Shown piece after piece: positions 1 to 64,000 of a stretch of DNA of 64,000 bases. Origin of the DNA: Styela clava (lineage: Eukaryota; Chordata; Ascidiacea; Stolidobranchia; Styelidae); contig NC_135252.1 of the NCBI RefSeq assembly GCF_964204865.1, forward strand, positions 9,569,383 through 9,633,382, in the 5' to 3' direction. The first letter of the stretch is position 1; each line of letters opens with the position of its first letter. Under the pieces are notes generated by a model. The model saw only the letters and a program-made list of their open reading frames with translations, was not told the DNA's origin and made no database searches. Made by a program: the position numbers and the translations under genes.

Positions 1-1633
1 CCCGATCAGCGTGTTATCACGGTTGTGTAACAATCCATAGATTCAGTGCACAAGCGAAAAAAGAAGTGATTTTCAGTGGAGTGTCTTCATCCTTTACGTA
101 ACTTCGCTACTTTGTCTCTTCAGGACTGTAGAGCTGGATATTGGAATTTTGCTGGAATGCCATCACAGGAGCATTTTCAAATTTTACAGAGTCGGGAAAC
201 GGACTGGAATTTTTGAACTCTTCGGGATTTGTAGTATTCTGGCTATAACACAGTCTAAATTCACAATCTAATCTAAAAAGGACTTGCAAATGTCAAATTT
301 TCAACATTAAAACTTTCCTGTTAGGCATCCAGATTCGGAACTTTGTCAATCCCGGTGTCTATTTAAGAAGGCTCTGAACCAAATGAAACTTTCCAAAATT
401 TGCAAATATTCCAATCAAATAGCTATCCCATTTAAACAATAAATATGTTAACTATTTCCAATGAGACAAATTCATGCTGGTGCTGCTCCATATGCCTGAT
501 TGTTTGATGTTCCAACTGTGTAAATTGCATATATTTTCTATTTTAGTATTTGCTTGTTGATTTTATTTATTTGTAAAATGTCTTACTTCCTCTTGCGAAC
601 GTGTGTTTGAAGAACTTGTGATGTATTGTTGGCTATTTGAACAAAACTGTAACATTTGTTTCATTTCTGCGATTCGTTTCAATTTGGTGATCTAGCCATA
701 TAAAACAGCCATTTAGTTGTATTTTTGCTTTTTTCTAAACAACTAATGAAATTTACTCATTTGGGCCCGTAAGTCACTTCTATCAGGCTGAATAATACAT
801 TTTCAACCAATTTAGTGAAAATCTTGGACATTGATTGTGAAGCAATGGTGAAAATATAGAAATAATAAAAGCTCCAATGAATCATTTAAACCGGCTGCGA
901 ACATATATTTTTTCAGTTTATCAGTAGTAAAATACTGCCCTCTATAAGATATCACCATAGAATTAGCTTATTGTAGTGAGATTAAAAAGTGTTACATCTT
1001 GCCATTGCACTATACTTTAGAATATATGAAACAAAAAAACTAGGTTTCTGTACTCTTGTTTGTGAATGACATGTCTAAGTTTTGCCTCCAATTCAGGACA
1101 ATGTATTTATATATTGTATTTATTGCCATTCTCTCTCGTCATGTTGATTTTCTTTTTTGTACAAAATAAAATACTCTAAACTTGAATTTCTGATGATTGC
1201 ATTTGAATGTGCAGTTGTCGAGATGCCCAACTGACGATGCGCAAAGTTAAGATAATTTAATTGCATTGCTGTCTGCAAATTTAACTCAGAGTCAATTGTG
1301 CATTGATATTTACGAAATATATGCACAATGGCAAACTTTTGTACATGCATAGAGTAATGAGCATGCTCATCCAAAAAATTTAAGTTTATTAAATTGGTGG
1401 TATGTGGGATTGCCACGTGTTTGATACAAATTGCACATTGAAATGAAAACAAAGAATGCCGCCATCGATAGGCGACAATGAATAAGGGAGCGTGCTCAAA
1501 TATATTGACTCGAAGGTCTACTCTAAACCAGGTTCCACGGGTATGCAATCTTTCACAGTGAACCACCGGTACAGTGCCGCAGTATTCACGACTTCGCCCA
1601 ACAACCAGATAGCAGCGAACGCGGAACCGTCAC

Positions 1634-2030
1634 GAGGTGCGCAATTTTCAATATTGAAGACGCCATCACGCACAAAAAACGAACCCCTAGAGCCCACGGA
1701 AGTAACAGCCTTTTAGCGACAACAACAATTTTTACCCACTGAATCTTTCAAAGCAACAGGCGTATAAGTTTATCAGAAAAGCGATTTCTTCACAATAAGA
1801 AGCAAAGAAATACTAAAAAAATGATCAACAACAACTTAATACCACATGGTGCGCAATTTTTAATTTTGATGACGTCATCGCACACAAAAAAGATTCCCAT
1901 AGATAGACCCCACAGAATTTTGGGAAAAAAGTAAAAGCCTTCTTTAACCACTGAAAATTTCAAAGTAATTGATCGGGTAGTTTATGAGAAAATCGATTAT
2001 TTTCACAACAAGAAAAATGACTAACAAGAA
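1634..2030. repeat. Diverged tandem repeat, two units about 213 bp apart
   Basis: Unit 1 starts near 1634 (GGTGCGCAATTTTCAATATT) and unit 2 near 1847 (GGTGCGCAATTTTTAATTTT). The two stay alignable through a purine-rich block, an ACTGAA...TTTCAAAG block, a GTTTAT-AGAAAA-CGATT block and a TTTCACAA-AAGAA block. A related decayed copy seems to lie at about 12520-12650 and a weaker one near 4700-4790. This is a dispersed repeat with a local duplication; its class is unknown. Confidence 0.6.
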
Positions 2031-2688
2031 CAAAAACATAGTAACAAAACGATCCGTATGTATTCTTAGTATCCAAATAGTTGCATTTTGGTGAAAAGAC
2101 GACTGTGATGGCACTGTATGAAAAATAAAGTCGTCGCAATTTCACAAAAGTTTAACACCTTTCGCGTGAGAAACGTTTAAATCGAATATCAAAGAGTTGC
2201 GACAGGATTTGGGTACATGCTCGATTTTTTTTTGACGCACACATCTGTTAACCGGAATATCATCATATGAAAACAAAAAAAAACTTGTGGTTCGTCTCTA
2301 TATTTATCTGATTAAATTTGAATTATATTATTTGAACTATTTTTGAATGATTCTATTGTTTACAATTAGCGAACTGATTAAACGTCATCCTTTTCTACTA
2401 AGAAGGTGAACGATTGGTCGGCGAAACTTTGCAATAGGCCAGCGTCCAATACCCCGGCTCTTCTGCTGGTTCTCATGGGCGGTAACGGTATATCATTGGC
2501 AGGTTTCTTGGGCTTGGGCAATAAATTCGTCACCAGAATCGATTCCTGCATCAATCGAGAATCTAAACTGAAAAAATGGGTTCGTTCAACAAAATGCGTA
2601 CAGATTTATAAACTGACCGTTAGTTAGTTCTTATCGGTACTGTTGAATATTATAGAAGTATACTCTTTTTTGTTTATTCTCTTAAGAT

Positions 2689-2940
2689 GAGTGCAATGGC
2701 CCGAATGGTTACAGATTTGAGAGTTCGTTGGAGCTCAACAGTCTTGGGTTGAGAGTTCGTTGGAGCTCAACAGTCTCGGGTTCAAACCCCACACTGAAAC
2801 AGGGTGTAATTATTATGTAGGCCATGCCGAACCGATAAGATTCGGTTCTATCCGAAAATAGTATATCTTTACGAATCTATTGAGGTCGTGTGGAGAGGCT
2901 TGTTCGGACTGAAAGCGTCCGAAAGCGTGAAAATTTTAAC
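2689..2940 (+). repeat. tRNA-derived SINE with internal 32-bp duplication
   Basis: A tRNA-like head with a good B box (GGTTCAAACCC near 2780) is followed by a tail containing CCATGCCGAACCGATAAGAT. That tail recurs diverged at 22390-22410. A 32-bp segment (2719-2750) is repeated directly at 2751-2782 with one clear T/C difference. It is not a functional tRNA gene: the duplication sits inside the tRNA-like part and no cloverleaf can be drawn. Confidence 0.65.
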
Positions 2941-3616
2941 CGGATAATTCGTGTAATATGTGAATTCGCAGGTCCTAAACTAAATCAACCATTTACTACC
3001 ACTATATTGTATACTTTTATCTGCGCCTGAGATAGATTTTACCTGCCTCCTGGTTTCATCACAGTGAGTTTCCTGCGTCGTATTGGTTCAATCAATGTCA
3101 CACCACGTCGTATTGAAAACGTCAAACGTGGACCCATGTCGTCAACTAACGTGTTAAAATAATAATATTAGTGAGATCTTCGAGCGAAATAAACTTTGAA
3201 TCCTTGATGAAACCCACGCTTTTAAATCAGTACGTGGCTAAAAACACACACCAAATTAAAACCATAGCTTCTTTAGTTGTTCTGAAATGCTTACTATTTA
3301 CCGTGTTACCACATAGCCATCAGATTCTAAATGCTTTAATGTGGTATATTCTTTTGGTAGAATGGTAAAAAATACCTGTTATAGAGCAACGTTATTCGTT
3401 CCACTAAGAAAAATTTATATCTCGTTAAAAAGGCCGTAGCCGCATAGGTTGGGTCCAATTTAGTCGGCGCATAAGAGACCGTGTCCGAACGGATGCGTCA
3501 AAATGGTACATCGTACACTTTTCAGTAGGGCTTCATCAAAAATATGCCAAAGTATAACAATGTCACAAACGAAAAATTAGGGATAAAGTGTAAGCATTAT
3601 TTTAAACTAATTTCAA

Positions 3617-6600
3617 CTAAATGGGATTTACAATTCTGTCATTGATTGGAAATTTATATTTTATAAAACAACACATACATCCAAATGGAGATCCTCGTTT
3701 TTTTGTAAATTTGCTGGAATCCATATCCAAGTAATTGGGTAAATCAGCAGTTGCAAGTCTTTTTGACTTGGATTTCTTCTTCTTAGGTGAAGCCTGCGTT
3801 TGATCACCGCGATCAGATGGTTTTTCTTGTTCAAGACCTTTCTTCTTATTTCTCATTTCTTCGGCAATAACCGGAGTCATCTTCAATCCGTATATCATTC
3901 TATGTTTCTTTGACAATGTCGGGACATATCGATAATGTTCAGCACAAAATCTAGGACATTATAACAGAAAAGATTTTATTTAGGACAAATACAGACAGAT
4001 TTGAATAAGAACATAGCCCATATTACTAACGCAGTACCGCTGCCATGGCGAAGGTTTATATGAACCCATTTACATCTCACGCATTCGAATTTAAATGAGA
4101 GTTACGCAATTCATACCACCAAGCCTGAGAATTATGTTCATCTTAATTCAAACGATTTAAAATGAAATTATCCACGATTATTTCTACCAACATTTCCAAT
4201 TGTAGTTGTTTTTTATTTTTGATTAGTCTTTTTTTAGCATGGCGTCTGCTACAAACGTTTTTTTTTCTGTGAAATATCCGCAATAGCACAGATAACTGCA
4301 TGGATGAGATTTTCAACTTTACTAGAGTCAATATTTGAAAAAAAAAATATTAAAACAAATTCCTGGTCGTACTTTACCTTTTCCAGAAATGAAGCAGCAA
4401 GGGGAAAACATAAATTGTAGCTTCATGGAACAGACCTCTGTCGATTAATCCGTTTTGAAGTGATTCGATTGTAATATCAGCTACTTCTGGTGGCACATTT
4501 ACCTTAGAAAGAAGAGTAAAGCCGTCAGTATTATCTAATAAGCCAGCAAAGATCCCGATTGAACGGAAAGATCAGGCGTTGTTGGGGTACGACATTGAAA
4601 GACTACATTACAAAACGGTCTAAATTTGCCTGTTTTTTTCATATATGCAAGTTTGCTTTATCAATGTCCCGAGCCCTCAAAATTGCCGACAGAAGAGAGT
4701 TGCGAGCGTCCACCGACGCCAATTGATAGCGGTCGACACGATGGCTCCAAGTTCACAATGTTAAAGACACGGGTAAACAGGAAGAAATTCCACAAAAAAA
4801 ATGTTCTTATTAGTTCGTGGTCCCTCTCAAAAAGTGACTCGATTAACAAAGGTATTTCAAGCCCCACCCAAACTGTAACTACTTACTGGTTTGTTATAAA
4901 CTACAAACGATAAAATTTTCGGTGTGGTAAAGTCGATGGATGTAGATTAATCAGCTTTTACAAACAGGATTTGATGCGATAAAATATATGTTTAATTCGC
5001 ACATTGAAATAAATTTTGGATACAGGGTAAGGCCAAAATATATATTGAGTGACCCTACGGATCTATTATGATATTCTCGAAAAAAAAATGTAAAAACACT
5101 CACCCTTAGCTTAGGAGGAATGTCGGATTCTAAGTAACAGCTAACAATTAAATTTGCTTTTGTTTTTAGCATGTTCCCTTCAAGTTCTAAATTTATCGAA
5201 CGACTTCCGCTTTCATCACACGAATTCGCCATTGATTTATAACTAGAAATAAAATACAAAGTTATCGGGAATTTTACCATAATTTCCGTGTAATCCAAAA
5301 TTGGTAAAGATGATAAAATATGTCAGTGATTATTACTGTTTTTTGTAAAAACATACGACAAATTAAACTAATGAAATGGAGGCACATTTGGCACATTTGG
5401 GAAGTAACAATAGTTAAAAAGCGTCTAAAGAAATGAATTTCACTATAAGACGACTGCATAAAGAGCAGGAAGTAAGTTAATTCCACATACGAAATGTTAC
5501 CATTCTATATCTCTCCAAAAATGTAAATCGTTTGGTAAGAAATTGAAAGTAATGAGTTGTCCGTTAACAACACGCTGTTTTACTCCGTCATTTTCTTCTT
5601 CGTGTCGATAAAACATATAAGGAACTATTGTGCTTTCACTTCTATTTGCGATGAACTCTGTTAAAAATAATGTAACAATAGTTAGCACTGAATGTAAAGT
5701 TGTAGTAAGTTTGCAGTATATCATTCCATATGTACATGCTATTGGGCACGTAGTGTACTGTACATATTGTTCGTTTTTCTAATTTGCTGTTGTTATTGAT
5801 GTTATTGTTAATGTTATAAAAAAATAGCCAACCGATCGATCGATTTTCAGTACTAGTTACTTTTATTTTTGAATATTTTTCCTCGAGTCTTACGGCTTAT
5901 TTCACCCAACATTTTGTTCATTGCATAATGGAAATAATTTTATTACATGTTGGAACGCTTTTATATGATCTATACTTTTGTGTCCGCAAATTTAGATATT
6001 GGTGTATTGTACTATCTCATAAGTATATAGGAGCAAAATAGTACCAGCAATGGCAAAATTTGGAACAAACCAACGAACCGATTAACGAATATTACATATA
6101 GTGATTGATTCTCGAAGCCACACCAAAAACATTTGGGGGCTAAGGTACAGTATTCTGACTGTTGAAAACAATTCAATATTCACGACTCCGATATCCGACA
6201 TAAGGTTTATAAACATTTATTTCCAATCACCCGAAGGTCCCGCGCTGTTAGGATGTCGATATCTAACATCTTCGTTTTCAATTTCACGTTCGAGATATTT
6301 TTCAAACATTTCAAACATATGTGGCTTCCTCATTGCACGAAGAAAGGACGCTGCTCGTTTGATAAAATCGTTGAAAACAACCCAGATATGTTTCTGTCAA
6401 TGCAAATTGTTTAATTTAACATTATTTTTTTAATTGAATTTTCATATCCTAGAAATGACATACGGTCATACGTCATCTGACAAATAAGTATTCAATTCAA
6501 AATTTTGAATAACAAATGGTTGTGATGTTATATCATCATAAAATAAAAGGAAAAAGGTTCAAACGTTACATTTAACAACATATTATTCTTACAACATGCA

Positions 6601-7097
6601 GAAATTCATAAATTGGCTCAACTCGACAAATAATCGACGAGTTACTAAATACTAGAGACATCATCCCTAAAGGTGTGGTCAGTTAGGAATAGGAATGGAT
6701 ACATGACCACAATCGCCTTTCGAGTAGTCTCATTCGCGGAGAACGAATGGGGCAGAAACTAGCCGAACAGCAACGACATGTTCTATTCCGTGTCAGTAAA
6801 AAGAACGAATTATCCACTACTTTTTTTTATTATAAATACACTTATGTAACAGTCATCTATGCCTTCTATGCTATTCTTATTAGAGTTAAAATGATTCATA
6901 CCAGTCTCCTGTTTCGTGACAATTGGGTTCTTGCGATGTACGACTTATCCGTTATTTCCAGATCAGATGGATAGACTGTTCTCTCTTCGAACGTTTCTGC
7001 ATATCTTCTGAACCAACGTTCTTCAAGGACACGCCCGATTATAGATTGCGCAGAAAATAACATTGATGTTGTTACAACATCCAAATAAGGAATTTCT
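3617..7097 (-). other. RGS22: RGS22 exons 23-28 (last RGS domain and C-terminus)
   Basis: Coding exons: 6902-7097, 6231-6393, 5501-5657, 5104-5242, 4378-4502, 3617-3950. Exon 24 (WVVFNDFIKRAASFL, MFEMFEKYLE) ends with one base, G, which completes the first codon of exon 25 and confirms both. Exon 28 starts RFCAEHYRYV and holds the natural stop. The intron at 4503-5103 contains a weak copy of the 1634-2030 repeat and no recognised exon. Confidence 0.86.
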
Positions 7098-10000
7098 CTG
7101 TGATAAATATAGAATAATAAATATATCGTTAAAGCAAAATTATGGTGAAAAAACTGACGGAGTGTGAGTGTACCACAAGGCTGTCCATTCAGTACAGTCG
7201 TATTGAGCATATATATTTATTTCTGAATTTAATTCCATCCCATTTATATGTATATAGCCAAATACTGCAGTTTGCGATTCACTATTCGTATGAATGTTGC
7301 GAATCTATTTGTCAGTGTAAAGCGACCCCTGACAAATATCACAGCTGCACGAGTACTTACAGCATCTGTCACCAGAAATCAAATGTTTAATATATGAATT
7401 TTTTTTCAGGAAGGTATGACCTGAACTGTGCCGTTGGATAATCTATCTATTTTGTGTTCCTAGCATTCGTTTTTTGCATTTAACTTACCGCCAATTTTCG
7501 AATTGGTAAACATCGGGACACCGCTAGCGTTCAGCTTTTCCCAAATTGTAACCCAACAGGAATCCCCTTACACATGTACAATATAGATTTAAGAAGATGA
7601 ACTACAAACAGTGCGAATTACTTGATAATATCTGCGTTGCATTGAAGTAATTTAGTTGCTGGAACCTTCGGATTGTGAAAATATTTTTTGATGATACCAC
7701 GAGCTTTCACTTGTCTAGATTTTAATTTATCAGCAATTCTTAAATTTTCCACTGCATTCCAGAAACTCAGTGCAAGATCAGCACGATGAGCTTTCAAATA
7801 TCTTTTGAAGAATTGAAAGTGAACTGTATCTTTCAGAACTTCTTGGAAATGCCTGGAAGTAATATAAATAATTCTTGTTAATTTAAATCAAAATAATGTA
7901 GCATTTTCGATGCTAATTTCATCAATTTCCCTTTACACGACGTTTCCACGCCTTCCACATGAAGAAGGCAATATCGACAATTAAAATAAACAAGTGGAAT
8001 TCCGTAATAAGTCACTGTATGTATCTTTAACTCCGATAACAATGGAAGCTATAACAGGATAAGTAGTCAATATGTATATAAAAAATATTTCTCATTTATC
8101 TACATAACATTAGAAAGATTGACTATTTTACTTGGGTCGTATGACAGGTCGTTTCATAAGTTGTCCTCCTTTTTTCAAAGGGTGATAAAGAGTTGCAGAC
8201 TGAAGTCTTCTATCGAACTGAATTTTAACGGAAGTTTGCAGACCGAGTGGATTGGTAGGATCTGGATATTGCTTTACTGAACGCGCAGCCAATTCCTTCA
8301 AATCTATAGGCGGTTCTGAAATTTGAATTAGAGAACTCGTAGCGATGAAACCCCAAAAAACATTCACAAAGTAAGAGTTACGTTCATCAATGGTTATCGA
8401 TTATTTCAGTCGGTTGACCTTCTCATCAGCTCACAAAATTAGCGCTGTATAGTTTTAAAATACAAGTTGGCCATACCACGTTGGTTCTCTAATTTAGACT
8501 GAGGAACCTAATTTAAACTGAGGAACTGTAATGAGTGCAGATTTTTTTTATGTTTAAATCACTGTGGATTGTACTTAATAATACCAGTCAACACTACTCC
8601 ATTCGGTGCAAATCTGATTGTAACAATCACTACAAATCAATTCTTTGATACCTCGACTGTCACTATCTGAAAAAAAGATACACAAAAATTTTACTTCGAA
8701 TGCACTTTGGTTCAGGTGGAGGGTCAACGCATCCGTCATCGTCACTCTCATCACTGGATATTCGATCAGTAATACAAGGATCCCGACCATCTGAAATTGT
8801 TTTATAAATATTTTACGTCAAATCAATCATTTAGAGTCGACATTTTTGTCCATATAAATAAACGGGCGTCAACGATTGCTTGCAAGTCTTCCATCAGCAC
8901 CCTTGCTACTTTGATGATTTGATCAAGCTTGTATACAGAGGCAATATGCATCGAAAATGTTTATTGGTCATACCCAGTTCAGCTCACCTGGCAAATTAAT
9001 TTCAATTATAAGTCGCAGTGACCTCGACATTCTTGAATTCATTTCTATTTGGAAATTCTCTTCCATATCAAATGAGGTGCTTAAATCGTAAGTGTCTTTT
9101 CCCAATTTGCCAATTGGAGGCAAAAACGGTGGTCTCTGACGCATTTCGTCCTTTTTAAAAGCCTTTGAAAGGAGTTTTTGAAGCGTTGCGTTATATACAA
9201 TGAGGATAATTCAAGTAACTAGTGCATTGCCTTCCACTAAAAAGCATTTTAAAACTTCTAATACATTTAATTTTTGTACTCCTCTTTTTACGGAATTCTT
9301 GTGAATTATTTCATTGTGGAAGAAATCAGTCTTAGTTTAAGTCTATACTATATGATAAATAATAATCGATTGAACAGCAATATAAACCAGAAACATCAGC
9401 GCTGATATGGCTGATCCTTGTCTGATGCGACGACATAAGTAAATATCCCGTATAAACCTACCGCTGCGTTGAGAAATGATTGTGTTTCTTGCTGACAAAA
9501 TGCTTCGTGTGCATACTTTAAATCTTCCATAACCTCCTTCTGTAATTTTCTGATTTGCCATGGCATTTCTTGCATTTCAGGAGACAAGCAATTCATAATC
9601 GCTTCTTCTCGAAGGGATTCTGGAGCTTCGATTCGACAAGGAGACGTATGCAACAGATATTGAGTAACTATTGATTGCATCTGAAATTTACGAAAGTTGT
9701 ACAATTATCTCAAAAATTTAAGAGTTATTTTGATTGAATTGAAAAACTCGATGAACGCTTTGGGCAGACAAAACAAGGTCTTGATATCACTACCAAAAGA
9801 GGCAAGCACTGTTCAATAAGCAATCCTCATAGAATGGGTGCCATTCTTCTTTATGTATATATATATATTTCCCCAAGTCGAACAGAAAGATCACCTATTT
9901 TCGATAACTCTTTTTTGTGAACGCGAGCAATGATGAATCAGGCAAGGAATTGCGTAAAAAAGTTTAATCAAAGCGAATACAAAAATATAGGAATATGAGG

Positions 10001-13000
10001 GGTCTCTTACCGACTGCATAAAACTATTGAACGACATATTCCCATATTGAAAATCTTGTCTTGTTTTTTCCACGTCTAACCAGAATCTGAGATAGGAAAC
10101 CATTTCTTCGTTGTCAGTCGTCACAAGGAACGTGCGGAATGGCTGTGAGGCGCATTGGTCAGATTGCAGGGCGAGAATCAGCCTTCGATTTTCTGGTCGT
10201 GACCGATATGCAATGTCTTTCTCCATTGTATATTCTCGGGGCGACACGGTAGGCACGATCATAACGGCTCTGTTGAATATATAAACAATAAGAATAAAAA
10301 GTCTTCAACTTATTAGTCTTTACACCGACCTCTGAATGATAAAAGGTCTTAGATTTTAGCTTGAAGCAGTTTTGATTCATACCCACGTAACTGTAAACAT
10401 AATTATGTATCGATATCATTGAACTGAACTATGTATATTGTACGTAAAATATTGCAAAGCCATTTAAAAGAATACAACGAAAACAAACAAATGTGTCACA
10501 ACGGGGGAAAATACAATATCCCATATTAATTCGATAATTAGGATCATGTCAAGACCAATCTGGAACTCTTGAGATGCAGCAATACTTTTCCAATTTCGTT
10601 ATACAATATACAAATTTGGTCATTTTTTATGTCTTTGAGTTTTAGCTATAATCTGTCACTCACGTTAAAGATGCAAGTTTTGTTGCGCGTCTGTGCGTTC
10701 TGCGATCTTTGACTTGTTTTAAAGATTTTTGATCGAGCTTTTTTGACTTTTTCGAATCTGAAGAGTCGACAGATCTTGCTGATTTGTCGGCAGGCGTTGG
10801 AGCATCACCGGACAGACTGAAAGTTAGGGTTGTTATCTAAAAATACATTTCATTTTATCAACTCAACTCGAATATCGCACAAATAGTCAGTAGGAAGATA
10901 CACAATATTAATTTCTATCTAAATATATAGATGAAATTTGTCAGGTATAAGTGTACCTCAAGGAAGTCGACTAGGTACATGGTTGTTTGTTTTATTTAAT
11001 TAAGAACCTTAGATTAATGTTATACGTCTCAGACAGTAACTGCACATTATTGACGTGGCTACAATAACTATACTCGACATAGACATATATTTTTTCGTTT
11101 TTACAGTCGCATATCGGCAACATTAAAGACTGTAAAGGCTGGAAATCGAATTTCTTTAGCGATCCAATCCCATTTGAAATCATGCTTCGCTATACTATAT
11201 CAAGCACACACGAATCGTTATCCATGAACAATAACATCACCAACAGTATTTCAAGTGATAGAGGTAGTAATGTTTAGGATTGTTAATTGATAGCAAAATA
11301 GCAACTTACTTTGTTCTTTTTTGGTTTATTTTTGGCGACGATACGACGTTTTTTCACTGAAGTTACGGTAATATTGGATCCAACAGAATCTTGTGATGGA
11401 GTCCGATTTAAGCTCGAAGGTCTTCTTAGTTTTCCCATTTTGCCAAAACTCATTCTAAATGTATCGAGTGTTTGATTTATCAGTAAAGAGTATATTGCGT
11501 TTTTTGTTGATTAATTGCAGGTTATGGAACCCATGCTCACCACCTCACTTGGGTGTGATAAATTGAGTACCCAAATCGAACTGGGAAGATTCCGGTGTTT
11601 CTTAATTAAATATCAGCTCCAACGTATTAGTTGTTTTGTTCGGGAGTAAAAATATAGTGTTTCTTATGATAGCATGATGTAAACAATTTTGTTCAGATGG
11701 AACGTGATATTTTTGTATGTCATCTCATGAATTTTGTTTTCTTGTCGGGATATTTCGACAGAATCCACTTACGTACTTGAGGTTGTGAGTGGTTAAAGTC
11801 GAAGAATTATCAATGCGTTATCAGGTATTGGAGATGATGCCACATTTGAGTCATCAGAATAAAATTAGTTTAATTCCTAATAAATATTTTCACCTGCTTG
11901 TCATTGACTTGAGACTTCCAAGAGATGAAGCATCAGACTGCCTTTCATTCATTCTTCGCGAAAGTTCATCTAACGATAGATCCCACATAGAAGGAGACCT
12001 AAGGTATTAGTGATATAGTTAGGATAAGATTATAACATATATTCCCGGGGAGACGAAAGCCGATAAGGCAATTTAATCATATAACGAACGACGGCTTCTC
12101 GTCTGGTTACCAGGTTGGGTATGGGATTAGTCAGCAAGTTATTTGTTTCAGATGCATGGACTTTATGGGGAGGAAGCCGTGCCGACAAGCGGTTACGTGA
12201 ACAACCTCACGGCGGAAAGAAGTGGGTCGATTCTCTAGCACATAAATATCCAACACGGGATTAAAACCTGTGAACCCACAGAGAGTAACCAAAGGTGCAA
12301 CGTTTAGCACAATGCGGCACACTGCCGAGTTTAAGTTTTCAGGCAATCTATCATTACAAGAGAAAGGATAATGTTATTTGAGAGCAATGTTTAAATATAT
12401 GGTCACGAAGTTCGCGCACCAGTAGCGGTGCGCGAAAGGATTGGAGGACACGGAAGGGGTCAAGCAATACGGGATTAATATCGGGCCAAGTAAGATTTAG
12501 AGGAAATTTGAAAACAGGAAAAAAAAGTTATAGCCTTCTAGCTACTAGGCCTACTTCCATCTTTAAATACTGAAAATTTGCAATCGATTCTTTCATCAAT
12601 TGCAAAGAAAAAAGAGATAATTTTTCTCAACAATACCAACAACAATAATTTAGCAAAACGGGGTCCATTTCGTGTCCAAGAATACAAAACCTGTTAAACA
12701 AGTCTGGTCTTTCCATTTCCGACCCATCCTGCATCGGTAATGAAGGTGGCGAAAGACTATTTGAACCAGGCAATTTCAGTGCCGCTTTGAGCAAAGATTT
12801 CCCCCCTGTCATTTCCATACCACCGAATGGAGAATGTTTAGGAACTTGTTTAAAATCTGGCAAGGGTCCTCCACCATCGAAAGCTTGACGTAACTCTTCC
12901 TCGTCATCGTCGAGCAAGATTTTCTAAGTGAAGCGGAAAAATTAGATTTGAACACAGAAGATTAATTTTTTTTTATTTTTTATACCTGAAATAGAGAATG

Positions 13001-16000
13001 AAATGCAATATTATCTCAGTTCCAAAACTTTTTCCAGAATAATATATTCATGGATACAACATAACATATGTGATAAAAAATACACCAATTTAGAATGATC
13101 CTTACTAACTTTTATTCTGTAATTTTTGTAACACTTACAAGGCCAACCACCACAACAAGCTTAATATGTATTTGGCAAAACGATCCATCGTGCTCAATAA
13201 GGAACTTTTGCTCAATAACCAAATTGTAAACGAAGTATATTGATGCAGTCGCGCCATTGAATGTCGTACCATAATAATGACGTATGGTAATAATACGATA
13301 ACCATACAAAAACCGAACAAAAGCAAGAGCGACAAAATTTGACTACTCATCACTTGCATTTTACCGTAAATCTTTCATGAAAACAATTCTCACCTGTCGA
13401 TCTATATTTTTCTTTCCTTTGGCAAATAGTTTGACTTGGTCAGATGACATACTTGGTCTTCGATAGGATTCTTTTACCAACAATTCTTCGAACTTTAAAT
13501 TTCGTTTATGAATTGATCTTTTTCTGTGCCTGTCTTTAAATCTAAACTTCTTTTCTTTCTTGTTTTTTCTAGAAAACTCGTTAAAAAGTTTAATTTCCAT
13601 GCAGATGTAGCGATATGCACACTCAAGATAGCATTGAAATAAGTAAGTACACTTACCGTTCTGAAACCTGTATGCTATTTAAAACTTACTAATATAACAC
13701 CAAAGATGAATTTTTGTCCTTCAAGAGATGCAATCACTATATAGTGACTTGATATATTGTAAATACAGTACCTATAGCTGTCATGAACACCTTCCCAACT
13801 CTCAGCGCTATCGCTACCCCCTGACGACTTTTTCTCACTCTTATCTGCCTTACTGCCACTGTCGGAACTTTCGGTGTCATCGTCTTTCCGGGATTCACCA
13901 GATTTGAGAGAACCTGTAACTCTATTTGCACGACGTTCTCTCGAACGAGCCTTTCTCTTTTCCATTTTTCTTTTATACTCTTCCTCGTCCTCACTTGAAG
14001 ATGCACTACCGGACGACCCACCTTTCACTGATTTATCAAGGCGGCCTTCGGAACTGCTGCTTGACACTCCGGGAGGGGGGTGTTCGCTGAATGAAACGCC
14101 TTTTCGGCCTAAGTGAAAACACTCGTCAGTGACATCCGAGCATACCTTACAATCGGTTTTAAAGATTCCAGAACAAAAAATACATCAGTGTAAAAATACA
14201 CTTTTTGGTACTAAGAAAGTAGAAACGCTAATATTTCCAAGTTTTTTTTTAAATATATCTGTGTAATGAAATATAATATTAATATATATAATAGCTCCGA
14301 TGGCTCTGATGGGCTCACCAGAACTCATACTAGAAAGTGTTTACAGTCTGAACAACAGCTAATGATTAAAGAATGAATTATTAATATAAACTCGTTCTCT
14401 CTAAATCCAAAGATCTTGAAGTAAAGCCGATTTACAACTAATAGAAACATTTTCAAAATTTAGTTAATTTATGAATATACCTCCACCATAAAAAGCCCCT
14501 TTTCCTAACTATACCACAATACCTCGTTTACGTTCAGATTCCGGAACTTTCTGGTCATCGATGATTTCTGACTTCTGAAATAATTGCATTAATTAAATGA
14601 TAATTAAACGTTATATTTATCATATTTATTTTATTGAGAACAGAAGCTTTACCTCTTTCTTGTCGCTGTCGGATTCTGACTTGAGCTTGTCGGCATGAGC
14701 TTGCTTTTCCTCATTGTCTGTCGGAGTAACTAACATTACTTATTAACAATGTTGCAAACGGGGCAAAAGCAGTACTCGCCGCGCGTAAGAAACACATTCG
14801 CCATAAGGACAGTGGTATGTATGCGTGGGCCATCTAGCTTCAAATCTTATACGGAAGGTTATAATTATTAGTTGTGCGAGATTGCTCGTTGTCAAATTAT
14901 GATTTCGACTTACAATCCAACCACATCATAAATCTATAACGTTTAGCTGGTTTATGTCTATACTTCCACACCATACAGACTGTTCGGTGAACAAAAGTCG
15001 TCTTCTCGCTCGAAAATTTATGAATACTTTGACATACAAGTTCATTTGCAAAATTAATTATTAATAAAAACGCGTTTTTCGTAGAAATCAATTGTAACAA
15101 TCGGCAGCAGCAGTAGTTCGTGAAAAAAATCACTGGATCAAATGCTACGTCAAAATTTATAAAACATATTATATAGTATACCATGGTATAGTGAATTTTA
15201 ATTGAAATGTCAACTGCTATAGGAGTTATATATCAAGTGTTATATTAGGACCTGCTTGATTGTTATGTATATTTTAATGTATATTTATATATTTTTACCT
15301 TCTACGTGTTCTTCGGCAGATCGTTCTGTCTCAGTATCAATTTTTGATTCAGACTGCTCTGTACTTGACTCGGACGACGATTCCTCGGCAGTAAGCACAA
15401 TTCCCCCTCGCAGATACTTTTTAGCCAAATTCAAATTACTTTCTTCTTCTTCATTCAAAACCAGAGGGTTTTGTGCCAACAAATAACGAGGCATCCAATA
15501 ATCTTTCAAGCGACTAGCGCAAAGCTTCAAAAAAAAAGATGATATACTTTTATGATTCTGATCAATAAATTGTTATATTCCGTTAAAAAAGAGAATAGAG
15601 AAGTTGTAAAAAATCGTTAAATTGACCTCTTTTTGTATGTAATCATTATCGAAGTCACAGTAGTGCAAGGTTGGCCATTAAAAGCAACTCTGATACTAGA
15701 AAACATCAAAAAAGTGCGTTTTGTTGACCCATACTCTATGAAATACTGCATTTAATCAATTGAATATACTGATATTCCATTCCCTGACATTTCACTAGGT
15801 TTGTTCATGAGTAAATTGTGCACACAAGTAAAAGCGCGACCATTCTATAGACGGCTCGATCATGTTCTAACAAACTTGAATATCAACATTCTTTTTAATT
15901 TCAATAAAGTATATTCAGAATCAACTCACTCTTTGGAGACAGATGGTAAATGTGATGTCGTATGTCTTTGCGTCTTTCGCAATCCCGAGAGTGCGATGTG

Positions 16001-18640
16001 ATGACGGCAAAGTGTCCCAAGCAAGGTCGAGTAAATGCTGAGGCATCGCAGATTCACCATTTCCGGTAAAGTATTTCTCTTTAATAGCATTAAAAACTTC
16101 CATGGAAGAACTCGATCGTTTCTTCACATTGTAGTATCTGAGGTTAAAATAAAGTATTAAAAACATAGTATGAAGTTACATAATCCATACACAATTGTGT
16201 GAAATATGTGACACGGGCCTTGGAACACATTCGAGCGTTAAAATTTTTATAGAAGTTTGCTCAAACCAAGTTCATTAGTTCTCAACGGAAAATGAAAAGA
16301 ATTATTGACAGATAAAATTGCAAGAGGCCAACATAGCGACAAGATCTATTAAATATTTATTTTGCGCAGAATACGCAAAGAACAAAACGTGAAATGTAAT
16401 GTAAGCTCTATCGTGTCAATAAGCAGCGAGATAGACATGCATCAGATCCAGTGATGTCTAGTATAAATAATCAGGCGATCTCAGAGAAAAAAAATACTCA
16501 CAGGCGTTCCGAATCCAGCCAATACTGATACAGTTTGTCACCAGCATCGCTTTTTTCGCGTAAAAATTTTCGGAACTTACGAATGGATGACACCCGACCG
16601 AGACATTTTTTTTGTAACCATGTCAATGCTTTGTGAACTTCTCGTCCAGCTGATTGTCAACAAAAAAAGTACTACAAACAAATCCGTCGAAACTTTACTA
16701 ATATCAAAAAGTCTATGTAGTTCACGAACTTTGAAACAAAATTCATTTATTCAAGAGCTTATTGTTGTATACAAAATTTCAACTTGAAACACTCGCCCCA
16801 AGAAACTTTCTCTTTTCTAAAATTGCCTCCTGTGTAACAGTTTAACAATTCTCTATACGATTTAGTATAGATATATGACTGAATTTGAATATCGTTATGA
16901 CAATACGCTTCTGGTTTTAGTGTGCAGATATGCGTTCATCAACCAACAGTAACTTTTTGAAATATCAATTATTCTATTCGGTAATAGAAAGTCGGGTTAT
17001 AATGAAAATTAGTAGGCTACTGTATTTTACCCCAAAGTGTGGAGGCTATGAATATTACTCATAAAAAACTTGCTGACAAATAAGTATTTGGTAGTAGTAA
17101 CCTAAAATTAATTGAACAAACCTTCCGTCTTTAATACTCGACCACGTTCTTTTATGAAGGAATGTCGAATAAGGTAATTGCATAAGCGATATTCGCCAGA
17201 AAAACGACTGTTCAAGAAAAGATTCAGACGTTTTCTCCACAACCATTCTACCAATCCGTTGTTATTGAGTGACTGTAATTTTCATAAAGTATGAATGAAT
17301 TTTATAACGTTGATTGTGTGATCCACAACAATTAATGTGCGAATGGTTCCATCTCAAGAAACGAGCTTTAATTAAAATATGAAAAAACATGTCCGAATCA
17401 CATGTAAACGCTACTATTGCTTTAAATTGGACAATTTGTATTGAACATGTCAAAATTTGTCAGAAAATGTATGCTTTCAATACCTTCAGTTATACCTGCT
17501 ATGCTGCTAATATAATGTCTGCTAAATAGGACAGATAAACCTATCCCAGCTTTATTGCCTAACCAACAGCAATCGTGTATGTTCTAAACACGTGCAGGTA
17601 GATATGATTACAAATACCTAAATGAACTATATAGAAATATTGTTAATGCGATTTTTAGTAGAACAACAACACGGTAAAAAATTAAATATCTTACATATTT
17701 GTTTCCTGGTAATGGAGGATGGAGAATGAATCTCTGCCGCTTTTTACTGTAAACAACTAATTGTGCAAATGCCTGAAAATTAGGAATAGATTATGTAGCA
17801 AAAGATTCAGATATTTTGACAAGCCAAATCATGAACAAGTGGAAAGATATAAAATATGACTTTCAGGCCTACATCATCGGTATTTTCCATGATGCGACTA
17901 ATCACTCACTTTGGAACAACTACCACATTATTAACCGTCAAATTGAAAATGAGGAATAATAATATGAATAGAAAAACACGTACTGGCAGGCATATAAATT
18001 TGTTGAAATAGTCGATAAATTCATCTTCTTTCAGAAGTTTTCTAAAATCGCCCAATGTTATTGACGTCCCTGAACAAAACAGACGTATGTCACATGATAT
18101 GTATTTTGCAATTGTGTGATTCAAGATCTTGAAGATGCTGTAAGAATTACACTATTGGAGAGTTGTGTGAAATATTTTGAAAAAGGACAAGCAGGGCAGA
18201 CCACGTCAATTGCACGAATGTCCGTTATCATATACTTAGTTTGGGATTTACATCGGAAGAGAGATAGGACAACAAGACGATTTTATCAGATGGCCTATCA
18301 TAACCTCTTTTTAGGTTACCGGACCAGGTTGAATATGGAAATATGAATGAAGTTATTTATCCAATTTATTGAATGAAATCCATGGACCTGTATGGCTGAA
18401 GGAGCAGTCACCGACATACAGTCACATGAAACACAAGCAACACCGTGAAATCTAGCAATCCTCTCACACAGAGTCTAATATTCCGCGGGATTCGAACCAG
18501 TATTCGCCAATTGTCGAGGCTTTTAATCAGTAGGTAAGTTACTGCACCATGACTTTAAACCCTTCGTAAGATACTAGAATGCAGTTTTTCTTTTAGCTAA
18601 AAGCATATTGAAATAAGAAACAAGTACCTGATCTGGACAT
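3617..18640 (-). CDS. RGS22: RGS22 homologue (multi-RGS-domain protein), 28 exons
   Basis: Large regulator-of-G-protein-signalling protein, about 1517 aa (human RGS22 is about 1264 aa). Known RGS22 proteins are testis-enriched and bind G-alpha subunits. The start ATG (18638-18640) lies in a 13-nt exon that splices in frame to an exon ending in DEFIDYFNKFICLP, which matches the conserved RGS22 N-terminus. RGS-like segments lie at about residues 124-250, 736-895, 1068-1212 and 1213-1420. They are separated by long Ser/Asp/Glu/Lys-rich linkers. The C-terminus has the conserved LFHEATIYVFPLLLHFW block, then RFCAEHYRYVPTLSKKHR and a basic tail. All 28 exons keep one open frame to TAG at 3617-3619. 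Head to head with the C7orf57 homologue. The donor of exon 20 (8598-8666) is the least certain junction. No TM segment or signal peptide was seen, so it should be intracellular. Confidence 0.92.
11515..11625. repeat. Dispersed repeat, copy 1
   Basis: This RGS22 intron segment shares a pattern with 31740-31845: AACCCATGC(T/C)CAC(C/T)ACCTCACT, then AAATTGAGTA, then GAA(C/T)TGG(G/A)AAGATTCC. The two copies are about 70-75 percent alike by eye, in the same orientation on the plus strand. The family is not identified. Confidence 0.6.
12030..12345 (-). repeat. tRNA-derived SINE, minus orientation
   Basis: Lies in the RGS22 intron between exons 12 and 13. It shares CTCGTC(C/T)G(G/A)TTACCAG, GGGTATGGGATTAGT and AGATGCATGGACTT with the copy at 22550-22806. 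On the minus strand the high-coordinate end is a tRNA-like head with a decayed B box (AGGTTTTAATCCC). Probably inactive. Confidence 0.6.
13772..18640 (-). other. RGS22: RGS22 exons 1-10 (N-terminus, first RGS domain, acidic linker)
   Basis: Coding exons in transcript order: 18628-18640, 17984-18069, 17695-17772, 17122-17272, 16502-16649, 15930-16137, 15299-15524, 14653-14729, 14523-14574, 13772-14108. Exons 5-7 carry the first RGS fold (FRKFLREK, LYQYWLDSERL, RLKDYWMPRYL). Exons 7-10 encode a low-complexity linker rich in Ser-Glu, Lys and Arg, probably disordered. Every junction is GT-AG and phase-consistent. Confidence 0.88.
18230..18560 (-). repeat. tRNA-derived SINE, minus orientation, B box intact
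   Basis: Sits in RGS22 intron 1, between the 13-nt first coding exon and exon 2. Read on the minus strand it has a perfect B-box-like GGTTCGAATCC near 18490-18500. It shares CCATGGACCTGTATGG-type and AGCAATCCTCTC blocks with the copies at 12030 and 22550. It lies within about 80 bp of the first coding exon. Confidence 0.6.
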
Positions 18641-18785
18641 CCCGAAACCTTGCCAGCGTCTGTTTCAGTGCCTACCAGTTGGAATTGCGTTCTCCAATGT
18701 TTACAAATTACTTCCAATCAACATTTGACCCCAATCATTGTGACATCATAAATACATCTCTTTGCTCTTTTGCGACACAAAGTGG

Positions 18786-18790
18786 CCAAT
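18786..18790 (+). promoter_or_regulatory. CCAAT box
   Basis: CCAAT between the divergent start codons of RGS22 (18640) and C7orf57 (18927), six bases before the X-box-like motif. CCAAT next to X-boxes is common in bidirectional promoters. The role is inferred from position only. Confidence 0.4.
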
Positions 18791-18795
18791 AATCC

Positions 18796-18809
18796 GTCTC
18801 CGAGACAAC
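18796..18809 (+). promoter_or_regulatory. RFX X-box-like site in a bidirectional promoter
   Basis: GTCTCC-GA-GACAAC fits the X-box consensus RYYNYY N1-3 RRNRAC at every position and is nearly palindromic. It is 156 bp from the RGS22 ATG and about 118 bp from the C7orf57 ATG at 18927, within the usual distance for RFX-driven ciliary genes. The consensus is degenerate, so a chance match in about 290 bp is possible (my estimate is a few tenths). The CCAAT box and the gene pair strengthen the case. Confidence 0.5.
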
Positions 18810-18926
18810 GGCTTGTTAGCATTTTCACTATTCGATAATCGGTGCACTTGTACGCGTCTGGCTTGCGAGGCTTTTATTGCAGCGACTGCGTTCCTTCGCT
18901 CATTTGTGCAATTGGTGGCAGGAAGG

Positions 18927-21900
18927 ATGCTTGCTAACAGTGGTCAAATGTGGTTTTACCACGCACCTTCGAAGAGAACAGAAAAACCTCAAAAACTTGC
19001 CCCTGCTGCGTCTCAGATTCCAGGTCTTGCTGCTCTAGATCCCCTTGATCAGGAAGCATGGGAACGCGAAGTTGGCATCAAGTGAGTTGAATTTATAGAA
19101 ATATTCTGATAACAGTAATAGCCACATTTATTTGTTTGTGTGTCAGTGCTCTTTAATATTGTAACGTTACCTAAGTGTAGTTTTTCATGGCTTGGTTTTT
19201 CTTAAAGCTTTCATGGCTTAATGAGTATGACTATTGTCGCAACTTTATAACATTCCACTCCCCACATTATCTTTGCATGAGGTTGTAGGTATTGGTCATG
19301 ATCAATGTAATTGTTGAAAGTACAACAGCCCGAAAGTTTAATACTATTGTGTATTTCGTTTGTTAAGTTTGACCCAAGCCTCATTTAATTGGGCTTGTGT
19401 TTTTATGTGTGTGTTGGTGGGCAGGCACATGAGACACTTCATGTTTTGAACCTTTTTATAGGTTTTTCTTGCCCTCCAGAATTCTCCATTTTTAATTTAT
19501 GTATGTTTCTGGAGTTTTCGGAATAAACTATCTATCTATTTAAGGTACCATATGTTTGTATGTTAAAATAATTTACTGAATTAAGCAAATTGCAACTTTT
19601 CCGAGTCTTAGTATTTCTATGTCTTTAATTATACAAGGAGTTTTTTTTTGTACTCGAGATACATAAAATAAGTGGTTTGCAATATATACAAACTTGAGTG
19701 CAATGAAAGCGCTTTTCCAAGTACATAAACACAGGTCAGCATGTTTGGATTCGAACCAAAAATAGTTAACTATGATAATACTGTATGCGCTGCTTAACTT
19801 GTTGACAGGTTTACATAATGCAAGATTTATGTATGAATTATTAACTTATAACACAAGTTTTATCTAAGTATCTAAACTTTAGCCTTAATACTATAATATG
19901 ATTAATAATTGTTATTCATTTCAGGAGTCAGAAACAAGCCAAGGAATCAGATTCTCACTATATTAGGCTTGCCAAGCAGGGAGGAAGAAAAAATCTTCTA
20001 ACATTTCGTGACATAGTAAGTCTTCAATTTTGTAACCGTTCATTACAATTGTGTTTGAAAAATATAGCGTAACCTATAATATGGTACAAATGTAATGAAA
20101 TTATATATTCAATTTGTATGGTATTTTGAACAATGAAATTAGAAAGTTCAGTTATCAGAAATAGGATAATTGTTAACTGATATCAAAATTATTTGTAGAA
20201 ACCACCATCAGAAGAAATTCAACCTTATCCAAGAGTTGATTGGTTTGATCATCATGACTGTGACCCAGAAAAAGACAAAAGAATGTAAGTTAATTACCTG
20301 CTATAAAAAGTAATAAAAATAAATTTTTCTTTGCTTTCATTGATTTTTACTGCATTGCAAATAAGCATTATAGTGGTTAAAGGGGAAATCTAGCAACTAA
20401 TTATGCATATTCTCAAGAGATCTCTTTTTCCCAATGTGATAACCTTGTATGACTCACATACTTAGTAGTTAATTTTGATTTTGAATAATATTAAAAAGAA
20501 AACTTGTAGTCAATCAGGAAGATAATAAGGAGATGTATACACTTTCTACTAAAATATGGCTAATCATTTCCTCTATTTTTGTTGCTGTACATATGCACTA
20601 TATGTTATATATTGGGTTATAATACAAATCAGTAGCAAAATAAATCATATCCTATATTAAAAATATCATCACTGATACTGCTTACTGCACAAACCATTAT
20701 TGTTTTGGTGTCTTAAAATAATTCTGTAAAATTCATATCTTCAGTAAAATAATTCAATTTATACAAAGATTATCACAATCAACATGGCAACCACCTGAAT
20801 ATATGGTACACGATTATGAAACTACTGAGAAGGATAAGATGATGGAAGATGAAGAAATTGTTGGCAGAGCTAAGCCAAGACGTGCCCCTTTCTATTCTGA
20901 CAATATGTCGGCATGGTCAAGGCCGGAAGAAGATAACCCTAAAGTACGATATTTATCAATTTATTTTTTAAAATCACAATAGAAACAAATAAGTGCACCG
21001 GCTTATAACATATCAATTAACAAAGTTCCTAGTTGTTGGTTTTATGATATTGAAATATTTATTTGTTTGGGATGGTATAATACAGTCATATTAATGAGAT
21101 TTCTTCAACTGCAAGATTCAATGTTTTATGTGCTAAATCTAAAGTAAATAATAATAATAAACTGACTTTTACTATTTCTTTCAGCGAAATAAGAAGAGGA
21201 AGAGTCAAATTAAGGTTGACAAACTACCAGAACTTCCCTTAAAGTAAAGCAGATTTGCATTTTATTTGTGGAAACACTTTTTTCTATTTCCAATAGAATG
21301 AGGAATTAACGGATTTGATTTAATTGTAGACAATAAAGTCAAATTATCAGGCTGATATTTTTTTGATATATGTATTTAATAGGTTGAATAAACTGAAATG
21401 GAAAATTTTTAGTTGTTAATTTTATATTGAATGAAAATGATTGATTGTATACAAAACAAATTTATTCAAAACTGCAGTGCAAAACTGCAGTAAATTCAAC
21501 TTTTTTTTCTAATATATTTAACATAACTTTTTTCCTTCAATTTTTCACTCTTATATTATCTATATAAAGGCTCACTTTGTACTCAATATACCCAATCAGA
21601 GGCTATTTCAAAGTAATTATTACTGTTCACAGAACACAGAAATCACCTCCTGTAGCATTCTCAAAATTAATTGGTGGAGAATATGGAACAGAATGGTATA
21701 GAAAGCAGGCTACACAAGGACAAAGCAAGGCCAAATTTACACAATATCAATCTGGGAAAGGTAATTTTTTTTAAATATTTTTCAAATAACTCAATCTATG
21801 ATCATTTCAGGTAGAATATCCTAATAGCACAGTGAATACTATACTAATATGCAGGCAGAAAAATCAACGACCACTAGACAGAAAAACATTTTAGATTACA

Positions 21901-22990
21901 AAAATCTTTTTTTTTTTTAATTTCCATAAAGCAAAATTTAATACCATTAGAGTCTTCCCAATATGGATTGCGCAATTTTGAATATCTCAAAATTATAATC
22001 AATATCTACAGATGATCAGTAATATAGCATTGGGTGGCCTTAATGTATAGGGTGCAGTGCAGACATTGCACATTGGGAATATCTAATGTTAAAATTTTTT
22101 CTAACCAGGATACTTAAATATGACTGAATATCAACAAAATATTTGCCGAAAAGTTATACCACCAAAAAAATTGAAACCAATATCAATGCCACAACAGAAA
22201 AAAGAAACAGAAACAAATCAAGAAAAACCTATGTTCAAACTAAGCAAGTAAGTCTTCTGGTTTATTTCATCTAGTATTTCAGTAATGTATTTATTTGTGC
22301 AGTGATCAGTGGTTAGAGCTTTGCACTCCACTATGTTGGCATTGTAGGTTACAGATATAGAATTCAAACATCATGATCGAGCAGGCAATGCCGAACTGAG
22401 ATTCTAGTCCTAAAATTAGCAGCTTTTCAAAAATAATTGTCCGCTTGTGAAAGTCTTTGTTCAGAGCGGGAGCCCTATACAAATATAGAGTAGGAATTTA
22501 CATATTTATCCCGAGGTAGAGAAAAGCACTATGATGTCTTAATCATTGCAAACCACGGCCTCTCGTCCGATTACCAGTCGATGTTGGGTATGGGATTAGT
22601 TAGGCAGTTGTTTTAGATGCATGGACTTGATGGTGGACGAAGCCGTAACCGACTACCCTAAGGGGGTGCGGAGTTCAGCAATCCTCTCTCACATACCATA
22701 ATTATCTCCCAGAGGATTCTAACCAGCGAACCTATGCAGGGTAATCGGAGGTGCAGTGGTGAGCATATTCCTAACGCTTAGCACGATTTGCCACACCGCC
22801 GAGCCCAGCACAGCAATTATTCTGTATAAAACTCAATCTCAAAAAATTTGATCTCAGATTGATATATGATTTACCATATTGAGTTAATTTAAATTAATTT
22901 GTATGTGACGTTCGTTAAATTTTCTCGTTTTTTATTTTCAGATTTAGTAAAGTGGAATCAAAATTGAATACTGTACCTCACGAAACGTGA
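18927..22990 (+). CDS. C7orf57: C7orf57 homologue, 8 exons
   Basis: Homologue of the vertebrate protein C7orf57, whose molecular function is not established. Exons: 18927-19081, 19925-20015, 20199-20284, 20745-20943, 21185-21243, 21633-21760, 22109-22247, 22942-22990, stop TGA 22988-22990; about 301 aa (human about 295). Conserved blocks in order: WFYHAPSKRTEK, ASQIPGL, SDSHYIRLAKQGGR, PRVDWFDHH, PPEYMVHDYE, RRAPFYSDNMSAW, and FSKLIGGEYGTEW. The last half is Lys/Gln-rich. No signal peptide or TM segment. An in-frame upstream Met at 18762 would add 55 residues, but that stretch covers the X-box region and does not resemble the family N-terminus, so 18927 is preferred. It diverges from RGS22 and converges on the vWA gene. 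Confidence 0.9.
22300..22500 (+). repeat. SINE fragment related to the copy at 2689
   Basis: Lies in the last intron of the C7orf57 homologue. GGCAATGCCGAACTGAGATT and the later GTCCG...GAAAGTC...TTCAGAGCGGGAG pattern match the body of the 2689-2940 SINE. The head (AGTGGTTAGAGCTTTGC) is tRNA-like but decayed. Confidence 0.5.
22530..22806 (-). repeat. tRNA-derived SINE, minus orientation
   Basis: Directly follows the plus-oriented SINE fragment in the same intron. It shares the blocks listed for the copy at 12030. The high-coordinate end (CGCTTAGCACGATTTGCCAC) is the reverse complement of the tRNA-like head. Confidence 0.6.
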
Positions 22991-23815
22991 AGCAATTACT
23001 TTGTTTCTGTTATCCAACTTTACTTCACCTGCCTTATCCCAAAGGTTTTAGTGTTGCAATGCATTCAAATTTTTGTAATATTTTATCAGATACATCGAAG
23101 CTTCATTTCTATGCAGATAATTTTTTTTTTGCACAAATGATAAGCAGTGGTTGATAGTGGTTGACAATATCCCACTGTATGTATTTAGGAAATATTGTCA
23201 TCATTACTGTGGATACTTGGCCCCCTATTGTGACAATTAGCCATTTCTGCTTTTGTTTAATTCATTTTATGCCTTGGTTCTTAACCATATATTCGTTTTA
23301 TCGGTGTATCACCTAAGGGCTTCCCTAATAAGATAAACAAGAATATGAATGTTATTGCATGTTTCATTGCATTTCTGTACTTAGTGTTGAGTGTGTGAAT
23401 GTCCCCAAGTGTACTTCAGATATTTTAAAAATGTTGTGTTGGTTATAGTTATATTATATACCATTTGTCTATAAGAGTGTCTTTTTGTTTCATAAAAAAA
23501 CAAATAAAAATTACTTGGTATCTGTGTATTGTTTATACTCACAACACAATGAAGTTGAATGGACATTCAACAGATTCTTATATAAATTGGTGAAACAAAT
23601 AGTGAGAATACATAGTATCTAAGAAACATTTTTGCAAGAGTCCAGATGTGAAATCTCTCAGTAATATGAAAAATCAGTTTTGTGACAAGCTGCACAAGAT
23701 TTAGATGAGTGGTTAAATCAATTACTGATATCAGGAAACGGTGTCTTCATTTTTAGTGGTCTAAGAATTCTGCAGAACTGTAATAAAAATATTCAAAGCA
23801 TACTTGCTAATATAT
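22991..23815. other. Tail-to-tail intergenic space
   Basis: Separates the stop codons of the C7orf57 homologue (plus) and the vWA-sushi-EGF gene (minus), so it should contain both 3' UTRs. A plus-strand AATAAA is at 23503-23508. No minus-strand signal was identified with confidence. Confidence 0.5.
23503..23508 (+). terminator. Candidate poly(A) signal for the C7orf57 homologue
   Basis: First plain AATAAA found downstream of the stop, about 510 nt away. In such AT-rich sequence this is weak evidence. Confidence 0.3.
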
Positions 23816-26800
23816 TTAATTCTTGTTCAAACAAACATAACAAAGCCCAGTGCCATTCCTGTATCGGTCGTAGTATTCTCTAGTATTTGGTACTCGATTC
23901 ATACCAAGATACACCATATACCAAGATTGGTTGTTACTAGCACTGCCATGTATTTTACCAGTCCAGTCTCCACCTTTTGACATCCAAGTCCACTCATTAA
24001 AAGTTAATTTAACTGTAGCTCTTGAATTCGGAACAACAATCACAGGCAATATATTTACTGCTATTCCGAGAGGATTGTTTTGGCTTTGAAATCTGTATAT
24101 TATATATATATATTAATTAGACATAAATGTTAATAAATACTGCACCTGAATAAGTTACGAGTGTATGGTAAAGGACATGAGAGTATATAGATATCTAGAA
24201 ATACAAATGTGCCTATATGCCCAAAAATTGTGATCATGAGATAATTGGAATGAATAAATGAAGCTTAGAGTCGGTGCCCCTCGTGAACAACTAACTCATT
24301 TTTGCATCAGCCAAGGATGTATTCAACAGTAAATTAATTTATTCATTTCCATTCCAATGTTTATAAATCAAATTTCGACCTACCCACAATGAATTGAATC
24401 ATGTACATGCTATTCATAGTCAAGACCACTGAGTATGGATATCTGCAAATCATATCCAATACAAAAAAAAATAATGTGGGTCTGAGCCATTTAAATAACT
24501 TGTATATATATATATATATTTGTGAACTTGCCCAGATGATGACAACTGTCGTCCAACTCCAGTAACCAAATGTTCTTCTGATGGTGACCGAGCATCATGA
24601 CCATTTGTGTCAGGAAATGTAGTCAGAACAGTATGATAACCAGCGATTATTCCACCATACCAAAGTTGCATTGTCACCTTGAAGTGAATGATAAGAGTTT
24701 ACTACAGATGCAAAATTTGCTCAAAATGATAATTTAAAATCACAAATTTTGTTCGATTCCTACATTGCGATATTCATCTCACACAATAGCCAGATCAAGT
24801 CAGTTCTTCACTAACTACAAGTTAATTGAAATAAAGTTCAAGGATCGAAATACCTTACTACTCTAAATAATCAGAAAGCTCACTTCTAGTGATATTTGTA
24901 CGTAACAAATATATGATAAAAGTTAAATTCAAACTCACAGAATGTTCCTTGGTTATGTTCATTCCAATAATTGCCTTAGAATTACATGCTTTTGGAAGAG
25001 TTCTATTCTCTTTTCTTATTACTTGATCTCGATAAGGAAATTGTGGGACTGACAATAAATTTGTTCCAGTGGTTTCAAGTGTTGCAAGGTTGAATGAAGA
25101 TTCACATTCACTGTGTATGCAAATAAGACCTGAAAATATGAAAGATTAGAATTTAATTTGATGCATCGAATGATTGACTATTTTGTCAGGTGTGTTTCTT
25201 GGGTGCCACAGAAAATTATGAAGTCTGATGTACGACTTTAAAACGTTTTAAATAACATAATCAATCCATGGAATGATGTAAGTACCAATGCCAAAGTTCC
25301 ATTCAGTAGAAACAAACATTATTTCATTTCGCCATATTGCATTTTCTACCATTGTTTCCATACCTCTTATTCACTTTTTAAACTGACGAGAGCTTTTTAT
25401 TAAAAATTTTGTTTAAAAGTTTATTCACAGTATAATATTTCAATCATGAGTTATATTTGCAATGTAGAGGGACATAATATAAAACACACCTTTGTTTCCC
25501 ACAAGATTCCAGACCATTTTTCCATCTCTTTCTTCACAAATAATACGACGAACATTTCTGTCATCCTGCACAAATCCTGAGTTGCAGATAACACTGCACA
25601 CAGATCCTGGTCGAGCACTGTCTCCACATAAGTAACGTCCGTTACTGATTGCTGGAAGCAAAGTGGGACATTTTCGCTCACGACATTCCCAAATACCATC
25701 TGGTTCCCAATTGTAATTTCCACTGCAAGTCTGAAAACAAAAAAGTGTTCACACTTGAGATGTTGATGATTTTACTAATTTCCAAAAATTTGTCTCGAAT
25801 ACCCTCCATATATATCTTTTAATTTTCATTTAAATGGGTCAGACAAAAATTAGTTAACGAAAGAGAGGGAGAGGAAGATTTATCTTTTGGTCAACGAAAA
25901 ATACAGTAAACAAAACAATAAAAAAAGTAACGGCAATAAATATCGTAATTTGATATGAACGAAAGAGAGTATGACGATGCAATAAAGGACCATATTATGC
26001 GTATTTGATTTACGTTATTATAATTTATACATAACAAATAGGGTGTATGCCGCACATTCATGTTTTAGGCCAGCATGGTCTTGTGCATACATCCCGTCTT
26101 CAGTATTTATAATTACTAATTCTTTTATATTGCTTTTACGAGACGAATAAATATACATACATACAATACCTTAATGTAAGCAATATGAAAAAGAGATTCT
26201 AGACGAAAAATACTTTTATAAAAAATAACTGTATCCCTTGCCTTATTTTGGGCTCCAATAACTTCAAAATTTTTCAAGCATTTCAAAGTGCATGTGGAAC
26301 CTGGTTTGAATCTGTCATCCTCACTCTGCAATTGGTTAATACGACTATAGCAGGATAACGAGTCAATATTGCCTATTGTTTTTGGATGAAAACATTTTCT
26401 TTGTACACATCTCCATCTTGAACCAGACCACGATCCATCTTTGTTACAACGCCTGAATGCAGAAATCACTTTTTGGATGGGATTTTCATATTTATCCTGG
26501 GGGAAATATTTTGCTTATGAAGATTATCATTGTTTGTTGAATAAGCCAGTGTGAATATTTTCTGAACAAAATTATTTTAAATCTTTATTGAACTTCCCCA
26601 CACATATAAAGGGAGCATGGGACTTAAAAGTAATTTACATATAACAATGACTAAAAGTTATTTGTTGCAAATGAAGAAAATCCAATACCTTCTGTGTGAT
26701 AATTTTGCACCAATAACAAATGCTTCATGGCATTCAAGAGTACATTCAGAACCGACACTTGTACCATTACTACAGTTGATTTTGTGTACCTCATTTTGAT

Positions 26801-27207
26801 AATGTTTCAACAAGTCAACCTGTTTTAAAACAATATGCATATATTGCCAAAGCTAGTTTTTTATTTTATTGATAAGTAAAAGAATTTTAATAAACTTGCA
26901 TCTCTCAACATTACCCTGTGATATTTCAGAGGCCCTTGAACACTGAGTTTCTCCAGCGGTGCACAAGTCATTGTTTCACATTGCCATTTAGGAGGAGAAC
27001 CAGAGAAATAAAATGAGGCATTCTCCCAGCTGCCATTGATACATTCAGTATTTAATTCTGTGATGTATTTTATCCTAGGATTTGAACGACTGTCTTTCAC
27101 TCTGTAGCCCGCCGGACACGATATAGTACATTCTGAACCAGGAATAACACCATCTGTACAACTCATTTCACCTAATACAGATGTATTTACGGGAAGTGAA
27201 CAGAGCT
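23816..27207 (-). other. vWA-sushi-EGF gene exons 26-32: four sushi modules and unknown C-terminus
   Basis: Coding exons: 26915-27207, 26689-26819, 26242-26452, 25490-25730, 24939-25129, 24532-24677, 23816-24092 (stop TAA 23816-23818). The first four exons give sushi modules ([44 protein letters not shown]). The last three give a conserved-looking globular stretch with [29 protein letters not shown] and [10 protein letters not shown] that I cannot assign to a family. Confidence 0.8.
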
Positions 27208-30200
27208 CTGTGAAAGTCAAAAATAATGTTGCATATTATAAAATATGGAAGTAGAAAATTTCATTGTTAGAAATCGGTTGCCATATCTGACTAAAAAGAG
27301 TGCCATCAAAAACAGAAAAGATTAGTGAAAATGTAACAAATATCATGGAGTATTTCATAGTTTATTATAAATATTGAAAAAATATTATTGTAACTAATAA
27401 AATTAATATGCCAAATAACATTTACATCTATTAAATATGTCCATATTGAATGATTTTATAGTATAAAAGTGTAACTACAATCGCTTAACAATATCAAAAA
27501 CATAGAAAAATTATAAAAAAGAATGCTTAAAGAAAGAACATGATTTTATCAATGCAAAGAGATTCAAAAAGTATATTCTTTACAATTAGTTGAAGTGTTA
27601 GTCGAAGAAATTTGTTTGAGCAACTGCCTAATAAATGATAACTCACTTTCATCACAAAATATGCCTTGATATCCTTTGCTACAAACGCAGTCAAAACTCC
27701 CATAACGATTGACACAGATACCGGTCTGACCACACAATGGCGGTTCTGTTTCACATTCATCAATATCAATATTGCAATTTTTACCTTCAAATCCATGAAG
27801 ACATTCACAACTGCAAACAAACTTCAATATTAACAGTATACAAGTTCATTTTTAATACCTCTACTATATCAAATGGTATACTAGATAGCTTTAATATGAA
27901 CTTTTTGATTTTTCAACATGCGTCATGATGAAATCAATGACTGGAATTTTTCATGTTTCACTAATACTTTGTGGATGACGCACCAATTAATGAATTGGGT
28001 ATGCTGAACAAAAATTTTCAACTCTTTAATCACATGACAAATTCTTTCAAATTTTTCGTAAGTCTGAAAAATAATAAACTTCATATATTACCGATATTTC
28101 AACTATTTCCCCCTCTTTTTTATATAAATTCATTTGATACCAGTACCTTTTTACCATAACGTGCTAAGAATAATATGAAAAAAAATATTCACGAACAAAA
28201 AAGTGATATTTGTAACTAAACATATAGTGAAGTTTATTACCGGTAACCAACTTCCTCGGTCATGCATTCAGCTCCGTTTTTGCATGGAAAGGAAAGACAA
28301 GCATCATTCTGTATTTGACATCTTTTTCCAGCATATCCTTGTTTACAATTGCACTTATAATCATTGATCAAATCAGTACAAGTAGCGCCATTTTTGCATA
28401 TATTTGGTAAACAATCATCAATATTTTGATTACAAAATTTGCCAGCAAATCCAACACGACATTTGCATTTGTATTCGTTATCCTTTAATAAAGTTGGTTT
28501 AGTAAGAATATTGAATTTGTTAAATATCATCAGTGTTGAACAAGCGTAACAATCCATTTGGAACATATTTAACCATATAACACTTTAATTATAATTGAGA
28601 AAAAAGAATGGAGTAATCTTCAGTTTTCCAATAGATACTATTATGATGGGTTAGAATTTCCAATTCCCTCATCACAAAAAAGGTGACGTTTCACATATTA
28701 AATCACAACCCAAGTAATCATGTTAAAAACTGATATACTAAAATGTTGATGTTCCATATTCAGGTATGAAAGAGAAGTAACTGATCAGTGCTCATCACCA
28801 CCTAGAGTCTTTTTACACATAACTTGGCCCTTACAAGGGTGATAAAATGTCAGATAGGAAAATTCTGCTTCTAACCCATAATAGCTAGAATCAAACACTA
28901 AGCCTGTTAAAAAGGGAAAGAAAGATTAGGAAAGCTACTACATTCTACAATTATTGTTACTACTACTATTATTATTATCTACTATTTATCTTTTATCATT
29001 TCTTTAAATTCAATTTGAGAGCAAAATATTGCGATTACTTGATTGCAACAGGCCCAACAGCTATCAAACTGTTCTGAATTTATTTAAATAAGTACGGTAT
29101 TTTAAAAACACTAGTACAAATACATGAAATCTTACCCCATCAATACACTGTGCTCCATTTTTACATTCATGTTCTCCACATTCATTAATGTTAATTTCAC
29201 AGCCTTCTCCTTCAAATCCATTATCACATTTACAAAAATATGAGCCGTATGTATTTCTAAGATATAGGTGTGAATTGAAACAATTTATAATAATAATTTT
29301 AACTACTATTAACTACTTCTCATGCATTTGGACCTGTTTTCTTTTTATTACTTTCAAACCTTCTGAAGGAAAGTGAGGGATTTCACTGTCTTTTTTTACT
29401 GATACTTGATAAGCAAATATTCAAATCTTTCAGGCTTGCACTCATATGCATACTATAAGATTTCAAAACTAGATGTGTATAAATAGAAAACAAAGGTGGG
29501 TGTGATAATTATAAATACTTGAGTGTTACAACTTTAAAGATTAAAAGACACAACGATTATTACTACATATTCATATTGCAGGTTTCTTGAAAATTGATCA
29601 TTGAATATTTCACTAAATGACAAAATATGCATTAGATTTGCATATAAATATTTACCATTTTAATGTTTACCAAAATTTTACTATAAAAAAATATAGCATA
29701 ATCAAAAGAGGTTCAATTTAAGTATTGATTTTTATTTCAAACTTGACTGACTACATTCAATAAGTTTATTATTTTAATCATGTTGTGTATTTTACTCCTA
29801 CTCCTTTATATGAATTTCTCGTTAGTTTTTTCCCATTTTTTCATATTTATTTCAGATCAATATTCTACTTACACACAATTGCCATGTATTCCACAAACAT
29901 TTTCAATATTTCCACATTCATTGATGTCTTTAGCGCAATACGTTCCTTGAAATCCTTTTTTGCAATCACAGGTAAATTTTGCTATACCGTCTATACACGT
30001 TCCATCATTTTGACAAGGCGAGGATACACATTCATTTATGTTCTCATCACAATTTGTACCTGCATAACCTACTTTACAATCACACCTAAAATTGGTTAAA
30101 AAAGAAAATTTAAATCTAACAAAACTATAGCAAGGAAAATACTAGGTTAGTGAATAGTTAGTTTTCTATATTTAAACGATGAAAGTGCAGTCCACACAAA

Positions 30201-33200
30201 GGCCATAATACAGCATCAAAAAAATTCAATACCTGCAACTACTAGTACTGTATAACTCTATTTTATTGTTGCCAATGTACTTTTGATGATTCATGATGTC
30301 ATCTCACTTTTCCAGATTTATTCATGCTTGCAATACACCAATTATTTATAGGATAAAATATAAATGTTACCTGTAAGAGCCTGGTTTATTTTCTTGACAA
30401 TATCCATTTTCACCACATGGACTTGATAAGCATTCATTTATGTCAAACTGACAATAACGACCATTAAAGCCAGGGTGGCAACTGCATGAATATTCATTCA
30501 CTCCATCTTCACAGACTAAAAATTATGATGATATTGATCGAAAACCAATGCTACAAATTAGAATTTTGTCTAAATCAAGCTATCTTGAATTGGAAAAATG
30601 ACATTTATCAGATTCAATATGTAGGAAAATTTAGATCTTGGGCTTTACCAGAATTAACAAGATTCAAATCAGAGTTAATAGGTAAATGATAAAACATTGC
30701 AAAGGTTAGATGATGCATTGCAAAATTGGTTGTATTGGGTGGAAATATAGTAATATTATTGATTCCATCAAGTTATACAATGACAAATATTAAAAATACC
30801 TCCATTCCTACAAGCATTTCCTATACATTCATCTATATCGATATTGCATTTTGATCCTGTATATCCAGCTAAGCAGTCACATTTGGATGACCCAATATAA
30901 TTTACACATTTCCCTTTATTACTACATGGATCTGGATCACAGTAATCAGTTATTGTTTCGCACAGATCCCCTCTATAAAAAGTATCATACTTCATGATGA
31001 AAAATTCTTGATATAATCATGATAAAAAGCAGAAATCACATACCAGTATACACTTTGAAGATTCAAGATCAATAAATATTTCAAATCACTATTCAGTTAA
31101 TCAAAGTAGAAACATATAATGAATGAATCATATGTGATGGTCGGAATAAATGCCATTAATTTCATGTACTCGATATTCAGTAATATATTTATGCAAATAC
31201 CAACCTATATCCAACAGCACATTTACATATGAATGATCCAACTGAGTTACTACATCTCCCTCCTTCTCCACAAGGATCATCAAGACATTCATCTACATCC
31301 ATGTGGCATGTACTACCTTCATAGCCATTTACACAAATACATTCAAACCTGAATTTAAATTATTTAATGTAATAAAAAATTTATTTTCAAAGACCAACTT
31401 GGGCATAAAAAATACTATAATGATTTTATAAAGCTATGCTAATGACTTTGCCATAATATGTATGTACAATTGTGGGGTGGGGCTGCATACGACCCTTTGT
31501 TGTCGAAGCTCTCCCGTGAATCAAAGTGGCTACAGCAGTTTTTTGTTAGAAGCAGTGGGGATTCAATGAAAGTCGGCGGGTATAAAGTCGATTACTACTC
31601 GTCGAGAGCGGTGAAAATAAGTTGCATTAAGGTGATTCTAATCTGTCAAAACAAACTTTGTCTTTTCATTTTCCAAGTTCTTTGACAACTATTGAATTTG
31701 GCGATTAAGATTAATGCCTTAGAATTAACTGTGTGTGTATCTTAGTTGCAAACCCCATGCCCACTACCTCACTGATGGTGTAAGAAATTGAGTATGCCTT
31801 GTTGAATTGGAAAGATTCCAGTCCTTCCAATAATAATAGCTCCTAAAATATCATGACTCATGATGATTTATTATGCAAGAATAAAAATTAGACAAAATTA
31901 CCCAGCAATCTTGTCAATGCAATCTTCAGACTTTTCAGTTATACAAGGTGAAGAGGCACAATCATCAATATTGGTTTCACAAAGTTTTCCTTCAAATCCT
32001 GGTTGGCATTCACATTCATAATACCCAATTCTATCTCTGTATAGCAAAAATAGCTTGATGTACTCAACTGAATTATCAATTATCTAGAGCTGGGGTTCTC
32101 AACCTTTTTTCCGTCAAGTACCCCCCGAGTCACAAAATAATCAACGCGAACCCTCTGTAATCAGACAACGAACAAAGTTGCGATATACATATATATATAT
32201 TGACTAACGATTTGTTGCAATACCAACTTATTGACCATATGTAACTAAATTAAATCGTCTTGTTGATATTATTGCCCTTGTCGTCTGCCTAACTAATAAA
32301 TTCCTAAAATTTCTCCCAAGTTTTAATAAGCATAATAACTCCTCCAATGCTCGCAGCACGCTGTCTTTAGAGATTTCACAGTTTGTACGCAAAGACTTGA
32401 ATTTCACATTGTTGCGTCATAATCACAACAACGCTAGATCATGTAAAATCTATGTTTCAATTGGCGTCTAGTTTCAATGGGCATGCATTTTCCCGTGATG
32501 GTAATAAAGGATATTGAAAAACAGCAACATAAAAAAACTCGACTGTCATCCAAGTACCCCTGGAAATCTTCTCGTGAACCCTTGGGGGTTTGCGAACCCC
32601 AGGTTGAGAACCTCTGATCTAGAGTGTAAATGGATTGCTACTCACCTGCAAAAACCTTTATTCATGCAAGGATTTGAGTGACATTCGTTCACAGCTTCTT
32701 CACAATTTCGTCCAGTCCATCCTGTGTTATCACATATACAAGTGTAATTGTTGATCTGATAATGAATAACTTATTCAATATATATCCAATATTTAACCAA
32801 ACTAGATAAAAAAATATATATTTATCTGAATTACATACACCATCAACACAATCTCCACCATGTTTACAGGGACGTGAAAGACATTCATTTTTATTCAACT
32901 GACAGTGAGTTCCATGGAAACCTGGATTGCATTTGCATTGATAGTCTGCAAATAGAACAATAGGTTATGAGAAACATGCAGTGATTTAATATATCTCGGA
33001 AAAAAAAATTAATATATTATTACCATTGATTAGATCAACGCATACTCCTCTGTTACAATCAACATTTTCACATTCATCAATCTCAGTTTCACAGAAAAGA
33101 CCGGTGTATCCTGGATAAACGTGTTGACAAATGAAATCTAATTCCATAAAATCATCATGGGTGGACTGAACCTCAGCAAAAAGTCAATCATGATAAAACA

Positions 33201-36200
33201 TCAATGGGTATATTCAAATTGTATAGAAGAATTTTTTTGTAATCAAATTAATTTTATGGAGATAAGGATTGAAGAAATGTTAATGTATGTATATATGTAT
33301 GAAAAGGTAAATAAAAAAAAAACATCTAAAACTAGAGCATCAATAGTGGAACCTTTGGGATATAAAACCAGGTAAAACTTTATCATACACAGAGGCATCA
33401 CAATTACTAAAATTTCAGTTCAATTCTTTTGAACTTTCAACTCCTTTGAATATGTAAGAGGTATAAAACATTGGATAAAATGAACAAATTTGCCCCCTGC
33501 TCGAACTATAACATTTTTAATTCATGTTAATAATATGGAAACAAAATATCACTCCAAAATCATATAAATGTACCTGCTGTACAACTGCAATAAAATTCAT
33601 CATCACTGTCTTTCAAGCATTTACTTCCATATTTACAGGTTCCTTTTCTGCAACTGCTAGTCTCTGAAAAAGAAAAATAGAAATGAATATGATTCTTAAA
33701 TTTCAATATAATAAATATACTCTTCGTGAGAAGACACTTCTATATAAAGTAGTTCAAAAACTTCTTTAGTTGACAAAGTTATTGCTATTCGAAAAAGATG
33801 TTACACATCCTTGAAATTGCATACTTGCAGTAAAATACACCATGTTTCAATACCTGAATTTGAATTAATAGGCTTTTGAATATTAAAGGGCATTTTTTAT
33901 ATGTTGAAATAAAGTTGGATCATCTCATCAATCAGAGGTTCATAAAATAATTTAAGATGTATTACACAGGCTATACTCATAATTACAATTTATAGTACCG
34001 ATAGTTCATTATGGCAAGAAATTTCGAATGCATCAAAAACTTTTAAATCAAGTGTTCAAATTTCCTGAATTAATGATTGAATAATTTTAATTCATTTACT
34101 TTGACATTGTACACTTTCAGAATCCCATTTTGGGCCACTGTTTGGTGTTCTTTCGCAAGTGTGGAAGCAGGATAATATTGTGTTGTTTCCTTTCTAAAAT
34201 AAATTCACTCTTGTAAGCTAGGTTTGTGAAATTTTTAAACATGCTGACTTAAATGGTGCAATAAAAATGCCTTGTTTACCTCACATAATTTTTCATCTTC
34301 AGGGTTGGATGATGGAACAATTTCATATCCTGGCTTACATCGAGTTGTGCAACTAGAACCTATTCTATCACCTTCAGTACACGAGACAATGACTTCATTT
34401 TGTTCCGAAAGAGTCTCGCAACCTTTTTCTGCAAATAAAATTATGGTGTCATGTATATACTGTAACCTCCACATGTCTTCCTACAAAAATCAAGCTAAAT
34501 GTACTTGAAATAAAATATAATTTCAGATCAGTATTAAAAGAAACTCACCTATACATTCCCAACTAGTCTTTTCCCAGTTACCATCATACCCACAAAATGC
34601 AATTCCTTCTCCTATTGTTCTATAGCCCTTAAAGCATGAAAGAGTAAATGTGGTTCCAACAGTTGTAAACACAATATTTCGATCACTTTCATTTTTATTC
34701 TCTATCTCCCCATATGGTACTTTTAACTTTAGCTTGTCACATAATGTATCTTTAATATCTCTAACAGCTTCACAGAATTTGTTGGCGATGTCCCTGGGCA
34801 GAATTAAGAATGAATGAAAAACAACAATGAAATAGAAGGCATGAAAAGATTAATGAGATTACCAAGAATCAACTCTAAGATCTCTATCCTGTAACACTGC
34901 AAAGCAAACTAAGTAAGAAAATTTGCTTAGAGACTGCAGGTGCACAGAGTACGAAATCTATCACATTCTATCAAATATACAATATAAATATCATTCATTC
35001 TAATTCTCACCACACAAGTGTAACATTCATTAGATCTTCATACTCTGCTAAAATGTCCATTACATTTTCATCAGATGAAATTTGCCTCAAATCATTTGGA
35101 CTGGCATTCTTCACTCCAATGGGATATACTTTTGACAAGCTCTTCAATTTAAGTGCAGGACCTCAAATTACATTTGGAATAGGTCAATATTTGGGCAAAG
35201 CACAGACATTAAAAACATTCCCACTGCTGTTCCAAATAACCCAATAAAGCAATGGAATCCCTTCTTTGACATACCTAGGAAAATCAGTAGCGATTGTACA
35301 GAACATATGTATGCAATTTATATAAAATGATTTACTACCTGTTATATTATCTCTTGCTTCCCCGTCTGTGATGAGCAATGTAATATGTGGAACGTCATTA
35401 CCTCGTCTTCCGGATTTTAGTGAAAACTGATTGTCGAATGCATATTGCAATGCTTCACCAGTTCTTGTTCCTTTACCACAATATCCGATGTTTAACATTG
35501 CCTTAATTTAAAATATTATATATAGATGGCTATAAATGCTTTATGCTTTGTCAACCAAACTCCGTCCGAAAAAGTAAATCGTGTTTATGAATGAGACTTC
35601 TTACTACAGGGTTTCGTCCATCCTGGTCTCGTTTTTAAGTTATTTTATTGGTATTGTGGAGCTAATGAGGAGCTGTGAACCAGATTAACAAAAATAGATA
35701 TGCTGTGCTATATGATGTTCCACAAACGATATAAATAAATATGAAAGAAAATATGCGATTTACCAACATCGAATCAAAAGACTCAGATCACAAAATGAAG
35801 ATGTGGGGCTATAGTAAGAGCGATATGTATAAGTCAGACAGATATTTCAAATATGATTATCAAAAGACTGAAATATTACGCATACAATGAGGGAGCGATA
35901 TGTTTACCTGCCTTCTTTTTATCGGCCCGACGGCCATTCTCTTAAGCACTATATATATTGAAATGATTAAGGTCTTTCTTGAGTGGGCTATAGCATTTTA
36001 CTACTTGAATATTACCTGTTACAACGCACATACAAACCTCAATTAAACTGTGTTTCGTCACGTATTCGTCGTAAGAAAATTCTTCATGTACATCCATGTA
36101 ATATCTTAAGCAAGAAACCTGTAACAAAATTTGAAAGCAACAGTATCTCAATACGCTGAACTCGTTGAGTTATTACACGGATAAATGAAATAAACCTTAC

Positions 36201-39200
36201 TTGTACGCCGGACGGGCCGACATTTAACGCGTCGATTAAAGTCGCAACAAATTGTTTTGCCAATTCAAATCCTTCGCAGGTGACACTGGAGGACGAATCC
36301 AATATCACCAACAGGTCGAATTTTTCTTTGCACACTGCCGAAAATATATAATTGAAAGAAGTTTTTATAAATGAAAAAGATGATTCTGAAGTTGTAGGAA
36401 TACATTGTACTGTAACTTTTCAATTCAAAACGGGAGCTTGTGAACATGATGGCATCCGAAGAAAGCAGGCCCTGATCATCTCAGCTTCCCTCGTGTCATA
36501 ATAACAAATTAAGTCGCGCAGAAGCGTTGGGTTAGTTATATAACTGATGCAATGTTCAACTCCTCTCAGTATACAGGTTGAATAAAAGGGCATAGTTGCT
36601 GTAAACTCTTCGAGCTTAAAAAAAAAATAGCTCACTTCCACATGACGCCGGTTCTCCAGACCATTTTATACCAGGTCTAGTCACATGACAATATCTTGTG
36701 CCGTCGCCAAATAACTTGAATTTACCGTAGTTGCACAAAGTAGTGCATTTTGAGCCAATATCATTGAGATTAGAGCATTCCATCGAGGCATGTATAGGTA
36801 GTGGTAGTGGAGGACAGACTGGAATTTAAAAGAGAAAAAAATGACAGTCGTTTGTTAAGCTTTTAATCGTTAGTGACTGCAGGTTCTACATTTCGTCGAA
36901 GAACAGCAAGCGGATTTTCCATTCGGAAACGGTTTTATTCAAGTTATGACGTTCTAGAATTAGATAACACTCTTCTAACTTCGACTACAAAGCGATCAAT
37001 CGACAGCACATGAAATCACGGCAGATTGGTTTTTAATTATATTCAATTACCATACGATGAAACTGCCGTAATTTTCTTGCGAAGAAACTACAGTGAATCA
37101 TACAGAACAGAACTCTTAATTATTCACCAACGCCAAAGTATGTATAGATGTCAGCTCGCTAAAATAAAATGCTGAAATGCAGCATTGTCATATTGTCGAT
37201 ATGTAACATTTGAATGTACAAAGATAACTATCAATTGGAATTAAACTCGATATAGTTCAAAAATTTATGTGTACATTTGAACTTACGTACATTTGAACCA
37301 CGTACATCTGAACCCACGACAATTGCCCTGCATACTATTGCACGTGCACCTTGGAATTTTTTTTTTACGGATATTTGAACCCATACTAACCCTAACCCAT
37401 GGGTTTTAGCACCCGCATATAGATTGAACCCGCGGATATACACATGGGTTCAAATGTACGTGGGTTCAAATGTACGGTCATCGTCACGTTATACTTCAGA
37501 AATTGAAATCAGAAATAATATCTACCGTCATGCTATATTACTGATTACTTACCATAATGGACATAATATGATTTGATTTCACTTCGCAAGCTATCAGTAA
37601 TACTGGGCAGTCGATCGAAATTTTCCAGTACATACAGTCGCAAACTACTTCTGGTATCTCCCGTTGCGATCAGTTTCAGCTCATCAATATAGTAATAAGG
37701 TCCGATTCCAATCGCAAATATCGTGACGTTCTATCAAAAATGGTTTATAACAAGAATTTCTGTGATAGGCCGCATTCACTTTACGTCGAAAAATTAGTAC
37801 AATATCACGGCGTGTTTTTTGACAAAGGACCATAATGAGATAGTGTAGCCGAATGTCGCTGACCGATCCAGACAGGCGCAGTAAGACAAGCAAAACCAGC
37901 GAAAAGACGGGTTTAGAAAATGTCGATAACAGAGTCGGATAAAATCTTACTGTCATATATGATCTATATATACTCGAAATACAAAATTCAATGTATATTA
38001 ATTAGGAACTTCTTTCCTGAACAATAGTGACGACTAAGGATGTAAGTTTCAGAATTTCAAATCGAAGCAATTCGAATCAACATCAAGTCGAATCGATTCG
38101 AACCAATTTAAGAAAAAAAACGGCTATATCACCATATTTACTTTATAATTTTATAATAATATATATATATTTGAAAATCAACGATAATATGATTTTATAC
38201 TGAATAAAATCAGATTTGGAAATATTCGAATCGGAACATAGTGATTCGAAATTCGATTCGATAAAAAATATTCGAAACTTACATCCTCATGAGTTCAAAT
38301 TGTACATCACGAACTGAAATTCACTGTTTCATGGATTTGGCATGGGCTTTGCAATCAGTGAATAAAATGGACAAATATTTCATTATATGAAACACTCACT
38401 TGACTTCTTGCATAATTGGACGAATGGATTACGTCATCATTAGATGTTCCATCCGTCAACAAAACGAGAATTTTAAGGGATTTATCGAAATTTATTGAAT
38501 TTCGAAAATCTTCATTCACGGTTTTATTTATGGCAAATCCGGTATACGTGGTATAACCCTTTAAAAAAGATTCGTGTAGTTTATTCTTGCTATTACCTTT
38601 GTGGGAGTGCAGGGGTAAGAAAGTAAATATAATACATCGATAAGGGGTTAATGATAACAACACCTGGATAATTTTAAAAACAATTCAGGATTGGCCTCTG
38701 TAAATGGCTCATGAAGCTTGTTCGTTTTTTTGCAGCAATTTCGTAGGTTTACATAATTTATGCATTTTTCACTAAGTCTATGTATCATTCTACCCTGCCT
38801 ATAATTTGAATTGACAACCCTTAGTTCAGAGGCAATTCAAAGTTGCCATCCTTTAACTGAAAAGTGCCATATTTCTTTGCACTTTGAAGCAATTTATAGA
38901 GTTTCATTTAGTTTTCTATGCGGTTTAAGGCATGATTGTCAGGTTGACTTGATTGTGAACGTCGACATCGTAGGACTGTCTCACAGACATAATAATGTAA
39001 TATTTGATGGAACTACATAGTAACGTATTCTGGCATACCATGAGCTTCACAGCATTTATTTGATTTTTCAGACATTCATAATCTAAGCAAGATCCAAGTT
39101 TAATCTCCGTTTTCATGAGCTGTTGATTATCTGGTGTCCTTGTTCTGTACCAGTGAGAATATTGCACAACGCCGATCTGAAACGTTCCTTCGTAAAAAGT

Positions 39201-40332
39201 TTCGCAATGTTATTCTAACATTCAGTGGCTTACCCAGGATTTCGTTAGAGGATCAGGGGGATTTAGAAATTGAAATTTCGGACGTAATATTTTGTATTTT
39301 GCACCACGTGTATTCTGTATTCGAGGATTGGGGGACTGGGACGTCATAGTTGATTTGAATTACATTATTCGGTAATATTCAATATGAGTGAATTTTCGAC
39401 ATTTGTGTGAACTGTCGAACTGCAGCTATAAACAAGTATACAGTATACATGTGATAATAACCTTAAGTTTAAGAACGCTAAAAATCTCAAAACGTGATGA
39501 TAACAGAAAATGATATGTCATAATACCCGTTTTAAGTCGCGAGCTGGGGGGGCATGGCCTAATGACCTCATTCGTAAGCTCATGTTGACATTGTGTTATG
39601 ATATAGTATTATTTATAGCGTGACATGACCCACAGAGGCTTGTTGTGGAAAGTAAAATCTATATAATAAGGCTTTCCAATCCTGAATTTACAGGTTGATT
39701 AATGCCTCCGCCGTTTGATCAACTTACAAAAGCTCACCTTTTGATATGTCGAAACCACGTGATATTGAGTTTAGCCAAAACATTGTGTTTTTGAAGTCAT
39801 ATTCAGAAATTGATCCGGAACCATCCATGAGAAAGATTAGATCAACAAACGCATCTGATTCTGAAAAAGCCCGTAGCATAAATTTTTGAACTTTATCGTT
39901 TCATATTATCGAGTTTAATTCCAATTGATAGTTATCTTTGTACATTCTTAAATATTCAATCAATAATAATTCGGAATATTCATTCATACGAGAATACAAG
40001 ACAGCTAGAATATAACATTCATAAACTGAAATTTAAACTTTACATTTCCAGATGCTATGAATAGCACATCAGTAGCTATTCGTAGCTCCCTGTGGTCAAG
40101 AATATAATAGAATGATTGAATGTTCATTTTTTTCTTTTCTATAGAAAAATAAATGAATATTACCATTTGGGATAGGCAGCCATGCAGGGTGATTCCAGTC
40201 GTCTCGCTTTGGATAAGGGTCTTTTCCGTTCCTCAGTCTGCCTTTACAGTTGGCACTAAACGTGCATTGCATATTACATAACTTAGAGTTGCAAAGAATT
40301 ATAATTCCCACTATTATTATTTTCGTTTCCAT
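23816..40332 (-). CDS. Secreted vWA-sushi-EGF mosaic protein, 32 exons
   Basis: Extracellular mosaic protein, about 1736 aa, SVEP1-like in domain types but not a clear orthologue. The ATG at 40330-40332 is followed by a hydrophobic signal peptide ([10 protein letters not shown]). Domains: vWA1 (MIDAS DGSGS at about residue 69, later TDGTS), sushi, vWA2 (DSSSS at about 333, TDGEA), two more sushi modules, about 15 EGF repeats (several calcium-binding, DIDEC type), four sushi modules, then about 190-205 residues with no recognised domain. The vWA MIDAS residues look complete in both copies, so metal-dependent ligand binding is plausible. No TM segment, so secretion or matrix deposition is expected. 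Two introns use GC donors. Introns host several transposon relics. It diverges from the GT31 gene at 41044. Confidence 0.88.
31458..31700 (+). repeat. Possible transposon fragment in an intron
   Basis: Locally less AT-rich sequence with a 75-codon open stretch on the strand opposite the host gene, just upstream of a dispersed repeat (31740-31845). No recognised domain. Open frame plus adjacent repeat suggests an old mobile-element piece; not proven. Confidence 0.3.
31740..31845. repeat. Dispersed repeat, copy 2
   Basis: Matches the segment at 11515-11625 in an RGS22 intron (shared blocks given there). It lies in the vWA-sushi-EGF intron next to exon 18. Confidence 0.6.
32090..32616. mobile_element. 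hAT-type non-autonomous element, 527 bp, with 8-bp target duplication
   Basis: Terminal inverted repeats CTGGGGTTCTCAACC (left) and GGTTGAGAACCTCTG (right) are flanked by perfect 8-bp direct repeats ATCTAGAG at 32082-32089 and 32617-32624. An 8-bp duplication and TTCTCAACC ends are typical of hAT elements. No transposase frame is present. The TCAAGTACCCC / AAGTACCCC motifs just inside the ends also mirror each other. Confidence 0.85.
37268..37480. mobile_element. Inverted-repeat element built from a GTACATTTGAACCCAC unit
   Basis: The left arm carries two to three copies of GTACATTTGAAC(C/T)(C/T)AC. The right arm (about 37441-37480) carries the same unit inverted (GTGGGTTCAAATGTAC) twice. The centre holds CTAACCCTAACCC. 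It lies in an intron of the vWA-sushi-EGF gene. It looks like a MITE or fold-back element; no clear target duplication was found. Confidence 0.65.
38037..38287. mobile_element. Fold-back/MITE element, about 251 bp
   Basis: Ends AGGATGTAAGTTTC and GAAACTTACATCCT are inverted repeats. The interior is rich in ATTCGAA and GATTCGA motifs. It sits in the intron between exons 4 and 5 of the vWA-sushi-EGF gene. No coding capacity. No convincing target-site duplication was visible. Confidence 0.7.
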
Positions 40333-41043
40333 GATAACTATTTTACGTTACCCACCATGTGGCTAACTTATGATTCGTACGAAGGCTATACAAGTTCAGT
40401 CAATTCAGGCATATTCAAGTAATGATCGTGAATCATTTCTGGTAACTCGCCGACCATCGTATTTGAGTGTGCTTGTGTCAAAGTTGCCTGCAGTAGAGCC
40501 TCAGGGTTAGGTTTGAAGATCTCAAAACAAAGTCATTTATTGTCGTCTATTGTGTGATTCAGCATATGGTTGACATTGAACGTAAACGTAATTGTTGGCC
40601 CGCCTATTATGACGCCCAGTGTTTTGAAACCAGATTCCAGAGTGTTGATGCTCAACTCGGCCATTTGCCCTGAATACGTGTCTCCTCCTGTAAGATACGT
40701 TCTGAATACGTGTCTCGTGTTACATTATGTTTTTGCTTTTTGGTTTCGTGCGTTAAAACGATTCTGTCATTGATAGTTTTATTTTCCAATATAGATTGAA
40801 GCATACAATTGTACACAATAAGATTTTTTTACGCAACTTCGTTATGAGAATTCACGTGTAAGCCTTTGATTACAGCATTGAAAGTTATATTCGACAAATA
40901 CTATGTTTGTCAGACTGTTTCACCCCGAGGCGACGCAGTCTTACAATAGAACGTGACAGTGATGCCGTTTGCACTCATGTTGCCGGTAACGTTAGACCAC
41001 CAATGATCCAGCGTAGTGCTGGACTATATAAAATGAATATGAA
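40333..41043. other. Divergent intergenic region
   Basis: Lies between the ATG codons of the vWA-sushi-EGF gene (minus) and the GT31 gene (plus), so it should contain both promoters and 5' UTRs. A TATATAAAA stretch at about 41027 sits just upstream of the GT31 ATG. No other motif was recognised. Confidence 0.5.
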
Positions 41044-44000
41044 ATGGAAGTGAAGAAGTTACGCATTTTACTGCTGATATTAATAGGTTTTACTTGCTTG
41101 GGTATCATTAGGTAAGTCTTTTAGAGTAGGATTATCACGCATAAATGATGAGTGTTGATTGCGAGCGTCAATCTGTCTATTTTTAGGTTAACGACTCTAT
41201 ATGAAGAATTAGTTCCATCCAAGTTATACAAATTGGGAACGCAAACTTCCGCGTATGGATCGGTGACAAGTGCTGGCGAAATACCAGTCGAATACTTCAG
41301 ACTGGAGCCACAACACCGTATTGAATGGCATCAGGTTCTCAAGTTTAACTTTTCTGTAGAACCCGATACAAATCGTCGAAGAATTCCAACACGATTTTGG
41401 ATAAATTCTCTTCAAGAAGTCAACCACGATCTTGACTTTGTTTTAACTCCAAGAGCAACAAAATGCCGCCCAGGTATGTATCCACAACAGATGGAAAAAA
41501 GGTAGTTTTCTGATTTTGAAGTCTCGCATAAGGTTTAGTTCTAGAACGCATGCATAATGGTAGAACTTTACGTACTTTATTTTTGTTACTTTGGGGAACA
41601 GAGCACTGATTACAGCAGCATTATCGGATTCAGTTATTATCGCGACATTACTACTGATTTCAACGATATGACGACGTTTTAATAGGAGCGTAATTCATCG
41701 AGTATATGGGTATATATATATAAAATCTCAGGGCATGAAGTATGACCAAGTTTTCAGGATGATAACTCAATCTGATACAAATTCGATTTATGGAAGTAGT
41801 TTATTTAAAAAAATGAAAAACTCTACCATTTTCTATATATAAATTGCAGATACTCAGGTTCTCATTTTGGTAAAGAGTGCAGTGATGCATATCGAACAAA
41901 GAAAAGTAATTCGTAAAACCTGGGGTAGCGTCAAGAACGTGGATAAATATGAGGTGAAACGAGTAAAGATTTATCAATTTGCATGACGTTAACCCACATA
42001 AACTAAGTTATTGCAGTTACCTCATGCATTTAATATGAATGCTTGTATCGCACCAAATATGTACCCTTAAAGCAATGCTTCGTAAATAATAAATTAATAA
42101 AATAAATAAAATAAAACAATAAAGGGCGGCGTTATATTGTATAATACTCATGAAATGAGACACCTATGATAATGACCTCAGATAATCAGGAGCCATATCA
42201 TCTCTACTAACGTTGCTTGTATTGTGATTCAGATACTTTATCTACAATGAGTGGAGGCGATTTTTAATACGTGCTTGCAGATTATTCTGAATATGTTCAC
42301 TATTATATTGCTTAATTTACAGATTCGCATTTTATATTTGCTCGGAAAGATGCGGGATAATTCACAAACCTTAGAAAGCCCTCTTCTAACAAATGAGGCA
42401 GAAGAATACGATGATATTGTGATGGGAAATTTTATCGATGCATACACAAACGTTACCAAGAAATCTTTACTAGGATTAAAATTTTTTTATGAATTCTGCA
42501 GGTGCTATTTTTATAAATGATTTTCATACCAATGTCATTAACTTTATAGACTAAATCTAAATATAATCTTAGGTTGCGATAAATCAATCTTTTTCCTGAA
42601 AACTCACACTAATTGAATTAGGGTGAGATAGAAAGAAAAAACGATTTCTACGGTATAACGTATGTATATTTGCAGTCATTATCAGTTGACAAATACCTTT
42701 CTTTATTTGTTTACCCTCCATTTCTTCGAATCGACACTACTTCACAAAAAGATTAAACAAGTAATTGATGATTGAAATGTCATGTATGTATTTTGTTTTG
42801 AATTTTGCTAGAGGAGTTGAGTTTGTAATGAGCGCAGACGATGATATTTTTCTGAACACTACTGAGATGATAACTCAGCATTTTTCAAAGCTCACTCATC
42901 CAGCATCACAAATTCTGCAATGTGGACTCCGCACAGTGAAATATGCTAAGGTATAATCCTCTTTTCTTAGCTACAAACTTCGCCAAAGCAGATTTGCCAG
43001 TTTTGAATCATGTACAACTGTCAAAATCCGTGCACAAAAAAGTCTCAAAATCAAACGTAAAACATAACAAATTCTGTTATAAGTTGATTAAGTAATCAGT
43101 AATTTATTTTTTTATCGTACGGAAAATACACTTTACATAAACGATATAAAGAAAAAAAAACGTAATAATGGCATTTCAGGGTAAAGGGAGGCGCGAAAAA
43201 ACAATACTGGTTAACGAGTAAATACACCCGTAATTAAGTCAATGAGTAAACAGTAATTAATACAGAAGTGAAAAAAGTCAAACATTGTATCATTACTAAG
43301 GGAACTTGGATATTGTGTATTGAACTGCAGGTCCTTTCTTCTTGTTTACTTTCTACTTCGGATCCGTATTTACTTTACTTATTGTATCATTAATAAAAGT
43401 TTACGGCAAAAAAACATAACCAAACCCGTTACATATAAGAATACGACTCCGAGCACCGACAAGTAGGGTAACCATAGGAACCGCATTCCAAAGACGCAGC
43501 AGCACTAAACAAATTACCGGTAGGGACAAGTGGGACACGACATTTTGGAGACACCCGTATCTAAGAATGGATACTGTTTTGTTTGCTCTCAGAGGCAGAT
43601 TCACATTATCCAAAAAGGTTTCTGTGGTCGTCGAGTCCCGTATGTAGCCAACTATGCATTCATGATAAATACTATACTACGGTACTATAATTTATGATAA
43701 ATTTCTTTATTTAGTGGATTAAGAAATTGTTTATGAAGCCACAGGCACGCACGCACGCACGCAATCTGCAAATGTCACTATTTTGTATTTTTTCTACTTC
43801 TACCTTTTTTGTCAATTCATTTTTGCAACTACAATTTTTTATATGAATTTCCATACGCCTTCTCGTTTATGCTAGGTGAAGCGAAACGGCAAGTGGTCCA
43901 TAGAATACGAAAAATACAATCGACCATTCTACCCTCCATACTGTCTTGGACCATGTTTTCTAATGTCAGTAGATGTCGCCTTGGCAACTTATGAAGCATC

Positions 44001-45168
44001 TTTTCAAACCCCTACTGATATATCAATAGACGATGCGATGATTACTGGTATACTCAGAGAGAAGGTATTTGCATTTTTTTTTTCAGATCAATATAACAGT
44101 GTGAATTCTGAATTGTTTGCAAAGGATGACTATAATAGTTATATTTTTATTTCTCTTGCAATATACCCATTTCAACCAAATCGATAATTTTATAACATAA
44201 TCCAATACAAAACTCGGCAAGTGCAATTTATGACATAATGTAAATGTAAATAATATAACATATGACGTTCTATTCAATCCCCATAACCATTACAATTACA
44301 CAGTTTTATAACTAGGAATTTGTTACATTGAAAAGCAATTATTTTCAAGAAATTCTCGTCTTTTCGTGCGTGGTTACTAATTCTTCTATTACTGATAACA
44401 AACAAATTATTTAAAAATTGGAAAGCGAATCAAATCGTATTTTGGGGTAAATTTGTAATTTTCAAAATCTATCACGCCAGCCATGGTACGTCTTAATGTT
44501 CGTGCCAGAGGCTAAGTGAACATGCTTGTAATATTATCAGTGAATCAATAAAGATTTCATTCTCAATTATCTGGGATCAGAAATTTTTTAATATGTTCAG
44601 GCGTGCTCTTGATATTTTTTGCCAACGTACGCGGAAAGTGCATACCAATAATAAAATTGTTGCAAATGCCTTTTTGCAAAAATATTTTGCAGATTTATCA
44701 ACATTGCTCTGCAAGAATTTTAGCAAAAATATGAAACCTGAAATTTGCCAATTTGCCAAAACTTTGGTAATTGAGAGTATTTCAATGTTGAATGCCATGT
44801 GAAGTATAGTTCTAATACCTTATCAACCGAAAACCTAAAGTTCAGCAAGTATCGTGGGAATCGTGTATTTTGAATTTGCGGGAATTTGCACGAATTTGCA
44901 CGAATTCGCACAACTTTGTCAGAACAAAATTAAAATGCCACCAATTCTATTATTGCATTTACGAAGCTGAAAAAATCACGTAACTGACTGACTTTCTTAT
45001 ATTAAAGACGCCTTATATTAAAAATATATAAATATAACAACAATCAATTCGTTTTTTTGTCAGATTGGAATTCAATTGTCTAGCATGCGTAAAGGTGTTT
45101 GCGTTCACCTTTCAAATTCTGATCACGTGATTGATAAACTTCTCAAAGCGTGGAATGGAACGTTCTGA
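41044..45168 (+). CDS. Beta-1,3-glycosyltransferase, GT31 (B3GALT/B3GNT type), 7 exons
   Basis: Type II Golgi enzyme that should transfer galactose or N-acetylhexosamine in beta-1,3 linkage from a UDP-sugar. Exons: 41044-41111, 41187-41473, 41850-41953, 42323-42501, 42812-42950, 43876-44064, 45064-45168 (TGA 45166-45168); about 356 aa. Residues about 7-22 form the membrane anchor after a short basic N-terminus. Family motifs in order: QRKVIRKTWG, RILYLLG, YDDIVMGNFIDAYTNVTKK, the metal-binding DDD in SADDDIFLN, YCLGPCFLMS, and IDDAMITGIL in place of the usual EDVxxG. N-glycosylation sequons occur, for example NFS and NTT. Donor and acceptor specificity cannot be told from sequence. Introns contain a short GCAC microsatellite and repeats. 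Confidence 0.9.
43745..43763. repeat. GCAC microsatellite
   Basis: Between four and five tandem GCAC units in the intron before exon 6 of the GT31 gene. Confidence 0.8.
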
Positions 45169-45341
45169 ATTCATTTGCATCAGTCGATACCGGAATTCTA
45201 ACCAGCTGTCTATACTGCTGCACAATATCCTTATGATGATTTGACCCTTCAAGTGACATTTGGGACTCTGTATCCATTTTTCGAATTACAACAGTTCGAA
45301 TATTGCCCGAATATGTTATCGCACTGTGAGATTATTTGTCA

Positions 45342-45347
45342 AATAAA
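45342..45347 (+). terminator. Poly(A) signal of the GT31 gene
   Basis: AATAAA 174 nt after the stop codon, just before the hAT-like element begins. Confidence 0.5.
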
Positions 45348-45369
45348 AAATATATTTGTATACTGTAGC

Positions 45370-46506
45370 ACAAGGCTGCCCAACCCGCTGGACTGTAATT
45401 TGCGGCCCGTAAGTAAGTTTGTAAATAAATCAATGTAAATAGAATTTGTGAGCAGATTTTTTATTTTTATTCTATGTTATATATCAATATATAGGCTTAA
45501 GTGTTTCTGATTTTGATGTGATTATTTCTGCCATCGATCTACATTCAAATGCCGGTTCTTATTATTACGTATGTGTCAAGTCTTGCACCCTGGTGGACAT
45601 CGACGTCAGTTTTTTATTTCTCGCCGAACTGAGCGTTCTGTTCGAGGAACTCGAAATATATTGTGCGATCATTGAGGACGAACGCTGAGTGCAATTATAG
45701 GAATGAATTTGGATCCTGAATTTGAAAATTAATTTCAATCTGATTGTTTTTTACGTGTCTGCTTCGATCGTCTTTATTGCCTAACGTTAAATAAAAAGTC
45801 AACAATATCTTTGGTACTTACTGGTCCAGGGAATCGTTGTCCTTTATGTTTGTATTTTTTTATTTAATGTTTGGGTTAAATAAGATTTCGGAAATCGCCA
45901 CTGTCTATCCGTCAATATTTCTAATGAAATGACTTAATGAAAACTTAATGCACGGCATATTTGTTACAAATCAGTATATATAGGCTATTAGTCCAGAAAC
46001 CTTTGTAATGTTACTTCATTAAATACTTGTATTGGTGTTTTAAATTGCACGAAACTGCCCACTTAAACTTGATATTCCCGCGACATTGGCGCACATTATG
46101 CTCATTTTAACATTGAGGCAGTATCATAGCTACTTAAAAAGAAAAAAAGAATTCTCGAATATAACACTCAATTTCGACGTGATGTGTGTGTTCTCGTGTG
46201 GTCGTCAAAAAACCGCAAGTGTCAAGGTCACGCCCCGTGTTACCAGATATTCGAATAGTGACCTGCTCTTCTATTATTCGAATTGATATTCGAATAATTT
46301 GCCTGCCCTACTCAGTAACCAGAAAGTAATTATTGAATTGATTGATTTTATGTTAATAAATTTGGCTTTTATGTCTTATGTGAATTACCTACAGCGAAAT
46401 CAGGACTTAGCTTATGTTAATGTTCGGTACAAACGTTTGCGGCCCGCAAAGAATTTTGTCACGTGAAAGTGGCGAGACGAGACGAAGAAGGTTGGGCATG
46501 CCTGCG
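45370..46506. mobile_element. hAT-like element, about 1.14 kb
   Basis: The left end GGCTGCCCAACC...GCGGCCCG mirrors the right end GCGGCCCGC...GGTTGGGCATGCC. Imperfect 8-bp flanks ACTGTAGC (45362-45369) and AGTGTAGC (46507-46514) look like a decayed target duplication. GGCTGCCCAAC with GCGGCCCG ends are common in animal hAT elements. No intact transposase frame. Confidence 0.65.
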
Positions 46507-47194
46507 AGTGTAGCAGTTTATATGGGTTTCGTGGGGTCGACATAATAATATCCTTGTATAATTTATCATAACCGATACACGATCGAAAAAGCGTGAGCAT
46601 AAATTCATTTTTTTCTATGCAAATATTTTGTTTCACTGCAAAAATTCATAACACGGGGCTTATTGAAGGGATGAATGCTTCCTGAATTTGTTTACGAAAA
46701 GAGCAATTTGCAAAAATAAATACCAGACTTTCAATTCCCCCTGTCTGCACGTAAGAATTATCTTGAATTGTTCATTTTGTTCAACAAGCCAATTTGAACC
46801 CCATAAACGGAGTGGAAAATAGCAGGGTAAACTCATACTTAATCATGTATCTTTCAGATACCTAAATTTTAGACAAAAAAATAAATTGCACATATATTTT
46901 GTGCATTTAACACCAGTTTTACCGCCGAATTCGGCAGGAACAGTATAAATGAATTTTCACAAGTAGCAAGTTTCTTAGCATTCAAAAGTAATTGAGAGTT
47001 TTATGAAACTCCTTGCGCATATTTTCTGATAGAAACTGCAGATTAGTTGAATTTTGCTGGACTTAAATTCCGAAAGCAAGATTTTGCAATTTTTGCATTA
47101 TGATTGCTTCCGATGGTTTTGTATAAATTTCGCTGAACGAGTTGTGTCGTTGGCAGATTCTGTTTTGTCATTTTGTTCCAGCATCAATTTCGTC

Positions 47195-50100
47195 ATGAAG
47201 CACATTGCATTTGCTTTGCTGTTTGCAGGTATGCATATGATTAGTTTATTGTTTTACGCCTGATTTCACCTTGAAATTAGGAAACTTGGTTGTTTTTAAA
47301 GCGCCCAAATAAATTTTAATTAATAGAAACCCATCTTGGGCAAAAGTGAAATAAAAAGTTGTGAAGTTTTACGATGGTCACCATAGCATATTTTTTTTCC
47401 TATTTTCCAACATCTACATTTTATTTTTCGGGCAGCTTGACAGTTGATGGTAAAATGCGTAGGTCCTTTTTTTAGTTGATTTTTAAAGACTGGGAGAGTG
47501 GTATACAAAACTACTAGTCTTCGAAAATTGTAACAAAAAAATTAACATTTCTGCTATGAAAAGTGAGAGTAGATACCTAAACTATCCTAACTTTGCTAAG
47601 TGTTCGACAAAAGAAACTTAATTTGACCAAACTATTTAATATACTTGTGCCAAAATAAAGTTGATTTCACTAGGGGCGATTTTCATTTTATTCTCCTCTA
47701 CCACATTTCCAAGCAGAAGTTTTTGTGTATTTCCGTCCGCTTTAACTTCCCTTGTATGGTAATACAGCAGTTTAAAAATGAATTATATGTGCTGTACAGC
47801 CATATAAAAGTTATCCGTTCGATGCTATTTGTTTGCAATTTCAGCGCTGGTAGTAACAAGTACAAATGCACAAAAAGTTTGGACATGGTGTTGTACCTCT
47901 CGTGAAGAATTTTTGAAATGCGAGAGTATTCTACAAAGAAATGAACCTGATATAAATTGTCACGAAGAAGACGGGACTGAAAACTGTGCTAATAGAATTA
48001 AGGCTAGTAACTTTCAATGCTATGTCATAGATCGGTATTTGGAAAATTTATTTAACACAATAAATGGTTATAAATGGTTTATGTACTCTACACATATAGA
48101 GAGCAAAACACCCAAATTTGTTAATTTACTATGTCATACTCGTGCTGATCTTGTTTAATAAAAAGAAGAAATGAATGAATAAATTCATTTTATTTCTTGG
48201 GAACAATATACAATTGAAGCAAAGCAAATTTTTACGACAGCTCGCTATTGGCTCGTAATGACCTTTGCAAAATGTTGAGTTAATTTGAATAGAGCATGTA
48301 TCCTTTATCTCATTTTGTGTTCAGGATAGAACAGCGGACATGATGTTCATGGATGGTGGAGATATCTTCAGATACCACCGGTGGTTGAAAGTCGTTGTTG
48401 CAGAAGATTACGGAGAAGGAGGTAAGAATATATATATACCGTATATATTGAAACTCATGAAAAAAGTTTAGTTCTGGTGTTTATGCGTAATTTTGAAGGA
48501 TTTTATAAATCCAAATAACTAGAAAGATGTCCCGAGCACTCACATGGTCATTTGAGCAGTCCTTAACGAACTCATACATATATTTTAGGATAAAACGAGG
48601 CCCAGTGGTATAGTTAGTGATGTCTGCGTTCTTATCAAAAAGCATATCTTAGTCGATCACTGTTCTGCTAGTCAAATATTAAACTAATACTGCCAAATTT
48701 CATATTAACGTGTTTTCGTATAAAACAAAATAGTGTTTCCCACCTCAAACAAATACTTTCGAACATTCCTGCTTCTAGGCATTATTATTTAGCTGTTGAT
48801 TGGGGAAAATACCACAACTTATAGTAACAAAAAGTTGTTAATTTCTTTTTACTTATCGCAATCAAAAACGTGTGGTGACATCCTGCGATTTTTTGAACTT
48901 TTTGACTTTTTTAAAGACTTGGTAATACAATGAAATTACTTTGAACTTTTGCAGTCCGAAAGAAAAATATGACTTTATCGTTGAATAGAGGACCACAATA
49001 AAAACTTATCGCGTTGTGGTGACATCCTTCGAATTTTGAATTTTCGAAAGGTAATTAGATTGTTCGGAATTTTTCCGGCCTCAGGAGGTCTCAGAACTTT
49101 GAATTTATCTTCGAATATAAAAAACTAATATAAATACTAAAATATGTTGGTGACAAACCACGATTTTCCGAACTTTTCACGGTTCGAATATTGCCAATTT
49201 TGCAAAAATTGAAAAAAAAAATTGATAAGATAATCGAAATACTTGAGCAACTAAAAGTGGCAAAAACTGGTTTAGAATATCTCATAAAATATCCATAGAC
49301 TATATCTTGATGTAGTACCTTAAAGCGATAAAAAGCTAGGAAGGCCGGTACTATACAACACGTCGCCGATGCATATTTTTTTCGTAAGTAACAAACAATA
49401 CAAAATTGCGGTGGGCAAGAGTGCACTCGCACCCGAGCGTAGCGAGAGAACAACGTAACATAAAGAAAAACGAAAGAACCGTGAGCTAACTATATTCGAG
49501 CACAATCATGGTTCAACATTTAAGATATCACATATTCTACAACATCAGTTTAGTTGATTAAAACATACGGATCGATTTCAGTAACACTAAATTATATCGC
49601 GACAATAATCTATGGTGTGATTTGAATACGTAAATGTGTTTCATAAATTAATTTATTGCGAAAAAACACTTCAAAGCTGGTAGATTATGTCACTTGTAAA
49701 TTAGTGATTTGAAACTAAGAATTGCTCATGAACTTACCCTCATTAACCACGAAAAAGAAACTGGATAATAGTTATTTTGGGGGAAAAAATCAGTTGGCTT
49801 CAATGTGCTTATCTCAAGAGACTAAATTCCTAAGTACTCTGCGGAAAGGGTTTATTTTAAAATTACCACACTTCCATTGCAGATGCCAGTTATTATGCAG
49901 TTGCAGTGGCTAAATCTGACCTACCGTCTCACGTGAGTATGTTAGCTTTGGAAGGAATGAAATCATGTCATACTGGAGTTGGAAAAACGTCCGGGTGGAA
50001 CACGCCAATAGGATGGATCGCTAGAAATAGAGGGGTAATGAACTCCAGGGGACAAGTGCAGCTTTACGGTAAAACTAAAAAGTTTCCATGGCGGTTTGAT

Positions 50101-52444
50101 CTTGAAATGGCCATATGCTATAAAGTCGGTCATGATTCAACCACTATTTCCACCAAACATAATTGGCAAGAACTGAAAATGTTTTGTTAGTTTAGAGTTC
50201 CACTGAAAACTACTATGTTAATATACAGCGAATTCAAAATTAGCACTACTTTGTTCTGATTTGCCAATCCTAGAAAGCAAACTAAATCGTTGCAAAATTT
50301 CTTTTGAACAAAATAGAACAGCAAGCATCGTAAAAAAACAAATTTTCTATTCAGCAATTCAAATATCGAGTCATATGCTCTAAATGTGTAGCGACAGCCC
50401 CTTTTCCTTATCAATAGTGTCCAATAGTCCAAGTACCCTTCGACCTTCAATTGAGCCCTTTCACAAGCAAATGCAACCTTCAATTGTCCGTATTTATTTG
50501 ACAATTTTAGTTATTTTCTTTTTATTGTCTTCAATTTTAAACTTTGAATTTACGTTTTCAAATTGAACCTATTTTTTAGATCCATTTACTGTTAGCTGTG
50601 CTCCGGGAGCTAATATTGCTTCTTATCAAAATATTATTCCGAATGCCGGCAACCAAAAATGGTGTGCTCTTTGTATTGGAAATAATAAAGGGGACCATAT
50701 TTGCGAAAGAGATTCCGACGAACTGTACTATGGCTACAAAGGAGCTCTTCAGTAAGCATTATACCGTTTCTTCGAATATCGTTTGTTTCGGAATCACAAA
50801 TAAAAATTGCGATTTACTATTTTTACGTAGCATTGCAACATGTAGCATACATACGGCAGGCTTTTGTTGTTGATATATACCCGTAAAGTCGTATGAAATT
50901 TCATGAACGTTAAAACACACATATGTTTCAATCTCATTTTATATTCTTGCTGGTATTGCATAAGAATGTTCTGCTTGGTTCGTATATTTGTGAATAATGG
51001 ACGAGTTAATTAATGTTCAATTTCGTTGTAGCTGTGAAACTGTTTTTGTGCGAATTTCTCGAGAACACTTGCTGAACAACGATGTTTATATATACATAAT
51101 TATTCCGATCAAAGGCAGACTTCTAAATAAAATGTTCATCCTAGTCAATAATTTTCGTGTATTTTAGGTGCATGAAGGACGGAATGGGAGATATTGCATT
51201 TGTCAAACACACCACTGCTACAGACGACGAAGATAAGAATAACTTTATTCTTCTTTGTCCAGATGGATCCAGGTGGGCGTTACAATTGTTTGGTAATATC
51301 TAATAATATATCAAAATGATATTACAAAACCCATACTCATTCCACACTCCAAATAAGGCTGCTGATAAAACTAGAATAAAACGAAATTTCCGGGGCAAAT
51401 TTTTAAAGTAAAATTGACCCCCTCCCTCTTCGCAGGCTATCTATTACATTGTGCCATATCGAAACATTGGAGAGGACACTAGTGGCAAGACGGTTTCTCC
51501 GAATCGGTGGCATAATAAATATCATGCCTACAGGAGAAATTTGCAATCTTCTATGTGGTCAACAGCCACATATGAACATGTGTTTTCTTGATTGCAAAGT
51601 CTACCCATGATTGAGGTCAAATTCCCTTCCAGGGGATAAATTTAACCAAGTTTAGAACCCCCGCACCAGACACTGCCTAACTAACGACTGATAACTCTAT
51701 GATGTATCTACAGAAAGCATCCAGATCAGTGGAGAGATTGCAATTTAGCTAAGGTCCCCGCTCATGGGTTAGTAATGAACAAACCCACTGAAGTCGAAGC
51801 TACAAAGATTTACAATATGTTGGAAGACCTTCGGGTAAGGAATTTAGCAACTTATTTTATATATCTACATCACATTAAACCAGTGATGTATCGCAGTATA
51901 CTTATCTGTGGATCTGTTTTTCCTATCTTTACCTTTTTTTCTAAATATACCATCGAAACCGATAAATACGATTTGGATCCCGACAGGTTGTCTTGCTGTC
52001 AGTTTGAATCACAGTGCCTCAAATACTGCACTGATCATTTATATAGCATTCATTACCCAGACAAGCTTTACCAGAGCATTAGGGTCTGAATAAAACTTGA
52101 TTCGTATGTTTTTCCATCAATGGACATGTTTTAAGAGTCGTAGTTAACAGTTAGTAAGTAGTTAATCACCGCATTTAAAACCTTATATGTGTGTTGGGAT
52201 CTTGCTTAACACATGACAATCACTTTTTACTTTTGTATTGCAGAAACGCTTGGGCAATCAAGAAATGTTTGGTGACAAAAGGGATCTTTTATGGAAATCT
52301 TCGACCAAAGCATTTCTATTTAAATTTGACTCGGCTGTAAATTACCTTGGTGCGGAATACTATTGCAATATGCTTGTCCTGAACGGAATGAATTTGCTTC
52401 ACACAAAAGGGTGTTTCAATCGAACCTCTGATGGACGTACCTAA
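47195..52444 (+). CDS. Monolobal transferrin, 8 exons
   Basis: Secreted iron-binding protein with one transferrin lobe, about 357 aa. Exons: 47195-47228, 47845-48002, 48325-48421, 49883-50068, 50580-50751, 51168-51272, 51714-51834, 52244-52444 (TAA). A signal peptide ([11 protein letters not shown], completed in exon 2 to about residue 20) fits export. By alignment to vertebrate N-lobes the iron ligands are present: Asp in FMDGGD, Tyr in [10 protein letters not shown], Tyr in ELYYGYKGA, His in KVPAHGLVM. Thr of the carbonate site is kept (CHTGVG), but the usual Arg is Lys (GVGKTSGW). Cysteines match a transferrin lobe. No second lobe and no GPI or TM tail, as in known ascidian monolobal transferrins. 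Intron 2 uses a GC donor. Poly(A) signal at 52520. Confidence 0.92.
48157..48162 (+). terminator. Intronic poly(A) signal in transferrin intron 2
   Basis: If the GC donor at 48003 is not used, exon 2 stays open for 51 more codons to a TAA at 48156-48158. That stop overlaps this AATAAA. Use would give a short secreted product lacking the iron site. Whether it is used is unknown. Confidence 0.3.
48595..48700 (+). repeat. Possible tRNA-derived SINE head
   Basis: CCCAGTGGTATAGTTAGTGATGTCTGCG resembles a tRNA A-box region and the heads of the SINEs elsewhere in the window (given here only as a short tag, GTGGTATAGTTAG). The B box is not clear. In transferrin intron 3. Confidence 0.3.
48868..49185. 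repeat. Degenerate tandem repeat, three units of about 130-145 bp
   Basis: Unit starts GTGGTGACATCCTGCG (about 48871), GTGGTGACATCCTTCG (about 49015) and TTGGTGACAAACCACG (about 49146). Each is followed by (A)TTTT(T/C)GAACTTTT-like sequence. Located in transferrin intron 3. Confidence 0.55.
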
Positions 52445-53021
52445 ATATCAGACATTACTGCTCATTTTAGAACATGTTATTTTTTAGCATGAATGTATAT
52501 ATTACATTTCACATTATTAAATAAACATTTCACAAACCTTCTATCGATTGCACTCTTTTTTGAAAGGATGGGAGACCAATCAAAAATAATACTTATACAG
52601 TGACACCAATTAATCTAAGTTACAAGAACAAAAATATACAAAATATTGCTATCGATTCGTAATAAAGCACAAAATTTGATAATTTCGTCCTTTTTCTTGA
52701 TGGCCATCTGTTACGCGTCCACAAAAAATAACAGTAAAGGTTTGCGCATTACATTTACCACATTTAACCATAAAATAAGTTTCCCAAAATTGTAACTTTT
52801 CAATGACATTGAGCTGTAATATATGGTCTAGTATTTTTGTCGGTGGTAATTAGTTAATTAACAAAGAACTATTGTTGCGTTGTGATCTGTTATTTGAGAT
52901 TGGAATCGGAAACAGTATATGCCTTAAAATGTGTAAAAGCTGGAACGGAACACTCGAAAACTAGTATAATCATCTCTAACCATACTAGAGGTTATAACTT
53001 ATTAGCAATAAATTAACGCTG
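52445..53021. other. Tail-to-tail intergenic space
   Basis: Between the stops of transferrin (plus) and the SEA/EGF receptor (minus). Should hold both 3' UTRs; only the transferrin poly(A) signal was recognised. Confidence 0.5.
52520..52525 (+). terminator. Poly(A) signal of the transferrin gene
   Basis: AATAAA 76 nt after the stop codon, a normal spacing. Confidence 0.6.
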
Positions 53022-56000
53022 TCACGAATATTGCCTTGGCTTTGGTGGTAAAACTGGAGGCTGTTCACAATCTGAACTGCCTGCGTAACTTGAACTTGAT
53101 CCGGCGGATGATCTACTGTTTCCTCTAGGTGGCGGCGGGGGAGGCCTGGAATGCAAATCTTCATGTCTTATTGTTGACGAGTCCTTAGCATACAACGATG
53201 CACTCTTTGGGGGTGGCGGAGGGGGTGTAGTTTCTCTGCTGCTTGAGTCGTTTAACAGACTACTTCTTCTTGGCGGCAAAGCAGGAGTATTACCGTTCCC
53301 ATTATTCTTCAAATAAATGGCGTTGTAACTAGGCGGTTTCGGTGGACGAACTGGTGGTGGTAGTTCGGATTCTTCCTTTTCAATCGTTTTTGTGGACCTT
53401 GACGGACGTTCGTCTTTAAAATAAAAAAATTAATTTTATCAGCTGTTATATATTTAATCTATACATATCACCATTTTAGGTTTCTTGAGCATCAGGGTAT
53501 AATAGCCCAATTTTCACTGGCGTAATATTTTCACAAGGCAAAACGAGTCAGGTCACATAAAGATAGAACTAAGCAATCTTTTCAATTAAAAAAATACTCC
53601 AAATCCTAAATTATAATATTTTAGTTATCAGAGGTGGGTTGTTGGAGCAAAGCTGTGGGAACGCTTTAAGAAGTTACCCTTGAATGTGCTCGTGTACTCT
53701 TGGCCTGAAGTATTTTTTTTATAATACATTTGATAATGAAGTGAAAATGTTGATGGTTCTAGGAAACCCTTCCGGCGCTGTACATTAAAGAAAATTGTGA
53801 TAATGAATATACAAACGTTCCATTTTTGACGGCAGCGATCAAACACAGAAATTATATTAGTTTTAAATTGGTTATCTGAACAACTATAACTCACAACTGA
53901 TTTCTTTAGCCATTCGTGGTTGCTTTAAAATATCTGGCTGCAGGTAAGATCGCTTATTTGCTGACACTTTCTTCTCTTTTTCGTCGTCTGAATCGTCATC
54001 GTCTGAATCTTCGTCGTCAGATGAAGCATCCGAGCTGAAGTACGATTGCAAAAATGAAAATTATATTCTTGGAAATTTTTTAAAAATTTCACTAGCACAC
54101 TGTAGAAACGTACTAAAGCCTGATAACAAAAAACCTGACATTAAATTACAAAACTATGACATCATAATACATCAGGCCTGCACAACTCAAATTATCACGA
54201 GGGCCGCAAGCATAAATCTGAAGGCCCGGCGGGCCGCAAACTTTGCCACATACATATTTCACAAGATGAACTACAAATCAAAATAATATTGTGAAACAGT
54301 TAAATTTAATGAAACACATTCACTACTGGAGAGCTTGAAAATATGAAGAATCTTATTTATTTGAGTAAAAACGAGGTACCGTATTATTGCATATGAGATG
54401 GCAAATATATATTTAGTGGTTCATCTACCTTAAAAACCCACTCTTCATTTTCCATATTTCTTTTTTATTAGAATTAGGTATTGCGTGTTGAAGTATAAAC
54501 TGAGTGCAGAAAATTTTTTTACTCGGGTTCAGTTTTGTAAAATCGTCCCAAATATATGTATGACAATTCATTTAGTCATATCTCCCATTATTGGATATTT
54601 TCATTGTAGGCTAGACAAACAATCTGTTTAGTAGCAATAGATCTTCCTCTGTTGTACTTTTTCGACTGTTAAATTACATTTTTCTACAAAATCTGCTCCA
54701 ATTTATTTGAAATTTTACAATAAATAGCAATATCTTTTGTGCGAGAATTTCTGCACCATTCATAAACAAAGGAATTGTTTTTTAAGTTCTAAATTTGAAT
54801 CAAAAAAGAAACTTCAGTTTCATAAACTGCTAGAAAAAAATAACGGGGTTATTAATATGTTGCTAATATGCACTAATGGGTGTGAGATTGTATACCGATA
54901 TTGTTTTGAGCATGATTCAGTCTGGATACTGAGATATCTAAATCAGGGTTTCGCAAACTGGGGGGCGAGAGGTCGAGCGACGAATTTTAAGGGTTGCGAA
55001 GGGCATACCAATTTCACACAAAGTTCGATATTTATTGAAACTAGTGTAAAACAGAAATCTCACGATTTCGAATATGATCGGAGTAGCGGCGCACTTGCAT
55101 AACAATGCCGTCTTTAATTGTTAGACCCGAGAAGTGGCGTGTTTCCAAATCACCCGCGGGCCGCACAGAAGTATCTAGCGGGCCACATGCGGCCCGCGGG
55201 CCGTATGTTGTGCAGGCCTGTAATACATTATTATGGAAACTTTATTTTCATTATATGGCTTACTGGCGTTCTCATAGATACGTCAGTGTTCATACTGAGC
55301 AGTAGGCTAATTCGAAGATCAAAACAACGTTTAAAATTTATCGAGGTCTGAAATAATCAATGAAGATGACTTGCTAACAGTAACTATTGGTAGATGATCC
55401 CAAAATTGCTCACAAAATACGGAACAGCATGTAACTTGTGGTGGTGATCAGTATTTGAATATCCATTCAATAGAGCTCGGCGTCAACTTATAAGTAATAA
55501 ATACAGTCCGTACTCAGAATTAGTCTTCTCTTTTTTCTTCTTTTTCTTTTTATTGGTTGTTCGATTATTTCTTCTCTTCCGAATTCGTAAAATTGCAACA
55601 GTTATGCAAATGATAACACCGACAAGAACTATGACTCCAACTACTACAGCAATGAGAATGATATTCGACCCTTTGTCAGCTGAACAAAATATAGCTTGAT
55701 ATTATTACAGAGTGATCGCCCCCATACAACGCAAGTACGTGCACAACTGAGAAAAAATGAACTTTTTTTATTACCAGATGCAAATTTACTTACTGCAGCT
55801 ACAGATTGAACGCAGAATAGTCAAGTTTAAAAAAAATTTTTTGCCAGCAGGAAAATGTGTCTCTAGTCACGTACATAGAATGAGTATTCATATAAATATA
55901 TAATCCAATCATACGTTACCCCTGAGGCTATTTCCTCTATCATAACGTATATACATTTTAGCGTAGGCTAAGTTTGTGTGAATGACGTTTAAAATAATTA

Positions 56001-59000
56001 TACGGAATGTCCATATTAATCATATAAGTAGAATCATCAGTAATCATCAAATCAGTAATTTGTTATCTTACATATTTCACACTTATCTCCTTTGTAACCC
56101 TTCTGACAAACGCATCTTGGTCTTTGGCCAATTCTTTGCTTGCATTCTCCGCCATTCTGACATGGATTATTCTTGCATTGATCTTTTATACGTGAATACA
56201 AAAATAAAAAATAGTAAGAAAACAAAACAAGAAATTTCTGAAAGTTTTTGATATTTTCAGCTGTATTATAATGAAAATAGAATAGCAAATGTAATGACAA
56301 GAGAAGGTATTAAAATGTGAACCAACGAGTGCTAACAAAGTTCGAATAATGTAATTTTTTACTTGTTTAATGGCTTGATTGACTTAAATATCTTCAAATT
56401 TAAAATCCAATTGAAATGAAGGAAAATTTTCTTTGGGATTTCTTTTTTCATTTGAATCATGTTATCTAAGTACTTACCTACGCATTGCCGACCGGGTTTG
56501 GAGGGATTTTCATCAACATAATTTCTACTGCATACACAGCTATACGATCCTGCTGGAGTATTTTGACATTTTGCTCTAGTGCTGTGGCAATCAGTGTGTA
56601 TATCAGGATCAATGCATTCATTGAAATCTAGATTAAAAAATATTTTGGTGTTTGTGATGCAGTTTCCTAATGTTTATTTCTCAATATTTATTTTATTGAT
56701 AATTTCATTAAAAACTAAAATAAATGTACAAATAATCATTAAAATTGTTCAAATCAAAACAGTTTTGAGAAAATTATTCAGTTTTTCTTGTTTCGTTAAA
56801 AGCCTTTGAAGCGCACTATTAAAAAGAATATTCAATTTATTGGGTACAAAGTAACCGTTCCATCTAAATTATCGTTGTTGTTGTGAAAAAAACACAAAAA
56901 AGTTTAATTCTTTTATTTTTTCATGTTTTTCGTGAGTCCTGCAGGATCCGATATTTCACCCAAATTTTACTATTTTCTGAATTCACAGAAACATCTCGTG
57001 ATTTGTGTGATGTTTTACCTTAGACACATTTATACATTAGTAAACAGGAGATTGTATTAACCTGAAAATTTCATTTTTCCGGATGCTGTGTCAAACTGAA
57101 TAATTCCCGTAGCTGTTTTGACAAGTCCTTTTACTTCAGTTGACATCAGAGATTTCATAAAATAATCTTTGATTACATCCCATTTTCCTTTCTAAAATTG
57201 ACAAAACATAAATAGGATTGAGTATTTCTTAATTATGCTTGTTTCAATTGGATTTTGGAACCCGACCTACAACACTGAATACCCGAACCTTTTTAAAGCA
57301 TTTTTGTTGAGGCTCTGAAAAAGGCTCAAAAGTTAATTCAGCTGTAACTTTCAAAATGCTTGTTTGCTTAATTCAAACTCAATCCCAAATCCGATTTGAT
57401 TTACAACTGTACTTTGTTTTATATTCATTTTTAAAGCAGCGAAATTTAATAAAATGTACCATAATTTCATGGAATCAGGGAAATACAATTTTGAAGTTAT
57501 TTATAATCTTTATACGAGATAGCAATCAGAGACCGCCGACTTATCGATTTAGCAGCGTGTATCTTCCGCTCTTACTCTATAGCGACACCACGTGTCACAT
57601 CACTAATTAATTAATAACTCGTTAATTATAAGACATAATTCATCCAAACTCAATAGGCTTCTGATCCGAGATATGATGAATGCACGTGCAAAATTCGCTT
57701 TCGTGGGATATCGCGTGTATCTAACAGACAAACACACAAACGGACAAATACCTACCAACATACTTACCGATCATGATCGATAAGTAACTAGACTAGCGGT
57801 GAGATGTATTCTGAGGTCAGTCATAATATTGCAAAACGGATATTTAAATTAATCTCTGTCTGAGGTGAAAATCGGTAATGCTCCATTCCAGTGGTATATT
57901 ACCGAATTTAAGACGAAATTGTGAGGTTTGTCGATCTTTGGCTATATCTAATTTCAAAAGCCTTGTCTAAACAATTCAGAATACATTTACCAGAGACAGA
58001 ATTAAAGTTTCTTACAGCAGTACGAACGTTGAATAACTCTCTTTTCCCTCGCGAAAATAGTCCAGGGGGTGGCCTGTCAGTACTTGATTTTCTCATCCTA
58101 ATTAAGAATGAGACTCTTGCCCCAGATCGTTGAACAGTTTGCCTGAGAAACTCCACAACTTCAAGTGATATATAACCCTCTAAACCAGACGATCTCAATA
58201 CTTGGTCAAGCTGTAATTCAAAAATATAGAGGGGTCTTAAAAGCGAATGAAAATTATACAGAGTATAATAGGAATCCACATAAGATAAAAATATCTAGCA
58301 TTGATGAGATATATTTCCCTTGAACCGAAATAAATAATGTCATTTGTTGAGAAATTGAGACGATTTTCGTAACAAGCAACGGTTTTTAGGGTGGTATATA
58401 CGATACTATGCCCATTACTAAACATATAGAACTTGTTTGTAGACAACGAATCGTTGTCACTACACTATGTTATATGTGATAAAATATTTTCAACATAACT
58501 ATTCATATGATTACAAGTAAATTGAAGAATCGAAAAACAAGGAAGGATACTGGCATTATTGATAAGAATCTTTACATCCTGCATTCTATATATATAAGTG
58601 ATATAGAAAAAACACAATAAATAATGTGATCAAGATATGTTAAGCATTTGTCACAACAATTACCGATCGTATAGTATAAAATATAGCCTGAAGGGTACTA
58701 GTTCGGTAAAATCATCATTTTGTTCTACACAGGTCGACATGCTTGAAATAAAGTTCTTCAAGGTTCACAATCGATAAATGATATTACCTCAGGCAAAAAT
58801 CCACATTAATCATAACATCTATAAGCTGTCTGATAAGTCGTTTTACCAATTACTCAGATGTGTTTCCAGCATTGCCACTAATGTACATTGTCTGTCCCTC
58901 AGTTAATTACATATCTGATATCTATTGAAGAAACGCTCTATGTTCTTATCATACTCAATATCAGCTAAAATTCTAGACTAAAACGATTACATATGGTTGA

Positions 59001-62000
59001 AGTTGCATAATACTGTTATTGGGAATAGTTGAAATATTTCTAAATTGTGAATTTGTCACAATGCAAAAACGGTACTCCTGAAGTATGCGTAGCAAGATGT
59101 CGCCCAACCTGAACCCCAACCTGGTACATAACCTGAGTTCAGGTTGTGCGCCATCCTGGTGCGCATACTTATAACAAAAAGGTCCGCAAAAACTTATAAC
59201 ATTGAATACTTACAGCGTCTTGCACTGGGCCCATCATTTCACCAGAATTTGTATCTTCATAAGTTATTTCTTTCCCATCAACATGAGTCACAATGACTTC
59301 GCCTTCGTATTTTTCAAGAGCTATGAATAAAATAAATAATATATATAAGGGATGAAAAAAACGAAATCACTCAAATTATAAACACTACAAAGTTCGGGCA
59401 ATATAACTCTATATTAGCCCAGGAATAAAAATCATACATTGTTTAGAAATAATTCTCATTTCTATTTTGTCAACTGTATCCATTTCGCTGGCCAAATTGG
59501 TGTCTGATAACATCGTTTCCAATTACTCAAATTTAGATACAATGTACGGTCAGAGGTGACGATTATCTGACATGATCTAAAAGCGACTTTCACATCGCTA
59601 TATTTTATCATCGAGTTCCATCAGATATTCAATACTTAAAACCCCATGACTGATAGTCATCAACCGGAGTTGGTTCAACGATCAGCTTTTTGAAATGCTT
59701 ATGGTATATACTCATACATCAATCGTAACCAGAGATAATCTGAAATTATAGTAGCACAATAACTATAAATAAAAACTTACTGGCACAATTACTCCCACAA
59801 GGTACGGAAACGCGACCAACATTGGAGCTTGGTTTGAAAGATCCAAAAGATCCAGTTGAAGACCCACTGACTGCTGGTCGATTTGGAAACATTGGTCTAT
59901 TTGGTATTGCAGGTCGGAAAGGCGATGGTTTTGGCACAATTGGTGTCGTTCGTGGGGAAAATGGTCTTGCTATGGTCGGCATGGGTGTAGTATAGGCAGC
60001 AACCGGTCGAAATGGCGTAGGCCTTAAAACATGATTAATAATATGTTGTAAATAACAGCGATATAATTTGCACTCATTGGTGTAGGCCGTAGGGTCAGAG
60101 TGCGTCTCATCTCACATCAAAATATTTTCAAGGAATATAAGAACAATACCATTCAGGTCTCAGTTTTTGAGAAGAATTCACAACCATAGTAAATAATATA
60201 GGACTAAGAAAAGAAATTTTACAGTGGAAATTAATACCATATATACATTGTTCATACAGCTGATGATCCGCGATTAATAAATTTAATTTAAGAAGAAAGA
60301 ACAAAATCACCATTAACCTATGTTAACTTGTATTTGATGTATTTTAATTGGTTTGCTATAGTGAAGATATGAACCCTTTAAAATCGCAAAAGCAGTAAGT
60401 TCTCGAAATCATTTGAAACTGATGACTCAAGGCCTCCTAACTTCAGTTAACTAGCACTGGAATTGAAAATTTGAATACCTTGTGTAATAGGTTAATTTTG
60501 TGGTCGGCAACATGGTTGTAGGAATCGGTCGTCTCGTCGCAGGAGGATAAAAATTATTGTTGTTAAAACCGACCCCATTAAAATTATTTCCAGCTCTGGC
60601 AGGAGTTGTCGTCCGTCGTCGATTAGGATTAAAGGCTTCAAAGTTATTGTTCTGTGAATCTCTATCGCTGTACACTACACCGGGACCACTGTTGGTATAA
60701 TCTGTATTTGTTTGATGTGTTGTTGTCGTTGTGGTTGTTGTTGTTGTAGCTGCAATTAAGTAACGTTGTAAGATATATCTGTTGGTGAAAATTGAAAGAA
60801 AGGGCTTAAAGAATGAGATGCGATTTTATCAAACTATTATTTAGATATAATGGTTCTACGGAATATTCTAGTCTTTGCTTCGAAGGATCGAGTTTCGTTA
60901 AATAAATTTATTGCTGCAATGGTAAAAACTTTCAAAACTATCAAATTCGCGTGATGAGAAAATGCATAATTTTATACGGTGATCTTCATGAATTGGCGAC
61001 ATTTAGAAACTTATACGTATTGTGGCGGTCAACATATATATATAATAGTCACTTACTGGTAGTCGTTGTCGTTGTTCCCATGCCCTCGCATCTTCGCCCA
61101 CGCAGAAGATAATATCGATCACTAGCATCGGTATAGCCTGGCCCACAACTGCAATGATAAGATCCTTCATCATTCGTACATTTGGCATTTCTGTCACAAT
61201 CCATAAAGTCTGGAGATCCGCATTCGTCAAAATCTGAACAAGACAGACATTTAGAGAGTGGAACTTTGTGGAACTGTGCGATTGCAAATGGTTGGATATG
61301 ATGAATATACCTTTGGAATAACTTTTTAGTTTCTACCTGGTTTAATTAAGTTAATTTTGCTGTTACAATGTGATTTTTACAGCAGTGCAACATACCATTG
61401 ATTCCTATCAACTTCATTTCTTTTGGATTCGGAATTTTCGATTCTGTATCTTCATATGCTGATTTTAAGAGGGGAACACCGCCCGCACTTCTAGGCGTGA
61501 GATACATTAACAAGGCCGCTGAAGTACCTGGAAATGTTTAAAAATAATTACACCAACAGTTAGATAGCGTTCAGCTAACTGGATTTGAACAAAATGTCTT
61601 GAAACTTTAATAATATAAAAAATCCAACCTCGGTCTACATGAGCTTGAAATGTCACATGATCGGCACTTCCAAAGTCAATTTGTTGAAAGTAATTGTGCA
61701 TATGCCTACTCGTAAACACGTCAGTCACCTAGATATTGAAAAAATGTCTATATTAGTAACAAAATCAATTTGGTTATACGAATATTCATTTATCAACGAA
61801 ATGGCGTTAGAAAATTACTGCGCAAAAAGCGTTGTTAATTGAGCGATAGCCAACTAAGCAACAAAATGAGACTTACAAAATCGATGACATATCCCTGCAT
61901 TTCCTCGTACTGCATACTACCTGGATTTGATAAGTCGTCCGGTAATACCGATGGTAATTGTACAAACATTCTAAATGTCCGAGGAGCTGCAATAGAGTTT

Positions 62001-63942
62001 TAGGTTTTAGTATTCAGTTTGAAGCAAATCAATTTTCAAATGTAGCAACGAAAAAATTCACGAGAACGACTAAATACATTTGGTTAATATTGAGCTGTTC
62101 AAATATAGGCAAAAATCGAAACATACTTTTTCCTTTTTCAATTTACTGGTATATTCAAATACTAAAGAATATAATACTTTTTACGTTTTTGCACATCAGG
62201 AATTTTTAGAATTTTTTACCCAGGAATATGATACTTTGTATATATGAAATTGTATGCTGGTGAAGACAACAAGTTTTTTAAAATTGAATGTTTCTTCCTT
62301 GTACCATTGAATTTAGCCTTTCAACGTGGATAGATGAACGTAATTTAATACACTTTTTCGTTCATTCGATATGTTCCAATTGTTGATTTATAAAGGAAAT
62401 TGGGTATATACAAAATATGGATCACATCTTAATGGTAATGGTAAGTATCACCTGGCCACCAACAATACATACATGTTCGAAGTTCAATAGGGTATGTAAA
62501 TTCTGTATGATGCTCTTCATTTGTTCTCCATTTTTCAGCAATTCGCCATCTATATATTAAATTAGGTCGAAGGTCGACAATGGTTAAACTTGGGATTTTA
62601 GATGAAATAGTGACTTCCTTCCAAGATGATAACCCTGAAATAAAAAATTTAGTTTGTAAATTAAATTAATATATATGGGGCATCGCTAAAACAACTTGCG
62701 GTTAACCCATGGCTAAAATATTGCCATGTTCATGACCTTAGTTTTTATTATAATTTAATTCCAGTCAATTAGCTGTATCATTATATTATTTAATTACGTT
62801 TTATCATTTTATCTAAGAAACTAGTGTTTCAGATAGATTTAGTATGAAATATTAGTTCCATAATTTTACGTGTAGATGGAATTATTCAACTTATTTATAC
62901 TCTGAAGTAGTAGAGTACCTTGATATTTAAAACACGCTGAATTTTTTAAAGATAGAGGTAATTCAAATGAAAGGTAATCATTTGAATTCTCCTAAAAATT
63001 TCAAATCTATACGATAAAAAGTTCATATCTATATTTTATAATTGTTACACATTTCCACGTTACCTTTAACTGCATACTGAATCACGTACACCATATCGTT
63101 CAAATTAACGTTTTTCCCTCTGTATCTTTTCCAAGAAAGTTTTACTTTTGTTCTTCCAGTAACAACACCTTTCAGTTCAACTCCTGGTTTTGGTTTTGGT
63201 GTAGTCGTGGTCGTTGTTGTTGTAGTGGTTGTCGTGGTCGCTGTAGTCGTCGATGCGTCGGAAATAGTAGATTGATGTGATTGTTGCGGTCCATGTGTCT
63301 GTTTGGCATGCGTTGATGCCGTCGTTGGTGGTGTTGTTGCTTCAGTAGTAGTTTTTGCATCTTAAAAAATATAAACGCTACTATAAAAGTTAAAGTCAAA
63401 ATATACCTGAATGTGAAACAATTTGGAATGGTTGACGTCTTATGAGTTATGACTAAAGCTGATGCTCACTGTCCATATTTTTATGTGCGGAAGTGGAAGT
63501 TTATAACAATCACTAACGCATCTCGAAATAGATCTATGACAAACCGGTATTATTCAACATTTCTGTATATAGCTACTTACGGGTTAGTATTCATTCCGTC
63601 TTTTTTCCATCCTGTTTTTTTTAGTTGAGACTGTTCCTATCTACATTTCTTTTTCTATTTAAAAACTGAGTCAACACGATGAGTCAACACGATTTCATGG
63701 GCTGATATTTTTTCGGTGCAATAGTTGATAAAAATATTATCTAGTGTTAAATGCGAAATTTTGATTCTTATTTAAATAAAGTTACGTACGAGGTGATATG
63801 CAAAGCCTTCCTGGCAGTAAGTTATTTATTACTCCACGATCTATATATCCATCTCTGCATTTACAGATGTAACCTGGCGAAGTGTTTTCACAACTTCCAT
63901 CTTTCGAACAGTCTGTCCATGTTGAATTACACTCGTCAAAAT
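53022..63942 (-). CDS. Type I membrane protein with EGF, mucin-like, FN3 and SEA domains (5' end outside window)
   Basis: Partial: 17 exons and about 1011 aa are inside the window. Order from the N-terminal side: calcium-binding EGF, Thr-rich mucin-like stretch, FN3-like domain, SEA domain, calcium-binding EGF, Thr-rich then Pro/Arg/Asn-rich stretch, second SEA-like domain with a furin-type RGKR site, two EGF modules, one TM helix (IILIAVVVGVIVLVGVIICI), a Lys/Arg stop-transfer run, an acidic SD-rich patch and a Pro-rich cytoplasmic tail. The order SEA, mucin, SEA, EGF, EGF, TM recalls IMPG2, but the FN3 and extra EGFs differ. A cell-surface adhesion or signalling role is inferred. The natural stop is TAG/TAA-type at 53022-53024. 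The gene converges on transferrin. Confidence 0.82.
54173..55220. mobile_element. hAT-type element, 1048 bp, with perfect 8-bp target duplication
   Basis: Perfect 14-bp terminal inverted repeats (CAGGCCTGCACAAC and its reverse complement) are flanked by TAATACAT at 54165-54172 and 55221-55228. Both ends are GC-rich (GGGCCGC motifs) against an AT-rich interior. A second element-like start, CAGGGTTTCGCAAACTGGGG near 54944, may be a nested insertion. It lies in an intron of the SEA/EGF receptor. No intact transposase. Confidence 0.88.
58040..58051 (-). other. Furin-type cleavage motif RGKR
   Basis: Encoded RGKR followed by Glu, just after the second SEA-like core and before the juxtamembrane EGFs. 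It fits the RxKR proprotein convertase consensus. Cleavage is inferred only. Confidence 0.5.
59081..59169. mobile_element. Short palindromic element, 89 bp
   Basis: Left arm AAGTATGCGTAGCAAGATG and the reverse complement of the right arm AAGTATGCGCACCAGGATG match closely and continue to CAACCTGAAC on both sides. It would form a hairpin. It ends about 45 bp from the donor of the exon at 59214. Confidence 0.7.
61057..63942 (-). other. SEA/EGF receptor, N-terminal part: EGF, mucin-like, FN3, SEA1, EGF
   Basis: Exons: 63790-63942 (EGF, DFDEC), 63064-63360 (Thr-rich, then FN3 start), 62473-62634 (FN3, IYRWRIAEKW), 61877-61986, 61629-61728 and 61396-61527 (SEA1, including DFGSADHVTF where other SEA domains self-cleave at Gly-Ser), 61057-61233 (EGF, DFDECGSPDF). 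All phases agree. The exon at 63790 starts with phase 1, so at least one further exon lies beyond 64000. Confidence 0.8.
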
Positions 63943-64000
63943 CTAAAAAAAAGTACGTGTTGTAGTACAGACAAGATTGAAAAAAGTGAAACATTTATGA

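Follow-up and report, generated by a model that had tools for sequence, protein, structure and literature searches.

Two genes that point away from each other in the Styela clava genome, homologues of RGS22 and C7orf57, raise the question of whether the short interval between their start codons is one promoter serving both and, if so, whether that promoter is driven by RFX factors. We examined a 64-kb stretch of DNA, referred to here as the window. The opposed start codons lie at 18640–18638 on the minus strand and at 18927–18929 on the plus strand and are separated by 286 bases, the distance given in the first-pass annotation. A bidirectional promoter is commonly defined by divergent genes whose starts are less than 1 kb apart, and the gap between the two start codons (18641–18926) is treated as a putative one. 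The human RGS22 and C7orf57 genes lie on different chromosomes, and the pairing, called lineage-specific in the first-pass annotation, may be so. The gene names and the head-to-head layout that had been proposed from the sequence were upheld by gene models, Pfam and matches to an RGS22 chain.

The plus-strand gene (18927–22990) encodes a C7orf57 homologue of 301 aa in eight coding exons that form one open frame to the stop codon. Exons 1–4 (18927–19081, 19925–20015, 20199–20284 and 20745–20943) and exons 5–8 (21185–21243, 21633–21760, 22109–22247 and 22942–22990) are joined across GT-AG introns. The protein matched Pfam DUF5524 with an E-value of 3e-22 and 79.8 bits (cut-off 35.6); we take DUF5524 to be the C7orf57 family and PF17662 to be its profile. 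A search against solved structure chains returned nothing up to E 1, and one scan of viral contigs with the protein as query found no relatives. Under Gm11992, presumably the mouse name of C7orf57, the literature contained nothing relevant as judged by titles and abstract openings. Introns are compact in this region, and the GC content of the window is ~35%. A 26-nt stretch occurs in two copies that are 81% alike, one in RGS22 intron 1 (18454–18479) and one in a C7orf57 intron (22677–22702). Their surroundings resemble an old dispersed element, and the first carries on the plus strand GGATTCGAACC, which we take to be a tRNA B-box-like motif. Downstream of C7orf57, minus-strand ORFs between 28237 and 36419 have EGF, Sushi and VWA domain matches and appear to belong to one or more extracellular proteins, and the plus-strand ORF 49861–50190 matches Pfam Transferrin (4.8e-13).

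On the minus strand, the coding part of RGS22 exon 1 comprises 13 bases (ATGTCCAGATCAG; 18628–18640) directly followed by the donor GTACTT, and an in-frame TGA is located nine codons upstream of the start codon. The acceptor TTCAG, ending at 18070, leads into exon 2 (17984–18069, minus strand), and the joined reading is MSRSGTSITLGDFRKLLKEDEFIDYFNKFICLP. This exon 2 stretch aligns to residues 13–42 of 9fqr_Ha, a solved chain of Regulator of G protein signaling 22, with 4.5 bits when scored alone. A further exon is contained in the minus-strand ORF 16501–16656 (9fqr_Ha residues 400–436, 4.2 bits alone), and a second RGS-like stretch of the gene is contained in the minus-strand ORF 9891–10304 (Pfam RGS, E 0.012; 16.5 bits against a curated cut-off of 23.9). 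The RGS-domain exon lies in the minus-strand ORF 7621–7887. Of the 19 sequences that this ORF matched up to E 1, 9fqr_Ha was the best (3.9e-05); the remaining 18 were RGS proteins, sorting nexins and fly CG5036. When searched alone, ORF 9396–9704 gave nothing up to E 0.1. With the RGS22 pieces joined into a single query, 9fqr_Ha was the sole chain at E ≤0.001 (1.7e-06), and four stretches of the query were collinear with it, from residues 13–42 through residues 827–916. Three of these four stretches score just 2–5 bits each and the choice of pieces was guided by the human protein, which leaves the argument to their order and to the last stretch. Amid the RGS22 exons lies a Ser/Glu/Lys-rich ORF (13678–14184, minus strand), possibly a low-complexity insert of RGS22.

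Both proteins have been described as ciliary. RGS22 is reported in sperm at the radial spokes RS1 and RS2 and as bridging to RS3 (PMC11779644, PMC12423330), is named as a radial spoke component (PMC12979858) and is assigned to the cilia class in a protein-level table (PMC3338421). C7orf57, renamed FCAP33, was identified in a proteome of cilia, and the presence of the mouse homologue in primary cilia is reported as confirmed (PMC12583597); it also appears among the proteins of motile ciliated cells (PMC12772120). Both are given in CilioGenics as candidates with earlier experimental support (PMC11317154), and the literature that names the two together consists, by title, of broad gene-list or network papers such as this one. 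For the S. clava genes, ciliary status is thus assigned by homology, from mammals. The first-pass annotation had expected a shared promoter to support C7orf57 as a ciliary protein; the assignment itself stands through the localization of FCAP33 to cilia, but the promoter is not needed for it, and C7orf57 gains little from the promoter, since earlier publications had placed both proteins in cilia.

The ciliary nature of both proteins, together with the 286 bp between their start codons, would also fit an old and widely shared RGS22/C7orf57 head-to-head unit that was broken in vertebrates and otherwise preserved through joint action of the two proteins. Against such a unit stands the outcome of the structural searches: RGS22 finds a solved chain whereas C7orf57 finds none up to E 1, so that the structures do not hint at a complex containing both. 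We consider this origin extremely unlikely. A limited search of open-licence literature retrieved no description of RGS22 and C7orf57 as neighbours.

The gap itself differs from its surroundings in composition, with a GC content of 46% compared with ~35% for the window, and both GC and CpG are raised over part of 18641–18926. A motif scan of the 286 bp found neither TATAWA nor GGGCGG. It did find five CCAAT/ATTGG boxes, four on the plus strand (18694–18698, 18714–18718, 18731–18735 and 18786–18790) and one on the minus strand (18911–18915, read as ATTGG on the plus strand). The box at 18786–18790, the only one named in the first-pass annotation and exactly where it was reported, is located 5 bp from an X-box-like site. 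With 0.71 boxes expected per 286 bp, this is the densest cluster in the window: only 0.11% of all 286-bp windows contain five boxes, every one of them overlapping 18641–18926, and simulated gaps do so in 0.08–0.25% of cases. Five CCAAT/ATTGG boxes in the company of zero TATAWA correspond to the CCAAT/NF-Y enrichment without TATA of bidirectional promoters. NF-Y and CCAAT-box motifs are reported as enriched in human bidirectional promoters (PMC3121118), and three bidirectional promoters of medaka histone genes are reported to contain NF-Y motifs (PMC11676430).

An acceptor-like TTTTATTGCAG at 18880–18882, 44 nt ahead of the C7orf57 ATG, may mark a 5' UTR intron or a spliced-leader site. The same good-looking acceptor is what would be expected if the genes had two separate, closely spaced promoters, with a non-coding exon further upstream, or else a spliced leader, joined to C7orf57 at the TTTTATTGCAG ending at 18882, the start of C7orf57 lying elsewhere and part of the gap being 5' UTR. 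The rise in GC, the CCAAT cluster and the X-box-like site all fall inside the gap, which argues against separate promoters, and we regard this arrangement as unlikely.

The X-box-like site is an inverted repeat at 18796–18809 (GTCTCCGAGACAAC; GTTGTCTCGGAGAC on the minus strand) that was recovered by both consensus and a fly RFX matrix. It is near-palindromic with a spacer of 2 bp, and the two start codons are 117 bp and 155 bp away. In fly, 22 of the 26 sites used here are located 60–321 bp upstream of the ATG (PMC2375033), and in worm ciliary genes the X-box distance is given as 100–250 bp (PMC2873420). The fit to RYYNYY N2 RRNRAC previously noted at 18796–18809 is exact, on the plus strand and again on the minus strand, and this is the sole such place within the gap. 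The weight that had been put on this full consensus was undercut, as the looser form RYYNYY N1-3 RRNRAC has 84 matches in 64 kb, or 0.375 per 286 bp (strands counted apart, spacers 1–3, and 18796–18809 counted twice), and the paper from which it comes describes it as non-predictive (PMC2375033). According to that paper, the fly genome contains 50,000 matches to the loose consensus, control genes have RYYNYY-type boxes at equal frequency, and an X-box upstream of the ATG did not predict dRFX dependence, for which conservation was required (PMC2375033). The loose consensus was consequently set aside as evidence and, being too common and non-predictive in its own source, was replaced by restricted forms.

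Of the five restricted consensuses (PMC2375033), the X-box-like site passes four, on the minus strand as GTTGTCTCGGAGAC. Including 18796–18809, the window holds 50 matches to RYYVYY-RRHRAC, 24 to GYTNYY-RRNRAC, 17 to GYTDYY-RRNRAC and 9 to GYTRYY-RRHRAC; the last, with N1-3 as spacer, is the narrowest form passed, and its 9 matches amount to 0.040 per 286 bp. The strictest consensus, RTNRCC N1-3 RGYAAC, is not matched in the gap and has one match in the window, elsewhere. This form is not defining on its own, because several fly X-boxes are reported to deviate from it too, such as GTTGCC AG GACAAC (PMC2375033). The half-sites GTCTCC and GACAAC are present in the X-boxes of CG14870 and CG3259, two genes that are down in the dRfx mutant (PMC2375033).

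The fly RFX weight matrix was derived from 13 of the 20 X-box rows in Table 2 of PMC2375033, covering dRfx-mutant down genes in both species (26 sites) and zero rows from invariant genes. Rows two and three of CG9595, the two rows of CG12548, and the rows of CG13178 and CG18631 were left out for lying at least 264 bp from the D. melanogaster ATG. One of the CG15161 rows, the second, was left out for having a D. melanogaster site identical to that of the first; the CG15161 row that was kept lies at 321 bp, which means that the distance rule was applied loosely. Seven more dRfx-mutant down genes are reported to lack a conserved X-box and hence a row in the table (PMC2375033). With this matrix, which comes from flies and of which one row, CG14870, itself carries GTCTCC, the site at 18796–18809 scores 14.3 bits and ranks second in the 64-kb window. 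In leave-one-gene-out scoring the 26 fly sites span 13.1–23.0 bits, placing the site within the fly range but below 23 of the 26. A site of at least this score is contained in 0.86% of sliding 286-bp windows, and an equal or better site arose in 0.9% of simulated gaps with window composition and in 2.9% with gap composition (4,000 each). We consider 18796–18809 plausible though fairly weak as an RFX site, credible but not compelling.

The only match in the window that scores higher is GTTGCC AA GGCGAC on the minus strand at 43975–43988 (21.7 bits). It sits in the ORF 43876–44187, a Pfam Galactosyl_T match, and probably reflects chance or codon use. A better match inside such an ORF means that one good motif match proves little and calls for caution with motif-only claims.

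These figures bear directly on the possibility that, in a compact genome, the gap is simply a CCAAT-driven bidirectional promoter of the ordinary kind, in which the X-box-like string is there by chance and any ciliary expression comes from distal enhancers or from each gene's own elements. The five-box cluster, the densest of the window and found in 0.08–0.25% of simulated gaps, outdoes the X-box in significance, and the 84 loose matches in 64 kb to a consensus described as non-predictive (PMC2375033) point the same way. Set against this, the X-box-like site remains one of the two highest-ranking in the 64 kb and lies between two cilium genes. An ordinary promoter of this kind is a possibility that we take seriously while doubting it.

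Across the 376.6-Mb genome (379 contigs), the perfect GTTGCCATGGCAAC occurs in four places and a reversed control string in zero. Two of the four are in copies of one repeat on different contigs (locus L002, 1451–1654; locus L004, 1364–1561) with a nearly identical ORF in both, and this repeat family could spread RFX-type sites. By eye, and considering ORFs of at least 45 codons within 3-kb loci, no cilium gene was recognized near any of the four places. With two of them in one repeat and no cilium gene recognized, the perfect GTTGCCATGGCAAC places were set aside as a positive control.

Apart from the X-box and the CCAAT box at 18786, the motifs in the gap were picked after it had been inspected, and this post hoc choice makes the chance figures for the extra motifs flattering. 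They include a weak CRE-like TGACATCA at 18741–18748, with one mismatch to TGACGTCA, which we take to be the CRE consensus, and a forkhead-type core, TGTTTAC, on the plus strand at 18698–18704. On the minus strand, this core fits RYMAAYA, given as the generic FOX consensus (PMC4168999). RYMAAYA has four places in the gap, including 18698–18704, and such fits say little because there are 345 strand matches in the window. We give the core at 18698 little weight, since TGTTTAC is found by chance in 4–7% of simulated gaps and forkhead motifs are reported to be depleted at promoters bound by FoxJ1 when compared with distal sites (PMC5245798).

Compared with the ciliary RFX/X-box promoters of C. elegans (DAF-19), fly (dRFX) and vertebrates (RFX2/3), the S. 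clava gap shares the near-palindrome, the 2-bp spacer, the start codons at distances of 117 and 155 bp, and the fit to RYYNYY N1-3 RRNRAC and four of the five restricted forms. It differs in that its site scores below 23 of the 26 fly sites and would serve two genes at once. With the CCAAT/NF-Y-rich bidirectional promoters of animals it has in common a head-to-head gene pair separated by a few hundred bp, multiple CCAAT boxes, the absence of TATA and a rise in GC and CpG over part of the gap; unlike them, it joins two cilium genes. An X-box next to an inverted CCAAT box is also reminiscent of the MHC class II X-Y module, in which RFX and NF-Y act with a spacing of over ten bases. Here the X-box and the CCAAT box are 5 bp apart and an immune gene is absent, and a module of the MHC type was rejected on this spacing.

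The identities of the two genes, their head-to-head layout, and the motif content of the gap with its statistics are established. On this basis, the most probable reading, to which we give about even chances, is that the gap is a CCAAT-rich bidirectional promoter common to RGS22 and C7orf57 that is plausibly RFX-driven. On the minus strand, a compact, TATA-less and CCAAT-rich gap would then serve RGS22, a protein of the radial-spoke head, and on the plus strand C7orf57/FCAP33. Factors of the NF-Y type at the CCAAT boxes would hold the gap open in both directions, while an RFX dimer at 18796–18809 would give expression in cells that build motile cilia or flagella, perhaps joined by a FoxJ1-type factor at or near 18698. 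The shared RFX-driven promoter suggested by the first-pass annotation is thus partly supported and plausible: by strict measures the site exceeds chance, yet it stands at the weak end of known sites.

Published work on other animals offers a setting for such a switch. RFX motifs are reported as enriched at promoters of multiciliated cells, where FoxJ1 binding needs Rfx2 (PMC5245798), and in mouse spermiogenesis RFX2 sites are described very near the transcription starts of most target genes (PMC4498915). Rgs22 is not named in the main text of the latter paper. A literature search for RGS22 together with RFX returned no title or abstract containing either term, and in the excerpts of the literature joining bidirectional promoter, X-box, RFX and cilia, 'bidirectional' was used once, for another gene.

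In summary, the RGS22/C7orf57 arrangement is tidy and attractive but of a well-known and ordinary kind. A bolder reading, in which a lineage rearrangement set both genes under one RFX/FoxJ1 switch and was kept for matched dosage of two proteins of the same axonemal assembly, strikes us as very unlikely; if true, it would place C7orf57 near the radial spokes. The general picture of cilium-gene regulation is unaltered by this pair, both proteins being already known as ciliary. Should the shared promoter prove to be real and driven by RFX, it would provide a neat natural case of two axoneme genes on one switch and a lead to the role of C7orf57 in the cilium.
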